Shown one piece after another: positions 1 through 64,000 of a DNA stretch of 64,000 nucleotides (positions are counted from its first letter, which is position 1; the number at the start of each line of letters is the position of its first letter). A program made the translations under genes and the position numbers. Source of the stretch: Bartonella taylorii 8TBB (GTDB lineage: Bacteria; Pseudomonadota; Alphaproteobacteria; Rhizobiales; Rhizobiaceae); NCBI RefSeq assembly GCF_902825155.1, contig NZ_CADEAG010000001.1:124001-188000 (forward strand). Reading direction: 5' to 3'. Under the pieces are notes generated by a model. It ran no database searches. It was given only the letters and a program-made list of their open reading frames with translations, and was not told the origin of the DNA.

Positions 1-429
1 ACCAGCACGCATATATTGCATACGTGCTTCAAGACGCAATGAACGGGTGACAAAGTAACGGAAGACCTCTGGTAACTCTTGCCAATGAGGATTTTCTAGT
101 TTCAGCGTCGGTGTATGAAGCGATACTTTTGCAATCTCTTTTTGTATTTGTTCTGGTGTCATTTCCCCTTCGCGCTCTGCACGGAAAAGGAGGAGTTGAG
201 AGGCGATTTGCATAAGCCGTGTGCTTAGATACATCGCCTCTTTGGCATACATTGCAGACATTTCTGCTGAAAGAGAACGTGCAGCTAATTTCCCTTCCGT
301 ATCAATATAAGTTGCGGTTTCTTCAATGAGTTTCATTGTCTCTTCATAGAGGCGATTGAAAGCATTATCAAAAGCATTATGCTCAATCATGATAATGGGT
401 TCATCATGGGGAATTTTATGTGCACTCAC
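1..429 (-). CDS. rcdA: RcdA/DUF1465 family protein (C-terminus beyond window edge)
   Basis: The reverse strand is open from the window edge to a GTG at 429; an in-frame ATG at 390 (reading MIEHNAFDNAFNRLYEE) is an alternative start. The visible part is a helical protein with the segments AMYAKEAMYLSTRLMQIAS and LPEVFRYFVTRSLRLEARM, which I recognise as DUF1465, the family that contains Caulobacter RcdA. RcdA is a proteolytic adaptor that helps deliver CtrA to ClpXP during the cell cycle. About 143 codons are present and the C-terminal tail is missing. The family assignment is good; the cell-cycle role here is inferred from the family. Confidence 0.75.
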   Translation of the reverse strand, partial: MSAHKIPHDEPIIMIEHNAFDNAFNRLYEETMKLIEETATYIDTEGKLAARSLSAEMSAMYAKEAMYLSTRLMQIASQLLLFRAEREGEMTPEQIQKEIAKVSLHTPTLKLENPHWQELPEVFRYFVTRSLRLEARMQYMRAG

Positions 430-595
430 GCTTTTATACTCCAAATACCAGCACAAAAATTATGACACTCAACGATTAGAGAGTTAAAAAGTTTCTTTTC
501 CTGCTGCGGTGAATGTCTTTTTTTATTGAGTACCTCTTTTCAAATTTTTGCGCAATGTGCTTCTTATTCTAAGGTTAACGCGTTAATGAGCAGCG

Positions 596-1738
596 TTATA
601 AACTGATAGGTTTCCCTGACAATGAACTTTGGAAAGATCGATGTTTTTCACAACAATAGGCAACCCCAAACTGCAGCGCAATGCCAATAATAATCAAGAG
701 AGTATCGGAAAAAAGCGTTGCTGTCATCACTGTTTTTAAAATTTGTCCCAACATGGCAAAAACAGTGCCGGTTACAAAGACGGGTAAACTGTGTTTTCCT
801 AAAATTGCTAAGGGGTTTTTTGGCGAGACATGAAACCACTTATTCAAGACAGGCAAACATAAGATAAGCGTTGATAACGCAAGTATATGGAGCAGACGCG
901 GTAAACTTAAAAAGGTTTTATTAAAATTAAACAATGGAGAAGACCAGCCAAGCCACCCCAAAATGCTCCACCAGTTTAAGCGAACCCATAACAGCGAAAG
1001 CAAAAGATATAGAGCTGCTAAAACAGCTAAAAAAGGTTTAAAAGGGATTGTTTTTCCTTGTTGAAGAGATAAAGTAGCGGTCAACCCTATAATAAACAAG
1101 AATTGCCAAGACAAAGGGTTCAAAAACCATTTCCCCTCTAAAGGATAAGAATGGGGAGCAATTTCATAAAAACCGCAGACCAAGTACAGTATGAACGAGC
1201 TCAAAAGCAAAAGCCCTTTGTGTTTACAACTTAAATAAAGCGCAAAAGGTGCAAAAAGCATCAGAACAATATAAAGCGGAAGAATATTATTATATCCTAA
1301 TTGGTGCCCAAAACTTAAGGTGCTAAACAACGCAACAAAAGGCTTTGTGAGAAAGAGACCCACATTATTCATTGATAAAAGTTTTTCTGAACGCCACAAT
1401 AAAAAGCCTGCAAAAAAAAGGCTGATAGTTACAAAAGTAGTAAAAAGATATGCCCCATAAAGCTGAAAAGCTCTTTGCCAAAGTTTGCGAACAATGAAAG
1501 TAAAAGGCTTCTGATGTAACCGCACATGAAAACTTAATCCAAGAGAAACCCCTGAAATTAAAACAAAGGCTTCTGCTGCATCAGAAAAACCGAAGTTTCT
1601 ATGTGTGAAAGACTCATAAAGAGTTCCAGGAATATGGTTGATGAAAATCGTCAATAAGGCTAAAGAACGAAAAACATCAATGCGTGTATCACGATGAGAA
1701 GGATGTGTATTATGATTAAGAACACCTTGGTATCCCAT
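596..1738 (-). CDS. opgC: OpgC-like acyltransferase-type membrane protein
   Basis: Polytopic inner-membrane protein of about 380 residues. The N-terminus reads RDTRIDVFRSLALLTIFINH and continues with DAAEAFVLISGVSLGL, the hallmark opening of the OpgC family, which succinylates osmoregulated periplasmic glucans in other Proteobacteria. About ten hydrophobic segments follow. I chose the ATG at 1738, which has a G-rich stretch (GGGGG) 7 nt upstream; an in-frame GTG at 1774 would add 12 residues and has a poorer context. It is divergent from the TenI-like gene. Substrate cannot be read from sequence; many alphaproteobacteria keep OpgC-like proteins without the opgGH partners nearby, and none are here. 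Confidence 0.8.
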   Translation of the reverse strand: MGYQGVLNHNTHPSHRDTRIDVFRSLALLTIFINHIPGTLYESFTHRNFGFSDAAEAFVLISGVSLGLSFHVRLHQKPFTFIVRKLWQRAFQLYGAYLFTTFVTISLFFAGFLLWRSEKLLSMNNVGLFLTKPFVALFSTLSFGHQLGYNNILPLYIVLMLFAPFALYLSCKHKGLLLLSSFILYLVCGFYEIAPHSYPLEGKWFLNPLSWQFLFIIGLTATLSLQQGKTIPFKPFLAVLAALYLLLSLLWVRLNWWSILGWLGWSSPLFNFNKTFLSLPRLLHILALSTLILCLPVLNKWFHVSPKNPLAILGKHSLPVFVTGTVFAMLGQILKTVMTATLFSDTLLIIIGIALQFGVAYCCEKHRSFQSSLSGKPISL

Positions 1739-1851
1739 AAGTGGACCCCCATAAGCAATAAAAGTGATAATCACCTTTTAGCAAAGCGCGATTGTAAGAT
1801 GTAATTTTATTTTTAAAAGTCAAGTTTATTTTTAAAAATCAAGGACTTTGT

Positions 1852-2535
1852 ATGACAAAAGAAAAAAATAAACCGATTGATCCCCATCCTTGTCCACAAT
1901 TGGTTTTGACATTGGATGTTCGACGGACCATAGAGCCTAGCTTTTTGCGCCAAATCTTGCAAACCCAAACCCCGCAACCCCAAACCTCACAAAAAAAATC
2001 TTTTGCATGCGCTATTCTCTATGACTCTCAGAGTGATGAAGCTTTTTTACAAAAACAAGCACAACTTTACGCAGAGGATATTCAACAAAATGACACCGCC
2101 CTTCTCATCGCTGGTGACAGCCGAATTGCGGGACGAATAAAGGCTGATGGTGTGCATATAGAGGGTGATCTTAACGCTCTCGAAAGCCTCGACAATCAAA
2201 AAAGGGAACAAAAAATCATAGGTTTTGGAAATTTACGCAATCGCCATAGCGCTATGGTTGCTGGAGAAGCCGGCGTCGATTACCTATTCTTTGGAAAACT
2301 CGGTGCTGATAAAAAACCCGACGCTCACCCCCGCAATGTCCAACTAGCAGAGTGGTGGGCAGAGATTATGGAAATCCCTGCTATCCTTCAAGCAGGAAGC
2401 GATTTTGCAACTTTTGATGAAGTCTTAAAAACCGCCTGTGAATTCATCGCTGTTGAGGAAGTCATTTTTGGGAACGATAATCCTTTGATGATACTAGAAA
2501 AAATAAAAGAAAAATGTGAAACTACATCCTTGTAA
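1852..2535 (+). CDS. ThiE/TenI-like thiamine-phosphate-synthase-fold protein
   Basis: A 227-residue protein with the C-terminal half of a ThiE/TenI TIM barrel: the strand DTALLIAGDSRIAG, then IKADGVHIEGD (compare ADGVHxGQ of ThiE), then GVDYLFFGKLG and the late strand EIPAILQAGS. The first 55 residues are divergent. This is the thiamine-phosphate-synthase-like protein found beside a SEL1 protein, efp and suhB in related genomes; whether it makes thiamine phosphate is unproven, since the usual pyrophosphate-binding residues are not obvious. No TPP riboswitch is seen upstream. A decayed copy of its 3' end lies at 5580-5795, on the far side of the accessory island. Confidence 0.75.
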   Translation: MTKEKNKPIDPHPCPQLVLTLDVRRTIEPSFLRQILQTQTPQPQTSQKKSFACAILYDSQSDEAFLQKQAQLYAEDIQQNDTALLIAGDSRIAGRIKADGVHIEGDLNALESLDNQKREQKIIGFGNLRNRHSAMVAGEAGVDYLFFGKLGADKKPDAHPRNVQLAEWWAEIMEIPAILQAGSDFATFDEVLKTACEFIAVEEVIFGNDNPLMILEKIKEKCETTSL

Positions 2536-2555
2536 TAAAGGGAGAATATCATTGA

Positions 2556-2717
2556 CGACTGATAAAACAAGACGTTGAAATCCCTTCAGATGCTCATGGA
2601 ATGATATACATTCCTTTCAAGAACAACGTAAAAGAAACAGCTCCAAAACTTGCCGATCAATTAATAGACGCTGGATTCACTCTAGATGCAAAGAAGGTGA
2701 CTTATGCATCAAAGTAA
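2556..2717 (+). pseudogene. C-terminal remnant of a TIR-like nucleotide-binding protein
   Basis: An open stretch in one frame, preceded by an in-frame TGA and without a start, ending at TAA 2715-2717. It encodes VEIPSDAHGMIYIPF followed by a helix ending AGFTLDAKKV. This resembles the C-terminus of the predicted nucleotide-binding TIR-like domain (PF10137 type), where an E-(L/I)-PSD-xx-G-(V/I)-x-YIP segment is followed by KLAxELxxAGxxVD. Only about 50 codons survive, so it is a dead fragment. The family call rests on memory of that motif and is moderate. It marks the left part of the accessory island. Confidence 0.5.
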
Positions 2718-2758
2718 ACTTGAACAACGCTCAAAAAGGATTTAAAATAACTTCTTGA

Positions 2759-2893
2759 ATATTAAAATGGGAGAGATTTTTTCAATTTTTAGAATGGAGA
2801 AAGAAGTTATATTGGGATATTCCTATGGAGAACATCGAACCTCTAGAGAGCAACCTACTTGCTAATTTACCGTTTAAACCAAAAGAGTATTGA
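2759..2893 (+). pseudogene. Unrecognised coding-like remnant
   Basis: Forty-five codons read without interruption between an in-frame TGA (2756-2758) and TGA 2891-2893, with protein-like composition (WERFFQFLEWRKKLYWDIP, then a tail ending LPFKPKEY). I do not recognise the family, and there is no convincing start with a ribosome-binding site. It lies between the TIR-like remnant and the toxin-antitoxin pair, so it is probably the tail of another lost island gene. Confidence 0.3.
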
Positions 2894-2971
2894 AAAATTT
2901 ATGGATAAATATAGGGTGTATGTATTAATAATCATAAGCCTAATAGAGAAAAATGGAAAGGAAATACTATC

Positions 2972-3163
2972 ATGAAAAGTGTCCTTTCTCCGTTAGTCTC
3001 AGAGTTTGAAACCATTGAACAGGAAATCAACTATACTGCGTGGCTACGTGACAAAGTAGCAAAGAGCCTTGCAGATCCACATCCTGCGCTTCCGCATGAT
3101 GAAGTTATGGCTGAAATGGAAACTCTAATAGAGCAACTTGAAACCGAACAGAAGAAGTCCTAA
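2972..3163 (+). CDS. PaaA2-like type II antitoxin
   Basis: A 63-residue acidic protein beginning MKSVLSPLVSEFETIEQEI and containing AWLRDKVAKSLADPHPALPHDEV, the signature of the PaaA2/stability-determinant antitoxins that partner ParE2-type toxins. Such antitoxins are largely disordered with two helices and bind the toxin directly. An AAAGGA-type ribosome-binding site lies about 13 nt upstream of the ATG. Its stop overlaps the toxin start by one base (TAATG), the usual translational coupling of such pairs. The E. coli systems add a third gene (PaaR regulator) upstream; no regulator is seen directly upstream here, though XRE genes follow downstream. Confidence 0.8.
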   Translation: MKSVLSPLVSEFETIEQEINYTAWLRDKVAKSLADPHPALPHDEVMAEMETLIEQLETEQKKS

Positions 3164-3450
3164 TGCTACCAGTTGTCTGGTTGCCTTCAGCGCGCAATGA
3201 TTTACGTCAGATTTTAACTTACATTGCCCACAAAAATCCACCCGCTGCACGGCGAATGAAAAGACTTCTGGAAGCTTGTGTACTACCATTATCCGAGCAT
3301 CCGTACCTGTATCGTCAAAGTGAGAGAGTGCTAGGGTTGCGGGAAATCATAGCGCATCCAAATTATCTTATATTGTATCGAGTAGCTACAAAACAAATTG
3401 AGATTGTAACCGTAGTACACGCCCGCCGTGAATTTCCTAACTCCATTTGA
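3163..3450 (+). CDS. parE: RelE/ParE-family toxin (ParE2-like)
   Basis: A 95-residue basic protein starting at the ATG that overlaps the antitoxin stop. It shows the ParE fold signatures: WLPSARNDLRQILTYIAHKNP at the N-terminus, an internal LSEHPYLYRQSERVLGLREI, and the C-terminal strand pair NYLILYRVATKQIEIVTVVHARREFP. ParE toxins poison DNA gyrase; ParE2 homologues bind gyrase but inhibit it differently, so the exact target here is not proven. The length is typical and no frameshift is visible, so the pair is probably functional or recently so. It lies within the accessory island. Confidence 0.85.
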   Translation: MLPVVWLPSARNDLRQILTYIAHKNPPAARRMKRLLEACVLPLSEHPYLYRQSERVLGLREIIAHPNYLILYRVATKQIEIVTVVHARREFPNSI

Positions 3451-3517
3451 TTTGATAAGAAACGCAGCACCTCTCATGAGAAAAATTGTACGTTAAGAAA
3501 GACTATTTTCATTTTTA

Positions 3518-3546
3518 TTGTAAATCCCTTGAAATTACTTTATAGT
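3518..3546 (+). promoter_or_regulatory. Sigma-70-type promoter of RNA copy 1
   Basis: TTGTAA (3518-3523), a 17-nt spacer, then TATAGT (3541-3546). The same arrangement recurs at the second copy, and the flanks are conserved between units. A transcript would begin near 3553. Confidence 0.6.
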
Positions 3547-3552
3547 TTAAAA

Positions 3553-3762
3553 GGTGATTTTGGTTGTATACGCAACGACCAATAGGGACTTGAAAACCCG
3601 AAACTCAAACATAAAATGAACCCACTCTATGGGTGTCCCGGGATTCCGGGAGATTTTGCTATGTCCAGGTGCTCTCAGCACTAAAAGCAAAATGCTGATT
3701 TGAGTTCAGTGTTTTCAAGCTCCCGGAATACCAATGCGAGGGCGCTCGCAACCGGCGGGGGG
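3553..3762 (+). ncRNA. Brt-like structured RNA, copy 1
   Basis: About 210 nt between a good promoter and the XRE gene. Visible structure: hairpin GGTTGT/ACGACC (3562-3580); ACCCA/TGGGT (3619-3634); GTGCT/AGCAC in the apical region (3670-3682); ATTTTGCT/AGCAAAAT (3653-3660 with 3686-3693); helix B ATTCCGGGAG/CTCCCGGAAT (3643-3652 with 3720-3729); long-range helix A (3589-3597 with 3711-3719 and 3602-3609 with 3699-3706). Helices A and B interlock. I recall genus-specific Brt RNAs of about 200 nt lying directly upstream of XRE (Trp) genes in B. henselae, and this matches in arrangement. Both ends are inferred; no classical U-tract terminator is seen. Confidence 0.7.
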
Positions 3763-4135
3763 CTCTCAAGTGCAAGTAAAAACTCTCAACGACATTTTTG
3801 TAGGCAAGAGAATTCGTTTTAGGCGAAAAATGTTGAAAATGTCTCAAAAACAATTAGCGCATGCTTTAAGCGTAAGCTACCAACAAGTTCAAAAATATGA
3901 AACAGGCTTAAATCGTGTAAGTGCGGGGCGTTTGAAAGATATTGCCGATATCCTGAGCGTTCCACTTACCTTTTTTTACGCTGATGTCTTAACAAAACAA
4001 GAGACCCCATACCAACATGACGAGCTAATATCGAGCAGAGAGGAATATCTGCTTTTAAAAAGATTTAGAATTCTAACCTCTGTAAAACAAAGAGCAATTC
4101 TACAGTTGCTCTCTGACCAGAATGAGAGCTTTTAA
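3734..4135 (+). CDS. XRE-family transcriptional regulator (Trp-like), copy 1
   Basis: Up to 133 residues with an N-terminal helix-turn-helix (about residues 20-75): VGKRIRFRRKMLKMSQKQLA, then the recognition region SVSYQQVQKYETGLNRVSAG and IADILSVPLTFFY. A basic C-terminal region (LLLKRFRILTSVKQRAILQLL) is typical of alphaproteobacterial XRE proteins. The ATG at 3734 falls inside the conserved RNA hairpin GCGAG/CTCGC, and the first 12 codons are nearly invariant between copies at the nucleotide level. The in-frame GTG at 3770, 7 nt after a GGGGGG stretch, may be the real start. Tandem partner at 4406. In B. henselae such proteins are reported to act with Brt RNAs on badA; the target here is unknown. 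Confidence 0.85.
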   Translation: MRGRSQPAGGSQVQVKTLNDIFVGKRIRFRRKMLKMSQKQLAHALSVSYQQVQKYETGLNRVSAGRLKDIADILSVPLTFFYADVLTKQETPYQHDELISSREEYLLLKRFRILTSVKQRAILQLLSDQNESF

Positions 4136-4190
4136 CATCATGGAGAGATCTACACTTTCTGTTCATTAAAAAACACTGTTTTCATTTTTA

Positions 4191-4219
4191 TTGTAAATCC
4201 CCTGAAATTACTTTATGAC
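4191..4219 (+). promoter_or_regulatory. Sigma-70-type promoter of RNA copy 2
   Basis: TTGTAA (4191-4196), a 17-nt spacer, then TATGAC (4214-4219). The -35 box is identical to copy 1 and the -10 is weaker (TATGAC against TATAGT), so the two RNAs may differ in strength. Confidence 0.5.
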
Positions 4220-4225
4220 TTAAAA

Positions 4226-4434
4226 GGTGATTTTGGTCGTATACGCAACGACCAATAGGGAAAACAAGCCCTAAGCTCTAGCGTAAAAATGAACCCACTC
4301 TGTGGGTGTCCCGGGATTCCGGGAGATTTTGCTATGTCCAGGTGCTCTCAGCACTAAAAGCAGAATGCTGACTAGAGCTCAGTACTTGTTACTCCCGGAA
4401 TACCAATGCGAGGGCGCTCGCAACCGGCGGGGGG
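4226..4434 (+). ncRNA. Brt-like structured RNA, copy 2
   Basis: Same architecture as the copy at 3.55 kb: hairpin GGTCGT/ACGACC (4235-4253), ACCCAC/GTGGGT (4293-4307), ATTTTGCT/AGCAGAAT (4326-4333 with 4359-4366, one G-U pair), helix B identical to copy 1 (4316-4325 with 4392-4401). Long-range helix A is AACAAG/CTTGTT (4263-4268 with 4385-4390) plus AGCTCTAG/CTAGAGCT (4274-4281 with 4372-4379). The helix A sequences differ from copy 1 but pairing is kept, which is direct evidence that the RNA structure is under selection. Confidence 0.7.
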
Positions 4435-4807
4435 CTCTAAAGTGCAAACCAAAACTCTCAACGACACTTTTGTAGGCAAGAGAATTCGTTTTAGGCGAAA
4501 AATGCTAAAAATGTCTCAAAAAGAATTAGCGCATGCTTTAAGTGTAAGCTACCAACAAGTTCAAAAATATGAAACAGGCTTAAATCGTGTAAGCGCAGGA
4601 CGCCTGAAAGATATTGCCGATATCCTGAGCGTTCCACTTACCTTTTTTTACACTGATGTCTTAAAAAAACAAGAAGCCCCGTACCAACATGATGAGCTAA
4701 TATCAAGCAAAGAAGAATATCTGCTGTTAAAAAGATTTAGAATTCTAACCTCTGTAAAACAAAGAGCAATTTTACAGTTGCTCTCTGATCAGAATGAAAA
4801 CTTTTAA
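4406..4807 (+). CDS. XRE-family transcriptional regulator (Trp-like), copy 2
   Basis: Same length as its upstream paralogue at 3734 and differing at about ten residues, for example KQLA to KELA, TKQETP to KKQEAP and SREE to SKEE. The helix-turn-helix recognition segment VSYQQVQKYETGLNRVSAG is unchanged, so the two proteins probably bind the same or overlapping operators and may form heterodimers. Start ambiguity is as for copy 1: ATG 4406 inside a hairpin, or the in-frame GTG at 4442 after the G-run. Nothing indicates decay. Confidence 0.85.
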   Translation: MRGRSQPAGGSKVQTKTLNDTFVGKRIRFRRKMLKMSQKELAHALSVSYQQVQKYETGLNRVSAGRLKDIADILSVPLTFFYTDVLKKQEAPYQHDELISSKEEYLLLKRFRILTSVKQRAILQLLSDQNENF

Positions 4808-4996
4808 TATATATTTCGTATGTTAAGTATAAACTTTAAGTGCTCTTGAAGATGATAATAGTTTTTAAAAAACGAATAAAAAAATTACCGCTTGATTGGA
4901 AATCAACATGTTGTTAACACAGCCATGAGCAAAGTTGCTCTTATTTCGATGTAAGAGCTTCCCAAGAAAGCCTAACAATAAATAGGGGAAATTAAG

Positions 4997-5404
4997 ATGT
5001 TAAAATATTTATTACTGCCACCGCTTGTATTGGCAGCTGGTTGTGCGTCTGTGAATGGTGATCTCTCATCAAGTTATGTTGGTCCAGGTCTTACAAAGAA
5101 TGCTGCAAAATTAATCGCTAATGATTATATTAGCGATATCAAAAGACCTTTACCACCAGCGACAACAACACTTATTATCAAGAAAAATAACACTGAAGAT
5201 AACTTTACTCCTTTATTTGTTAGTCTGTTGCGACAGAAGGGATATCGCGTGATCTATACAGATCAACCCCAAAAACAACAAAACATGGGTGTGAATTTGA
5301 TTTACAGAATAACACCACAGGATAATGGACGTATAATGTCTGTTCTTCAGTATGATTGGGCTGGAGAACCAAGTTATCATATAAGTACTTTCCAGAATAG
5401 ATAA
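4997..5404 (+). CDS. Small lipoprotein resembling conjugal transfer TrbH
   Basis: A 135-residue protein with a lipoprotein signal peptide: MLKYLLLPPLVLAAGC, with the lipobox LAAGC placing the acylated Cys at residue 16. The body (VGPGLTKNAAKLIANDYIS, PPATTTLIIKKNNTEDNFTP, LFVSLLRQKGYRVIYTD) resembles TrbH lipoproteins of conjugative type IV secretion systems. A ribosome-binding site AGGGGAAATTAAG precedes the ATG. No other trb/vir gene is in the window, so it is an orphan, probably stranded from a conjugative element. The TrbH call is moderate; the lipoprotein call is strong. Confidence 0.6.
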   Translation: MLKYLLLPPLVLAAGCASVNGDLSSSYVGPGLTKNAAKLIANDYISDIKRPLPPATTTLIIKKNNTEDNFTPLFVSLLRQKGYRVIYTDQPQKQQNMGVNLIYRITPQDNGRIMSVLQYDWAGEPSYHISTFQNR

Positions 5405-5579
5405 CCCCCCTATTTAATATAGACGTTCTCTATATTTGAGATGTAAAGATCTAAAAGCTCTCGCTAAAGAAAAGAGATTCACATCTCAAGAGAAATCCTT
5501 GTTTTAAACCAGAATGAACAGTTCTACCATACCTTGTAGCGATACAAGGTATGGTGAGCTATAACTTCAGAATTTAAAC

Positions 5580-5795
5580 ATGAGCCCCCATACGCATCCA
5601 CTGCATCATCCAATTGGCATAATAAGCCGACGGACTATACCCCACACACTTGATCAAGTAAGAAGCGATTTTGCAACCTTTGATGAAGTGGTACAAACCG
5701 CATATGCATGTATTACCGTTGAATAAAGTATTTTTTCACATGATAATCCCTTGACCCTTCTTGAAATGATGCAAAAAAAATGTGAAAACTCTTAA
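5580..5795 (+). pseudogene. Decayed duplicate of the 3' end of the TenI-like gene
   Basis: The sequence from about 5650 (AGAAGCGATTTTGCAACCTT, then TGATGAAGTGG) closely follows 2394-2530 of the TenI-like gene (AGGAAGCGATTTTGCAACTT), continuing through TTGAATAAAGTA and CATGATAATCCCTTGA to AAAAAATGTGAAAACTC. Weaker similarity extends left to about 5580. It holds internal stops (for example TTGAATAA at about 5720). It represents roughly the last 65-70 codons and lies directly upstream of the SEL1 gene, where the intact gene would sit without the island. Confidence 0.8.
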
Positions 5796-5818
5796 ACTGT
5801 GATGAGGAGAAAACATCC

Positions 5819-6871
5819 ATGATTGAGAGAAGCATCAAACTGCTTATCGTGGGAGGAGCGGTTTGGCTTGCAAGTGCTATCACTGTTGCAAATTCTACTG
5901 GAACTGCTCAAGAATCCTCAAATCTTGAAAACTCTTTGAATACTATTCAAGACAACACCAACACGCAAGAACCTTTCCAACCGTTAAAAGCTGGAGAATA
6001 TGATCAAGCTTATGACTATTACACCCAAGGCTATTATTTAAAAGCCTTTCGTGAAGCACTCAGACGAGCAGAACAAAATGATCCCATCGCACAGACTCTG
6101 GTTGCTCGGATTTATATGGAAGGATGCGCTGTTTCTCGTGATGGTGCGCGCGCTGCTTTGTGGTTTGGACGTGCAGCAAAACAAGGCGAACCACAAGCGC
6201 AACTGCGCTACGGTCTTATGTTGTTTGATGGACATTTCATTGCACAAAATCAAGAACTTGGTGAAGAGTTTATCCGAAAAGCCGTAGATGCTGAGGTAAA
6301 GGAAGCCTATTTTTATTATGGACAATTGCTTCTTTATAAAGCCTCGCGTGAAAAGCAAAATCTTCCTGGTGTTTTTTCACAAAGCCGTGAAAATGAGGTG
6401 ATAGAACAAGCATTAAAATGGTTCTTAAAAGGCGCTGCCCTTGGAGATTCTGAAGCCGCTTTTGCTGCGTCAAAAATTCTTGCCTCAGGAACACTAACAC
6501 GCCCAAGGGATGAGCGTAACGCCCGCAGATTAATGGAAGCAGCCGCCCAAAACAACCACTCTACAGCACAAATCCTTTTAGCACAATGGCTTGTGAAAGG
6601 TCGTGGTGGAGAAACTGATTTTCAACGTGCTTTTCATTTGCTTATGAGCAATGCCATCAATATGGTCCCACCAGCACAGGTTTCCCTTGCAAGGCTCTAT
6701 CGCGATGGAATAGGCACAAAAGGCGATATCATCATGGCAGCGGCATGGTATATGCTTGCAAAGCAGGCAAAAATTCAAGCGCCAGACCTTGAAATGATGC
6801 TTGAAGGAATGGACAATACACAATTGGAAAAAGCACGCAAAGAAGCAATAAAGCTCCTTCCTGTTTTCTAA
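5819..6871 (+). CDS. SEL1-repeat periplasmic protein
   Basis: A 350-residue protein with an N-terminal signal sequence (hydrophobic core LLIVGGAVWLASAITV, residues 8-23), an acidic linker, then about six SEL1/TPR-like repeats from residue 75 on (for example AQTLVARIYMEGCAVSRDGA, AQLRYGLMLFDGH and AQVSLARLYRDGIGTKGD). Such repeats mediate protein-protein contacts; in alphaproteobacteria members act in exopolysaccharide or envelope signalling, but no specific role can be read here. It is followed by a decayed second copy of its last repeat. In related genomes it directly follows the TenI-like gene, from which it is separated here by the island. Confidence 0.85.
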   Translation: MIERSIKLLIVGGAVWLASAITVANSTGTAQESSNLENSLNTIQDNTNTQEPFQPLKAGEYDQAYDYYTQGYYLKAFREALRRAEQNDPIAQTLVARIYMEGCAVSRDGARAALWFGRAAKQGEPQAQLRYGLMLFDGHFIAQNQELGEEFIRKAVDAEVKEAYFYYGQLLLYKASREKQNLPGVFSQSRENEVIEQALKWFLKGAALGDSEAAFAASKILASGTLTRPRDERNARRLMEAAAQNNHSTAQILLAQWLVKGRGGETDFQRAFHLLMSNAINMVPPAQVSLARLYRDGIGTKGDIIMAAAWYMLAKQAKIQAPDLEMMLEGMDNTQLEKARKEAIKLLPVF

Positions 6872-7087
6872 AACATACTGAACAAACCGGAACAAATCCA
6901 CCTTGCAAAGCTTTATCAATATGGCATAAGAACAAAAAGCAATACAATAATGGCAGCGGCATAGTATATGCTTGCAAAGCAGGCAAAAATTCAAGCACCA
7001 GACCTTGAAATGATGCTTGAAGGGATGGACAATACACAATTGGAAAAAGCACGCAAAGAAGCAATAAAGCTCCTTCCTGTTTTTTAA
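6872..7087 (+). pseudogene. Decayed duplicate of the last SEL1 repeat
   Basis: The sequence 6872-7087 repeats 6660-6871 of the preceding gene. Its last 138 nt (6950-7087) are almost identical to 6734-6871, including the final codons and stop. One change turns the Trp codon of AAAWYM into TAG (at 6963), and the frame has no start. The rightward two-thirds is much better conserved than the left, which suggests recent gene conversion or uneven decay. Confidence 0.85.
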
Positions 7088-7298
7088 GCAACACTAAAAA
7101 AGGAGAGCCTTTAGTTTAAAGAGATAAATTTAAGAAATAAATCTCCATAAAAATCCTCTTAAAAAACTTTGTGCAAACTGTTAAAAGGCTTGCGTCTGAG
7201 TATTTTTTATGGTCTTGCAAAGAGTTGAAAAGCAAGAATACATAAAAGTTCTTTATTTTGGAGTACTTATCCAGGCTTTTTTCTCTAACAAAAACGTG

Positions 7299-7427
7299 AG
7301 AAAGCCCACCACAAGGACTACGAGAGAGCCTACCGCAAGGAAGACAAGAGGCCTCACCATAAAAACAACAAAAGAGCTCGCTGCAAAAACAATGAGGGGG
7401 ATAACCGTAAGGACAAAAAGAGAGCTC
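7299..7427 (+). repeat. Imperfect 24-bp tandem repeat upstream of efp
   Basis: Five consecutive 24-bp units (7299, 7323, 7347, 7371, 7395) and a 9-bp partial unit. The units share a purine-rich pattern AGAgAGCCyACCrCAAGgAc. Because 24 is a multiple of three, one frame stays open and would encode an octapeptide repeat (R-x-P-T-x-R-T-T-like) joined in frame to efp. The array ends 30 nt before the efp start. Confidence 0.8.
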
Positions 7428-7457
7428 TTTTTGCAAGAATGGAATTGGATAGAAACG

Positions 7458-8027
7458 ATGAAAATTAATGGCAATGAAATTCGCCCTGGCAATGTAATCG
7501 AGCATCAAGGAAGCTTATGGGTCGCTGTAAAATGCAACGCCGTAAAACCAGGAAAAGGTGGCGCATTTAACCAGGTTGAAATGAAAAATTTGATCGATGG
7601 TACAAAACTCAATGAACGATTTCGTGCCGCCGAAACCGTTGAACGCGTACGCCTTGAACAAAAAGATTTTACATTCCTTTATCAACAAGGTGATGCTCTC
7701 GTTTTTATGGATTCAGAATCTTATGAACAACTTGAATTACAAAAGGATTTTGTTGGTGAACGCGCTGCTTTTCTCCAAGATGGGATGACCGTGACCGTTG
7801 AGCTCTATCAAGAAAAGCCTATTGGCATATCACTTCCTGATCAGGTCACTGTAGCAATTGCTGAAGCAGATCCTGCCATCAAAGGGCAAACCGTCACATC
7901 TTCTTATAAACCTGCTATTCTTGAAAATGGTATTCGCATCCTTGTCCCACCTTTTATTAATGCCGGTGAACGTGTCATTGTCGACACCAACGAGTTAACT
8001 TATTTACGTCGTGCAAGTGATAAATAA
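7458..8027 (+). CDS. efp: Elongation factor P
   Basis: A 189-residue protein covering the three EF-P domains: KOW-like N-domain ([20 protein letters not shown]), OB domain from about residue 65, and C-terminal OB domain ending [22 protein letters not shown] rescues ribosomes stalled at polyproline. The loop VKPGKGGAF carries the lysine (K33) equivalent to the beta-lysylated K34 of E. coli. The start at 7458 matches the family N-terminus. The reading frame continues upstream to 7209 through a repeat array, but that stretch is low-complexity and unrelated to EF-P. The suhB-like gene follows after 11 nt, so co-transcription is likely. Confidence 0.95.
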
Positions 8028-8038
8028 AGGAATAAAAG

Positions 8039-8830
8039 ATGGCCCATTCTGCAATCATGAATGTCATGGTGCAAGCTGCAATGAAAGCTGGACGCTCGCT
8101 CGTGCGTGATTACGGTGAAGTGCAAAATTTGCAAGTGTCTTTGAAAGGGCCAGCGGATTATGTAAGCCAAGCAGATCGTAAGGCTGAAAAGATTATTTTC
8201 AATGACTTAAGCAAAGCACGACCAAAATTTGGTTTTCTCATGGAAGAGTCTGAGGAAATCATTGGAGAAGATTCACAGCATCGTTTCATTATTGATCCTT
8301 TGGATGGCACAACAAATTTTCTCCATGGCATTCCTTTTTTTGCGGTTTCTATCGCCTTAGAAAGCCAAGGAAAAATCGTTGCTGGTGTGATTTATAATCC
8401 CGTGAATGATGAGTTATTTACCGCTGAACGCGGTGGCGGTGCCTTTTTTAATGACCGGCGCTGTCGCGTTTCTGCACGACGCAGATTAGAAGATTGTGTC
8501 ATTGCAACGGGCATGCCGCATTTTGGTCGTCCAAATCATGGGGCATATCTTATCGAATTGCGCAATGTCATGGCTGAAGTTGCTGGACTCCGTCGTTTTG
8601 GCGCTGCCGCCCTTGATTTGGCTTATGTCGCTGCTGGTCGAACAGATGGCTTTTGGGAAGACAATCTGCAAATTTGGGATATGGCTGCTGGAATACTGAT
8701 GGTTCGTGAAGCCGGTGGTTTTGTCACCGATAAAGACGGAGGCGACGCTATATTTCACAAAAAAAATATTATTGCTGGCAATGAACTTATTCGCATGAGA
8801 TTAGAAAAAACTCTCAAAAAAGGTATTTAA
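8039..8830 (+). CDS. suhB: Inositol monophosphatase family protein
   Basis: A 263-residue protein with all metal-binding signatures of the IMPase superfamily: EES (about residue 77), DPLDGTTNFLHG (about 95-106) and WDMAAGILMVREAGG (about 220). It hydrolyses inositol-1-phosphate or related sugar phosphates; E. coli SuhB also assists rRNA antitermination. It starts 11 nt after efp, with AAAGGAATAAAAG as ribosome-binding site. The intact catalytic set argues for activity; substrate is not determined. Confidence 0.9.
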   Translation: MAHSAIMNVMVQAAMKAGRSLVRDYGEVQNLQVSLKGPADYVSQADRKAEKIIFNDLSKARPKFGFLMEESEEIIGEDSQHRFIIDPLDGTTNFLHGIPFFAVSIALESQGKIVAGVIYNPVNDELFTAERGGGAFFNDRRCRVSARRRLEDCVIATGMPHFGRPNHGAYLIELRNVMAEVAGLRRFGAAALDLAYVAAGRTDGFWEDNLQIWDMAAGILMVREAGGFVTDKDGGDAIFHKKNIIAGNELIRMRLEKTLKKGI

Positions 8831-8937
8831 ACCTCAAAACAAAAGTCTTTAGAGAGCAACGGAGAAGGAGCGGTCTTTTGGGTTCATAAAGACCAACAAC
8901 AATAACCAGAAAAGATATCAATCTTTCTGCCAAGCCC

Positions 8938-10728
8938 TTATTCAGGTGAAAATTGCAATTTGGCTAAGTACGCATAAACCCCGTTTTGTGCGACAAGTTC
9001 GGCATGTGTTCCCTCTTCAACGAGAGCACCTTTATCCATCACAAGAATGCGATCTGCTTTTAAAATCGTTGCTAAACGGTGTGCAATCACCAATGTTGTT
9101 CTATTTTGCATCAACCCTTCTAAGGCTTCTTGTACTAGCTTTTCACTGTTTGCATCTAAAGCAGATGTTGCTTCATCAAGCAGCAAAAGGGGTGCATTTC
9201 TTAAAATCGCACGTGCAATGCCAATGCGTTGTTTTTGTCCACCAGAAAGCATAGTACCGCGTTCTCCCACTTGCGTATCAAAGCCGTTTGGTAAGGCTTC
9301 AATAAATTCAAGTGCATTAGCTGCTTTAGCGGCGGCAATAATTTCCTCTTCATGAGTATTTTCTGTACCGAAAGTAATATTATCGCGCAGAGTGCCATCA
9401 AAAATAGCAACATCTTGTGGAACATAAGAGATTGCACTGCGTAAATCTTGCAGAGAGAGGCGATTGGTCTCCACACCATCAAAGCGAATTTGACCACTTG
9501 TCGGATCATAAAAACGAAGAATCAAAGAAAAAAGTGTACTTTTACCCGCGCCAGAAGCACCAACAAAAGCAACCGTTTCACCTGCTTTGATCGAAAAAGA
9601 AAGAGCATGCAAAATTTTGTCTTCTGGTCTGGAAGGATAAGTAAAATCAACCTGATCAAAAACAATTGCACCTTGAACAGGCTGGGCCAATGGTAAAGGA
9701 ACTGTAGGTGTTAAAACCGTAGGCTTTTCTTGCAACAATTCGGAAAGCCGTTCAGCAGCACCTACTGCTTGGATTAATTCTGCACCCAGTTCCGATAATT
9801 GCGCAAAGGTTGAAGCACCAAAAACTGCATAGAGAACAAATTGACCCAAAGTTCCCGCCGTCATAGTGCCATTTAAAACATCCCGAGACCCAATCCATAA
9901 AACAGCAACCACACTGCTAAAAACCAGAAAAATTGCAAATCCCGTAAAAAAGGAACGCAAAATGACAGAAGCACGTGCCGTTTGAAAAGCACGTTCTATC
10001 AACTGTGAAAAACGTGTCGAAACAAGTTTTTCAGCGGTAAAAGCTTGCACAGTACGAATAGCACTTACCTGTTCGGTTGCCAAAGCATTGGCATCTGCAA
10101 CACGGTCTTGTGCCGCACGTGTCCGTGTACGAACTCTGCGCCCAAAAACAACTAACGGAATAGCAACAAAGGGAATAGCGAGCAGCACCAGTGCAGACAA
10201 TTTAGCATTGGTAATAACCATCATCACGATTGCACCAATTACCACAATCAGATGACGCAAAGCGGTAGAAGCTGTTGAACCAACAGCCAATTTTATTTGC
10301 GTTGTATCTGTTAGGAGCCGCGATACCAGTTCACCAGAATGAGACTTATCAAAAAAAGCAGGCGAAAGCTTCATAATATGGACAAAAACATCACGCCGTA
10401 AATCAGCAACAATCCGTTCCCCCAAGGTGATAACACAATAATAACGGCAAGCTGAAGCAAGCGCGAGCAGCAAGGCTAAAGCGAATAAAATAAAGAAATA
10501 AAAATTGATATGCCCGTGGCTTGAAGTGGAAAAACCATGATCAAACATTTTGCCAATAAAAACGGGCAAAGCCAGTGTAACAAGGGCAGCAACAGTCAAA
10601 GCAAAAAAGGCAAAGATAAACAACCAGCGATAGCGTATAAAATAAGGACCAAAAGTTGCAAGCGAAGAGAATGAAGACTTTTTTGTAGAGAACTGTGTAG
10701 ATTTTTCTGAATGATTGAGGAGATTCAT
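8938..10728 (-). CDS. ABC exporter, fused permease-ATPase half transporter
   Basis: A 596-residue half transporter. The N-terminal type-1 exporter membrane domain (residues about 30-330, six hydrophobic helices, with the intracellular loop signature ALATEQVSAIRTVQAFTAEK) is followed by a nucleotide-binding domain with Walker A GASGAGKST, Q-loop SYVPQDVAIFDGTLRDN, signature LSGGQKQRIGIARAIL, Walker B LLLLDEATSALD and H-loop IAHRLATILKADRI. It would function as a homodimer exporting a lipid, drug or peptide. It resembles the MsbA/BmrA-like proteins of alphaproteobacteria, but substrate is not readable. It converges with the suhB-like gene and diverges from rpmE. Confidence 0.9.
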   Translation of the reverse strand: MNLLNHSEKSTQFSTKKSSFSSLATFGPYFIRYRWLFIFAFFALTVAALVTLALPVFIGKMFDHGFSTSSHGHINFYFFILFALALLLALASACRYYCVITLGERIVADLRRDVFVHIMKLSPAFFDKSHSGELVSRLLTDTTQIKLAVGSTASTALRHLIVVIGAIVMMVITNAKLSALVLLAIPFVAIPLVVFGRRVRTRTRAAQDRVADANALATEQVSAIRTVQAFTAEKLVSTRFSQLIERAFQTARASVILRSFFTGFAIFLVFSSVVAVLWIGSRDVLNGTMTAGTLGQFVLYAVFGASTFAQLSELGAELIQAVGAAERLSELLQEKPTVLTPTVPLPLAQPVQGAIVFDQVDFTYPSRPEDKILHALSFSIKAGETVAFVGASGAGKSTLFSLILRFYDPTSGQIRFDGVETNRLSLQDLRSAISYVPQDVAIFDGTLRDNITFGTENTHEEEIIAAAKAANALEFIEALPNGFDTQVGERGTMLSGGQKQRIGIARAILRNAPLLLLDEATSALDANSEKLVQEALEGLMQNRTTLVIAHRLATILKADRILVMDKGALVEEGTHAELVAQNGVYAYLAKLQFSPE

Positions 10729-10917
10729 AAGGTTTCGCTCACTATATTAGGTTGTCTATAACACTTGATACAATGATGTATCTTGAACACTTGTTTTTTG
10801 ATGCGTGCTCGGTTATAGGAATGGTACTTTAATTCATTTATCAAAAAGACAAAGGAAGCGCACTTAAAAAAAGTGAAAAAGTGCCATTTCGTTTTATAAA
10901 TACAAAAGGTTTTACCC

Positions 10918-11139
10918 ATGAAAGCGAATATTCATCCCGACTATCACAAAATTACCGTCGTTATGACGGATGGTAGCCAATACACAACGCGCTCCACTTG
11001 GGGAAAAGAGGGGGATACCCTTAATTTGGATATCGACCCAAGAACCCATCCAGCGTGGACAGGTGGATCTCAAACACTTGTCGATCGTGGTGGTCGTGTT
11101 TCTAAATTCAAAAATCGTTTTGGTAACCTCGGCATGTAA
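10918..11139 (+). CDS. rpmE: 50S ribosomal protein L31
   Basis: A 73-residue protein starting [20 protein letters not shown] and ending [14 protein letters not shown], a full-length bacterial L31. It contains no cysteine, so it is the zinc-independent (C-minus) form. It is divergent from the ABC exporter gene, with about 190 nt of shared promoter space. A decayed partial second copy lies at 11424-11572, beyond a strong terminator. Confidence 0.97.
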
Positions 11140-11350
11140 AAACCTAGTGCTGGTTGTGAAAAGCAAAAAACGACCCGTAAAGTCCCACTAAAGTTGTCTG
11201 TGCCTAGTGGAATTATTTGTGCCCAATAAAGTCATTTGTATATTGCAAACAATGAAGCTGCTTCTGGGCCGTCAAAGGGCGCAATTTGAGCGCTCTGACA
11301 AATTAAGGTTTTTATAGAAAACCACGTCAGTCAAAACTACCAATGAGGTC

Positions 11351-11374
11351 CCCCGCTTCAAAGCGGGGTTTTTT
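11351..11374 (+). terminator. Rho-independent terminator
   Basis: CCCCGCTT/AAGCGGGG stem (11351-11358 with 11361-11368) followed directly by six T. It lies about 210 nt after the rpmE stop, so the rpmE transcript would carry a long 3' tail, or a separate short RNA ends here. Confidence 0.85.
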
Positions 11375-11423
11375 GCATCTGATGAAGAATGAATAAAAAG
11401 TAATTACGATTGCACAGCATATA

Positions 11424-11572
11424 ATGCTACAGAAAAAAAGAGAAAACGCTCTTAATCTGACATCGATCCCAAATGTATCCAGCGTAGACAAGATGAATCT
11501 CAAACATGAGAAGATCATGGCAGATGCGTATCTTTATTCGGAAATCGTTTTGGATATCTCAGCATGCCAATG
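11424..11572 (+). pseudogene. rpmE: Decayed partial duplicate of rpmE
   Basis: Positions 11424-11572 follow the 3' two-thirds of rpmE (about 10999-11136). Shared runs include CTTAATcTG, CATCGAtCCcAA, TCCAGCGTaGACA, GATGaATCTCAAACA, GGAAATCGTTTTGGatA and TCaGCATG. A one-base deletion after CTTAATCTG and other changes break the L31 frame. It has no start codon of its own. Confidence 0.8.
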
Positions 11573-11718
11573 TTTCCTTGCCTCTAAGAAGCAAGACTTT
11601 TTAGCCTTCTCAATAAACGCAAGTCTGATGTCATGATTTTGATGCGTAAGCATAAGAGCTTGAGAAGCGGATAACCTCTCATTTTGATTACGTTATGTGC
11701 AAACGAATTTCACTCTAT

Positions 11719-12147
11719 TTATTCAGGGAGAATAAGAACATACCCAGGAGGTGCTAAACGGAATAAGAGAGCATCATAACCCCAACTAGCAGACATGCAG
11801 CAAAGAGAAAAAACGCCTTCACCAATTGTTAAGAGTAATGCGGACGATATAGCGGCTTCATCTGCTGTTGCGTCACGGCGTTCTAAGAGGTATCCGAAAA
11901 AAAATAAAAAGCACGCTAACATACTCGCTCCCGCAAAGAAATTTAACACGGCATGAACCGGTCCCCGTATGTTGAGCAGAATAATAAAAATTATGAAACC
12001 AAACACTACAAATATTCCAGCGAATACTCTACGCACCATATGGCACAAATCTCGCATCATAATTTCAGAAATGCTCTGTTCTGCGTATCGATTTTTTCTT
12101 TTGGTGCTTATATTCTTAGAAGATAGGTCGTCCACAACTCCCCCCAT
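11719..12147 (-). CDS. Hypothetical three-helix membrane protein
   Basis: A 142-residue protein with a charged N-terminus (residues 1-38) and three hydrophobic segments at about 40-59, 64-88 and 100-122, ending WGYDALLFRLAPPGYVLILP. I do not recognise the family. It is flanked by long spacers on both sides, so it is a single-gene unit. A fragment similar to its C-terminus (NWFYDMLLLRLAP) lies at 63409-63490 on the same strand, so it belongs to a small paralogous family. An inverted repeat lies just upstream of its start. Confidence 0.55.
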   Translation of the reverse strand: MGGVVDDLSSKNISTKRKNRYAEQSISEIMMRDLCHMVRRVFAGIFVVFGFIIFIILLNIRGPVHAVLNFFAGASMLACFLFFFGYLLERRDATADEAAISSALLLTIGEGVFSLCCMSASWGYDALLFRLAPPGYVLILPE

Positions 12148-12180
12148 ATTTTAAGCTAAGATGCTATAAAACCCGCGATT

Positions 12181-12198
12181 TGTAATTATATCATTACA
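12181..12198. promoter_or_regulatory. Inverted repeat upstream of the orphan membrane protein
   Basis: TGTAAT-TATATC-ATTACA, with perfect 6-bp arms, lies 34 nt upstream of the start at 12147. The position suits an operator, but no regulator is known; AT-rich palindromes also arise by chance. Confidence 0.25.
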
Positions 12199-12759
12199 AA
12201 ATACAAGAAAAATTTATTCATTTTCACTCAAAAAACAAGTGTTTTATTGAGTGCAAGTCTATTTTCTTTCGCAAGAACTCTTCAATCCGTTTGTCTAAAA
12301 TACAAAAAAACCGTCCACCTTGAAGAATAGGCTCTCCTTACGCACAAAAGGTTGACAAACTGCATATTTTACCTGCCCCGAAATTTCCAATCACCCCGCT
12401 CATCCCCCTTTTCAACTGCAATCAAAGGGATTCTACCAATGACAAAAGAGTGTCAAAAAACGAAAAATATTGCACTATCAAACTCTTCAAGACAGTATCA
12501 GCTTTATGATTTTTACTCAAAAAGTAAGTGCGCACCTCATGAACAACAACACACTATAATGCTGTCCAATTCACAAATTGATGAGCATCATCGCCCTTCC
12601 CCGCTCTCACCTCTCGACGTCCCCCACAAAAGTTTAAAAAAGGCACGAGAAAACTTTTAACCCTAAAAAGCGCACCCCACCATTTTATCACGATGAGGGC
12701 TTTCTAAATCACGCAAAAACATGCAAAATCTCCCCACACTCAGACAGAGAACTTGTTCT
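12199..12759. other. Gene-poor spacer
   Basis: AT-rich on the left and pyrimidine-rich on the right. It holds one imperfect hairpin (CACTCAA/TTGAGTG, 12225-12253) and short open frames with no protein-like features. No gene, RNA or repeat is recognised. Confidence 0.5.
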
Positions 12760-13803
12760 TCAAGCACAAGAGTGTTCGTTGTCTTTTGTCCATTGCCCCA
12801 AAGCTGCCAAATGATTCATCCGAGCACGATGACAAAAAGCCTTTTGTGCAACAGCAATATTTTCATGTTTTCCACCCCATGCCTTCAAAGCCGCCGCTTG
12901 CAATGCCCGTCCATAAGAAAAGGTCAATTTCCAAGGCAATGTACCCGAAGCATTCCCCAAAGCATTCATGGCGGATAAATGGGCCGTTGCTTCTTCATCA
13001 GATTGTCCCCCAGAGAGAAAAGCAATCCCTGGAACAGCAGCAGGAACAGTCCGTTTAAGCACCTGAACCGTCTTTTCCGCCACTTCTTCCACAGAGGCAT
13101 TGCGTGCATCTTTTCCATCAATCACCATATTGGGCTTTAAAATCATACCCTCTAAAAGAACGCGCGCCTCAGACAACTCTTTAAACACCGCAGTTAAAAC
13201 AGCTTGTGTCACCTCAAAGCAGCGCGCAATTGAATGCCCACGTGATGGCCCATCCATCAACACTTCTGGTTCAACAATCGGCACAATCTTTATCTCCTGA
13301 CACAAAGCAGCATAACGCGCGAGAGCTTGTGCATTTTGGTTGATTGCCCCTCTGGTTGGGAGAGTGTGTGCATCAATTGCAATCACCGCACGCCATTTAG
13401 CAAAACGGGCTCCCAAAGCATAATAATCTTTTAAACGCTCTCGAAGCCCATCCAATCCTTCTGTAATCGTCTCGCAAGGAAAAGCCGCCAATGGTTTAGC
13501 ACCGGTATCGACTTTAATCCCTGGCAAAGCACCCGCCTCACGAATAAGATCCGTCAACATTTTCCCAGATGATGCTTTTTGACGAATGGTTTCATCAAAT
13601 AAGATAACACCAGAAATAGCACTTTCCATGGCTTCTTTTGCGCTAAAAAGCATTTCACGATAAGCACGACGATTATCTTCGGTGCATTCAACACCAATAG
13701 TTTCAAAACGCTTTCCAATCGTAGCAGTACTTTCATCTGCCGCCAAAATACCTTTACCCGTACAAACCAGAGCCAGTGCTCTATCTTCAAGACGTTCATT
13801 CAT
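12760..13803 (-). CDS. fbaB: Class I fructose-bisphosphate aldolase
   Basis: A 347-residue aldolase of the eukaryote-like class I family, interconverting fructose-1,6-bisphosphate with the two triose phosphates. Seen: GKGILAADEST (residues 17-27), LFDETIRQK, GARFAKWRAV with K136, and the Schiff-base lysine K223 in MILKPNMV, followed by FLSGGQSDEEAT. It ends the minus-strand series tkt, gap, pgk, aldolase; pgk ends 106 nt upstream. In organisms without phosphofructokinase the enzyme is expected to run in the gluconeogenic direction. Confidence 0.95.
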   Translation of the reverse strand: MNERLEDRALALVCTGKGILAADESTATIGKRFETIGVECTEDNRRAYREMLFSAKEAMESAISGVILFDETIRQKASSGKMLTDLIREAGALPGIKVDTGAKPLAAFPCETITEGLDGLRERLKDYYALGARFAKWRAVIAIDAHTLPTRGAINQNAQALARYAALCQEIKIVPIVEPEVLMDGPSRGHSIARCFEVTQAVLTAVFKELSEARVLLEGMILKPNMVIDGKDARNASVEEVAEKTVQVLKRTVPAAVPGIAFLSGGQSDEEATAHLSAMNALGNASGTLPWKLTFSYGRALQAAALKAWGGKHENIAVAQKAFCHRARMNHLAALGQWTKDNEHSCA

Positions 13804-13909
13804 AAAAAATTCCTCTTTGTTCTGTCTTTATTTCTAAAAGTATGCAACACGACCAGCATACCCTACACGACCCCATAACCATACGGCTTTTCTTCAAGTC
13901 TAAAACCCT

Positions 13910-15103
13910 TTAAGCCTGCATGAGGGCGAAAATACCAGGCAAAACCTTACCTTCCATCCATTCCAAAAAAGCACCACCTGCCGTTGAAAGATACGTAAAA
14001 TCATTGGCAACACCAGCGTGGTTAAGCGCAAAAACCGTATCTCCCCCTCCAGCAATTGAAACCAATTTCCCCTTTTGACTACGTTGTGCGGCATAGCGTG
14101 CAACTGCAATTGTTCCCTGATCAAAGGGAGGCATCTCAAAAACACCAAGAGGTCCATTCCACACAAGGGTAGCTGCTTCATCAATCACACCTTTAACATG
14201 CGCAATGGAGCGCGTACCAATATCTAGAATCATGCCACTCTCAGGAATATCTCCCATATCATAAAGACGATGCGGCGTATCTTTTTCAAAGCGAAATCCA
14301 ACAATCGCATCCACAGGAAGTAGAAGTGCGCACTGGCATTCTTGCGCTTTTTGAATAACTTTCTTAACCGTTTCCATGAGTGCATGTTCACACAGTGACT
14401 TTCCAACATGCATGCCTTGCGCCGCTAAAAAACTGTTGGCCATACCACCACCAATCACTAAATGATCAACCTTTTCCACCAAATGATTGAGTACAAAAAG
14501 CTTACTGGAAACCTTAGCACCGCCCACAATAGCAACCACTGGACGCGTTGGGTTACCAAGTCCCTTTTCTAGCGCCTGCAATTCAGCCTGCAGAGAGCGC
14601 CCTGCATAAGAAGGCAACAAATGTGTTATTCCCTCCACCGAAGCATGGGCACGATGAGAAACTGAAAAAGCATCATTGACATAGAGATCACCATTATGCG
14701 CTAAAGCCTCAGCAAAAGAACAATCATTTTTTTCTTCACCTAAATGAAAACGAACATTTTCAAGCAATAAAACACCACCATTTTGCAACGCCTCAACCGC
14801 CATCTGCGCTGCTGCTCCAATACAATCTGAGGCAAAAGCTACCGGATGGTTGATTATTTTTTCCAACGTTTGTACAACAGGGTGCAACGAAAATTCTGGC
14901 TCCACCTGCCCTTTTGGGCGACCACAATGGGAAAGAAGAATAAGCTTAGCTCCACGCTTTTGAAGCTCAACAAGGGTCTCTTTATGTCGTTTGAGACGCG
15001 TTTCATCGCATACTTTGCCTTGCGCCATTGGAACATTAAAATCGACCCGCACAAGAACACGTTTCCCAGCAACATCAACATCATCAAGTGTACGAAAACC
15101 CAT
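13910..15103 (-). CDS. pgk: Phosphoglycerate kinase
   Basis: A 397-residue monomeric kinase that transfers phosphate from 1,3-bisphosphoglycerate to ADP. Seen: N-terminal substrate site RVLVRVDFNVPM, SHCGRPKG, the hinge region GGAKVSSKLFVLNHL, and the C-terminal nucleotide motif VWNGPLGVFE and GGGDT. I chose the ATG at 15103, preceded by GAGGGAG; the frame is open 12 codons further upstream, but that part does not match the family. It lies between gap and the aldolase on the same strand. Confidence 0.96.
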   Translation of the reverse strand: MGFRTLDDVDVAGKRVLVRVDFNVPMAQGKVCDETRLKRHKETLVELQKRGAKLILLSHCGRPKGQVEPEFSLHPVVQTLEKIINHPVAFASDCIGAAAQMAVEALQNGGVLLLENVRFHLGEEKNDCSFAEALAHNGDLYVNDAFSVSHRAHASVEGITHLLPSYAGRSLQAELQALEKGLGNPTRPVVAIVGGAKVSSKLFVLNHLVEKVDHLVIGGGMANSFLAAQGMHVGKSLCEHALMETVKKVIQKAQECQCALLLPVDAIVGFRFEKDTPHRLYDMGDIPESGMILDIGTRSIAHVKGVIDEAATLVWNGPLGVFEMPPFDQGTIAVARYAAQRSQKGKLVSIAGGGDTVFALNHAGVANDFTYLSTAGGAFLEWMEGKVLPGIFALMQA

Positions 15104-15139
15104 CACTGCTCCCTCTTCACTTTCTGTTGTTTCAAACAA

Positions 15140-15444
15140 AAACGCACCTGCTCAACTCTCCCCACACAATCTTTTCTTTGCTTTTTCGCAAAGAAACCCG
15201 TATTTGTGTTTTTTCGAACTTTATCTCGTTTAAAAACGCACTTTTAAAATTCTGCCTTTGCATGCGGCTTTAAACATCACGCATTACTATACCGAAACAG
15301 AACACAGCATAAATCACTTAGGCAACATCTTCTCTCTAGCGCACAAAGAACAATCTTTACTCGTTTTTTTCAAAAAGAATACACCTTAATTTTCATTATA
15401 AAAATTTGACTTTTTTATAAAAAGAGAACCGAAAAGCCCTCTTT
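15140..15444. other. pgk-gap spacer
   Basis: About 300 nt of AT-rich sequence between gap and pgk. Apart from the hairpin at the gap stop, nothing is recognised; the length allows a separate pgk promoter. Confidence 0.5.
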
Positions 15445-15448
15445 TTAT
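15417..15448 (-). terminator. Hairpin at the end of gap
   Basis: ATAAAAAGAG/CTCTTTTTAT, 10 bp with a 12-nt loop, overlapping the gap stop codon. The U-rich run is inside the stem arm rather than after it, so termination strength is uncertain. Confidence 0.4.
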
Positions 15449-16452
15449 ATTGTTTTGGCGAAGGCCACAGCAGTATCGCTCATGCGGTTAGAAAAACCCC
15501 ATTCATTATCGTACCAAACCAGAACACGACAAAATCTGCCATCGATCACCTTGGTTTGATCATTATGGAAAATAGCTGAATGTGGATTATGATTAAAATC
15601 ACAACTCACAAGCTTTTCCTCCGTATAATCCAAAATACCTGCAAGTGCACCGCGTGCAGCAGAACAAATGGCAGTGTTTATTTCTTCAACTGTTGTGGAA
15701 CGCTTAGCGGTAAATGTCAAATCAACAACGGAAACATTGGGGGTTGGAACGCGAATTGATACACCATCGAGCAACCCTTTTAATTCTGGCAATACCAACC
15801 CTACAGCCTTCGCCGCACCTGTTGACGTAGGAATCATAGAAAGAGCGGCCGCACGTGCACGATAAAGATCACGATGCATTGTATCCAACACAGGTTGATC
15901 ACCCGTATAAGAATGGATTGTTGTCATAAATCCCTTTTCAATTCCAACCGTGTTATGCAAAACTTGCGCAACAGGCGCCAAGCAATTGGTTGTGCAAGAA
16001 GCATTAGAAACAACCCTATGCTCTTTGCTCAAAGACTGGTGATTCACCCCATAAACCACTGTAAGATCTGCGCCTTCTGACGGCGCAGAAACAAGAACGC
16101 GCTTTGCCCCCGCATCCAAATGCGCACTTGCTTTATCTCGCGTAGTAAAAATGCCCGTACATTCTAGAGCAATATCGATATCCAAAGCCTTCCAAGGCAA
16201 TTGTGCTGGATCACGCTCTGCGTATACCTTTATCAAACCACACCCGACATCAATGGAATCACCCACAACCTTGACGGGTCCAGGAAAACGCCCGTGGACT
16301 GAATCATAGCGCAACAAATGGGCATTAGTTTCCACTGCTCCCAAATCATTAACAGCCACAACTTCAATATCGTGTCGTCCACTTTCCACAATGGCACGCA
16401 AAATATTGCGTCCGATACGCCCAAACCCATTAATTGCAACGCGAACAGTCAT
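15445..16452 (-). CDS. gap: Glyceraldehyde-3-phosphate dehydrogenase
   Basis: A 335-residue type I GAPDH, NAD-binding N-terminus [20 protein letters not shown] and catalytic cysteine C153 in [12 protein letters not shown]. The C-terminus [13 protein letters not shown] is standard. It oxidises glyceraldehyde-3-phosphate to 1,3-bisphosphoglycerate. The ATG at 16452 has AAGGAAAATGTGAA upstream. Between it and tkt lies a 52-codon truncated copy of its own N-terminal part (16468-16626), so the intact gene is the second of two gap starts in this operon. Confidence 0.97.
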
Positions 16453-16467
16453 TTCACATTTTCCTTA

Positions 16468-16626
16468 TCAATTTTTATAGCGCAACAAATGGGCATTGGT
16501 CTCCACCAACCCCAAATTATCAACGACAACAGCCTTCAATCTCTTTATCAGCCATTTGTCCACCATAGCGTATAATATTTTACGCCCGACACAATAAAAT
16601 CCATTAATTGCAACGCGAACAGTCAT
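16468..16626 (-). pseudogene. gap: Open 52-codon truncated duplicate of the gap N-terminus
   Basis: It reads [20 protein letters not shown] at the start and [12 protein letters not shown] at the end, against [20 protein letters not shown] and [12 protein letters not shown] in the intact gene. The middle has diverged and is one codon longer. The frame is open from ATG 16626 to TGA 16468. The ATG overlaps the tkt stop (ATGA), so it is placed for translational coupling. The Rossmann glycine motif GFGRIG has become GFYCVG, so NAD binding is not expected. It stops 15 nt before the gap start. Confidence 0.75.
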
Positions 16627-18629
16627 TTTGCATTTTCTTTATGGATCTTTCCAAGCTCTTTTTCAACGGCAGCCACCACATTCTCACAAGTGATACCGAA
16701 ATGCGTATAAAGCGCATCAATCGTCCCGCTTGCACCAAACCCATCCATACCAATAAACACACCATCACTGCCAATAAAACGGTCCCACCCTTGCCGAACA
16801 GCAGCTTCAATAGCAACTTTAATTGGAGCATCCCCAATGAGGGCACGCTGATAGGAGAGAGATTGCTGCGCAAAGAGTTCAAAACAAGGCACAGAAACCA
16901 CCCGCGTTGGAATACCTTTTTCCTCTAAAACAGCATGCACCTTCACCGCAATTTGCAATTCTGAACCGGAAGCAAACAGAGTCACCTGCGCATCATCACT
17001 AGCTGTTAGTAATTCATAAGCGCCAAGCATACAAAGATTTTCTTCTTCATACTCTTGCCGCAAAAGTGGTAAATTTTGTCGGCTCAAAGCCAAAGTAGAA
17101 GGTGTCTTTCGTGCTTTCAAAGCCAATTGCCAACACTCAACTGTCTCCATAGCATCAGCAGGGCGAAAAACCAGATGATTGGGCATTGCGCGCAAGGAAG
17201 CCAAATGCTCCACGGGCTGATGTGTAGGACCATCTTCACCAAGACCAATGGAATCATGGGTCATGACATAAATCACCCGCAAACCCATGAGAGAGGAAAG
17301 ACGCATAGCAGGACGCATATAGTCAGAAAAGCATAAAAAGGTTCCCCCATAAGGAATAAAGCCTCCATAAAGGGCAAGACCATTCATCACAGCTCCCATA
17401 ACATGTTCGCGAATTCCATAATGCAGATAGCGCCCTGAAAAATCTTCAGCAGAAATACTTTTCATCTGGCTGCTTTTGGTATTATTGGACCCAGTCAAAT
17501 CAGCAGAACCACCAATGGTTTCACTAACGACTTCATTGATAACTTCAAGAGCCATTTCTGAAGCTTTACGCGTAGCAACAAAAGGACGCTCTTCACTGAG
17601 GCGCTGTTTATAATCATCAATAGCGCCATCAAATCCACCTAGGAGATCACCCCGCATCAACCTTTCAAACTCCACCCGCTCTGACACAGGAAGATCAGCT
17701 AATTTTTCTTCCCATTTCTGCCTTTTTTTAGCAGCATTGAGGCCGGCCAAACGCCAATCATCAAGAATATCAGCTGGAATAACGAAAGGCTCAACATCCC
17801 ACCCCAAAGCGATACGGGTTTCAGCAATTTCTCGTGCTCCTAAAGGAGCTCCATGGACTTTATTGCTTCCCGCTTTATTTGGTGCTCCAAAGCCTATAGT
17901 TGTTTTGCAAGCAATCAAAGTTGGTTTATCACAATTTCGAGCAGCCTCAATGGCACGTGCCAGTGCTGCTTGATCATGCCCATTGACTTTATGTGCCTCC
18001 CAACCAGACGCTTTAAAACGCGCTATCTGATCTGTACTGTCAGCAAGAGAAATCTCTCCATCAATGGAAATATTATTATCATCCCACAACACAATAAGTT
18101 TATTAAGTTTTAAATGTCCAGCAAGAGAAAGTGCTTCTTGGGAAATCCCTTCCATAAGACACCCATCCCCCACCAATGCGTAAGTGTAATGATTGATGAG
18201 ATCACCAAAACGCGCATTCTGCAAGCGCTCACCAAGCGCCATCCCTACAGCATTAGCCAATCCCTGTCCAAGGGGGCCAGTGGTTGTTTCGATTCCTGCA
18301 ACATGCCCATATTCTGGATGCCCAGCAAGCTTTGACCCTAATTGGCGAAAATTTTTGAGATCCTCAAGGGAGATATCCTCATAACCAGACAGATACAGTA
18401 AGGCATAAAGCAACATAGACCCATGTCCAGCCGACAGCACAAAACGATCACGGTTGGGCCAATGAGGATTTTTAGGATCATGTGCAAGAAACTTTGTATA
18501 AAGAACGGTAGCAATATCGGCTGCCCCCATTGGCAAACCAGGATGACCAGAATTTGCTTTTTCAATCGCGTCAATAGCAAGAAAACGGATAGCATTGGCC
18601 ATCTGATTTTGTTGTTCAGTATTTGTCAT
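16623..18629 (-). CDS. tkt: Transketolase
   Basis: A 668-residue thiamine-diphosphate enzyme of the pentose phosphate pathway, moving two-carbon units between sugar phosphates. Seen: [18 protein letters not shown] near the N-terminus, the TPP motif [19 protein letters not shown] with DDNNISIDG (about residues 153-190), the pyrimidine domain with [20 protein letters not shown] (about 455-475), and a C-terminal domain ending in a Lys-rich tail. It is the first gene of the minus-strand series leading to gap, pgk and the aldolase. It diverges from the DUF4164-zapA pair. Confidence 0.96.
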
Positions 18630-18964
18630 GAATGATAGACCATTTCGTTAACCACTTTATTTGATTGCTTCTTCCATATTCTCTTAAATTTTTGAGAAAT
18701 ACTGTTTTTAATCCTCAGCGTGAGACTTTTTGTCATCACTTAAGATAACATGAATAACATTCCCCTCACACATCCTTTATACACAGTACATTTATGCCAA
18801 TACTCTCAAAAAATCCAGCTTTTAATTAACATGTATCCCCTGCTTTGCTTGCTAAAATGTCCTACATACTTAAAAATAAAATTCACGCAAGAAAAGAAAA
18901 TGAGTGATTCGTTTTTGCATAAAGGACTGATAAAGGATACAATCACCCAAAGGATAAGAGCATC
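18630..18964. other. Divergent promoter region tkt / DUF4164
   Basis: 335 nt of AT-rich sequence between two divergent transcription units. No repeat or RNA gene is recognised; it must hold both promoters. Confidence 0.5.
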
Positions 18965-19240
18965 ATGAGCCAAGAAACTACGGTTCTGCCACAAGCTTTA
19001 GAGCAACTGGAAAAAGCATTAAGAACCTTAGAATTCACCATTATAAACCGCAATGCCGTTATTGATAAAAACAACGAATGGGAAGAAGAAATTCAACGAA
19101 TGAACGCTGATCGTAGCCATCTTGCCCAAGCGCTTGACAAAGCTGAAGCCCAAGTCGAGCGACTAGAAGCAGTAAATAAAGAAGTTTCCAAACGTTTAAT
19201 TAAAGCGATGGAAACGATTCGTGTCGTAATTGATAGATAA
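18965..19240 (+). CDS. DUF4164 family coiled-coil protein
   Basis: A 91-residue, almost entirely helical protein with heptad character from about residue 20 (IINRNAVIDKNNEWEEEIQ, then DKAEAQVERLEAVNKEVS). I recognise the DUF4164 family, which in Hyphomicrobiales lies directly upstream of zapA, as here with 12 nt between the genes. The function is unknown; the location suggests a link to the divisome. The ATG at 18965 follows AAGGATAAGAGC. Confidence 0.8.
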   Translation: MSQETTVLPQALEQLEKALRTLEFTIINRNAVIDKNNEWEEEIQRMNADRSHLAQALDKAEAQVERLEAVNKEVSKRLIKAMETIRVVIDR

Positions 19241-19252
19241 AGGTTTAAAGAC

Positions 19253-19630
19253 ATGGAAACCGTTTCGGTCACAATTGATGGTAAAAATTATCGCATGGCT
19301 TGCAATAAAGGACAAGAAAGCCATCTTATTGAACTTGCAGCTCGGTTGGATCAATATATCGCACATTTGAAGAAAAGTTTTGGTGAAATTGGTGACCATC
19401 GTTTATCCGTTATGGCAGGCATTATGATTATCGATGAAATGGAAGAAATAAAACGAGAAAATAAAAAACTACAAGAAGATTACGAGACTCTTTTGCGTCT
19501 CCATAATGAAAGGGATCGTACCATGGGAAAAATTGTAAGAAACACAACGGAGCGAATTGAAAAGCTCACCAATCAATTGCTCAAAGATGAACAAAACAAT
19601 ATCGATTTTCAAAAACAAGAAGACTTATGA
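19253..19630 (+). CDS. zapA: Cell division protein ZapA
   Basis: A 125-residue protein. The N-terminal globular domain METVSVTIDGKNYRMACNKG, with HLIELAARLDQYI, is diagnostic of ZapA, followed by a long coiled coil (about residues 60-120). ZapA tetramers crosslink FtsZ protofilaments at midcell. It is the second gene of a two-gene unit with the DUF4164 protein. In many bacteria 6S RNA follows zapA; the 180 nt after this gene show no clear 6S fold by eye. Confidence 0.9.
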   Translation: METVSVTIDGKNYRMACNKGQESHLIELAARLDQYIAHLKKSFGEIGDHRLSVMAGIMIIDEMEEIKRENKKLQEDYETLLRLHNERDRTMGKIVRNTTERIEKLTNQLLKDEQNNIDFQKQEDL

Positions 19631-19807
19631 ACACGCATCAGTGTTCTTACCAACAAACGAAATAACGCTCAAAGACCAGCATGGTTATCCCAGCATGATT
19701 GTACCAATATAATTATATGGGTGAAAAAATCGTGCAAATTGCAAAAGCAGTAGATACACAAACTGCTCTCTCAAGAAAGAGCAAAACAGAACAAGTAAAT
19801 GTTGCTG

Positions 19808-21244
19808 CTAAATGCCTTTCGTTCCATCTTGAGAAACAGAAGCGATACGCAATAAGTTAGTAGCACCGGGTGTACCAAGGGGAACACCTGCTGTCACAAG
19901 GAAGCGATCTCCTGCCTGGCAAAAGCCTTCTTGAAAAGCAATCGCCGCCGCCCGATCAACCATATCCTCCAAATCACATGCATCTTCAGTGACGACGCAA
20001 TGCAACCCCCAAACCAAAGCCAATCGCCGCGCAGTTTCCACGATAGGAGATAAAGCAATAATGGGCCTATTCGGGCGCTCACGTGATGCACGCACACCCG
20101 TGGTCCCTGAAGCGGTATAAGCAATGATGGCTGCTAATGCAAGTGTTTCAGCAATCTGGCGCGCCGCAAGAGAAATCGCATCTGTACCTGTTGTCTCTGG
20201 AGCAGGATGCTGTGCCCCAACCTGAGCTGCATAAGTGTGATCTTGTTCAATTTGCCGAGCAATCCGATCCATCATAAGAACAGCCTCTTCAGGATAAAGA
20301 CCAGACGCAGATTCAGCAGACAACATCACAGCATCGCTTCCGGCATAAACAGCTGTAGCGACATCAGAGACTTCCGCACGTGTTGGAACAGAGGATGTAA
20401 TCATTGATTCGAGCATTTGTGTAGCCACCACAACAGGCTTTCCAGCTAAACGACAAGCCTTTATTAGCTCCATTTGAATGGCAGGCACTTTTTCCAACGG
20501 CATTTCCACCCCTAGATCTCCCCGTGCAATCATAACACCATCGGAAATCTCAATAATTTTTTCTATATGTTCCAAAGCTTGCGGTTTTTCGATCTTAGCC
20601 ATCAAAGCCACTTTGCTTTTCGTTAACCGGCGCACCTCTAGTATATCTTCGGGACGTTGAATAAAAGAAAGTGCAACCCAATCAACCGGTTGTTCTAAAA
20701 GAGCTTGAAGATCAGCCTTATCCTTTGATGTCATCGAACCAAAAGGCAAAACTGTATCAGGAAGACTCACGCCTTTTCGATCAGAAATATGCGTTCCAGC
20801 AATCACACGACACTGAACAGAATGTCCATCACAAACTTGCACATACAATTCCAACTTTCCATCATCAATCAACAGCCGATCCCCCGGTTTAACAGCCGTA
20901 AGAATATCTGCGTGCGGAAAAAAAACACGTTGTGCATCACCAAGCACATCATGATTATCTAAAGTAAAGTTCTGCCCAACACGCAAATCCTCTTGACCTT
21001 TAGCAAAACAGCCAATCCGCAATTTCGGCCCCTGTAGATCCACTAAAATGCCGATTGGTCGTTGCGTATTTTTTTCAACCTGCCGTATGCGCTTTACCAA
21101 ATCACACATTGTTTTACGGTCCGTGTGACTCATATTCAGGCGAAAAACATCCGCTCCAGCCATAAAAAGCTTTTCAATCATCTCAATGGAAAAAGAAGAA
21201 GGGCCAAGAGTAGCAATAATTTTTACCTTACGTGCACGCTTCAT
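19808..21244 (-). CDS. pyk: Pyruvate kinase
   Basis: A 478-residue enzyme converting phosphoenolpyruvate and ADP to pyruvate and ATP. Seen: KIIATLGPSS and FRLNMSHTDR at the N-terminus, a B domain (about residues 70-165), the catalytic segment VALMAKIEKPQALEHIEKI, the Mg-binding MIARGDLGVEMPLEKVP, and ATQMLESMITSSVPTRAEV. Its start overlaps the stop of the DUF1036 gene by 4 nt (ATGA), so the two genes are translationally coupled. Confidence 0.96.
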   Translation of the reverse strand: MKRARKVKIIATLGPSSFSIEMIEKLFMAGADVFRLNMSHTDRKTMCDLVKRIRQVEKNTQRPIGILVDLQGPKLRIGCFAKGQEDLRVGQNFTLDNHDVLGDAQRVFFPHADILTAVKPGDRLLIDDGKLELYVQVCDGHSVQCRVIAGTHISDRKGVSLPDTVLPFGSMTSKDKADLQALLEQPVDWVALSFIQRPEDILEVRRLTKSKVALMAKIEKPQALEHIEKIIEISDGVMIARGDLGVEMPLEKVPAIQMELIKACRLAGKPVVVATQMLESMITSSVPTRAEVSDVATAVYAGSDAVMLSAESASGLYPEEAVLMMDRIARQIEQDHTYAAQVGAQHPAPETTGTDAISLAARQIAETLALAAIIAYTASGTTGVRASRERPNRPIIALSPIVETARRLALVWGLHCVVTEDACDLEDMVDRAAAIAFQEGFCQAGDRFLVTAGVPLGTPGATNLLRIASVSQDGTKGI

Positions 21245-21747
21245 GGTGAAGAATCTCCTGAAAGACGAGAAGAATGTACAACCGAATCACCAAACAAAGA
21301 CTCATCAGTCAACTGCACCATCCAACTTATTTGATTGCCTGTATCAATTTCTTTAAACTCAGCCTTTTGATAACCTCGTGGGAAACAATCATGAACCCCT
21401 TGAATGGTAAACTGACTATCTTGCACACACATAGTTACAGAACCTGGCCAGTTCCCTTTTTTCTGTGCACCCTCGGCATAAAAATAATAAAACCGCGAAG
21501 CAAGAGGGCCATCGATTAAGGTTTTACACTCTGTTACGGGCACCATCCACCACCCTTCGCTTACCCACCCTGAAAGCGTACGATAGCCAAGGGCGACACC
21601 AACAGCCTGTTGGGTCATATTACAAACTCTAAAATCAGCTTTTGCAAGACTAACAGGCAGAAAAAAGAGCAGAACACTCAAGAGAAAAATTTTCAGTCTT
21701 TTCTGCAATACGCATTGCTGCTTTCTGGTCTGTTTTTTACCAACCAT
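21241..21747 (-). CDS. DUF1036 family secreted protein
   Basis: About 168 residues with a signal sequence after a basic N-terminus (hydrophobic core IFLLSVLLFFLPVSLAKA), then the DUF1036 domain: FRVCNMTQQAVGVALGYRT, GWVSEGWWMVPVTEC and FYYFYAEG, with conserved cysteines. The function of DUF1036 is unknown. I chose the ATG at 21747 because AAAGGGAG lies 6 nt upstream; an in-frame start at 21786 would add 13 residues. Its 4-nt overlap with pyk is a conserved alphaproteobacterial arrangement as I recall it. Confidence 0.85.
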   Translation of the reverse strand: MVGKKQTRKQQCVLQKRLKIFLLSVLLFFLPVSLAKADFRVCNMTQQAVGVALGYRTLSGWVSEGWWMVPVTECKTLIDGPLASRFYYFYAEGAQKKGNWPGSVTMCVQDSQFTIQGVHDCFPRGYQKAEFKEIDTGNQISWMVQLTDESLFGDSVVHSSRLSGDSSP

Positions 21748-22025
21748 AAAACTCCCTTTATGACACAAGTCCTTAAAACGAAACATACATCCCTTCTCTT
21801 CTTTTTTTCCAAGAACTTTTCAAATGTACACAGAGATATTTTTATTCTTTTCTTGTTCTTCTTACCCTTTTGTCAATGCACATTTTCAAACTTTTACAAA
21901 ATATTTAAAGACAATTTGTAAAAAAAGTGTACAGCTTGATTCACTTTCTGTTTTTCAGGCTTTTCCAACACAAATTTATCGTTGATAAAAAATAGTTTAA
22001 CATAGACAATCCGGAGAAACATGCA

Positions 22026-22283
22026 ATGAACACAGTAACTGATCAAACACACGCTATATCCGTAAACCAATTACGTGCTTTTATTGAACGTATAGAACGT
22101 CTAGAAGAAGAAAAAAAAACCATTTCTGAAGATATTAAAGAAGTTTATGCCGAACTGAAAGGATCTGGTTTTGATAGTAAAGCTGTTCGGAGCATTATAC
22201 GGTTGCGTAAAAAAGAAGAGCATGAACGCATGGAAGAAGAAGCAGTGATCCAACTTTATAAAAACGCGCTTGGGATGAGTTAG
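22026..22283 (+). CDS. gapR: GapR family nucleoid-associated protein (DUF2312)
   Basis: An 85-residue protein with [20 protein letters not shown], then [20 protein letters not shown] and [16 protein letters not shown], the complete DUF2312 signature. Caulobacter GapR is a dimeric or tetrameric protein that encircles overtwisted AT-rich DNA ahead of the replisome and stimulates gyrase and topoisomerase IV. The full length is present with a GGAGAAACATGCA leader. It is a single-gene unit. Confidence 0.92.
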
Positions 22284-22315
22284 CACAGGCGCGTGTCTTT
22301 TTTATCTTTTTACAT

Positions 22316-22545
22316 AAAAATTCAAGTTCCAACATGTATCATCTTTTGCACACAAGAACTTCTCTTCCAGCGCTGTCAACAGACACTCAAAACGCGCTTT
22401 ATCGCAGCAATCCAGCGCTGGCTCCGAGAACCTTTGTTGAGTTTTTTCATTTCATTCTGCAAAGCAGCAATTTGTTCAAGAAATTTTCCAACATAACAAC
22501 CCTGCCTGTGAAATAATTTGCAAAGCGCTGTTCTTTCCCCCAAAA
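22316..22545 (-). pseudogene. Decayed duplicate of the 3' end of the ABC-F gene
   Basis: Plus-strand sequence from 22316 (AAATTCAAGTTCCAAC) to about 22545 follows 23573-23800 of the intact ABC-F gene. Clear runs are ACTCAAAACGcGCTTTATCgCAGC, AGCGCTGG, TTCATTTCATtCTGCAAAG and AGCAATTTGTTCA. It corresponds to the C-terminal coiled coil. Several frame breaks are present. It is in the same orientation as the parent, about 1.25 kb away. Confidence 0.8.
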
Positions 22546-22924
22546 GCTGATAAACGAGCGAAAGAAGAGAATGTAAAAAATGAATAATCCCCATAAATTT
22601 TTACCAGAAGTTTTCGCAATTCATGCAACTTGCGACAAGAATATCAGCAATATGTAGCACAATTTAGAAATAAATCCCTAAAACGGCATAGAAGATCACA
22701 TACGTTCTCTTACACTCAGAAGAGTTCTTACATTTCAATCGGTCGCCAAAACGCGAAATGAGGAAATAAGGGAGGGGGAAACGGGGTTAGAACAAAAGCA
22801 TTGTGCTATACTATATTGTATTTTGCACAAATCGAATGGCAAGAGCTGATACAAAAACCAGCATGGGACGCAAAAAATTGCACGAGAAATATGCGGGGTC
22901 ATACACTTTTATGAGGAGAAGACC
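22546..22924. other. Gene-poor spacer before the GNAT pseudogene
   Basis: About 380 nt without a recognisable gene. A purine-rich tract (GGAAATAAGGGAGGGGG) lies near 22760. It lies between the ABC-F remnant and the acetyltransferase pseudogene. Confidence 0.4.
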
Positions 22925-23480
22925 ATGGAAATCAAAACAAAACGAACAATTTCCACATTGATCAGTTTAGAAGATGCGGGTGAATTGTCTTCCTATTACC
23001 TTCGCAATGCAAACTATTTACGTCCCTTTGAACCAGTAAAATCTGATGATTACAACACTCTAACAGCTTGGAAAATACGAGCAAATGCGTTCGCTTGTAA
23101 GAGCATTCAAGAACGAGCATACCGATATGCTATACGATTAAAAAATGAAAACACAATCATCGCCGTCGTTAACTTTACAAATGTGGTTCGTGGTGTTTTT
23201 CAAGCCTGTCATCTTGGTTTTTCTCTTGATGAACAACAACAAGGTAAAGGCCCCATGTTCGAGATTTTATCTACCCTAATCGTTCATGTCTTTCGTGTCT
23301 ATAGCTTGCATAGAATTATGGCAAACACTATGCCCGAGAATATTAAAAGTGGAATTTTATAAGTAGCACCTTTGTTTTGAGAAAGAAGGTTGCGCCAGAG
23401 ATTATCTGATGATTGCCGGAAAATGGAGAGATCACATTCTAACCTCTCGGATTAATGATTCTTACGTTTGCGTTAATTAG
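22925..23480 (+). pseudogene. Frameshifted GNAT acetyltransferase (RimJ/RimL-like)
   Basis: The first 145 codons (22925-23362) read as a RimJ-like ribosomal-protein N-acetyltransferase: LRPFEPVKSDDYN, then GFSLDEQQQGKGPMFEILSTL (acetyl-CoA site QGKG) and FRVYSLHRIMANTMPENIKS. The frame then stops where the family continues with a V-LEKLGF-like helix. The end of the family reappears in another frame at about 23376-23480 ([19 protein letters not shown], then HILTS). Several bases have been lost around 23345-23375. Without this segment the acetyl-CoA fold is incomplete. Confidence 0.75.
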
Positions 23481-23523
23481 TCGGGATAAGGTATTTTTAC
23501 AAAATATTAAAATAAGATAATAT

Positions 23524-25356
23524 TCAGGCCTCACGAGATCCCGAAGACTTTTCTTTTTCTACGTCTTCGCGCAAAAGTTCAAGTTCCAACCATTCTTCTT
23601 CCTTTTGCATACAAAGCATTTGTTTTTCTTGAAGCATTGTAGAGAGACGCTCAAAACGAGCTTTATCACAGCTATAGAGCGCTGGATCAGAAAGTTCTTG
23701 TTCAATTTTTTTTATTTCATCCTGCAAAGAAGCAATTTGTTCAGGCAATTTTTCCAGTGCATAAACTTGCTTATAAGACAATTTGCGGGATACCGCTTTT
23801 TCCCTCGATGTTCCCTGTTTTGAGTGATTTTGCACATAAGGCTTTGATAACTCTTTACGCGCTAACACAGCTTGCTTGCTCTGCGCCATCATATCACTAT
23901 AACCACCAGCGTACAAAATCCAGCGGCCATCGCCTTGGGGCGCCAACACATGCGTTACAGTTCGATCTAAAAAATCTCTGTCATGGCTGATCAACAATAC
24001 TGTCCCCGCAAAATCAGCAATAAACTCTTGTAACAAATCCAATGTTTCCATATCCAAATCATTGGTCGGTTCATCGAGAATCAAAAAATTTGCTGGACGC
24101 GAAAGCAGCCTTGCAAGCATGAGTCGCGCTCTTTCTCCACCTGAAAATTCTTTGAGGGGGGTGCGCGCTTGTTCGGGTAAAAATAAAAAGTCTTTCATAT
24201 AAGAAACAACATGCCGCTCTTGCCCATTGATCACAAGAGTATCACCCCTCCCTCCTGTGAGATAATGCGCTAAAGTTTCTTCTCCATTTAAAGTACGCTG
24301 TTGATCAAGCAACGCCATGGAAAGGTTATATCCATGCCTCACCGTCCCACTATCGGCCGCTTCTTTGCCGATCAGAATGGAAAGTAATGTTGTTTTTCCA
24401 ATACCATTTGGACCCACCAAACCAATTCGATCACCACGTTGAATCCGCAAAGAGAAATCTTTTACAACAACGTGATCACCATAAGATTTTGAAATTCGTT
24501 TTGCTTCAAGCACCAATTGACCGGAATTATGGCTTTTAGCAGCTGTCAAAAGTGCATTTCCCGGTTGCCCTTTATAGGTTTGATGCTGCTGTCTCAATTC
24601 TTTTAACGCCCCCAAACGGCGCACATTACGTTTACGCCGCGCTGTTACCCCATAGCGCAACCATTGTTCTTCACGTGCAATCTGTCGCCCCAATTTATGT
24701 TGTTCTAAAGCTTCCTCTTCAAGAGCCTTATCACGCCAATTCTCAAACTCCGAAAAACGCTTCTCCAACCTCTTTGTGGTTCCTCGATCAAGCCACACCG
24801 TTGAACGCGTAACATTTTCTAAAAATCGCCGATCATGCGAAATCACCACAATGGCGGAACGCAAAGAACACAAAACACCCTCAAGCCATTCAATAGTTGG
24901 TAAATCAAGATGATTGGTTGGTTCATCCAACAAAAGAATATCTGGTTTCGCTGCAATAGCCTGCAACAATGAAACACGGCGCTTTTCCCCACCAGAAAGC
25001 GTTTCCAACCTCTCAGTTCCTGAAAAACCAAGATTTGCCAGAAGTGTGTTTATCCATTGCACATCAGGCACATCATCCAGGCCAGCTTCCACAAAGGCGT
25101 GAATATTTTCAAAGCCTGAACAATCAGGATTTTGTGAGACATAACGAACAGTGACCCGAGGATGGCGAAAAATTTCCCCACCACTTGGCTCACTCATCCC
25201 AGCCGCAATTTTTAGCAGCGTAGACTTTCCACAACCATTACGGCCCACCAATGCAATACGAGCCCCTTGCTCAACCGACAAGCAAGCTTGGTTGAGCAAA
25301 GGAGCTGATCCAAAAGTTAGGAAAATGCGGTCAAGCCGCAGCAGCGGCACAGCCAT
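23524..25356 (-). CDS. ABC-F family ATPase (Uup-like)
   Basis: A 610-residue soluble protein with two nucleotide-binding domains and no membrane segment. Domain 1: Walker A GRNGCGKST, signature LSGGEKRRVSLLQA, Walker B ILLLDEPTNHLD. Domain 2: GPNGIGKTT, FSGGERARLMLARLL, FLILDEPTNDLD. A C-terminal coiled coil (about residues 530-605) is typical of Uup, which acts on DNA structures or translation. The 4-nt distance-free junction with the glycine-zipper lipoprotein (they share position 25356) suggests co-transcription. A decayed copy of its 3' end lies downstream. Confidence 0.9.
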   Translation of the reverse strand: MAVPLLRLDRIFLTFGSAPLLNQACLSVEQGARIALVGRNGCGKSTLLKIAAGMSEPSGGEIFRHPRVTVRYVSQNPDCSGFENIHAFVEAGLDDVPDVQWINTLLANLGFSGTERLETLSGGEKRRVSLLQAIAAKPDILLLDEPTNHLDLPTIEWLEGVLCSLRSAIVVISHDRRFLENVTRSTVWLDRGTTKRLEKRFSEFENWRDKALEEEALEQHKLGRQIAREEQWLRYGVTARRKRNVRRLGALKELRQQHQTYKGQPGNALLTAAKSHNSGQLVLEAKRISKSYGDHVVVKDFSLRIQRGDRIGLVGPNGIGKTTLLSILIGKEAADSGTVRHGYNLSMALLDQQRTLNGEETLAHYLTGGRGDTLVINGQERHVVSYMKDFLFLPEQARTPLKEFSGGERARLMLARLLSRPANFLILDEPTNDLDMETLDLLQEFIADFAGTVLLISHDRDFLDRTVTHVLAPQGDGRWILYAGGYSDMMAQSKQAVLARKELSKPYVQNHSKQGTSREKAVSRKLSYKQVYALEKLPEQIASLQDEIKKIEQELSDPALYSCDKARFERLSTMLQEKQMLCMQKEEEWLELELLREDVEKEKSSGSREA

Positions 25357-25763
25357 TAATGAGCGCGTTTATGACAAGGTGCATGATACATGACACCTCT
25401 TCCATCGCGGTAAGTGCACAATTTTGGTGTATGTGGCGCCCGTACTTTGTGAGCACAAGGTGCTTGATAAACCTGACCTCTATGGGTACGATATATGCAC
25501 ATTTGTGGCTGCGGAACAACAATCTGTCTTTGCTGTCTTCTTTGATTTGCTGCAGCACCTGTTACTGTTCCTGCAATCGCACCAAATGCTGCACCGGTCA
25601 GCGCCGCTTCAGGACTAGCACCAGCAATTGCCGTTCCAGCTAAAGCGCCTATTGCTGCGCCGCCCACACCGTAACGTGCAACACGTTGATCATTAACAGA
25701 ACAAGCCACCGTACTTAAACCCATGGCTGAAACAACTGCCACTTTTAAAATTGACTTTAACAT
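25356..25763 (-). CDS. Glycine-zipper lipoprotein
   Basis: A 135-residue protein with a lipoprotein signal (VVSAMGLSTVACS, acylated Cys at residue 21). A glycine-zipper helix pair follows (GVGGAAIGALAGTAIAGAS, then AALTGAAFGAIAGTVTGAA), like small outer-membrane lipoproteins of the SlyB/17-kDa type. The C-terminal half carries two similar motifs, CIYRTHRGQVYQAPC and CTYRDGRGVMYHAPC, each with two cysteines that could form a disulfide. The duplicated Cys motif is the unusual part. It lies upstream of the ABC-F gene on the same strand. Confidence 0.8.
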   Translation of the reverse strand: MLKSILKVAVVSAMGLSTVACSVNDQRVARYGVGGAAIGALAGTAIAGASPEAALTGAAFGAIAGTVTGAAANQRRQQRQIVVPQPQMCIYRTHRGQVYQAPCAHKVRAPHTPKLCTYRDGRGVMYHAPCHKRAH

Positions 25764-25866
25764 ATAAAAAACTCTCCTTCTCGAGATTAATACATAAATA
25801 TATTATTCATGCCGGCACTTAATCACCATGCCCCCCTCTGCCTTATTCAAATATACCGGAAGAGCT

Positions 25867-26502
25867 CTATGGAATAGGTACAGACGCCAATAATATAGCT
25901 TTTCCAGAACCTAATTGGCAAGAAAAGGTTCCACAAATACGGTTAGAAAGTGTTAAAGAAGACCCAAATGACACATTTTTATCACAAAGCGGCCATTTGA
26001 CACCTGAGAGGGTTAATCCTTGTAAATCAGAAAAACCGATAATACTAAACAAACAACCCTCAGGTAAATCACATGAAAAAGACTTTGGCAAAACCGGCCA
26101 ACCTTCTTCAAAACCGCTCGTCAATAACACTGCAATGCCCTTTTCAGCCATCACCAATGCTTGTGTCATATGAGAAAGACTATGATCACTTCTTTCACCA
26201 CCAAAAGCACCACACAAAATAAGCTGTTTGGCACCATTTTGTAGAGCTCTTTCACATGCCAGAGCACTATCGGTCATATCTTTATCAGAAGGAAAAACCT
26301 CACGTGGAACATGAGGATATTTGTCTATGAGAGACTGATCAGATGAATCGAAATCTCCCAACCACAACTCAGGATTCACATTCAGCGCTGCTGCATGACG
26401 CATTCCACCATCGGCAGCAATCACCCGACTGTTGCGAATTTGGCTACGCAAACGGTCAGTGATACAAACATTCCCATTTAACAATACTGTAAATGTTGTC
26501 AT
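25867..26502 (-). CDS. Thiamine pyrophosphokinase
   Basis: A 211-residue enzyme that pyrophosphorylates thiamine to thiamine diphosphate. Seen: the N-terminal ADGGMRHA, WLGDFDSSDQ (residues about 46-55), FPSDKDMTDSALA (the DxTD region), and CGAFGGERSDHSLSHM. The C-terminal domain with the thiamine site is present (SLTLSNRICG). No TPP riboswitch is visible. It is the only salvage-type thiamine gene in the window apart from the TenI-like gene at 1.9 kb. Confidence 0.9.
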   Translation of the reverse strand: MTTFTVLLNGNVCITDRLRSQIRNSRVIAADGGMRHAAALNVNPELWLGDFDSSDQSLIDKYPHVPREVFPSDKDMTDSALACERALQNGAKQLILCGAFGGERSDHSLSHMTQALVMAEKGIAVLLTSGFEEGWPVLPKSFSCDLPEGCLFSIIGFSDLQGLTLSGVKWPLCDKNVSFGSSLTLSNRICGTFSCQLGSGKAILLASVPIP

Positions 26503-26663
26503 GCAACACTGTGCCTTTCGTAAGATTTCCTTTTATAACGTTTCTTATAAAAATAGACGTTTTTTATAGATAACAACCGTGATAAAATCAAAAGAATCCT
26601 TATCCTAAAAGCTTCTTTCCAAAAAGCTCCTTTATTGTAAAAAACACATATTTAAAGATACAA

Positions 26664-28202
26664 ATGAAATTTGCCAAAATACAATCAGAAAACACGACGC
26701 ACCCAGAAAACACAGTACACAACGATCAAAAGTGCCCAATTTTTCAACGAAATTTTCCTTTTCGCAATAGACTGTATAAAGCAACTCTCATAAGCTTAAT
26801 GCTTCTCCTTTCTGCTTGTCATACGCGCCTCTCCCCCAACAATATGCTTTCTTCTTCAGGTTCTAAACGTACCAGCAAAAACAATATCTATGTCACATTA
26901 AGCGCACTACAACACCCCCGTATTTTACAAATATATGGCGGTGCATACTCTGATGCAAAACTTGAGCGCCTCTTAGCAAATATTGTGCGTAAACTCACTG
27001 TTGTGTCACAAGGCCACCAAAGCTATTCTGTAACAATTTTAGACTCCGAGAGTATCAATGCCTTTGCTCTCCCAAGTGGCACCATCTACATAACGCGCGG
27101 TATGCTAGCGTTGGCCAATGACTCTTCAGAAGTTGCAGCAATTTTAGCCCATGAAATAGCCCATATTACTGCCAATCACGGCATTTTACGCCTGAAAAAA
27201 GAAGCCGAATTGAAGATGACAAGTCATATGTCACCACACCTGCTTTCTTACAAAGGAAGAAAACTTCACAACTCCATTAACAACAAACAACAACTCGCAC
27301 AATTTTCACGCAATCAGGAACTGGAAGCCGATTCAATTGCACTCGAAATGCTCAAACGAGCAGGATATGATCCATTTGCATTGCCGCGTTTTTTACAATC
27401 ACTAGAAGCCTATAATGCCTTTCGCAATAGCTCTGGAACCTCAAATACTTCCTTAGACTTTTTAGCAACACATCCAACCACTCCGCAACGGATTCGCCGT
27501 GCGATAGAAAAGGCACGGAAAATAAGTAGAGTGAACATAAAAAACACTGATCGCGATTCTTTTCTCAAAAGCATTGATGGCATGATTTTTGGTGGCAACT
27601 CTCATACAGGTTTTGTACGAGAAAATCAATTTATCCACCCGCAATTGCGTATAACTTTTTCCGTTCCACACAATTTCACAATAGAGACTTCAGGGCATAC
27701 TGTTTGGGCCAGCGGGATGGGCAAAACTGCTATTCGTTTTGATGCACTACCGCATCCCAATGAAATCTCTGCGAGCGATTATTTAAAAAGTGGCTGGATT
27801 GTAGGACTTGATGAATCCTCTATCCGCCCAACAACAATCCAAGGTCTTCCTGGAGCGCACGCCCATGCGGCCAATAAGCAATGGCAATTTGATGTAGCTG
27901 TCATTTTATTCAACAAGCACCTCTTTCGTTTCCTTAGCGCGTTCCCACATGATTCTCAAAATTTTAAAGCGGTTGCCGAAAGAACGGTACAAAGTTTTCA
28001 TCCCCTTACATCATCACAGTTAAAAAAGCTAAAACCTTTGAGAATCCGTGTTGTGCGCGTTAAACAGGGAGACAGTATTGCAAGCGTTGCCAATAAAATG
28101 CAAAATACAAGGCATAAAGAAAAACTTTTTCGCATTCTTAACGCACTTTCCCCAACCCAAACTTTACGGGTAGGTACAAACGTTAAAATTGTCACAGAAT
28201 AA
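26664..28202 (+). CDS. M48 family metalloprotease with C-terminal LysM-like domain (BepA/LoiP type)
   Basis: A 512-residue envelope protease. After about 38 residues a lipoprotein-like signal follows (LISLMLLLSACH, Cys 52). The peptidase domain has HEIAH (H163-E164-x-x-H167) and the third zinc ligand in the helix QELEADSIALEML (about residue 219). A domain of about 150 residues follows, and the C-terminus RVVRVKQGDSIASVANKM resembles a LysM-type module ending RVGTNVKIVTE. Such proteins degrade misfolded outer-membrane proteins. It converges with rpoH, which fits an envelope or heat-stress context, though joint regulation is only inference. Confidence 0.88.
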   Translation: MKFAKIQSENTTHPENTVHNDQKCPIFQRNFPFRNRLYKATLISLMLLLSACHTRLSPNNMLSSSGSKRTSKNNIYVTLSALQHPRILQIYGGAYSDAKLERLLANIVRKLTVVSQGHQSYSVTILDSESINAFALPSGTIYITRGMLALANDSSEVAAILAHEIAHITANHGILRLKKEAELKMTSHMSPHLLSYKGRKLHNSINNKQQLAQFSRNQELEADSIALEMLKRAGYDPFALPRFLQSLEAYNAFRNSSGTSNTSLDFLATHPTTPQRIRRAIEKARKISRVNIKNTDRDSFLKSIDGMIFGGNSHTGFVRENQFIHPQLRITFSVPHNFTIETSGHTVWASGMGKTAIRFDALPHPNEISASDYLKSGWIVGLDESSIRPTTIQGLPGAHAHAANKQWQFDVAVILFNKHLFRFLSAFPHDSQNFKAVAERTVQSFHPLTSSQLKKLKPLRIRVVRVKQGDSIASVANKMQNTRHKEKLFRILNALSPTQTLRVGTNVKIVTE

Positions 28203-28362
28203 TCCCTCATACTTTTCTCCCCTTTATGATTCCCTCCTATCCCTTACATTCTGAGATATTTTTCCCACGCCAATCTCGTTAACTTTGAAACTGACTTCCC
28301 GATAGCGCACCTCTTATTGCACAACCTCACTTCAGATTGTTTTCTTGAGAAATCTTCAATGC

Positions 28363-29274
28363 TTATATCTCATAAGCATCTGCTGAATGAACCGTAAGGA
28401 GAGCAGAACGCAGCTTTTGCAAAGCGCGTGCTTCAATTTGGCGCACCCGCTCTTTCGAAATTCCCAACTTTTCACCCAAAACTTCTAAAGTGGCTCCCTC
28501 TTCATTCAAACGACGAAAACGAATAATTTCAAGCTCCCGTTCATTAAGAATTTGCAACGCATCATAAAGCCATTGTGTCCGCCGTTGTCCGTCAATCGCT
28601 TGCTCAATTAAAGCATCAGGAAGAGGGCTATCATCCACGAGGGCATCCATTTTTGCAACAGGATTATCACTATTCTCAGAAACAGAAACGCTCAAAGAAT
28701 TATCAGAACTCGAAAAACGAAAATCCATTGTTTCAACATCATTAACTGAAACGCCGAGTTTTTCAGCGATTGTGCGAAAGATATCTTGTTTTGAAAGAGC
28801 ACTATCATCTTGCACCAATTTCGCCCGCAAGCGCCGAAGATTAAAGAAAAGCGCTTTTTGTGAAGAACTGGTTCCTCCTCGAACGATAGACCAATTTCGT
28901 AAAATATAATCTTGAATAGAGGCGCGTATCCACCATGTTGCATAAGTCGAAAAACGGACCTCCCGATCAGGTTCGAAACGCGCAGCAGCTTCTAGCAACC
29001 CCACATATCCTTCTTGTACCAGATCCCCCAATGGCATTTTAAAACGTTTAAAACGGTTAGCAATCGCAATCACCAAACGCATATGCGCCGCTGCAATTTG
29101 ATGCATAGCCTCATCATCGCGTTTATCTTTCCAGCGCAAAGCCAAATCATGCTCCTTTTGTCGTTCAAGATAAGGCGCTTGCATAGCAGAACGCATCATA
29201 TTACGTCCCAAGCTTTTATCCGCGTCGCTATAATTTTTGCTGTTCTTGTAAACAGCATTTGAAAGATTACCCAT
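28363..29274 (-). CDS. rpoH: Heat-shock sigma factor RpoH (sigma-32)
   Basis: A 303-residue sigma-70-family factor lacking region 1.1. Region 2 is LGDLVQEGYVGLLEAAARFE with RFSTYATWWIRASIQDYILR; the RpoH box QKALFFNLRRLRAKL (about residue 140) identifies RpoH; region 4 is EEGATLEVLGEKLGISKERV with RQIEARALQKL. It directs RNA polymerase to heat-shock promoters. About 560 nt of leader and promoter space lies upstream. No pseudouridine-synthase gene precedes it, although one is common in related rhizobia. Confidence 0.95.
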   Translation of the reverse strand: MGNLSNAVYKNSKNYSDADKSLGRNMMRSAMQAPYLERQKEHDLALRWKDKRDDEAMHQIAAAHMRLVIAIANRFKRFKMPLGDLVQEGYVGLLEAAARFEPDREVRFSTYATWWIRASIQDYILRNWSIVRGGTSSSQKALFFNLRRLRAKLVQDDSALSKQDIFRTIAEKLGVSVNDVETMDFRFSSSDNSLSVSVSENSDNPVAKMDALVDDSPLPDALIEQAIDGQRRTQWLYDALQILNERELEIIRFRRLNEEGATLEVLGEKLGISKERVRQIEARALQKLRSALLTVHSADAYEI

Positions 29275-29835
29275 AATAACCCCTTGCGATTAAAATTATC
29301 AAAATTGATTTGGCAACGACACCATTGTTCTTTCTCAAAAAGAACGCAAAAGTTGTTTGTTTTAATGGCACTACTTTAGCGTGTAAATTTATAATCGCAA
29401 TTGTTTTTTTATTACAATTTTAAAACTTATCGTCATAGAACACAGTTTTGCCTACAAAACGGCAATATGATGTACGCCGTTCCTCGGCACAAAATATATG
29501 GAAAAGCTTTCTCTGTAATATTTTTGTAACAGACTAGAAAAAAATAAAAATGACAGGCAAAATAAATGCTGTTTTGTTTGATGATTGGCTAACTTGCCTT
29601 TTAAGCGAAGAGTTTATTTATGCTTCCAGCTTTACAATACAACCATTACGTGTAATGAACATCTATGAAATATCCAAGGTAAATAAAAAAGGAAATACCC
29701 AAAGTTAAAGAAAAAAGATGCATCAAAAAACGACAAGAATTATTGAAGCAAATACAACAAACGTGTTAAAGGGAGCAACACAATGATGGAATTGTCGGAA
29801 ATAAGCTTTTTACCAGTCTAGCGCTGAGAAAGAAA
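29275..29835. other. Divergent spacer rpoH / helicase remnant
   Basis: AT-rich spacer. It holds one short frame with a good ribosome-binding site (AAAGGGAG before ATG 29783), coding MMELSEISFLPV and stopping at 29821, 14 nt before the next gene. It could be a leader peptide or chance. No trace of the missing helicase domain is recognised. Confidence 0.4.
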
Positions 29836-31419
29836 ATGATCATGGATATTAAGATTGTTCAACAGAATGAGATTTTTCAGGATGATATTCTTATTGAAAA
29901 AGAGGGAAGTGGCAAATTTGAAGGCTTTCGTTTTTATGCGAACAAAACTAGTGTCGATCAAAGCGCTGAAACACAAAACTTCATAGAGAATGAAAGTTTG
30001 ATTCTTGCTTTTTCCAAACGTGCAACCCGCCTTTGTGCTTGTGCCAATAAAGATTTTACACTCAGTTCTGATGGAATTGTGCGCTGGATTGGTCAACCGG
30101 TAGGGCAACTTGTTGCAACAGAGGAATTTTTAAAACCCAAACTGATTATTTTGGCAGATGCGCAATTAACGGGGGAAGCTCGCGATAACGTAGTAAAACG
30201 CCTGGAGCGTTTTGTTGCTTTTCATTTTGAAACGGCTTTAAAACCACTGTTTGATTTGCAAAATGCTGAGTGTTTGACGGATTCAACAAGCGGCCTTGCC
30301 GCACAACTTGTCCACTCTTTAGGAATCTTGCCCCGTCGAGAAGTTGCTGAAATCGTCAAAGGTCTGGACCAAGAATCACGGGCCGTGCTCCGGCGGCTAG
30401 GTGTGCGTTTTGGAGCTTTTCATATCTATGTTATAGGAATACTTAAACCAGCCCCTGTCCAAGCCATTACTCTGCTATGGAACCTTCAAAATGAGGGTCA
30501 TGACCAAACTGGTTTGAGTGAAATTTTTGCAGCTTTGTCTGCAGGGCGGACTTCTCTTGTTGTTGATCCTACATACAACCGCCAATTTTATCAGTTAGCC
30601 GGTTATCGAATCTTAGGGCAACGTGCTGTGCGCGTTGATATTTTAGAACGGCTTGCAAACCTCATCCGCCCCGCACTTCATTGGAAACAAGGGGGTGAAC
30701 CAAAACCCGAAGGCGCCTATGATGGTAAAAGTTTTTTTGTCACATCCACAATGATGTCTATTCTTGGAGCCAATGGAACCGATATGGAAGAAATTCTTAA
30801 AGGACTTGGTTATCAAGCGCATGCCGTGAGCAGCACTGTTTTTGAACAAAATCTCCTCGCATACGAAGCTTCTTCCCATGCATGTACAACAACGCAGGAT
30901 GTTCCTGCGGCAGAATTCGTCGGTGATCAATGGCAAACAATGAAAGCCTCACAAACAACACAAGGAGAAAAAAGTGTCTTAACCACTTGTGTTAAAACAC
31001 GACCCAATATCGTAACCAACACCATAGATTGTTTACCAGCGGCTGAACCTGTGGGCGACTTTGCCAAGCAAAAACGTATCGCAGCAGAAGATAAAGTTGT
31101 TTTACTATGGCGTTATCATCATCATTCACACAACCACGCGCATAAAAAACATGATAAATCTCATCACAGGCGGCAAAATAAACCGAAAAAAGCATTTAAA
31201 AAAGGGGTAAGCGCGAACGAAAACACCACCCAAGAAGCCACACCATACACAAGGTATTCTGATAAGTCTCAAAAACCTTATACTAAACGTGCGAATAATA
31301 AATCATTTCAAAAAGAAAAACCCCTTAATCCTGATTCACCTTTTGCAAAATTAGCTGTGCTACGGAATAAACTTGTAAAGAACAAAGACACAGATACACT
31401 CTCCTCCAAAGATCACTAA
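29836..31419 (+). CDS. C-terminal half of a DEAD/DEAH helicase-family protein (helicase domains absent)
   Basis: A 527-residue protein matching, as I recall it, the C-terminal half of a roughly 1000-residue rhizobial helicase-related protein. It opens at GKFEGFRFYANKT, the region just after the helicase core. It continues with SSDGIVRWIGQPVGQL, ADAQLTGEARDNVVKRL and RRLGVRFGAFHIYVIGILKP, then RAVRVDILERLANLIRPAL. It ends in a basic, His-rich tail with the family's terminal motif PDSPFAKLAVLRNKL. No Walker A, DEAD box or other ATPase motif is present. The frame is intact, so the shortened protein may be stable. The S4-domain gene usually between it and fdxA is also missing. Confidence 0.7.
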   Translation: MIMDIKIVQQNEIFQDDILIEKEGSGKFEGFRFYANKTSVDQSAETQNFIENESLILAFSKRATRLCACANKDFTLSSDGIVRWIGQPVGQLVATEEFLKPKLIILADAQLTGEARDNVVKRLERFVAFHFETALKPLFDLQNAECLTDSTSGLAAQLVHSLGILPRREVAEIVKGLDQESRAVLRRLGVRFGAFHIYVIGILKPAPVQAITLLWNLQNEGHDQTGLSEIFAALSAGRTSLVVDPTYNRQFYQLAGYRILGQRAVRVDILERLANLIRPALHWKQGGEPKPEGAYDGKSFFVTSTMMSILGANGTDMEEILKGLGYQAHAVSSTVFEQNLLAYEASSHACTTTQDVPAAEFVGDQWQTMKASQTTQGEKSVLTTCVKTRPNIVTNTIDCLPAAEPVGDFAKQKRIAAEDKVVLLWRYHHHSHNHAHKKHDKSHHRRQNKPKKAFKKGVSANENTTQEATPYTRYSDKSQKPYTKRANNKSFQKEKPLNPDSPFAKLAVLRNKLVKNKDTDTLSSKDH

Positions 31420-31440
31420 AATAACAAATGGAGCTAGATC

Positions 31441-31779
31441 TTGGCTTATGTAGTAACAGACAATTGCATTCACTGCAAATATACTGATTGCGTTGAAGTT
31501 TGCCCTGTCGATTGTTTTTATGAAGGTGAAAATATGCTTGTCATTCACCCCGATGAGTGTATAGACTGTGGTGTGTGCGAGCCAGAATGTCCAGCAGAAG
31601 CCATTAAACCTGACACTGAACCGGGGCTCGAACAGTGGTTAGAACTTAATCTTCAATATGCAAACAAATGGCCTAATTTAACTACCCGCAAGGACCCTCT
31701 TCCTCAAGCAAAAGAAATGGATGGCGTTCCAAATAAATTAGAAAAATATTTTTCAGAAAATCCAGGAAGTGGTGAATAA
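31441..31779 (+). CDS. fdxA: Seven-iron ferredoxin FdxA
   Basis: A 112-residue ferredoxin with N-terminal cluster ligands C9, C12, C17, C21 and C25 ([20 protein letters not shown]) and a second motif [12 protein letters not shown], the [3Fe-4S]/[4Fe-4S] pattern. The start is TTG at 31441 with GGAG 8 nt upstream; no ATG fits, and the family N-terminus MAYVVTDNC begins exactly here. It lies 21 nt after the helicase-family gene and upstream of carD, a conserved order in this group. Confidence 0.93.
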
Positions 31780-32083
31780 TAATGATACAACACACACCAT
31801 ACGCCTTCAACAATGAAGAAAATTCTCTTGTAAAAATAAAAATTCTTCAGCGAAATGATTGATTCTTTTGAACTTTGATGTTAATGTTATTTTAATACGA
31901 TCATCTTTCTAAGTATTGTTCATTGCTTTTTTTGTAAAGCAATGTATTTTTGTTGAATTTAAAAGTACTCAACTTTTATGCTCATTAAATTCGTGTAATA
32001 TACTTGGTTAAGAATACTCAAAATTCAGGTTTATAGCCTGTTTTCCGATACGTTTGTTGGTCATAAAGGGAGTAAATTAAAAT
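31780..32083. other. fdxA-carD spacer
   Basis: 304 nt of AT-rich sequence. The pair TTGTTCATTGC and TTTTTTGTAAAGCAATG near 31915-31945 can form a GCTTT-AAGC-type stem, but nothing convincing is resolved. A carD promoter is expected here. Confidence 0.35.
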
Positions 32084-32668
32084 ATGGCATCCCAGCACGG
32101 AACGTCCTCCAGTATCAAAGGATTTGCAACCTCTGAATATATCGTTTACCCTACCCATGGAGTGGGTCAAATTATAGCGATCGAAGATCAAGAAGTTGCG
32201 GGACATAAATTAAAACTCTTTGTTATTCATTTTGCAAAAGATAAAATGGATGTCAAGGTGCCAATTGCAAAAGCCCTTTCCGTTGGAATGCGCAAATTAT
32301 CTGCTGTTGACTCTGTTGAACGCGCATTGAAAACTCTACACGGGAAAGCACGCGTTAAACGAACCATGTGGTCACGACGTGCTCAAGAGTATGATGCTAA
32401 AATCAATTCGGGAGATCTTATTTGTATTGCTGAAGTGGTGCGCGATCTTTTTCGCTCAAACCTACAGCCCGAGCAATCTTATTCTGAGCGTCAGCTTTAT
32501 ACTGCTGCACTTGAAAGAATGGCCCGTGAAATTGCTGTTATTAATAATCTCTCTGAAACAGAAGCCATAAATCTCATAGAAATGCATCTCTCAAAAAAAA
32601 CAAAGCACGAATTTAAAGCTGAGAGAGATGAAGCAAACACAAACAGTGAAGCTGTCTACGCTGCATAA
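32084..32668 (+). CDS. carD: CarD-family transcriptional regulator
   Basis: A 194-residue protein with the CarD/TRCF RNA-polymerase-interacting domain at the N-terminus (EYIVYPTHGVGQIIAIEDQE, residues about 16-35). A helical DNA-contacting domain follows (WSRRAQEYDAKINSGDLI, then EAINLIEMHLSK). CarD binds the polymerase beta subunit and stabilises open complexes, especially at rRNA and housekeeping promoters. A good terminator follows the stop. It keeps its usual neighbour fdxA. Confidence 0.92.
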   Translation: MASQHGTSSSIKGFATSEYIVYPTHGVGQIIAIEDQEVAGHKLKLFVIHFAKDKMDVKVPIAKALSVGMRKLSAVDSVERALKTLHGKARVKRTMWSRRAQEYDAKINSGDLICIAEVVRDLFRSNLQPEQSYSERQLYTAALERMAREIAVINNLSETEAINLIEMHLSKKTKHEFKAERDEANTNSEAVYAA

Positions 32669-32698
32669 GAAACTAAGCTAAAATATTTTGATAAAAAA

Positions 32699-32727
32699 CA
32701 AAACCAGCATATCGCTGGTTTTATTTT
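32699..32727 (+). terminator. Rho-independent terminator after carD
   Basis: AAACCAGC/GCTGGTTT stem (32701-32708 with 32714-32721), a 5-nt loop, then a T-rich tail. Confidence 0.85.
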
Positions 32728-33272
32728 ATTTATGAATTTTCATAAACAAAAGAATCTTTGACACGAAATCCGCTAAGTTACTTCATCTCAAAATAATTTA
32801 GTGGAGTTGTCCACGATATAAATAACATTACAGAGTTATCTTATATCAAAAAAAGATCTTTTAATCTTCCTGTAACCCTCTTTATCGAATGCATCTAAGA
32901 TGTATTCCATCACTAAGCTTATTAATAGCGATCAAGGATTTTGATTCTTCACAAAGGACATAAGCCTCATAAATTGGTACGCACAACCTTCCAAATCATT
33001 CTGTCAAAATGACAAGCAAATCAACATTCTCCACACCGATAAAAACAAGAGAATTCTTCCCTAACCCCACACAGAGCACCCTTCCTTCATACAAAGTGTA
33101 CGCACAAAAAACCATGCTCCTTGCCAAGATAACAAGAAAGCCGCAAAACTACCACGCAATGAGGAGACCCTATTTCCAATACCCTTTTAACAAGAAAACC
33201 GAAAAGCACATGACCTGTACAAGCGCTCGCCTACAATAAAAATAAGCCTTAACCTAATAGGGAAATAAAATC
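32728..33272. other. Gene-poor spacer
   Basis: About 545 nt between the carD terminator and the rpmF 3' end. A 76-codon frame at 33009 lacks a ribosome-binding site and protein-like composition. No RNA gene or repeat is recognised. Confidence 0.5.
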
Positions 33273-33452
33273 TCAATCTTTAGGGGGTAAAACTGAACGT
33301 CCGCGATACATCCCAGTCTTCAAATCGATGTGATGAGGGCGACGTAATTCACCAGAATTTTTATCTTCGATATAAGTTGGCGCCTTCAAGGCATCAGCCG
33401 AACGGCGCATACCTCGCTTCGAAGGAGAGGTTTTTCGTTTAGGTACAGCCAT
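33273..33452 (-). CDS. rpmF: 50S ribosomal protein L32
   Basis: A 59-residue protein, [20 protein letters not shown] to [11 protein letters not shown], full length for L32 and without the zinc-binding cysteines of some homologues. I chose the ATG at 33452; the frame is open seven codons further upstream, but the family starts MAVPK. Its leader contains an imperfect 77-bp direct duplication. Confidence 0.96.
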
Positions 33453-33474
33453 AAAGAGACACTCCAAATCCACT

Positions 33475-33620
33475 AAAAAAGAAGAGGCAATGTCAAAAAC
33501 GACAAAGCCTTTGTCAAAAAATTAGAAAATCTGATAGCCTTATACACTGATTAAAAAGAAGAGGCAATGTCAAAAATGGTAATACTATTATCAAAAATGA
33601 TAGTTTCATACACCGATTGA
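33475..33620. repeat. Imperfect direct duplication in the rpmF leader
   Basis: AAAAAGAAGAGGCAATGTCA occurs at about 33477 and again at about 33554, each followed by a similar block ending in TTATACACTGATT or TCATACACCGATT. The period is about 77 bp. The left unit lies just upstream of rpmF, so the promoter or 5' UTR has been duplicated. Confidence 0.8.
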
Positions 33621-33756
33621 AACCTTCTCATGAGATTTTTATTCAATTTTTGTTTGGCTTTAACAGAGACTTCCGCTTACAGTGGGTATAAATTTTTAAT
33701 AAAAAAGCCTCTCTTGAAATTCCAGAACCCCATTTTCAAAAATAAAGGAAGCACAA

Positions 33757-34659
33757 ATGCATGAATTTACCACCCTTCTTGCAGAACATGCGCACACCGT
33801 TGAAAAGCGACTTGATACACTGTTAAGTAATCAAGTTCAAACTGGTGAAATTGCCCGTCCTGAAACCCTCATCAAAGCCATGCGCTACGGTGTGCTGAAT
33901 GGTGGAAAACGCCTACGTCCTTTTCTTGTTATGCAAAGTGCGGCACTTTTTGATATCCCTGCTGAACACTCTCTTGATATTGCATGTGCCTTAGAATGTG
34001 TCCACTGTTACTCACTCATCCATGATGATCTTCCCGCCATGGATAACGACACACTCCGACGCGGACAACCCACAGTTCATAGAGCATTTGATGAAGCAAC
34101 AGCAATTCTAGCAGGCAATGCTCTCTTAACATTTGCCTTTGAAATCATAGCCGATAAAGCCAGCACACTCCCCTTTGACACCAGAATAAAACTGGTCACA
34201 GCTCTTGCACAAGCATCAGGAGTTGGTGGTATGGTAGGCGGACAAATACTTGACCTTGAAGCGGAAAAAAAACCGCAAGAGAGCACCAACATTATCACTC
34301 TACAACGCATGAAAACAGCCGCTCTGATAAGCTTTGCTTGCCAAGCAGGCGCAATTATCGGCAATGCATCCAAAGAATTCACAGAAAAACTTGCTGCTTT
34401 TGGAACATATCTTGGTTTAGCCTTTCAATTGACGGATGACCTTCTCGATGTCACGGCCAAAAGTGAAGTCCTAGGAAAAACAGCAGGTAAAGATAAAACA
34501 GCGCATAAAGCAACCTTTGTTCGTCTTTATGGCATTGAAGAAACACAAAAAAAGCGGGACGAACTCATCACTAAAGCAGAAGCACTTTTACACCCTTTTG
34601 GCGCTAAAGCAAAACCACTTCAACAAGCAGCCCGCTTTAGTGCAACACGCGAGAATTAA
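33757..34659 (+). CDS. ispA: Polyprenyl (farnesyl-type) diphosphate synthase
   Basis: A 300-residue trans-prenyltransferase that condenses isopentenyl diphosphate with allylic diphosphates. Seen: NGGKRLRPFLV, the first Asp-rich motif HDDLPAMDND (about residues 89-98), the GGQILDLEAE region and the second Asp-rich motif QLTDDLLDV (about 225). Two residues between the aspartates (DDLPAMD) match short-chain bacterial farnesyl or geranyl diphosphate synthases. It converges with ispG, which supplies the precursor pathway. Confidence 0.92.
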   Translation: MHEFTTLLAEHAHTVEKRLDTLLSNQVQTGEIARPETLIKAMRYGVLNGGKRLRPFLVMQSAALFDIPAEHSLDIACALECVHCYSLIHDDLPAMDNDTLRRGQPTVHRAFDEATAILAGNALLTFAFEIIADKASTLPFDTRIKLVTALAQASGVGGMVGGQILDLEAEKKPQESTNIITLQRMKTAALISFACQAGAIIGNASKEFTEKLAAFGTYLGLAFQLTDDLLDVTAKSEVLGKTAGKDKTAHKATFVRLYGIEETQKKRDELITKAEALLHPFGAKAKPLQQAARFSATREN

Positions 34660-34750
34660 AAGTTCGCCAGCGCGCACAACAGAAAAATACAAGGAGAAAA
34701 CTATACAAAATAAAAGATTTTCTTTGTTTTAATCCTCTTCAATGGTTTCT

Positions 34751-35995
34751 TCAACCTTGTCCAAAGCGTGTATGAATATAATCACTCAAGAGAGATTCAA
34801 ACTCCTCGGCAATATGGTTACCCCGCAAAGTCTTTACCTTCTGCCCCTCAATAAAAACAGGTGCCGCAGGACTTTCTCCTACTCCAGGCAAAGAGATTCC
34901 AATATCAGCATGTTTTGATTCCCCTGGTCCATTGACGATACATCCCATCACTGCCACCTTCAAACTTTCAACACCAGGGTATTTTTCACGCCAGATAGGC
35001 ATATTTTTGTACAAACCCGCTTCAATTTTTTGCGCCAACTGCTGAAAGACTGTCGAAGTTGTACGACCACAACCAGGACAAGCGGCAACAACAGGCAAAA
35101 ATTGCCGAAACCCCATCACTTGCAAAAGCTCTTGAGCAACCCTCACTTCTCGTGTTCGATCTCCACCAGGTTCAGGTGTTAATGAAATACGGAGTGTGTC
35201 TCCAATTCCTTGCTGTAACAAAATTCCCAAAGCCACAGAAGAAGCAACGACACCCTTTGTTCCCATTCCCGCTTCTGTCAAACCCAAATGGAGCGCATAA
35301 TCACAACGCCCAGCCAAACTACTGTAAACAGCAATGAGATCTTGAACATCACTGACTTTAGCAGAAAGAATAATTTTATCACGTCCCAATCCCAGCTCTT
35401 CAGCTAAAGCGGCCGAATGCAAAGCCGACTGAACAACAGTTTCCCGCATGACTTCAGCCACAGATAAGGGATTTTCCTGCTGTGCATTTTCATTCATAAG
35501 CCGTGTCAACAACACATTATCAAGGGATCCCCAATTCACACCAATACGAATAGGTTTACGGTACTGACAAGCAATCTCGATAATTTCCGCAAATTGGCGA
35601 TCTTTTTTTGCACCAAAACCAACATTTCCAGGATTGATCCGATATTTTGCAAGCGCCTGCGCACACGCAGGATGTTCTGATAAAAGCTTATGACCAATAT
35701 AATGAAAATCTCCCACCAATGGTACAGAAAAACCCAACCTCTCCAATCGTTCCCGTATTTTGGGCACAGCAGCAGCAGCTTCATCACGATCAACGGTGAT
35801 GCGAACCAATTGGGAACCAGCCTGCCAAAGAGCAGCAATTTGTGCAACGGTTGAATCAACATCGGCAGTATCGGTATTGGTCATCGACTGAACAACAATC
35901 GGATTATTGCCACCAACCATCACATCGCCAACAGCAACACCAACAGACCGGCGACGCTCAAGAGGTTTAGATAAAGAATACGCTGTGTTCATCAA
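34751..35995 (-). CDS. ispG: 4-hydroxy-3-methylbut-2-enyl diphosphate synthase
   Basis: A 414-residue [4Fe-4S] enzyme of the MEP isoprenoid pathway, converting MEcPP to HMBPP. Seen: the N-terminal TIM barrel start [29 protein letters not shown], and the C-terminal cluster domain with CPGCGRTTS and [11 protein letters not shown] (three Cys ligands plus the conserved Glu). It is convergent with the prenyl synthase, so two steps of isoprenoid supply are adjacent but not co-transcribed. Confidence 0.96.
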
Positions 35996-36231
35996 GTCCT
36001 CAAATTTTCAAAACTTGGCATCTATCGACCATCATTTATGATCATGTTTTGCCAAAATACAATTTAAAAACGAATGAAAGGCAGTGCTTCATTAAGCCAA
36101 AACTCTTGATTTTTACCTCATAGATAAGCAGCACCATCAATGCAACCTTTCAATTTTTAAGCCGTTATAGCAAAACCCCAAACACAATTCCCACTGTCGT
36201 AAAACAGTATAACACATGAAGGAGGAAACCC

Positions 36232-36516
36232 ATGAGTCTATTTTCAACGCGCGCCAAGAATGCTAAAATTAAAAAACGCATCGCACAATTAAAAAATCAA
36301 CTCGTCCCAGCGAGTCCTTGGCGTTCTTATAATGACGGCTTTGAAAACATCTCTGACATGTTTGACACATGGAAACAAAAAAGCCGTCACGCACTTTACC
36401 ATCTCAACGAGCATGCTACACAATTAAAGCAAAAAGCCAAAGAAAACCCAAAAACAACCCTCGCATTAACTGCAGGATTAATTTTAGCTGGTTTCTTGCT
36501 GATACGTAAAAATTAA
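36232..36516 (+). CDS. Small C-tail-anchored protein (DUF883/YqjD-like)
   Basis: A 94-residue protein with a basic N-terminus, amphipathic helices (about residues 25-72) and a single C-terminal hydrophobic segment TTLALTAGLILAGFLLI ending in RKN. This layout is that of YqjD/ElaB-type (DUF883) tail-anchored inner-membrane proteins, some of which bind ribosomes. The family match is by architecture rather than clear sequence identity. AGGAGG lies 9 nt upstream of the ATG, and a terminator follows. Confidence 0.6.
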   Translation: MSLFSTRAKNAKIKKRIAQLKNQLVPASPWRSYNDGFENISDMFDTWKQKSRHALYHLNEHATQLKQKAKENPKTTLALTAGLILAGFLLIRKN

Positions 36517-36543
36517 AAACACAATCAACAGTAAAAACCTTTC

Positions 36544-36570
36544 AATGCCCGCCTCAAAGTGGGCATTCTT
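36544..36570 (+). terminator. Probable terminator after the tail-anchored protein
   Basis: AATGCCC/GGGCATT stem (36544-36550 with 36561-36567), a 10-nt loop and a short pyrimidine tail (CTTCT). Confidence 0.6.
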
Positions 36571-36742
36571 CTACATCTGGGAAAAAACAACGTACAAAAC
36601 ATCAGGGTTACTTTTATACATAAATAAGAATTTTATGAATTGAAAAAGCTCAAATATAACAAACCAAATCAAATCTTCTAAAGTAAATGCCCACTTGCTA
36701 GAAGTAAAGGACATAGAAATCAAACTCAAAAAACCCAAAATC

Positions 36743-37747
36743 TTAACCTCCAGGAGTATTTTGTGAAGTATCTACATAGGTAACTACAGACATCCCAGGG
36801 ATGAGTTTTTCAATCCCCTCCTGTCCAGGATCTAAAGCAATACGCACCGAAATACGTTGCGCAATTTTAATGAAATTACCAATTGTAGTATCTGTTTTTA
36901 ACAGTGAAAATTCTGAACCTGTCGCAGGTGCGAAACGGACCACACGCCCTTTTAATTTCTTATTATTCAATGCATCAACAGAAAAAATAACTGGTTGCCC
37001 AACACGCATCTGAGAAAGTTGTGTTTCCTTATAATTGGCTATAATCCAAATGTCATCAGAAATAACGGATACCAATTGCGTACCAGGCACGACATATTGC
37101 CCTACCCGTGCACTCACCAATCCAACAGACCCCGTTCTAGGAGATAAAATCTTGGTGTGGTCCAGATTGAGTTTAGCCAATTCAACGCTAACCTTTGCTC
37201 CTGCAACATCTGACTGTAAACTTTGCCGTTCAAGATCTAATTGTTTTTGCAATTGGCGTTTTGTTTCAAGTGTTGTCAACAATTGCGAAAGAGGGCGAGA
37301 AACAGAACTCGTAAGATCACTAAAGTTTAGCTTCTTGTTTTCAGGAAGAACGTTAGAGAATGCTCGTGAACGCGACAGTTCAGCTTCTACTGTATTAATT
37401 TCTCCCTGCAAAATCTGAGCCTGCAACATAACGCTTGCAAGTTTTGCATTTTTTGAATCCAGAACAGCCTGTGCTCTTGCAAGCTGTTGGCGAAAAAGAG
37501 AATCATCGAGTTCAAATAAAAGCATTCCCTTTTCAACTCTCTGATAATCTTGCACATAAATCCGTGCAATCATCCCAGAAATCTGTGAACTGACCAAGGT
37601 AACATTGCCTTTAATGGAAGCATTATCGGTTATCTGAATCGTACTCACAAAAGGGGGAAGTTTCCAAGCCCATAAAATGAGCAAAACACCTGTAATCCCT
37701 GAGAGGAATGCAACAAGCGTTGCTCTTGACCGTAATGCTTTTATCAT
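36743..37747 (-). CDS. HlyD/EmrA-like membrane fusion protein
   Basis: A 334-residue periplasmic adaptor with one N-terminal membrane helix (VAFLSGITGVLLILWAW, about residues 12-28). A biotinyl-lipoyl-like half motif follows (SIKGNVTLVSSQISGMIARI), then a coiled coil (about 85-190), the second lipoyl half ILSPRTGSVGLVSARVGQYV, and a beta-barrel. It links an inner-membrane pump to an outer-membrane channel. It overlaps the MFS gene by 4 nt, so the two form one export unit. Confidence 0.9.
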   Translation of the reverse strand: MIKALRSRATLVAFLSGITGVLLILWAWKLPPFVSTIQITDNASIKGNVTLVSSQISGMIARIYVQDYQRVEKGMLLFELDDSLFRQQLARAQAVLDSKNAKLASVMLQAQILQGEINTVEAELSRSRAFSNVLPENKKLNFSDLTSSVSRPLSQLLTTLETKRQLQKQLDLERQSLQSDVAGAKVSVELAKLNLDHTKILSPRTGSVGLVSARVGQYVVPGTQLVSVISDDIWIIANYKETQLSQMRVGQPVIFSVDALNNKKLKGRVVRFAPATGSEFSLLKTDTTIGNFIKIAQRISVRIALDPGQEGIEKLIPGMSVVTYVDTSQNTPGG

Positions 37748-39405
37748 TTTTTATTCCCCTCTTCACTGACATGATCCCGATTGTCAAATGCAGTCAAAGA
37801 GTATGACTTGACAAATATTTTGACAAGAAAAATAGCAAAAACAACCATTGCTATATAAAAATAAAGACGAAAAACATCATCATAAGCAAAAACATTTGCT
37901 GTTAACCTAAACTTTTCAATCAATTTAGACACGTCTTGCTCATCCCCTAAGATAGGTGGAACAGCAACACTAGAAGAAGGCGAAAATAAGGCAGACATCT
38001 CAACCGAAATACGTGGATCCGTAACAACAACATTTTGTGTTAAAAATTCAAAATTCTTATGGGCGAAAAAAACCTGCAGGCTGCCAAAAAAAGCCGATCC
38101 CATCAAACCACCCGTCACTTGCGTCAACAAAAAAACAGCAATAAAACTTAAAACGTAACGCGGTCCTCGCTCACCAGATGTCACAAATCCCTTGAAAAGA
38201 GTAGGAGGCAAAAAAAGTGCGTAACTAAAACTAACCAACCCTTGACTCAACATCATATCTTGTGGACGCGTTAAGTGGTTCACATGACTATCCAAATAAG
38301 CCCCAAGCGCCAAACAGCCTAAAGATAAAAGATAAAAATAATCCTCACGTCCAGCACGTAAAAAAAACACACAAGTCGCTCCCCCTAAAAGGGTCCCCAA
38401 TATAACCGCGAGATACATGGGTGCCATCTCACGATTTAACAAACCAAAAAGATTAAAAAACCCTACTGCTAAAGTTGACCGCTCTAACAAAAAAACATGA
38501 AAGACCAATAAAATGAGAACAGATTGCACCATTTCTTTACTGAAAAGCCAGCGTAAATCAATCAACGGACTCTTTCTATTAAGCTCAAGAATGATCGCAA
38601 TGACCAAAGAGGAAACAGCAAGCGCAAGCCCCCAACCAATCCACGGTGCCTCATACCACCAATACAACTTACCAACAGACATAATAACCGCATTGAGTCC
38701 AAGACCAAGCGCAATCAAACTATAACTCACCCAGTCTAACTTCTGAATAACCTTATTACGTACCACAGGAGTCAGGGGAAGAGCATAGATACATCCCAAA
38801 CTCATGAGAACCAATCCCATTTCCATCGCTGAAAGACTCAAAAATCCACCATTTTCTAACAAATCAGGCGAAATCAACCGCGATAAGGGCGCTGCTAAAG
38901 CCGCATTCGTATAATTCAAACTAAGAGCAACAGTAAACTTCTTTGCTGGTGCAAAAGCCTCCATCATATAAAGAAGCGCTAAGGAAGCTAATGGTGCCGC
39001 AGCAATACCAGCAAAAAAACGAATAATCAGTGCAGAACGCAAATCCGTAACAAAGAGCTGTAAAATGCAAACCAGAACGAAGCTAAGAATTGATAATTCA
39101 GCAAAAGCACGAAGCCCAAACTGATAACGAATTTTGATCAACATAATCGCAACACTCACATTTGGTGCCATATAGGCAGCAACCAACCATGTGGTTTCTG
39201 TTAGAGTTGCATGAAAATCGCCCGTAAGATAAAAAATGTTAGACTGAACAATATTCGCCCCTAAGCCATAAGCCCATTGCAAAATAAAAGAAGCGAAAAT
39301 ATAAACAAAACATTTTGGCAAAGGCCCTGCAAAAACACGACCTGGATGGGGAAATGGTTTTCCTCCTCTTTTAGCAGACATAACCGTACTCTTCTTTCCG
39401 CTCAT
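37744..39405 (-). CDS. MFS efflux transporter (EmrB/DHA2-like)
   Basis: A 553-residue permease with about 13-14 hydrophobic segments. The opening region LTETTWLVAAYMAPNVSVAIM corresponds to the DHA2-family TETTWLVxxYxL segment. A periplasmic insertion (about residues 445-505) precedes the last helix, as in adaptor-dependent EmrB-type pumps. Its start lies only 24 nt after atpC on the same strand, so it may be transcribed by read-through from the ATP synthase operon. Substrate unknown. Confidence 0.87.
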   Translation of the reverse strand: MSGKKSTVMSAKRGGKPFPHPGRVFAGPLPKCFVYIFASFILQWAYGLGANIVQSNIFYLTGDFHATLTETTWLVAAYMAPNVSVAIMLIKIRYQFGLRAFAELSILSFVLVCILQLFVTDLRSALIIRFFAGIAAAPLASLALLYMMEAFAPAKKFTVALSLNYTNAALAAPLSRLISPDLLENGGFLSLSAMEMGLVLMSLGCIYALPLTPVVRNKVIQKLDWVSYSLIALGLGLNAVIMSVGKLYWWYEAPWIGWGLALAVSSLVIAIILELNRKSPLIDLRWLFSKEMVQSVLILLVFHVFLLERSTLAVGFFNLFGLLNREMAPMYLAVILGTLLGGATCVFFLRAGREDYFYLLSLGCLALGAYLDSHVNHLTRPQDMMLSQGLVSFSYALFLPPTLFKGFVTSGERGPRYVLSFIAVFLLTQVTGGLMGSAFFGSLQVFFAHKNFEFLTQNVVVTDPRISVEMSALFSPSSSVAVPPILGDEQDVSKLIEKFRLTANVFAYDDVFRLYFYIAMVVFAIFLVKIFVKSYSLTAFDNRDHVSEEGNKK

Positions 39406-39429
39406 GTCCGCCTTTTCCCGTATAATCTG

Positions 39430-39867
39430 TTACGCCTCTGTCAATACAGTATCAACAGCTGTCAGTTGATGAAAAAATTCTTCTACCTTACGCTTTGCCT
39501 CATCATTTGCATCCCCTTCCAACGTCGCCCGAACTTGCAAAATCTGCTGTTCCAACGTACTAAAAGAAAGATGTTCAACAGCCACAACCTTCTCTACCAG
39601 AAGCGAGCATCCCGAAGAGGTAACATTAGCAACGCCCCCATAAACAGCAAAGAGCTTTTCCCCCGAAGAAGTGAGAACGCGGACACTCCCCAATACAATG
39701 CTAGCCACCAATGGTGCATGATGCGCCATCACTGTGAGTGCACCCGACTCTGAAGGAAGAACAACAGATACCACCTGTTCTGAAAACACAAATTTCTCAG
39801 GTGATACAATCTCAAACAAAAAACACTCTACCTTATTGTTCTCCACAAAAACCTCCACGAGGTTCAA
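39430..39867 (-). CDS. atpC: F1 ATP synthase epsilon subunit
   Basis: A 145-residue subunit with the N-terminal beta-sandwich (FLFEIVSPEKFVFSEQVVSV, GALTVMAHHAPLVASI) and FAVYGGVANVTSSGCSLLVE. Two C-terminal helices follow, which inhibit hydrolysis in other bacteria. It is the last gene of atpHAGDC, 51 nt after atpD. Confidence 0.95.
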   Translation of the reverse strand: MNLVEVFVENNKVECFLFEIVSPEKFVFSEQVVSVVLPSESGALTVMAHHAPLVASIVLGSVRVLTSSGEKLFAVYGGVANVTSSGCSLLVEKVVAVEHLSFSTLEQQILQVRATLEGDANDEAKRKVEEFFHQLTAVDTVLTEA

Positions 39868-39918
39868 TACTAAGACCTCTTGTGCTCTTTACAACAAGCA
39901 TTCGTTACAGATTTCCTC

Positions 39919-41535
<1,617 letters not shown>

Positions 41536-41548
41536 TTACCTTTTCAAT

Positions 41549-42460
41549 TTAAAGCGCTTCAGCGCCCGCAATAATTTCGATCAATTCTGTCGTGATTTGT
41601 GCTTGACGCTGGCGATTATAAGCCACTGTCAATTTATTAATCATTTCACCGGCATTGCGCGATGCATTATCCATAGCACTCATCTTCGCCCCCATTTCAC
41701 CGGCAACATTTTCAAGCAAAGCTCGAAAGATTTGCACAGAAAGATTGCGCGGCACAAGCTCTTCCAAAAGAGAAACAGCATCGGGCTCATACTCATAAAC
41801 AACTGATTGTGAACCTTTACTTTTGTCATTTTTTTCAACGATAACCTCTCCTTCGACAGCTTCTTTGGGAGAGAGTGTTGGAATCAAGCCAAAAGCTGTT
41901 GGACGCTGATTGATCACGGAAACAAATTCAGAATAGAATAGCGTACACACATCAAATGCTCCCTCATTGAATAAATCAATGATCCGCTGACTGATCATCG
42001 CAGCCTCTGCAAAACTAATCCGCTTTACAGAATGCAAATCAATGTGACCAATCATCAAAGCCTTGTAATCACGCGCTAAAATATCAGCGCCCTTTTTTCC
42101 CACGGTTAAAATCTTAACAATTTTACCAGCAGAAAGCAGTGTCTTAATTTGTTCACGCGCACGACGGGCGATTTGTACATTAAAAGCACCACAAAGACCA
42201 CGCTCCGCAGTACATACCACCAAAAGATGCACATCATCTCGACCCGTACCCCGCATGAGAGGAGGCGCATCAACCCCATCAACATCAGCCGCAACATTGG
42301 CTAAAATAGCAGCCATCCTCTGAGCATAAGGACGCGCAGACTCCGCCGCCTCTTGCGCACGGTGCAACCTTGCCGCCGCAACCATTTGCATGGCTTTGGT
42401 AATCTTTTGTGTTGCCTTAACCGAGGCGATACGGTCTCTAAGATCCTTCAACGACGCCAT
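41549..42460 (-). CDS. atpG: F1 ATP synthase gamma subunit
   Basis: A 303-residue rotor shaft subunit. N-terminal helix [34 protein letters not shown], and C-terminal helix [20 protein letters not shown] with [20 protein letters not shown] are diagnostic. It lies 20 nt after atpA and 19 nt before atpD. Confidence 0.97.
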
Positions 42461-42480
42461 TCAAGCATTCCATCAATTCA

Positions 42481-44016
42481 TCACGAAAAATTCTTTGCAT
42501 AAGTCTTAAGCACAGTTATCAATTTATCCTTAATTTCATCGGTTATCTGTTTTTGATCAGCAATCGCCTTCAAAAGACTTTGGTGATCATTGCGCAGAAG
42601 CGTTAAAAGCCCCTGTTCAAAGCGCGCAACATCAGAAACAGCTAAGGAATCCAGGTAACCATTCACACCAGCAAAAATAACAACAACCTGTTCTTCTGTC
42701 TTCAATGGAGAAAATTGTGGCTGCTTCAAAAGCTCTGTTAAACGCGCACCACGGTTTAAAAGACGCTGCGTTGAAGCATCCAAATCAGAACCAAATTGTG
42801 CAAAAGCAGCCATTTCGCGATATTGTGCCAATTCACCTTTGATCGAACCAGCAACTTGCTTCATCGCCTTAATTTGCGCAGCGGAACCAACACGCGACAC
42901 AGAAAGACCAACATTCACAGCAGGGCGAATTCCTTGATAAAATAAATTGGTTTCCAGAAAAATTTGCCCGTCAGTGATTGAAATCACATTTGTAGGAATA
43001 TAAGCAGAAACGTCATTTGCTTGAGTTTCAATGACGGGTAAAGCCGTCAAAGATCCAGAACCATTTTCAGCATTCAGTTTAGCAGCACGCTCTAAAAGAC
43101 GCGAATGAAGATAGAAAACATCACCAGGATAAGCTTCACGACCAGGTGGACGACGAAGCAAAAGAGACATTTGACGATAAGCAACAGCCTGTTTTGAAAG
43201 ATCATCATAACCGATCAAAGCATGTTGCCCATTGTCGCGGAAATATTCACCCATCGCACATCCAGCAAGAGGCGCAATAAATTGCAATGGAGCAGGATCA
43301 GAAGCGGTAGCTGCTACAATAATGGAATACTCGAGCGCTCCACGCTCTTCCAAAATTTTAACAAATTGCGCTACCGTTGAACGTTTTTGACCAATGGCGA
43401 CATAAATACAATACACTTTGTCCTGATCGTTTCCAGCACCTTTTTCGTGAAACGGTTTCTGGTTTAAAAATGTATCGAGCAAAACTGCTGTTTTTCCTGT
43501 CTGCCGGTCACCAATCACCAATTCACGCTGTCCGCGTCCAATAGGAATAAGCGCATCAATGGCTTTTAATCCCGTCGCCATGGGTTCATGCACAGATTGA
43601 CGCGGAATAATCCCTGGAGCCTTAACATCAACACGACGACGCTCTGTTGCCTTAAGCGGTCCTTTACCATCTATAGGATTTCCCAATGCATCAACAACAC
43701 GCCCAAGCAAAGCTGGTCCCACAGGGACATCCACAATAGACCCAAGCCGTTTAACGGTATCCCCTTCACGAATATCACGATCTGACCCAAAAATCACAAC
43801 CCCAACATTATCGATTTCCAGATTCAAAGCCATACCACGCACGCCATTTGAAAAGGAAACCATTTCCCCTGCTTGGACATTATCCAAACCATAAACACGG
43901 GCAATACCATCACCCACAGAGAGAACCCAACCAATTTCTGAAACTTCAGCCTTTTGGTCAAAGTTTCTGATTTGCTCTTTGAGAATTTTTGAAATTTCAG
44001 ATGGTCTAATATCCAT
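42481..44016 (-). CDS. atpA: F1 ATP synthase alpha subunit
   Basis: A 511-residue regulatory nucleotide-binding subunit with P-loop [26 protein letters not shown] and the C-terminal region with [20 protein letters not shown]. Its start overlaps the atpH stop by one base. Length is normal and no anomaly is seen. Confidence 0.97.
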
Positions 44017-44600
44017 CAGCTGACCTCTTTTTTCAATGCAAGCTTAAGCGAAGATAATTTTGTTTCAAGAGACGTATCAATCTGAGACGACCCCACACGA
44101 ATGATTAATCCACCGAGAATTGTTGGATCAACAAGGATATGTAGCAAAATTTTTCCCCCAACGACACCTTCCAAAGCCACGCGCAACTCTTGTTCTTGTT
44201 GAGAACTCAGTGAGCGCGCAGAAACAATCTGAGCCGAAATTTCCCTACGAGAGAGAGCAACACGACGTTGAAAAGCATGTAAAATACCAGTCAAGGCACA
44301 AAGCCGACGGTTTAGTGCAATAACACGCAAAAAATTACCAACAATCTGACCAGCGCCCTCATCAGCAAATTTGATACGCTCACAAACAGAACACATTACC
44401 TTAACCTGTTCTTTTACTGAAAAGAATGGGCTCTGCACAAAGCGTTTCAAATCTTCATTTTGATCCAAAACAAGCAAAAAAGATGCTACTGCTTTTTCAA
44501 CCTTTTCCACAGCCCCTGCTTCTTGAACGAGATCAAAAAGCGCTTGCGCATAGCGTTGGTCCACCAATGGCAACGGTATAAGAGAAAATGAATCCGACAC
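44016..44600 (-). CDS. atpH: F1 ATP synthase delta subunit
   Basis: A 194-residue stator subunit: [20 protein letters not shown] at the N-terminus, [19 protein letters not shown] in the middle, and the C-terminal [20 protein letters not shown] motif. It is first in the five-gene F1 operon; F0 genes are not in this window, as is usual in alphaproteobacteria. Confidence 0.96.
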
Positions 44601-45137
44601 GAAATACCGCCTCTTTCCCTTGAGCGAATCTCTGATAGTTACCAGACGAAGATAGTTATCAGATGAAATAAATCAGACATCCTAAATTCTAAGAATAATC
44701 TTCTTAAAACCTAGAACAAAAAACTTCTCGGTTTCTAGCATAGACATAACCGACTCGCAACACTCCAAATCGTTGCTTTTTGAAAATTTTAAATAAAATA
44801 TTCAAAATATTTTTTTATAATACACAAATCAGCACCACAGTTTTTTTGTGTTTCTTTTTGGCATCCCCTCATAGATTTTAAAATATCTTTCTCTATCATT
44901 GCATAATCACTCTGAAAACAGAAACAAAATGCTCTCTTTCAGTTTTTAATGCTCTTCCACCAAAAGAGTTAACAAAAAATGTATCATTTCAAACTTATAA
45001 GCAAGCAATAATAACCGACGTTCCCTTAAAATAAAGAGGAAACGCATCTTTTTGCTTAAAATTATCCCTCCTAGAACATCTTTTAAGCAAATAAGCCTCC
45101 TCGTTACTTCCCTTCCCCATTACTTCCCTTGTGTTTT
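44601..45137. other. Upstream region of the atp operon
   Basis: About 540 very AT-rich nt between atpH and the end of priA, both on the minus strand. It should hold the atp promoter. No gene or clear terminator is recognised. Confidence 0.5.
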
Positions 45138-47381
45138 CTAAAGAAAATTTTGCGGATCAATATCAATCTGAACCCGAACCGAAGAAGGTATTTTGGGTGC
45201 ACTTGAAAGCATTGCACGAATAAACCCTTGTATATCAAAAGAACGTTGCCCTTGCAGTAAAAGCCGAAAACGATAACGCCCACGAATGAGAGCCAATGGA
45301 GCTTCCGCAGGTCCCATTACCGAGATATTTTTTTCCCTCGGTGCAACTTGACGCAACGCACGCGCATAATGTTCTGCTGCTTGGCGCTTTTCTGAAGACA
45401 CAATCAAAGAGGCAAGTCGCCCATAAGGTGGCAGATGATAGTGCTGACGCATAGCGATCTCATGAGTGTAAAAATCCTCACCTTGCCGAGAAATCAGGGC
45501 TTGTATTACTGGATGATCGGGTTGATAAGTTTGCAATAATCCTAAACTCTCTAACCCCATACGCCCTGCCCTGCCTGTAACCTGAGATAAGAGCTGAAAG
45601 GTACGCTCAGCAGCACGTAAATCGCCATTAGCAAGACCAAGATCCGCATCAATGACCCCGACCAGAGAAAGTCCTGGAAAATGGTGTCCTTTCGCAACCA
45701 ACTGCGTTCCAATAATAATGTCAACATCCCCATTCGCCACCGCTTCCAATTCGCGCCGCAACTGGCTAATCCCGCCTTTGAGATCCGTTGAGAGAATCAA
45801 TAACCGCGCCTGTGGAAAAAGCCCCCGTGTTTCTTCAGCAATTCTTTCTACCCCTGGACCACAAGCGACAAGATGGTCTAATGTCCCACATTCGGGGCAT
45901 GCTTCTGGAAGCGGCTGATGGTATCCACAATGATGGCATTTAAGCTGTCCTTGTAATCGATGCTCTACCAACCAACTTGAACAATCGCTACAATGAAAAC
46001 GATGCCCACAAACCCGACACAAAGTGAGAGGTGCATAACCACGCCGATTAAGAAAAAGCAGTGCCTGTTCACCTTTTTCAAGCGTTTGTTTTAAAGCCGC
46101 TTCAAGAGCAGAGGAAATAAAACGCCCCTTTTGCACACCTCCCTTTTGCACGCCTCCTTGACGCATATCAACCACCCGCAATTGCGGAAGTGCGGCCGCT
46201 TTAAAACGCGATGGCAAATGGACCCGTTGATAACGCCCCCACAAGACATTTGTCTGACTTTCAATCGAAGGAGTCGCTGAGGATAAAATAACAGGAAAAT
46301 GCCCAAAAGAACCCCGTGCAACTGCCATATCACGCGCATGATAAAAAATGCGCTCTTCTTGTTTGTAAGCACTATCATGTTCTTCATCAACAACAATCAA
46401 CCCAAGCTCTGGAAAGGGGAGGAAAAGCGCGGACCGCGCTCCAGCTACAACCCGCACAAGCCCTTCTGCAACCTGTCGCCACACACGTTCTCGACGACGT
46501 GGTGACAAATCTGAATGCCATTCCGCCGCCGCTGCTCCAAAGCGTGCATGAAAGCGATCTAAAAATTGTTGTGTTAAAGCAATTTCCGGCAATAAAATCA
46601 AAACCTGCTTACCACCTGTAAGCGCTTGAGCAACCGCTTCAAAATAAACTTCTGTCTTTCCCGACCCAGTAACACCATCAAGCAGAAAAACTTGAAATTG
46701 AGAAGATAAAACACCTTCCCGCAAAAGGCGCGCTGCTTTGCTCTGTTCTCCCTCCAATTGAGGGCAACAAAAATCAGGATTAGGCATCGCCACAAGAGCA
46801 GGAACAGGTACCATAACCTCTTCAAAAACCCCAAGTGTCTTTAGCCCCTCAACAACGGAAACAGAAGTTCCTGCCGCATGAGCAAGACCAGAACGTGTCC
46901 AAATTTCACCATCGCGGGCCAATTCTAAAACACGTGATCGTGCTGGTGTTAGGCGCCCGATCTCTCCTCCACAATACCGCAAACCCAGCATCTGTTCTTC
47001 GGGTTCTAAAGCAGACGGAACCGACAAAACCAATCGTGCAACAAGACCCAAAGGAGTCATCGTATACCGACCAACAAAATGCAAGAATGTAATCATCTCC
47101 GCTTTTAACGGCGGGCAATTAAAAACATGGAGGAGAGAGCGTAGTTTTTTACGCGCCACAGGTGGAGCACTTTGCCCATCCTTTGCGGATTGTTCTCCAA
47201 CATCCACCACAAAACCACAAACTTCCCGCCCCATTACCGGAACACGAACAAAAGAACCAACCTCTACCTCCATTGAAGATGGAACCTCATAACTATAAGC
47301 ATGTGCAATAGGCAGAGGTACCAAAATAGAAACAATATTTCTCTCGCACACACCCTCATTTGACTTCATCTTTTGTCCCAA
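45138..47381 (-). CDS. priA: Primosomal protein N' (replication restart helicase)
   Basis: A 747-residue superfamily-2 helicase. An N-terminal 3' DNA-binding domain (residues about 15-110) is followed by Walker A DGVTGSGKTEVYFE, DEEH box IVVDEEHDSAYKQE and SATPS. The zinc region comprises CRVCGHRFHCSDCS and LKCHHCGYHQPLPEACPECG, followed by motifs V and VI (GTQLVAKGHHFPGLSLV, QVTGRAGR). PriA reloads the replisome at stalled forks. No dnaB or other restart gene is adjacent. Confidence 0.95.
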   Translation of the reverse strand: MGQKMKSNEGVCERNIVSILVPLPIAHAYSYEVPSSMEVEVGSFVRVPVMGREVCGFVVDVGEQSAKDGQSAPPVARKKLRSLLHVFNCPPLKAEMITFLHFVGRYTMTPLGLVARLVLSVPSALEPEEQMLGLRYCGGEIGRLTPARSRVLELARDGEIWTRSGLAHAAGTSVSVVEGLKTLGVFEEVMVPVPALVAMPNPDFCCPQLEGEQSKAARLLREGVLSSQFQVFLLDGVTGSGKTEVYFEAVAQALTGGKQVLILLPEIALTQQFLDRFHARFGAAAAEWHSDLSPRRRERVWRQVAEGLVRVVAGARSALFLPFPELGLIVVDEEHDSAYKQEERIFYHARDMAVARGSFGHFPVILSSATPSIESQTNVLWGRYQRVHLPSRFKAAALPQLRVVDMRQGGVQKGGVQKGRFISSALEAALKQTLEKGEQALLFLNRRGYAPLTLCRVCGHRFHCSDCSSWLVEHRLQGQLKCHHCGYHQPLPEACPECGTLDHLVACGPGVERIAEETRGLFPQARLLILSTDLKGGISQLRRELEAVANGDVDIIIGTQLVAKGHHFPGLSLVGVIDADLGLANGDLRAAERTFQLLSQVTGRAGRMGLESLGLLQTYQPDHPVIQALISRQGEDFYTHEIAMRQHYHLPPYGRLASLIVSSEKRQAAEHYARALRQVAPREKNISVMGPAEAPLALIRGRYRFRLLLQGQRSFDIQGFIRAMLSSAPKIPSSVRVQIDIDPQNFL

Positions 47382-47488
47382 CTTTTATACAATCTTTTTT
47401 ATACCACTACCGTCCTTGCACTTTGACATATTATCCGTCATGAAGAATAATCACTTTGTATGATCTCCCCCTCATCAACAATATCTTA

Positions 47489-47566
47489 TCAACGATAAAA
47501 ACTCCAATACGCATCTGATATTGATACCAGCAGTGCTAACGCTATAAACAAACTATAAGTACGCAT
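47489..47566 (-). CDS. Candidate 25-residue membrane microprotein
   Basis: An ATG at 47566 with AAGGAT a few bases upstream opens a 25-codon frame, MRTYSLFIALALLVSISDAY followed by WSFYR and a stop. The sequence is a single hydrophobic segment with polar ends, as in small membrane proteins. It lies between priA and the divergent transaldolase gene. Chance is possible, and there is no comparative support in the window. Confidence 0.3.
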   Translation of the reverse strand: MRTYSLFIALALLVSISDAYWSFYR

Positions 47567-47706
47567 TTTTATCCTTCATATCTTAACTTACCATAGGCAA
47601 CACGTATCCTCCCTCTTGCTTTTGCGATAAACAATAACGCATAACAAAAATAGGGTGAAACATCAGAAGCTTTAAATAAAGAGCTAAAAACCAAGGAGAT
47701 TTGGCA

Positions 47707-48360
47707 ATGAAATTTTTTGTGGATAGCGCCAATATTGAAGAGATCCGAGAATTACAAAATTTAAACCTCGTTGATGGTGTTACCACCAATCCTTCTCTTA
47801 TTCTTAAATCAGGACGTAATATTCTTGAGGTTACAAAAGAAATTTGTACCCTCGTCAAAGGACCCGTGTCTGCCGAAGTTGTAGCAACCGAATTTGAAAA
47901 CATGATGAAAGAAGCGGCTGTTTTAGCAAAAATTGCCGACAATATTTGCATCAAACTTCCCTTAACGCTTGATGGCTTAAAAGCCTGTAAAGCTCTTACA
48001 ATACAGGGACTAAAAACAAATCTCACACTTTGTTTTTCTGCTAACCAAGCTTTACTAGCCGCCAAAGCAGGCGCAACATTTATTTCACCTTTTATAGGCA
48101 GGCTAGATGATTGCGCAAGCGATGGTGTGGAACTGCTTCATGAAATTCGCACAATTTACGATAACTACAACTTTGAAACGCAAATTTTGGCAGCTTCAAT
48201 TCGTACCGTTAATCATGTTAAAGAAGCAGCACTAAGCGGTGCAGATGTTGCAACCGTTCCACCAACAGTTTTAAAAGCACTCGTCAAACATCCTTTAACT
48301 GATAAAGGCTTGCAAATCTTCTCAAGTGATTGGAAAAAAACTGGACAAAATATCGCCTAA
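47707..48360 (+). CDS. tal: Transaldolase / fructose-6-phosphate aldolase family protein
   Basis: A 217-residue small-type transaldolase: [30 protein letters not shown], the Schiff-base lysine K83 in NICIKLPLT, and [11 protein letters not shown]. The size matches the TalC/FSA subfamily; whether transaldolase or fructose-6-phosphate aldolase activity dominates cannot be read. The ATG at 47707 has AAGGAG 9 nt upstream. With tkt at 16.6 kb it completes the non-oxidative pentose phosphate reactions. The stop overlaps that of lptE by a few bases in convergent orientation. Confidence 0.9.
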
Positions 48361-48947
48361 TGACTTGAAAGATCTTTTGAAAGCAGCAGTAAAATTTGTT
48401 CAGCCAATTCTTCAGCCACGCGCTTTTGCGCATCTTGCTCTGCTTGCAAAGTTGCATATTCTTGACGAAGCCGTTCAAAAGATGTGCTCATGCTTACTGT
48501 GGTTTCGGCAATAAGAACATTTTTCATATCTTGCAAGATATAGGAAACTTTACCCATCACAGTTCCAACGGAAGGCCGCCCCTCTCTTTTCCTATCCAGG
48601 TCCATCTCTATCTGTACAGAATTTCGTGTAAACGTAGATGTTTGCAATACCAATTGATAAGCTGGAGTAGAAGGTTTCCGCCCATTTCCATAAAGCAAAA
48701 ACAGCAAATGGTTGCGTACCATTTGACCAAAACGATCTGACGGTTCTGCAACGACAATGGAAGCTAGTTTTTCGGAAAGATTCAAAGATTTTTGTTTTGG
48801 AGATGAATCATCAAAAACAGAATCTACAGAACCTATTTTTGTGGAAATCCCAGATGCGTGATGATAAAGCGGTTCAACTATACACCCACACAAAAGCGTG
48901 GACAAACAAAATAAGCCCACAAGAACAAAATTTTTAAACAACAACAT
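48357..48947 (-). CDS. lptE: LPS-assembly lipoprotein LptE
   Basis: A 196-residue lipoprotein with signal peptide and lipobox LLCGC (Cys 22), followed by EPLYHH and a two-layer alpha/beta body ([20 protein letters not shown], then [20 protein letters not shown] and ILLLLSKDL). The C-terminal EQ-rich helix and position directly downstream of leuS (14-nt overlap) are typical of alphaproteobacterial LptE, the plug partner of LptD in the outer membrane. Sequence conservation in this family is low; context carries much of the call. Confidence 0.85.
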
Positions 48948-51576
48948 TCACAATCCTTTTTGGAACAATAATTATTTTTTTAACGGTTTTTTCGACCAGA
49001 TGTGCCTTTACAAAATCAAGAGCCAAAACAGCTTCTTCAATCATCGCTTCATTTGCCGTTGCCAAAACAGTCACTTCACCACGCTTTTTACCATTAATCT
49101 GTACCGGCAAAATATAGGAATCTTCAACAATTAATGCAGGATTATAAACAGGCCAAGGAATCTCACAAATCAAATTTTTTCCTCCCAAAGCAGCATGACA
49201 CTCTTCTGCCAAATGAGGCATTATAGGTGCAATCAATACAAGGAAAAAATCCATTGCTTGACGCAAAGCTTCCTTCATCTCACTCTCAACATCCTCTACC
49301 TTATTTAGTAAAGGCGCCATAATATTCAAGAATTCGTAAAGGCGCGCAATTGCCCGATTAAAGGCGAACTTTTCCAAATCGTCTTCCACAGCATGGAGCG
49401 TGCGATGCGCCACTTTTGAGAGTTCTAAAGCCGCACCCTGACGACCAGCACAAGGCACCACTTCTCTTAAAACCGGAGCACTCAAAGCCACACAACGCCA
49501 AACGCGTTGCACAAAACGATGCGCTCCTTCAACACCAGATTCTGTCCAAATAACATCTCGCTCAGGAGGAGAATCCGACAAAACAAACCAGCGCACAGTA
49601 TCGGCTCCATAGGAGGCAATAATATCATCAGGATCCACAACATTCTTTTTTGATTTTGACATTTTTTCAATCAAACCAATCGTCACCTCACTTTGATCGG
49701 TCAATTTATAAGCCTGACGTTTTCCATCCTTTTCAACAATAGAAATTTCTTCTGGTGAAACCCACCCTTGGTCATCACGATAGGTTTCATGAACAACCAT
49801 CCCTTGGGTAAAAAGCCCTTTAAAAGGCTCATCCACGCTCATATGCCCAATCAATTTCATAGCACGCATAAAAAAGCGTGCATAAAGAAGATGGAGAATC
49901 GCATGTTCAATTCCACCAATATATTGTTGCACAGGCAACCATTCGGCTATCGCTTGCTTGTCGACAGGTTCTTGTGCAAAAGGCGCAGTAAAGCGGGCAT
50001 AATACCAAGAAGAGTCAACAAATGTATCCATGGTATCAGTTTCACGTTTGGCAGACTGACCACAGACAGGACAGGTTACTGTTTGCCATGTTTCATGACG
50101 CACAAGAGGATTGCCAGGCTGCTCAAAAGTGACATCATCGGGCAACACAACCGGTAAATCAGCACGCGGAACCGGAACCACTCCACAAGCCGCACAATGG
50201 ATCATAGGGATAGGGCATCCCCAATAACGTTGACGCGAAATACCCCAATCACGCAAGCGAAATTGCACGGTCTTTTGCCCCTGGGGCTGCCCCCCAAGTA
50301 TTTGCCCTTCAAGCCGTTTAGCTGCTGCTTCAAAAGCTTGTTGCGGTGTCAAGCCATCCAAAAAGTCTGAATTGATCATCACGCCATCACCAACATAAGC
50401 TGTTTCAGCAATCACAAAATCTTCCCTCTCAACCCCCTTTGGCAAAACCACCGGTCGCACGGGGAGATCATATTTACGTGCAAAATCCAAATCTCTCTGA
50501 TCATGGGCAGGACAGCCAAAAACAGCTCCTGTTCCATAATCCATAAGCACAAAATTGGCGATATAAACGGGAATATGCACCGTTGGATCAAAGGGATGAA
50601 CCGCCAAAAGTGATGTGCGAAAACCTTGTTTTTCAGCTGTTTCAAGCGCCGCGGTTGTTGTTACACCACACCGACAATTTTCGATAAAAGCATCAAGCGC
50701 TTTATCCTTTTGCGCTAAGGCTTTTGCAATGGGATGATCAACAGACAGCGCCAAAAAAGCAGCAGCAAAAAGCGTGTCAGGTCGTGTTGAATAACAGACA
50801 ACTTCGTTAAACTCCGCACACCCATCATCAACATCATCTACCGACTTTAAAGCCCAACGAATCAGCAAACCTTGTGACTTCCCAATCCAATTTTTTTGCA
50901 TAGTGCGAACTTTTTCCGGCCATTGCTCAAGCTCTTCAAGCCCTGCCAGTAAGTCTTCACTAAAATCACTAATTTTGAAAAACCACTGCGTCAATTCACG
51001 CTGTTCAACCAACGCACCAGACCGCCACCCCCGACCATCAACAACCTGCTCATTTGCCAAAACGGTGTGGTCAACAGGGTCCCAATTCACTTTAGCCACT
51101 TTACGTGCAACCAAGCCCTTTTGATAGAAATCAAGGAACAGTATTTGTTGGCGATGGTAATAATCCACATCACAAGTTGCAAATTCACGCGACCAATCTA
51201 ATGAGAGCCCTAATTTCTTTAATTGCCCACGCATCACAGCAATATTTTGATAAGTCCACGTTTTTGGATGCACTTTATTCTGCATAGCAGCATTTTCAGC
51301 CGGCATACCAAAAGCATCCCACCCCATGGGATGAAGCACATTAAACCCCTTTGCACGTTTATAGCGCGCAACAACATCTCCCATGGCATAATTGCGTACA
51401 TGCCCCATGTGAATGCGCCCAGAGGGATAAGGAAACATCTCTAAAACATAATATTTTTCACGACAATCTTCCTCCGCGGTCTGAAAAATCTTCTTTTCAT
51501 CCCAAATCGTTTGCCATTTTTGTTCGTGGGCACGAGGATTATAGCGTTCACCTAAATTATAACGTTCAATCGTCAT
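48934..51576 (-). CDS. leuS: Leucyl-tRNA synthetase
   Basis: An 880-residue class I synthetase. HIGH motif in [15 protein letters not shown] (residues about 50-63), the editing domain (CP1, about 220-420) with the Thr-rich [15 protein letters not shown], a zinc-like insertion with [11 protein letters not shown] and [10 protein letters not shown], and the catalytic loop [15 protein letters not shown] (about 640). It is divergent from the YggS-type gene. Confidence 0.96.
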
Positions 51577-51738
51577 TCCTATTATACTCTTTATAAAATT
51601 GAACTAAAAAACTTGTTTTATGCTTCACCATGGATTACCCCCAAGGTCAACATTTTCAGTGAATATTTCACTAAGTATTTTTCAAAGTTCTCACGAACCA
51701 TTATTTTATTGCTAAATAAAAACAGAAAGCACGAAAAA

Positions 51739-52440
51739 ATGAGCACCCACACGACCCCTCATGCCCCCCCTCATGCCCCTTGTGTTGAAGCATGGAAAAT
51801 CCTTCAAAAAGAGATTGCTGAAATATGTAAAGACTATAATCGCTCTTTAGAAGAGGTTCAACTTCTCGCTGTTTCTAAAACCGTCTCGGCAGATAACATT
51901 TTCCCCCTTTTGCAAGCAGGTCAAACGCGTTTTGCAGAAAACCGCGTGCAAGAAGCCCAAAAAAAATGGCCGCACTTGCGTCAACAGTTTGAAAATATCG
52001 AACTTCACCTTATCGGCCCCTTACAATCGAACAAAACAGCAGAAGCCGTCAAAATTTTTGATGTCATTCAAACGGTTGATCGCGAAAAAATAGCCAAGAG
52101 CTTGGCCGAAGAAATGCAAAAACAAAAAAGAACTCTCCCCTGTTATGTTCAGGTCAATATTGGCTTAGAAAGCCAAAAAAGTGGTATCGCACCACAAGAA
52201 GTGGTTTCTTTTGTTACCCAGTGTAAAAATCACTATGGTCTTGATATTATCGGACTAATGGCAATCCCCCCAGTGCAAGAAAACCCTGGTCCCTATTTCG
52301 CCCTTTTAGCAAAACTCGCAAAAAAAGCTGGTCTTCCAAAGCTTTCGATGGGTATGTCCAATGACTTTAAAACAGCTCTTCAATTTGGCTCTAACATTCT
52401 TCGTATTGGTTCTGCTTTATTTGGAAAACGCCCTGTCTGA
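51739..52440 (+). CDS. YggS-family PLP homeostasis protein
   Basis: A 233-residue PLP-binding single-domain TIM barrel. The Schiff-base lysine is K47 in QLLAVSKTVS; FAENRVQEAQKKWPHL, LHLIGPLQSNKTAEAV and SMGMSNDF are the standard motifs. YggS/PLPBP proteins buffer free PLP and affect amino-acid pools. I chose ATG 51739 (MSTHTTPHAPP); the frame is open to 51613, but the extra residues do not match the family. Its first codons contain a short CCCCTCATGCC duplication giving HAPPHAP. Confidence 0.9.
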   Translation: MSTHTTPHAPPHAPCVEAWKILQKEIAEICKDYNRSLEEVQLLAVSKTVSADNIFPLLQAGQTRFAENRVQEAQKKWPHLRQQFENIELHLIGPLQSNKTAEAVKIFDVIQTVDREKIAKSLAEEMQKQKRTLPCYVQVNIGLESQKSGIAPQEVVSFVTQCKNHYGLDIIGLMAIPPVQENPGPYFALLAKLAKKAGLPKLSMGMSNDFKTALQFGSNILRIGSALFGKRPV

Positions 52441-53088
52441 CAGCCTCTCTACTGAAATGTAGCGCAAAAAAAAACCATTTATAATAATGAGAACGATAAA
52501 GGTGCATGAGGTGCATTGCACATTTATAAAAAAACACCGCAAAATAAATGACCACAAAAAACATTCAGCACAGTTGTCGTAATAGCTCCCATAAAAACCA
52601 CAGATTATATCAACCTCTCCAATCCGTGTGAACAATTCACCCACTTACCAAGTGTGTAAAGCAGACAAAGAGATGTTTATGGATGCACCCCCGACCCTAG
52701 AGCAAACCTACCAACTCAATAAGCCCCCTAAAATGCCAGATAGCGTAGCAATAGCTGTATTCAACAGCATGATAGCAACCTAAGGATAACAGAGAAACTT
52801 TCCGCACACTAGAAGGTAAAATACTGTCGATAATGCCTAAAAATAAATGGATTTACCAATGCGTGCACACAAGACAAGAGCTACGAAACTGAGTTCAGTA
52901 TAAGCATCCTAAAACAGCATAAAAATCCCCTCTTAAATACAAACGCATCAGATTTGAAAAATTAACTATTTCAATATTTGTAATTTCGTCTAATCTCAAA
53001 ATGAAAAGCTTATTGGGAATAACTCTGCCAAAAAACACAAAAATATAATGGCTGATTTTTCCAAATAATAAATGAGGAGAGGGAACAT
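52441..53088. other. Gene-poor spacer upstream of acsA
   Basis: About 650 nt with no recognisable gene, RNA or repeat. It must hold the acsA promoter; a clear GAGGAGAGGG ribosome-binding site lies at its right end. Confidence 0.5.
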
Positions 53089-55047
53089 ATGTCTGAAAAA
53101 ATCTATCCAATACCAGATAATATCAAAAAAAATGCTTTGATCGATGAAGAAACTTACCACCAATGGTATCGAGAAAGCATCAATGATCCAGAAAGCTTTT
53201 GGGCAAAACACGGTCAACGCATTGAATGGTTTAAGCCTTATACAAAAGTAAAAAATACTTCATTTAATGGAGATATACCGATTCAATGGTACGAGGATGG
53301 AATAACAAATGTTGCCTATAATTGCATTGATCGCCATTTAAAAAACCATGGTGATAAAATTGCCCTGATTTGGGAAGGAGATAACCCTTACCATGATAAA
53401 AAAATAACCTATAAAGAGCTTTATCAACATGTCTGTCGTTTTGCCAATATCTTAAAGAACCACGGTGTAAAAAAAGGCGACAAGGTTACCATTTACCTCC
53501 CCATGATTCCCGAAGCAGCCTATGCCATGCTCGCCTGTGCCCGCATTGGCGCCATTCATTCAGTCATTTTTGCAGGTTTTTCTTCTGAAGCAATAGCACA
53601 ACGTCTTGTTGATTGTGAATCAACCTTCATCATTACTGCCGATCAAGGCTTACGTGGAGGAAAACAGATAAACTTAAAAGAGACCGTTGATCATGCTATT
53701 GAAATAGCAACCCACCAGAATGTGCATGTCAATCAAGTCATGGTCATACGGCGCACCAGTGGAACAATTCATTGGGTAGAGGGACGTGATTTTTGGTACC
53801 ATGAAGAAATACCTCATACCAAAACAGATTGCCCTGTAGAAGAAATGAATGCTGAAGATCCTCTATTTATTCTTTACACCTCAGGTTCAACAGGCAAACC
53901 AAAAGGTGTTGTACATACAACAGCAGGCTATCTCGTTTATGTATCGATGACACATCAATATGTTTTTGATTATCATCCTCATGAAATTTACTGGTGCACT
54001 GCCGATATTGGCTGGATTACTGGCCATTCGTATTTGGTTTATGGACCTCTATGCAACGGTGCTACCACTCTAATGTTTGAAGGAACACCAACCTTTCCAG
54101 ACAAAGGCAGATTCTGGGAAATTGTCGACAAACACAAAGTAAATACGCTCTACACAGCACCAACTGCTATTCGTGCCTTAATGGGTGCAGGAAATTCATT
54201 TGTTGAACGCTCGACAAGAGCATCCTTGCGCCTTTTAGGCACCGTAGGTGAACCCATTAATCCAGAAGCATGGGAATGGTTTTATCATATCGTTGGAAAC
54301 AATCACTGTCCCATTCTCGATACATGGTGGCAAACAGAAACAGGGGGGCATATGATCACCCCCCTTCCTGGTGCCACAAACTTGAAAGCAGGCTCAGCCA
54401 CCCGTCCTTTTTTTGGTGTTCAACCACAAATCATTGATGCCCAAGGAAATATTCTGGAAGGAGAAGCAGAAGGCAATCTTTGCATTATTGACTCATGGCC
54501 CGGACAAATGCGCACCCTCTATAACGACCATGCGCGTTTTATTGAAACGTATTTTTCATCCTATAAAGGGAAATATTTTACAGGCGATGGGTGTAGGCGT
54601 GACAGCGATGGCTATTATTGGATTACAGGACGGGTTGATGATATTCTCAATGTCTCTGGACACAGGCTAGGAACAGCTGAAATTGAATCAGCGCTTGTTC
54701 TACATCCTGCTGTTTCAGAAGCAGCAATTGTCGGTTACCCTCATCCCATTAAAGGACAAGGAATTTACAGTTTTGTCACCTTAATGGAAGGCACAACCTC
54801 AAGTGAAGCATTGCAAGAAGAGCTGATTAAACATGTCAGAAAAGAAATCGGCTCCATTGCCATATTGGATAAAATTCAGTTTGCCCCTCAACTCCCCAAA
54901 ACACGATCAGGAAAAATTATGAGACGCATTTTGCGAAAAATCGCCGAAAATGATTTTGGTAATCTAGGAGATATTTCAACTCTTGCCGAACCACAAGTTG
55001 TTGATGATCTTATTGCCAATCGCCAAAATAGAAACGCCATTGCTTAA
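53089..55047 (+). CDS. acsA: Acetyl-coenzyme A synthetase
   Basis: A 652-residue AMP-forming ligase activating acetate. Motifs: [20 protein letters not shown] (residues about 263-282), [18 protein letters not shown], the hinge [20 protein letters not shown] and the C-terminal [17 protein letters not shown], with K609 at the same residue number as the acetylation-controlled lysine of Salmonella Acs. Regulation by lysine acetylation is therefore plausible; no acetyltransferase gene is adjacent. Confidence 0.96.
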
Positions 55048-55424
55048 CGCAAAACACCAATGGTGGCTTTAGCCTTCCTGCTAAAATTATCTCGGCATTC
55101 TTGCTAAAGTCACCAAGAAAGGGTGAAGAAGAAAAACACCAGTAAACGAAAAAGATCACTGCTAAACCGACAAAACTCGAGTGAAAGCCTTCATGTTTCT
55201 GCTAGAAACACCTTGGAATTCCTGCTAAAATCATAAATAAAGGTAAAATAAGGAGATGTGACGATCAACAATATTCTTACAAGCAATATTTCTCAATAAA
55301 AAATGAGAAATTGTGAAAGAAAAAATATTGAGAACTGTAAAGTATAAACCGAACAAAAACCTAGAATAATGGGAGCAAAAATCCTTACAATGGTGCAATA
55401 TAAAAGCAGAAGTGGTAACGAAAA
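55048..55424. other. acsA-ftsE spacer with short direct repeats
   Basis: 377 nt. Two blocks, about 55075-55125 and 55190-55245, resemble each other: each has two CTGCTAAAA- or TTGCTAAAG-type words, CTCGGCATTC or CTTGGAATTC between them, and then AAAGGT. No gene is recognised. Confidence 0.5.
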
Positions 55425-56084
55425 GTGATTCATTTTGAGAATGTTGGTCTGCGCTACGGAATGGGCCCTGAAGTCCTTCGTGATATTAGCTTTCATATTC
55501 CTCCTGGATCATTTCAATTTCTCACAGGCGCCTCTGGAGCCGGTAAGACGTCATTGATGCGTCTTATGTTTTTGGCACTCAAACCAACCCGCGGTCATAT
55601 TGATCTGTTTGGAAACGATACAGCATTACTCAAACGACAAGAGCTCCCCGCACTACGACAACGTATCGGTGTCGTTTTTCAAGATTTCCGTCTCCTTGAT
55701 CACATGACCACTTATGAAAATGTCTCTTTACCTTTACGCATTAAAGGGCAAGAAGAAGCAACTTATCGCAGCGAAGTGGAAGATCTTCTCTGTTGGGTAG
55801 GACTTGGAGATCACATTCATGTTTTACCACCGGTTCTTTCTGGCGGCGAAAAACAAAGAGTAGCCATTGCGCGTGCACTCATTGACCAACCCGAAATCCT
55901 GCTTGCCGATGAACCGACAGGAAATGTTGATCCACCTTTGGCAAAACGCCTACTTCGCTTGTTTATAGAATTAAACCGTTTTGGAACGGCTGTCGTCATT
56001 GCCACCCATGATATTGCACTGATGGAACAAGTCGCAGCACGGCGTATGCTTCTCCATAACGGACGGATGACAATTCATGAATAA
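55425..56084 (+). CDS. ftsE: Cell division ATP-binding protein FtsE
   Basis: A 219-residue ABC ATPase: VIHFENVGLRYGMGPEVLRD at the start, Walker A GASGAGKTSL, Q-loop VVFQDFRLLDHMTTYENV, signature LSGGEKQRVAIARALI and Walker B ILLADEPTGNVD. With FtsX it controls periplasmic amidases at the septum. The start is GTG at 55425 with only a weak ribosome-binding site; no ATG fits the family N-terminus. It overlaps ftsX by 8 nt. Confidence 0.94.
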   Translation: MIHFENVGLRYGMGPEVLRDISFHIPPGSFQFLTGASGAGKTSLMRLMFLALKPTRGHIDLFGNDTALLKRQELPALRQRIGVVFQDFRLLDHMTTYENVSLPLRIKGQEEATYRSEVEDLLCWVGLGDHIHVLPPVLSGGEKQRVAIARALIDQPEILLADEPTGNVDPPLAKRLLRLFIELNRFGTAVVIATHDIALMEQVAARRMLLHNGRMTIHE

Positions 56085-57030
56085 GTCTTTCCCTATTTTT
56101 ACAAGCAATCAAAAAAACGCAACAGCTATTATTCCCAGCAGCAACATTTCTGGTCAAGCACTTGTTGCAGTGATTGCTATTATGACATTTCTCTCAAGCC
56201 TCACATTAATCGGTGTTGATTTGGTACAGCGTGCTGCTAACAGCTGGAGCAATCAAATCAGCTATGAAGCAACCATTCAAATACGCCCCATTGACAATGT
56301 TGATATCGAAACAGCCCTTCGTGATGCAGTTAAATTGGTTAAAACATTTCATGGTGTGCGAGATGCCACCATTGTTGATCAAACAGCTACGGAAAAATTG
56401 CTCGAACCATGGCTTGGAAAGGGATTAAGCTTAAATGAACTGCCCCTTCCCCGCCTTATTATCGTAACACTGAAAGAGAATGAAGAAATTAATTTTCGTG
56501 CAATCAATGACGCCATTAAAACACAAATTCCAGGAGGCCAGTTTGATGATCACCGTGTTTGGGTAAACCGTTTTTCAACAATGGCACATACAACAGTTTT
56601 TATTGGCTTTTCAATTTTAACATTGGTTCTAGCCTCACTGATACTCACAATTATCTTTGCCACACGCAATGCGCTGGCAGAGAATGTCCATATTATCAAT
56701 GTCTTATATTTTCTAGGCACGGAAACCCTTTTCATTGCACGACAATTCGACTGGCATTTTTTTAAAACTGCACTACGTGGAGCGTTATACGGTGGTATCA
56801 CAAGCGCATTTCTGTTTGCCGCTTTTACCTTGTGGACCAACTATAACCTAGGGAGAGTGGAAACCAGCCAAATAACCGCTTTGTTTGGATATATTTCTAT
56901 AAGTTCTCTTCCCTATGGAAAGATTATTGGCCTTATTTTTTTCGTTTCTTTTCTTACCACACTGACAAACCGAATGACTATTCTGGCACAGCTTAAAAAA
57001 ATAGATCAATGTGAAAACGGCTTATTTTAA
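56077..57030 (+). CDS. ftsX: Cell division protein FtsX
   Basis: A 317-residue four-helix membrane protein. First helix at about residues 29-48 (ALVAVIAIMTFLSSLTLIGV), a periplasmic domain to about 165, then three helices (about 168-192, 225-248 and 275-297). It contains HTTVFIGFSILTLVLASLIL and LARNALAENV-like sequence (FATRNALAENVHIINVLYFL), typical of alphaproteobacterial FtsX. It overlaps ftsE by 8 nt; the YdcF-like gene follows after 34 nt. Confidence 0.92.
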   Translation: MNKSFPIFTSNQKNATAIIPSSNISGQALVAVIAIMTFLSSLTLIGVDLVQRAANSWSNQISYEATIQIRPIDNVDIETALRDAVKLVKTFHGVRDATIVDQTATEKLLEPWLGKGLSLNELPLPRLIIVTLKENEEINFRAINDAIKTQIPGGQFDDHRVWVNRFSTMAHTTVFIGFSILTLVLASLILTIIFATRNALAENVHIINVLYFLGTETLFIARQFDWHFFKTALRGALYGGITSAFLFAAFTLWTNYNLGRVETSQITALFGYISISSLPYGKIIGLIFFVSFLTTLTNRMTILAQLKKIDQCENGLF

Positions 57031-57064
57031 TTTTTATAACTTACGGCTCATATAATTCCAAATC

Positions 57065-57703
57065 ATGACGCAAAGCAATTTAGAGCACCCTCAACAGAAA
57101 CATACCAATCTATGGCATCTTTGCTATTTGTTGCGCTATTTCCCACCAACAGCATTTGCCCTTTTAATGGTCATTCTTCTTTTTTGTGTCGGTTTTATAG
57201 TTTTTTCTGAAAAAACCGAACAACTTCAACCACCAAATCCTTTGCCAAAAGCAGATGCAATCATCGTTCTTACGGGAGGAGAAAAACGCATAGAAGCAGG
57301 ACTAAAACTCTTACAAAAGGGGCTTGGTTCGCGGCTCTTGATTAGTGGAGTCAACATAACAACCAATCTCCAGAGACTGAGGCATAATACGCATATCACC
57401 TCGCAGCTCTTTACCTGTTGCGTTGACATCGGACATAAAGCGATTAACACAAAAGGCAATGCCGAAGAAAGCGCAGATTGGATCAAAAAACACCGCTACC
57501 AAACAGTTTATATCGTCACCCACGATTACCATATGTGGCGCTCTCTGCGTGAGCTTAAATATCTCATGCCTAACGTCAATTTCATTGCTTATCCTGTTAA
57601 AAAGAGCGGCAATGAAAACACAATACAACAGATCAATCAAATACGTATTCTGTTATTCCAATATATCAAAACAATTCAAGTATACATCAGAACCGCATTC
57701 TGA
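57065..57703 (+). CDS. YdcF/SanA-like DUF218 protein
   Basis: A 212-residue protein with one N-terminal membrane helix (FALLMVILLFCVGFIVF, about residues 34-50). A DUF218 domain follows: ADAIIVLTGGEKRIEAGLKL, GSRLLISGVNI, NTKGNAEESADWI and YIVTHDYHMWRSLRELKYLM. The family (ElyC, SanA, YdcF) is linked to envelope integrity, with unknown chemistry. It follows ftsX by 34 nt, a conserved order in this group; an acyltransferase gene (plsC) that I would expect next is absent. Confidence 0.88.
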   Translation: MTQSNLEHPQQKHTNLWHLCYLLRYFPPTAFALLMVILLFCVGFIVFSEKTEQLQPPNPLPKADAIIVLTGGEKRIEAGLKLLQKGLGSRLLISGVNITTNLQRLRHNTHITSQLFTCCVDIGHKAINTKGNAEESADWIKKHRYQTVYIVTHDYHMWRSLRELKYLMPNVNFIAYPVKKSGNENTIQQINQIRILLFQYIKTIQVYIRTAF

Positions 57704-58156
57704 TCTTTGCCCTTCGGGTTTTCTAAAAAATTTGCCACTTTTTTTAAAAAATTTGTCACAAGCGGCACCATTGCTCTTTGCCAACCCGATGCAAAAAGCA
57801 CTCGAAAACATTCATAAAAGGCATTTTTACGTCTTTCTTCAGTCTCCAAACGCAGCCCCACACCTATGACGCGCAAGCGAATAATTTTGATGACTAAGAG
57901 GAATTGATTTCCTCTCCACCCTAAAAAATAAAGCTTCTTAATCTCCTTCGATTTTTCAACAATCCGGCTTCTTATCTCATAAGTTCCACCTGCTGACCAC
58001 GCACCGCAGTTCACTCTATGAAGCTCGACAAGCAATCCCTGCCCTAAATATTCATCACACCCGCTAAAAACACCTCACGTAGAAAGCTTTCCATAAGCTC
58101 TATCTCAAGGCCTTCTATCGAAGCTGTTTTCTCACCGCACCTCAAAAAGCGCTGTT
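57704..58156. other. Spacer with a doubtful minus-strand frame
   Basis: A 119-codon frame runs on the minus strand from 58035 to 57676, overlapping the end of the YdcF-like gene. It begins MLVELHRVNCGAWSAGG and is moderately protein-like (LYFLGWRGNQFLLVIKIIRL), but has no clear ribosome-binding site and no family I know. A short direct repeat AAAAAATTTGCCAC / AAAAAATTTGTCAC lies at about 57725-57765. No trace of plsC is recognised. Confidence 0.35.
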
Positions 58157-61100
58157 TTATGGCCCAATGGATAGCTTAACATTTTCAGTTTCTCTCACTT
58201 CCAATTTTGGCAGACTGCGAACAATTTTCATTGTTTCCAAGCTTACCATAATAACCCGCTGAAACAATTCCAGAGGATAGGCCGGATTACCCACCGTTTC
58301 AACAGCATAGTGATTAGCATCATTAACAATCCCACTCGCTTTGTCCGTTTTGACAATCTGGCGTTCCATAACCCATTCAAGAGCGGGTCTGCCATTGACC
58401 ACATACTCATAAGCTTCAAGAGGAATATTCTGCATCGTGATATATGCATTATAAACCACTGTACTTTTATCAATAGCACCGCGCCTACCGGCAAATTTCA
58501 TCGCTTCAACATGATAGAAACTCTTCTCATCAGAAATCATCCAAGTGCGTGGATCACCTTGTTTATAGGTAACAGGATAGGGCTCAACCTCTTCATAATT
58601 CATATGCAAGTCACCAAGCTTCCGCCCCGCTGTCACAAAAGCCCAAAAATCCTCTACTCTTTTGACCGTTGGAATACGTGGCAATTCTTTAGACAAATTA
58701 TGCGCATAACGCGCACGGTAATCTTCAGAATGCAAAATCCCATAAACATAATAAAACAAATCATCCTTTGTTATCATTTCACCAGGATAGGCAGCCTTAA
58801 AATATGCCAACCCTTCATCCGTGAGTGCATCACGCCGCTGCAAACCAGCTTTTTTGCTTTCCTCTGCAAAATTTGCAAACAAATGAACCTGATCCTCCTC
58901 TTGCTCTTCTAAAGATGCAGCATCTTCATAAATATATCTTGGAAAACATTGACCTTTTTCCATTGCATCCAAGTTGGGTAAACTCTTAGTCATCAGGACA
59001 GAAAAACCACTCCTTGCTCCAACTCCTGTAACTTGTATTACCCTGTTCTCAACCGCTGTTTCCATAGGGAATATACGCGGCATTTGATAAACTCTCTCAT
59101 TAAAGATACGATTATAATAGAGCCACTGTCGTGTAAAAGGACGATAAAGACTTTGCACTAAACAATTACTTCTAAATTCGGAAAAATTTCCCCTTATTAA
59201 CTCTTCTTTAAGACTACTACTCCAACTGATCTTTCTAGCATCTGTATTGACACAATCATTTACAGCATTTGCACGCACTTTTCGGTCAGAATGCGCATAA
59301 GCATTATTAAAATGTTCCACTTCATTGTTATAAAAAGTTATCGTGTTACGCATATTATCCGCTAGGTATTCATGACTAAAATTATATGTCCACGCATCAC
59401 GACTAGTTGAAATACCACAAGAGAAATTTTCAAAGAGCTTTTTATCACTGCCCTTCTTATCACCTAAGGCTAGAAATTTTTCAAAATCACTGTTGCGCTG
59501 ATCCAGCCAATCACCATGCTCATCTGGCGTAATCATCTGCCAGTCGTGTTCACGCTTAATCCCACCAACACTGCACAACCGCTGAAGTTTAGAGAGTTTG
59601 TCTTTTGTCGTGAGATTATCACCAATGTCATAATAGTAAATTTCGCACTGCTCAGTGACATTTGGATTTTTGATAAACAGTGTCACAGCAATACCTGTCA
59701 TGCTTCCACTTCCGAAAACATTTTGTCCTTCTTGAGCAAGCCCTTTGCTCAACATATTTTTGCGAATATCACCCCGCAAATTGAGAACATAAATACTCGA
59801 AAATTCCTCACTCAAATTTTTTCTGAGTCCATCCATTGATAATTTTTCAACATAACCTGAACCAGAAACAAAACCAATAACACCACAATCTTTTATGCGA
59901 TCACTTGCCCAACGAATGGCACGAATATAACTGTCATAAAGTTTATTAAGATTGCTCGCACTAGATTGAGCGGCATAGGTTTCACGAATGCGACAATCCA
60001 ATTTAGGATAACCAATATTTTTCGCATTGTCGTTTTCACTTTTTTGCCCTACCGAATAAGGAGGGTTGCCAACAATAACACGAATATCCAGTTCCTTCTG
60101 GCGTGATCGACGTGTGCTGTTATCCACCAGCAAATCACTGATTAGGTCTTTTTCTTGCTCATAAAGCTGGAATGTATCGGTTAAACAAATTCCCTCAAAG
60201 GGAACATAATCTCCCCCCATCAGACCATGATAGGTTGTCTCAATATTAATGGCTGCAATATAATAGGCTAAAAGCACAATTTCATTGGCATGAATTTCAT
60301 GACAAAATTTGTGCTTCATTTCTTCTGGTTTTATCAGACCCGATTGTAAAAGCCGCGTGATAAAAGTCCCCGTTCCTGTAAAGGGATCCATGATGTGAAT
60401 ACCAGATGAGCCAAGCGTTTGCCCAAATTCTTGCTCTAAGACATCATTGACAGAGTGCAGAATAAAATCCACAACCTCAATGGGGGTATAAACAATGCCT
60501 AGTTTTTCTACAGTGCGTGGAAAAGCATAACGAAAGAATTTATCGTAAAGCTCTATAATCAACCTCTGTTTTGCTTTTGGATCCGTAATTCCACTAGCGC
60601 GTAACTTTACACTTGCATAAAATTTCTCGAGGTCTTTGGATTCCTTATCAAGATTCGCCTCATCAAGCACATCAAGCATACGCTGCATAGCACGCGAGAC
60701 AGGATTCTCACGTGTAAACTGATACCCCTCAAACAACACCTGAAAGACAGGACGCGTAATAATATGCTGTGCCAACATCTCAATCGCATCAGCCTCTGTA
60801 ATCGCATCATTTAAATCATCACGCAGTTCTGCTACAAACTTGTCAAAGGCTTGACGCGCCTCAGTATCTGGCTCTGCCAGAATACCTGTTAACCGCGTGA
60901 TATGATTCTTGGCAATCTCAGCAATGTTGCTCGCCCAATCTTCCCAATAATCACGTGTCCCACATTTCTTGACGATCTTTGCCATGATCGCACGAGAAAG
61001 TTCATCCACAGAGAAAGAAAGCTCTCCTTGTGCTTCATCGGTAAGAGTGAAATCATATTCCGGTGTTCCAATTCCCGCTCGTGCGGGTTGTGCGCGTAGT

Positions 61101-63115
61101 GGAAGATTGTCTACAACAGCCGTAACAGCCTGTAACTCAGTACTCTGCGTGACGCCAATAATCTCAATCTTACTGCTGATATCTTGCCCTAGTGATGCCT
61201 TATTAATTGTAGCATCAAAACGATCATCATGCGCCCGCAAAGCATTTAAAATTTGCCAAACAACCCGATATTTATCATTGTTGTTCAAAGCCTGTTCCAC
61301 TGGAGTCCCAGAGGGAATACCAATCGGCAAAATGACATACCCCATCTTTTTGCCCTCAGAGCGACGCATCACACGTCCAACGGATTGCACAACATCAATC
61401 TGACTCTTGCGTGGATTTAAAAACATGATCGCATCAAGAGCCGGAACATCGACCCCCTCAGACAAACACCGAGCATTGGTCAAAATACGACAAACATCTT
61501 CACCACTATCAGCTTTCAGCCAATCAAGTAATGCACCACGATCCTTCGCATTGAAAGTGCCATCAACATGCTCAATTTCACACTTCAGAAAGTGCTCATT
61601 TTCCGTATTCTCTTTCGTATACTCAAGATATTCTCTAACAACCCCAGAAAATTCATCACGCACCAATTTAGAACTTTGAATAGTTTTACAAAACGCCAAA
61701 GCACGATGCATAGGGTGTGGATCCGCACCAACATCAGCCTTCAGATCTTGTTTTGTCAGCGCCTTATAACAGCCAATAATCTTTGTTGCATCATCAAGAA
61801 CAAGCTCAGACTTGCCATCACTAAGACGCTTCTGAACAGCTGAACTGACCAATTGTTCGTCCACTGCTAAGACAATAACCTTATAATCCGTTAAAAGATC
61901 ATTTTGTACTGCCCATGAAAAACCCCTATAAAAAACTGTTTTACCAAAAAGCTTTTCATCATCCATCGAAGCAAGAACCGCATCAACTTCATGAGCGCGA
62001 CTTTTGACGTTATCACCAAAAATGCGCGGTGTTGCTGTCATATAAAGGCGCTTCTTAGCACGAATAACATCATTGGAATGCACCTTAACAAAATTGGATT
62101 CATCCTCTCCAACCAGCGTTGCCCCTGTTGTACGGTGCGCCTCATCACAAATAATAAGATCAAATGTTGGTAAACCATAATTTTTTTGAGCATCCGCAAC
62201 CACCTGAATCGAGTGATAGGTTGCAAACACAACGGTCATTCTATCTGCAACACTCTTACCCACCTTTTCTGCAAGTTTAGCAGCATCGGTTGTCGCCGGA
62301 AAAGCAAGATCAAACACATCAATTTCAGCAACATCATCACTATTTTTACGACGCTTTCCCACTTGTGTATCTGAACAGACAGCAAAGGAGCGTAATCCGA
62401 TTTCTGCATCCGTTGTCCATTCACGAACCGTCTGTGACATCAGCGCAAGAGAAGGAACAAGAAACAAGACAAACTTGCCTTCACCCACCAAATCCTCAGA
62501 AATTTTAAGACTGGTAAATGTCTTACCGGTACCACAAGCCATAATGAGCTTACCCCGATCTGCTTCCATAAGCCCAGCACGCACATCACGCAATGCCTCC
62601 TGCTGATGTGGACGGATTTTCTTTTTATCCTCCAGCACAATTTTGCCCTGGGCTGCAAAAGTTTCCCAACGGATCGGACTTTGTTGCATATTGGAAAGAC
62701 TAATCCGTATAACAGGAATATCCTGCCCCCGTATCATTGTTTCAGCGTTATCACTCCAAGCACTTTCAGTACTGTCTATAACAACACGCCGCTTGAATGG
62801 AACTTTTCCTGATGCCGAAATAAAACTATCAATATCTGCTTTTTTAATCCGATATGCTGCATCATAAAATTTACATTGGATTGCCGCAAACCCCTCTTCA
62901 TCGCGAAGCTTTGCCACAAGATCGATACCAGTATCACGACCATCCCAATCATTTTCATGCGCCCAATCTTTAAAGGTTTGAACCTTTTCATACTGATCAA
63001 ACTGAAGAGGATCATGCGTCAAATAAGCAAAGGCAAAACGCTCAAAATATGTACCTTTGTCTCGTTCGGTACGCGCTTCATCACGATATGTCTGTAAAAG
63101 CGATTGCAGCGTCAT
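58157..63115 (-). CDS. Single-polypeptide Type ISP restriction-modification enzyme
   Basis: A 1652-residue protein combining restriction, translocation and methylation, like LlaGI and LlaBIII. In order: Mrr-type nuclease with D65 and Q80-x-K82 (GIDLVAKLRDEEGFAAIQCK); superfamily-2 helicase with Walker A GTGKT (195-199), DEAH (324-327), TATPR and the motif VI region QSVGRVMRRSEGKK; a helical coupler; N6-adenine methyltransferase with MDPFTGTGTF (about 909-918) and NPPY (1016-1019); and a C-terminal target-recognition part. All catalytic motifs are intact and there is no frameshift. Such enzymes methylate one strand and cut after convergent translocation. It is a lone gene between AT-rich spacers, probably acquired horizontally. 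Confidence 0.93.
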   Translation of the reverse strand: MTLQSLLQTYRDEARTERDKGTYFERFAFAYLTHDPLQFDQYEKVQTFKDWAHENDWDGRDTGIDLVAKLRDEEGFAAIQCKFYDAAYRIKKADIDSFISASGKVPFKRRVVIDSTESAWSDNAETMIRGQDIPVIRISLSNMQQSPIRWETFAAQGKIVLEDKKKIRPHQQEALRDVRAGLMEADRGKLIMACGTGKTFTSLKISEDLVGEGKFVLFLVPSLALMSQTVREWTTDAEIGLRSFAVCSDTQVGKRRKNSDDVAEIDVFDLAFPATTDAAKLAEKVGKSVADRMTVVFATYHSIQVVADAQKNYGLPTFDLIICDEAHRTTGATLVGEDESNFVKVHSNDVIRAKKRLYMTATPRIFGDNVKSRAHEVDAVLASMDDEKLFGKTVFYRGFSWAVQNDLLTDYKVIVLAVDEQLVSSAVQKRLSDGKSELVLDDATKIIGCYKALTKQDLKADVGADPHPMHRALAFCKTIQSSKLVRDEFSGVVREYLEYTKENTENEHFLKCEIEHVDGTFNAKDRGALLDWLKADSGEDVCRILTNARCLSEGVDVPALDAIMFLNPRKSQIDVVQSVGRVMRRSEGKKMGYVILPIGIPSGTPVEQALNNNDKYRVVWQILNALRAHDDRFDATINKASLGQDISSKIEIIGVTQSTELQAVTAVVDNLPLRAQPARAGIGTPEYDFTLTDEAQGELSFSVDELSRAIMAKIVKKCGTRDYWEDWASNIAEIAKNHITRLTGILAEPDTEARQAFDKFVAELRDDLNDAITEADAIEMLAQHIITRPVFQVLFEGYQFTRENPVSRAMQRMLDVLDEANLDKESKDLEKFYASVKLRASGITDPKAKQRLIIELYDKFFRYAFPRTVEKLGIVYTPIEVVDFILHSVNDVLEQEFGQTLGSSGIHIMDPFTGTGTFITRLLQSGLIKPEEMKHKFCHEIHANEIVLLAYYIAAINIETTYHGLMGGDYVPFEGICLTDTFQLYEQEKDLISDLLVDNSTRRSRQKELDIRVIVGNPPYSVGQKSENDNAKNIGYPKLDCRIRETYAAQSSASNLNKLYDSYIRAIRWASDRIKDCGVIGFVSGSGYVEKLSMDGLRKNLSEEFSSIYVLNLRGDIRKNMLSKGLAQEGQNVFGSGSMTGIAVTLFIKNPNVTEQCEIYYYDIGDNLTTKDKLSKLQRLCSVGGIKREHDWQMITPDEHGDWLDQRNSDFEKFLALGDKKGSDKKLFENFSCGISTSRDAWTYNFSHEYLADNMRNTITFYNNEVEHFNNAYAHSDRKVRANAVNDCVNTDARKISWSSSLKEELIRGNFSEFRSNCLVQSLYRPFTRQWLYYNRIFNERVYQMPRIFPMETAVENRVIQVTGVGARSGFSVLMTKSLPNLDAMEKGQCFPRYIYEDAASLEEQEEDQVHLFANFAEESKKAGLQRRDALTDEGLAYFKAAYPGEMITKDDLFYYVYGILHSEDYRARYAHNLSKELPRIPTVKRVEDFWAFVTAGRKLGDLHMNYEEVEPYPVTYKQGDPRTWMISDEKSFYHVEAMKFAGRRGAIDKSTVVYNAYITMQNIPLEAYEYVVNGRPALEWVMERQIVKTDKASGIVNDANHYAVETVGNPAYPLELFQRVIMVSLETMKIVRSLPKLEVRETENVKLSIGP

Positions 63116-64000
63116 GCTTTCCCCCCATTAAAAACATCTCTAACTATCGAGTCTAGAAAAATTGGTCAATGCTTATTGTTCCATCCAAAAGACTTTAGAT
63201 AACTCGATTTACTGAATGCGCTGACTCTTTACAAGAGAATATTACGCGCAACAAAATAAACTGAGAAAGTTTTACTTATCAGCAAAAGAGTAGAATCTGC
63301 TTTCTCCTCATCTCTAATAAATATCAAGTAATTACTCACAAGAATGTAGAGATTTGCTTTATTATTTTGGTGAGCTTCTTTTTGATGTTTATCTATTGGA
63401 AAAATTTAAGCTCAATATCGTCTGGTGCTAAACGCAATAAAAGCATATCATAAAACCAATTACCGGCTATACCGACACATAATAATACAATGCAGTTATC
63501 AACATTCCCAGCAGTATGAGCCCCTAAATGTATTCATCTCATTCTTCCTACGCAGCTCCAGCTTCGTAGGAACCTATATCTCCGTCACATACAGCCATAA
63601 AGCATCCTAAACCAAACGGTTACCAATACCCACATCCCTCCCTTTACCATACAATTTATGAAAAAAAGAACCCGTCTACGAATAAACAAAAGGAAAACTA
63701 CAGAGATCAACACGCTTTGTATACCAATTCGTTTTTTGAATATAGCTGTTTGGTGTTTAGACGCATTTGTTTATTATTTTATCGTTAACAGACACACTCT
63801 TCACGCCCCCTTTCCCCTTCTATTTTTAGATTAAAACCCTCAAGTCATCACACACCATATTTGTATAGCTACAAAATATAAGGGCAATTTATTCATGATA
63901 GGTTGTGCCGTAAAACTTCATCCTTTAACGTTATATAAAACACGCTCCACTTAACGAAGTAAGCATTTTCTAAAAAGGGCAGCGAATAATGCTAAACTTT
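63116..64000. other. Gene-poor right end
   Basis: About 885 AT-rich nt without an intact gene. The only recognised content is a fragment of the orphan membrane-protein family (63409-63490, minus strand). No tRNA or recombinase that might mark an island boundary is seen. Confidence 0.5.
63409..63490 (-). pseudogene. C-terminal fragment related to the 142-residue membrane protein
   Basis: Reverse-strand reading gives LLCVGIAGNWFYDMLLLRLA followed by PDDIELKFF, against SLCCMSASWGYDALLFRLAP and the tail of the protein at 11719-12147. At the DNA level the word GGTGCTAAACGcAATAA is shared with 11749-11765. No start or upstream membrane segments are recognised. Confidence 0.6.

What the first reader, a model, noticed from the sequence alone, without database searches (positions are those of the whole stretch)
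3553..4434. Two RNA copies keep a long-range helix by compensatory change, interlocked with a second invariant helix
In copy 1, 3602-3609 AACTCAAA pairs with 3699-3706 TTTGAGTT; in copy 2, 4274-4281 AGCTCTAG pairs with 4372-4379 CTAGAGCT. Three positions changed on both arms so that pairing is kept (A-T to G-C, A-T to T-A, A-T to G-C). The outer part (CTTGAAAAC/GTTTTCAAG against AACAAG/CTTGTT) is wholly different in sequence yet paired in both. Helix B (ATTCCGGGAG/CTCCCGGAAT) is identical in both; its 5' arm lies inside helix A and its 3' arm lies 0-1 nt after it. This topology is either a coaxial pseudoknot or two alternative states. Flanking sequence is nearly identical, so divergence is concentrated in helix A, as if helix A must differ between paralogues. 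Brt RNAs are reported in Bartonella; I do not recall this pseudoknot or covariation being described.
Basis: partly seen in the sequence, partly recalled or inferred. Interest (0 to 1): 0.85.

Follow-up and report, generated by a model that had tools for sequence, protein, structure and literature searches.

The report
Barcode helix in Bartonella Brt RNAs
A known family of Bartonella RNAs that sits in front of a DNA-binding regulator gene is held together by a long-distance helix whose two strands change in step from copy to copy, which gives the family an evolution-tested structure and suggests a folding switch on the regulator's translation start.

Summary
The two loci are Brt–Trp pairs: a published Bartonella RNA before an XRE-type (HTH_3) regulator. 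Helix A is real: two short helices, outer and inner, whose strands, about 100 nt apart, change together. Of 203 segmented copies (214 distinct), 163 keep both helices; random re-pairing gives 12%. 74 of 80 independent close-relative pairs prefer their own arms to swapped ones. A helix-level score exceeds all 400 phylogenetic null alignments. Copies with an intact regulator keep helix A more often (114 of 127) than others (40 of 61). Helix B is nearly invariant inside Brt, so covariation there cannot prove it; a diverged homologue in three Bartonella genomes keeps it through three double changes. Whether A and B form one pseudoknot or two alternative folds is undecided: helix-B letters also pair locally (P4) and with the regulator's ribosome-binding site (P8), which suggests a switch. 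That helix A must differ between paralogues is not supported (3 of 244 within-genome pairs share it, 3.1 expected). My searches of the open library showed no report of this covariation or pseudoknot.

The parts
3518..3546 (+). promoter-like TTGTAA-17-TATAGT of copy 1 (expected start of transcription near 3553)
   Evidence: consensus match only, 9 of 12 (5 sites found, 3.0 expected in shuffles; a 10-of-12 match at 3590-3617 lies inside the RNA); start inferred
3560..3582 (+). P1 hairpin, copy 1: TTGGTTGT 3560-3567 / ACGACCAA 3575-3582
   Evidence: a stem of at least 6 pairs there in 125 of 127 intact-Trp copies and 59 of 68 others
3589..3597 (+). helix A outer, 5' arm (copy 1), pairs with 3711-3719
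3602..3609 (+). helix A inner, 5' arm (copy 1), pairs with 3699-3706
3621..3633 (+). P3 hairpin (copy 1)
   Evidence: covaries in the family
3636..3651 (+). P4 local hairpin TCCCGG-GATT-CCGGGA; competes with helix B
   Evidence: pairs kept but little variation
3643..3652 (+). helix B 5' arm (copy 1)
   Evidence: diverged homologue
3653..3693 (+). P5 (3653-3659/3687-3693) and P6 (3669-3673/3677-3681) with the highly conserved internal loop TATGTCCAR ... CTAAAA
   Evidence: first P5 pair covaries A-U/U-A/C-G
3699..3706 (+). helix A inner, 3' arm (copy 1)
3711..3719 (+). helix A outer, 3' arm (copy 1)
3720..3729 (+). helix B 3' arm (copy 1); can also pair with 3752-3759 (P8) or with the GGG before helix A (A0)
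3736..3749 (+). P7 hairpin GCGAG-GGCG-CTCGC
   Evidence: highly conserved in the list
3752..3762 (+). CCGGCGGGGGG: P8 partner of the helix B 3' arm and Shine-Dalgarno-like tract of trp
   Evidence: ribosome-binding role inferred
3770..4135 (+). trp regulator of copy 1 (GTG start), HTH_3 / XRE type
   Evidence: start inferred from frame phases in the family
4233..4255 (+). P1 hairpin, copy 2
4263..4268 (+). helix A outer, 5' arm (copy 2), pairs with 4385-4390
4274..4281 (+). helix A inner, 5' arm (copy 2), pairs with 4372-4379
4309..4324 (+). P4 local hairpin (copy 2)
4316..4325 (+). helix B 5' arm (copy 2)
4372..4379 (+). helix A inner, 3' arm (copy 2)
4385..4390 (+). helix A outer, 3' arm (copy 2)
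4392..4401 (+). helix B 3' arm (copy 2)
4424..4434 (+). CCGGCGGGGGG of copy 2 (P8 partner, SD-like)
4442..4807 (+). trp regulator of copy 2 (GTG start), HTH_3 / XRE type

Best explanation
The two loci are members of the published Brt RNA family, cis-acting leaders of the Trp regulator genes. Helix A (outer + inner) is a long-range closing helix, like the P1 stem of a riboswitch: only its pairing is selected, so its sequence drifts by paired change and by recombination. It closes a junction that holds P3, the helix-B 5' strand and the P5/P6 arm with a highly conserved internal loop, the likely place where a ligand or protein binds. Right behind helix A comes CTCCCGG, the switch strand. It either pairs back into the junction (helix B, a pseudoknot if helix A stays formed), which leaves the G-rich ribosome-binding site of trp free, or it is left over while CCGGGA folds locally (P4), and then it can mask that site (P8). 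Masked, untranslated trp mRNA would be lost by Rho-type termination or decay, leaving the abundant ~200-nt Brt RNA. Shown here: helix A, P3 and P5 by covariation; conservation of the three competing pairings; association of matched helix A with an intact trp. Inferred: pseudoknot or exclusive states, on/off assignment, Rho, ligand.
For: Helix A: cognate vs non-cognate arms; both helices kept in 163 of 203 copies against 12% under random re-pairing; 74 of 80 independent nearest-relative pairs (52 of 55 with intact Trp, 14 of 18 without); in a global alignment of 186 distinct copies, matched or not, 10 of the 11 best covariation scores are pairs of helix A (8), P3 (1) or P5 (1); best 6-pair stretch 559 against a maximum of 264 in 400 tree-simulated alignments. 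Cis link: helix A matched in 114 of 127 copies with intact Trp and in 40 of 61 without, odds ratio 4.6, p = 1.7e-4. Switch elements in intact copies: helix B 10/10 pairs in 121 of 127, P4 6/6 in 119, P8 7/7 in 113. Diverged homologue before an HTH_3 gene: helix B GGGACCGGGGG/CCCCCGGTCTC, 11 pairs, -23.0 kcal/mol, three double changes relative to Brt, and a helix A of different sequence. Literature: deleting the Brt1 3' region raises trp1 transcription (review PMC8070961, passages seen).
Against: Thirteen of 127 copies with intact Trp lack a matched helix A, so it is not strictly required; in the genome I take for B. henselae (G023) 3 of 6 segmented copies are unmatched, two of them with an intact Trp. 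Nested folding of 114 copies gives P4 above 0.5 in 91, helix B in only 21, P8 in only 20; for copy 1 helix A + helix B is estimated at -79.3 kcal/mol before any pseudoknot penalty against -82.5 for the nested fold. Inside Brt, helix B has one double change in 61 sequences; the homologue's three double changes are one lineage. Per-pair E-values against the tree null are weak (best 0.075), and a first alignment showed no helix-A pair. The published knock-down argues for an additional trans role (PMC5387305).
Confidence: 0.55

Rival explanations
1. Static scaffold: Brt is mainly a trans-acting sRNA; helix A just closes a stable structure, helix B complementarity is a by-product of a near-palindromic P4 hairpin (TCCCGGAATTCCGGGA) and a conserved 3' sequence, and there is no switch on trp.
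For: Nested folds favour P4 and helix A. An antisense Brt1 strain raised badA, and no longer transcript reading into trp1 was seen (PMC5387305, passages).
Against: The diverged homologue keeps an 11-pair helix B through three double changes; the association of matched helix A with an intact downstream Trp; conservation of the B3'-SD complementarity.
Confidence: 0.25
2. Helix A is an identity tag under diversifying selection: co-expressed sibling Brt RNAs must not pair with each other, so each copy needs its own arm pair.
For: Of 13 within-genome pairs with at most 5% 4-fold divergence in Trp, 11 differ in both inner and outer arms, for example two G066 copies with identical Trp sequence and 31% different arms. 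Same outer type is slightly rare within genomes (6 against 11.0 expected, P = 0.065).
Against: Whole-barcode sharing within genomes is at chance (3 against 3.1) and inner-type sharing too (16 against 18.9); three own-genome copies share one inner helix. Between genomes close pairs differ as well: of 5 pairs at most 5% apart, 2 share the inner and 1 the outer arm.
Confidence: 0.12
3. The arms act in trans: 5' or 3' arms pair with other transcripts or with sibling Brt RNAs, and the cis match is a storage form.
For: The family is published as partly trans-acting (PMC5387305, passages).
Against: Orphan inner 5' arms of mismatched copies find a partner among same-genome copies in 9 of 24 cases against 10 of 24 for equal numbers of foreign copies; outer 6 of 21 against 4 of 21. 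The sequence is free to vary, unlike a seed held by a target.
Confidence: 0.05

Closest known systems
Brt RNA / Trp family of Bartonella henselae (Tu et al. 2016, PMC5387305)
   Same: Multicopy ~200-nt RNA, genus-restricted, directly upstream of an HTH (XRE) regulator, most conserved at the 3' end.
   Different: The paper folded single sequences with RNAfold; its main text holds no 'pseudoknot' and no word beginning 'covari'. Added here: a covariation-tested architecture and a diverged homologue in three Bartonella genomes that plain DNA search with the window copy had missed.
Riboswitch / leader-type attenuators with a P1 closing stem and a switching strand (general knowledge)
   Same: Long-range closing helix with free sequence, conserved internal loop, switch strand just 3' of the closing helix that overlaps expression signals of the downstream gene.
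   Different: No ligand known, no Rfam family reaches its gathering score, no U-tract terminator at the 3' end.
H-type pseudoknot regulatory elements (general knowledge)
   Same: Interleaved order A5'-B5'-A3'-B3' with 0-1 nt between A3' and B3'.
   Different: Both loops are long and carry hairpins; simultaneous formation of A and B not shown.

Membership tests
Brt RNA family | Located directly upstream of an HTH DNA-binding (Trp) gene | tested here: met
   Both trp genes match HTH_3 (E 9.1e-13 and 1.1e-12) and start at 3770 and 4442 behind the RNA
Brt RNA family | Length 194-203 nt | tested here: inconclusive
   Inferred start near 3553 to the G-rich tract near 3757 gives about 200 nt; ends not measured
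Brt RNA family | Multicopy and confined to Bartonella | tested here: met
   Model R1: 49 of 71 genus genomes, 613 matches added up by hand from the table, at most 42 candidates scored per genome; 0 of the 296 other genomes drawn from the order, 10 candidates scored in each listed genome, strict filters. A sample, not a proof of absence
Brt RNA family | High transcription with little trp mRNA | not testable with these tools
   No expression data for this genome
Riboswitch | Covarying structured leader upstream of a gene | tested here: met
Riboswitch | Ligand binding changes the fold | not testable with these tools
   No ligand data; falling heme is reported to raise a brt1-gfp reporter (PMC8070961 passages)
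Intrinsic-terminator attenuator | GC hairpin followed by a U-tract before the gene | tested here: not met
   (simple consensus scan): the only + strand terminator-like sites are the two P4 hairpins (followed by GATTTTGCTA), in mid-RNA; none between 3700 and the trp start
H-type pseudoknot | Two interleaved helices, both supported by covariation | tested here: inconclusive
   Helix A supported; helix B nearly invariant in Brt, supported by one diverged lineage; simultaneous formation untested

The most novel reading that the evidence does not exclude
Brt is a combinatorially barcoded self-recognition RNA: two short helices, each existing in about 30 sequence versions, are reassorted among hundreds of paralogous copies by recombination events that must replace both far-apart strands together, so that every copy folds on itself and not on its abundant siblings, and each closed domain works as a private switch for its own regulator.
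Probability: 0.13. Interest if true: 0.85.

Novelty: new variant of a known kind. Interest (0 to 1): 0.6.

Why it matters
The Brt/Trp pairs are reported to control the main adhesin and biofilm growth of B. henselae (PMC5387305, abstract and passages), and how the RNA acts on the regulator has rested on single-sequence folding. A covariation-tested architecture names the helices, the conserved core and the strand that could switch, and offers hundreds of natural variants, some with broken helix A, as ready-made tests. The family is also an unusually clear natural record of long-range compensatory change inside a recombining multigene family.

Tried and rejected
Covariation by column pairs. A first alignment (252 columns, with promoter) against a tree-based null gave no helix-A pair, only one non-pairing column pair at E 0.13. 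I then trimmed to the RNA core and used a global alignment, where helix A dominates; the per-pair E-values stay weak, so I rely on the helix-level statistic and on the alignment-free tests. The second alignment was made after seeing the first fail.

Wrong genome positions. Searches used a wrong orientation for minus-strand loci and counted some copies twice; their numbers are discarded for those. Searches worked on de-duplicated sequences; thereby inflates arm divergence between near-identical copies, and one search replaces both (one search had given 121 matched and 9 unmatched with intact Trp, 43 and 23 without). A first count of P1 stems allowed too short loops and is replaced.

Orthogonality between paralogues: no depletion of shared barcodes. 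Trans pairing of orphan arms: same-genome and foreign copies alike. Rfam: nothing at gathering score (three weak unrelated hits at E 2.3 to 4.7). Phages: no match. Other genomes of the order: none in 296, with strict filters. Relatives of the diverged homologue's gene in other Bartonella: I looked at the leaders of ten of them and could not recognise the Brt core.

Selections to bear in mind. The 205 genomic copies come mostly from the matches most similar to window copy 1, out of at least 613 matches. 42 of 338 nhmmer hits were partial and left out; 11 of 214 and 10 of 205 copies could not be segmented, 7 more had too little downstream sequence. Alignment A2 holds only copies with intact Trp and matched arms, one per barcode, so its 94.6% pairing is partly by selection, and so is model R1.

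Full report
WHAT IS THERE. The window (a Bartonella genome, G000:C1:124001-188000; the genus follows from the named relatives) carries two Brt-Trp pairs. Both downstream genes are HTH_3 proteins. The family is published: Tu et al. 2016 (PMC5387305; I saw the outline with abstract, passages, and the first of three parts of the Results) describe Brt1-9 of B. [quoted passage not shown] The words pseudoknot and covari* do not occur in its main text, nor pseudoknot in the 2021 review PMC8070961 (passages). Searches for Brt, for Bartonella with pseudoknot and for XRE with structured RNA listed no other paper that by its title or abstract deals with this structure (listings only); subscription papers are not held. 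No Rfam family reaches its gathering score.

HELIX A IN THE FAMILY. From 80 fetched stretches and the loci of three searches I extracted 296 full-length hits, 214 distinct. In 203 that could be segmented by anchors that do not use the pairing, 163 form both an outer and an inner ungapped helix of at least 6 pairs; inner 86%, outer 87%; random re-pairing of arms between copies gives 21%, 55% and 12% for both. Among matched copies there are 30 inner and 32 outer 3' arm versions in 82 combinations: for instance three copies of the window's genome share the inner helix AGCTCTAG/CTAGAGCT with three different outer helices. Cognate duplexes of the 167 distinct arm pairs average -15.45 kcal/mol, non-cognate -8.53, and the lowest mean of 10,000 permutations was -9.30.

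RELATEDNESS. Shared ancestry does not explain it. Against the arms of the five closest relatives (judged on sequence outside helix A) the cognate arm is better in 175 of 195 copies; in independent nearest-relative pairs it is better in 74 of 80, in 52 of 55 among copies with intact Trp and 14 of 18 among the others. In a global alignment of 186 distinct trimmed copies, matched or not, 10 of the 11 top APC-corrected G scores are base pairs of helix A (8), P3 (1) and P5 (1). On a tree-simulated null single pairs are only borderline (best E 0.075), but the best 6-pair stretch (inner helix A, 559) exceeds all 400 simulations (maximum 264), and 8 of the top 11 scores lie on one antidiagonal against at most 3 in the null; the P3 and P5 stretches alone do not pass that test (213 and 253 of 400 simulations reach them). 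An earlier, longer alignment missed helix A.

LINK TO THE GENE. Of 205 distinct genomic copies in 36 genomes, 195 were segmented and 188 had enough downstream sequence. Helix A is matched in 114 of 127 copies with an intact Trp frame and in 40 of 61 without (odds ratio 4.6, p = 1.7e-4; copies are related, so p is optimistic). All 7 segmented copies of the window's genome are matched, two of them without an intact Trp (8 matches). In G023, which I take for B. henselae, only 3 of 6 segmented copies are matched, and two of the three unmatched have an intact Trp. Five Bartonella plasmids, found afterwards, carry a copy before an annotated HTH gene. Reading their sequences, all five have matched outer and inner helices; the inner arms CTCGAACT, CTATAATT and CTAGAATT are not among the 30 versions, and L279 and L282 share the same arms. 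The script segmented only L279 correctly; the other four I read by eye.

HELIX B AND ITS COMPETITORS. In 61 selected copies 7 of 10 helix-B pairs never vary and one double change occurs. In 127 intact copies helix B is 10/10 pairable in 121, P4 (TCCCGG/CCGGGA) 6/6 in 119, P8 (CTCCCGG with CCGGnGGG at the ribosome-binding site) 7/7 in 113, and GGG before helix A, which can also pair with the B strand, is present in 119. These compete for the same letters, which would explain why they are frozen while helix A roams; covariation inside Brt cannot rank them. Energies do not decide: for copy 1 the nested fold is -82.5, helix A with both B strands kept free -62.7 plus helix B -16.6. Over 114 copies, nested partition functions put P4 above 0.5 in 91, helix B in 21, P8 in 20 and GGG:B3' in 63 (the last labels of that printout are shifted by one: its 'side)' row is GGG:B3', its 'A0' row is the unpaired SD region).

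A DIVERGED HOMOLOGUE. A covariance model (R1, nested helices only) finds 49 of 71 genus genomes, 613 matches by my addition, and no hit in the 296 other genomes drawn from the order. New against the DNA search are single hits in G059, G060 and G061 (E 3.4e-8 to 6.0e-8), 96-100% identical to each other over 541 bases. All three lie before a related HTH protein; that of L241 (G059) matches HTH_3. In L241 the arms TTGCAAC/GTTGCAA (outer) and GATCTATGGA/TTCATAGATT (inner, 10 ungapped pairs with two G-U) form helix A (-18.4), and GGGACCGGGGG pairs with CCCCCGGTCTC (-23.0) exactly where helix B is expected, directly behind helix A. Relative to Brt that is three double changes (T-A to G-C, T-A to A-T, A-T to G-C) and one A-T to G-T (aligned by hand; one lineage, so one case). 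The core TATGTCCAAG ... CCAAAAGC is kept, and the B strand can again pair with the SD tract (CCCCCG:CGGGGG, read by eye). The lowest-energy nested fold of this RNA contains helix B and not helix A, opposite to copy 1: the two helices are close competitors or partners.

TRANSLATION START. In 127 intact copies the conserved upstream ATG position could be placed in 126; it is ATG in 102 and ACG in 18, and its distance to the trp start is a multiple of three in only 54 of 126, so the start behind the G-rich tract is the likely one. No U-tract terminator was found at the 3' end; P4 is terminator-like but in mid-RNA.

MUST PARALOGUES DIFFER? Near-identical paralogues differ mainly in helix A: of 13 within-genome pairs with at most 5% 4-fold divergence in Trp, 11 differ in both helices, for example G066 C2 2340300 and 2341799 with identical Trp and arms 31% apart; of 5 equally close between-genome pairs 2 share the inner and 1 the outer arm. 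Yet barcodes are not avoided within genomes (3 of 244 pairs share one, 3.1 expected; inner 16 against 18.9; outer 6 against 11.0, P 0.065). Gene conversion whose tracts may not cut between the arms is enough to explain the pattern. Orphan arms of mismatched copies show no clear preference for partners in their own genome.

VERDICT. Helix A is established (about 0.97 by my judgement). A cis role for trp is likely. Helix B is probably real. The switch on the ribosome-binding site is the best mechanism I can offer but is inference.

Noticed in passing
window 2972-3450: A ParE toxin / PaaA2 stability-determinant pair (PF05016, PF21217) lies directly upstream of Brt copy 1.
   Followed up: no
L278-L282: Brt-Trp pairs occur on five Bartonella plasmid records, two typed conjugative and two mobilizable, so the pair may travel. 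The L282 copy appears to lack the P3 hairpin (by eye).
   Followed up: partly
L269-L277, L261 upstream of the HTH gene: Ten other Bartonella loci have a related HTH gene whose leader, often with a G-rich stretch of its own, I could not align to Brt; it may be a further diverged relative.
   Followed up: partly
window 3636-3651 and 4309-4324: P4 plus the following GATTTTG looks like an intrinsic terminator in mid-RNA, and the family consensus TCCCGGAATTCCGGGA is a 16-nt palindrome that could also drive RNA dimers.
   Followed up: no
window 62028-62073: Weak partial match to model R1 (14.2 bits, E 0.2), probably chance.
   Followed up: no
alignment of 186 copies, columns 39 and 43, between helix A inner 5' arm and P3: A strong non-pairing column correlation in the tail behind the inner arm; may be an indel or haplotype effect.
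   Followed up: no
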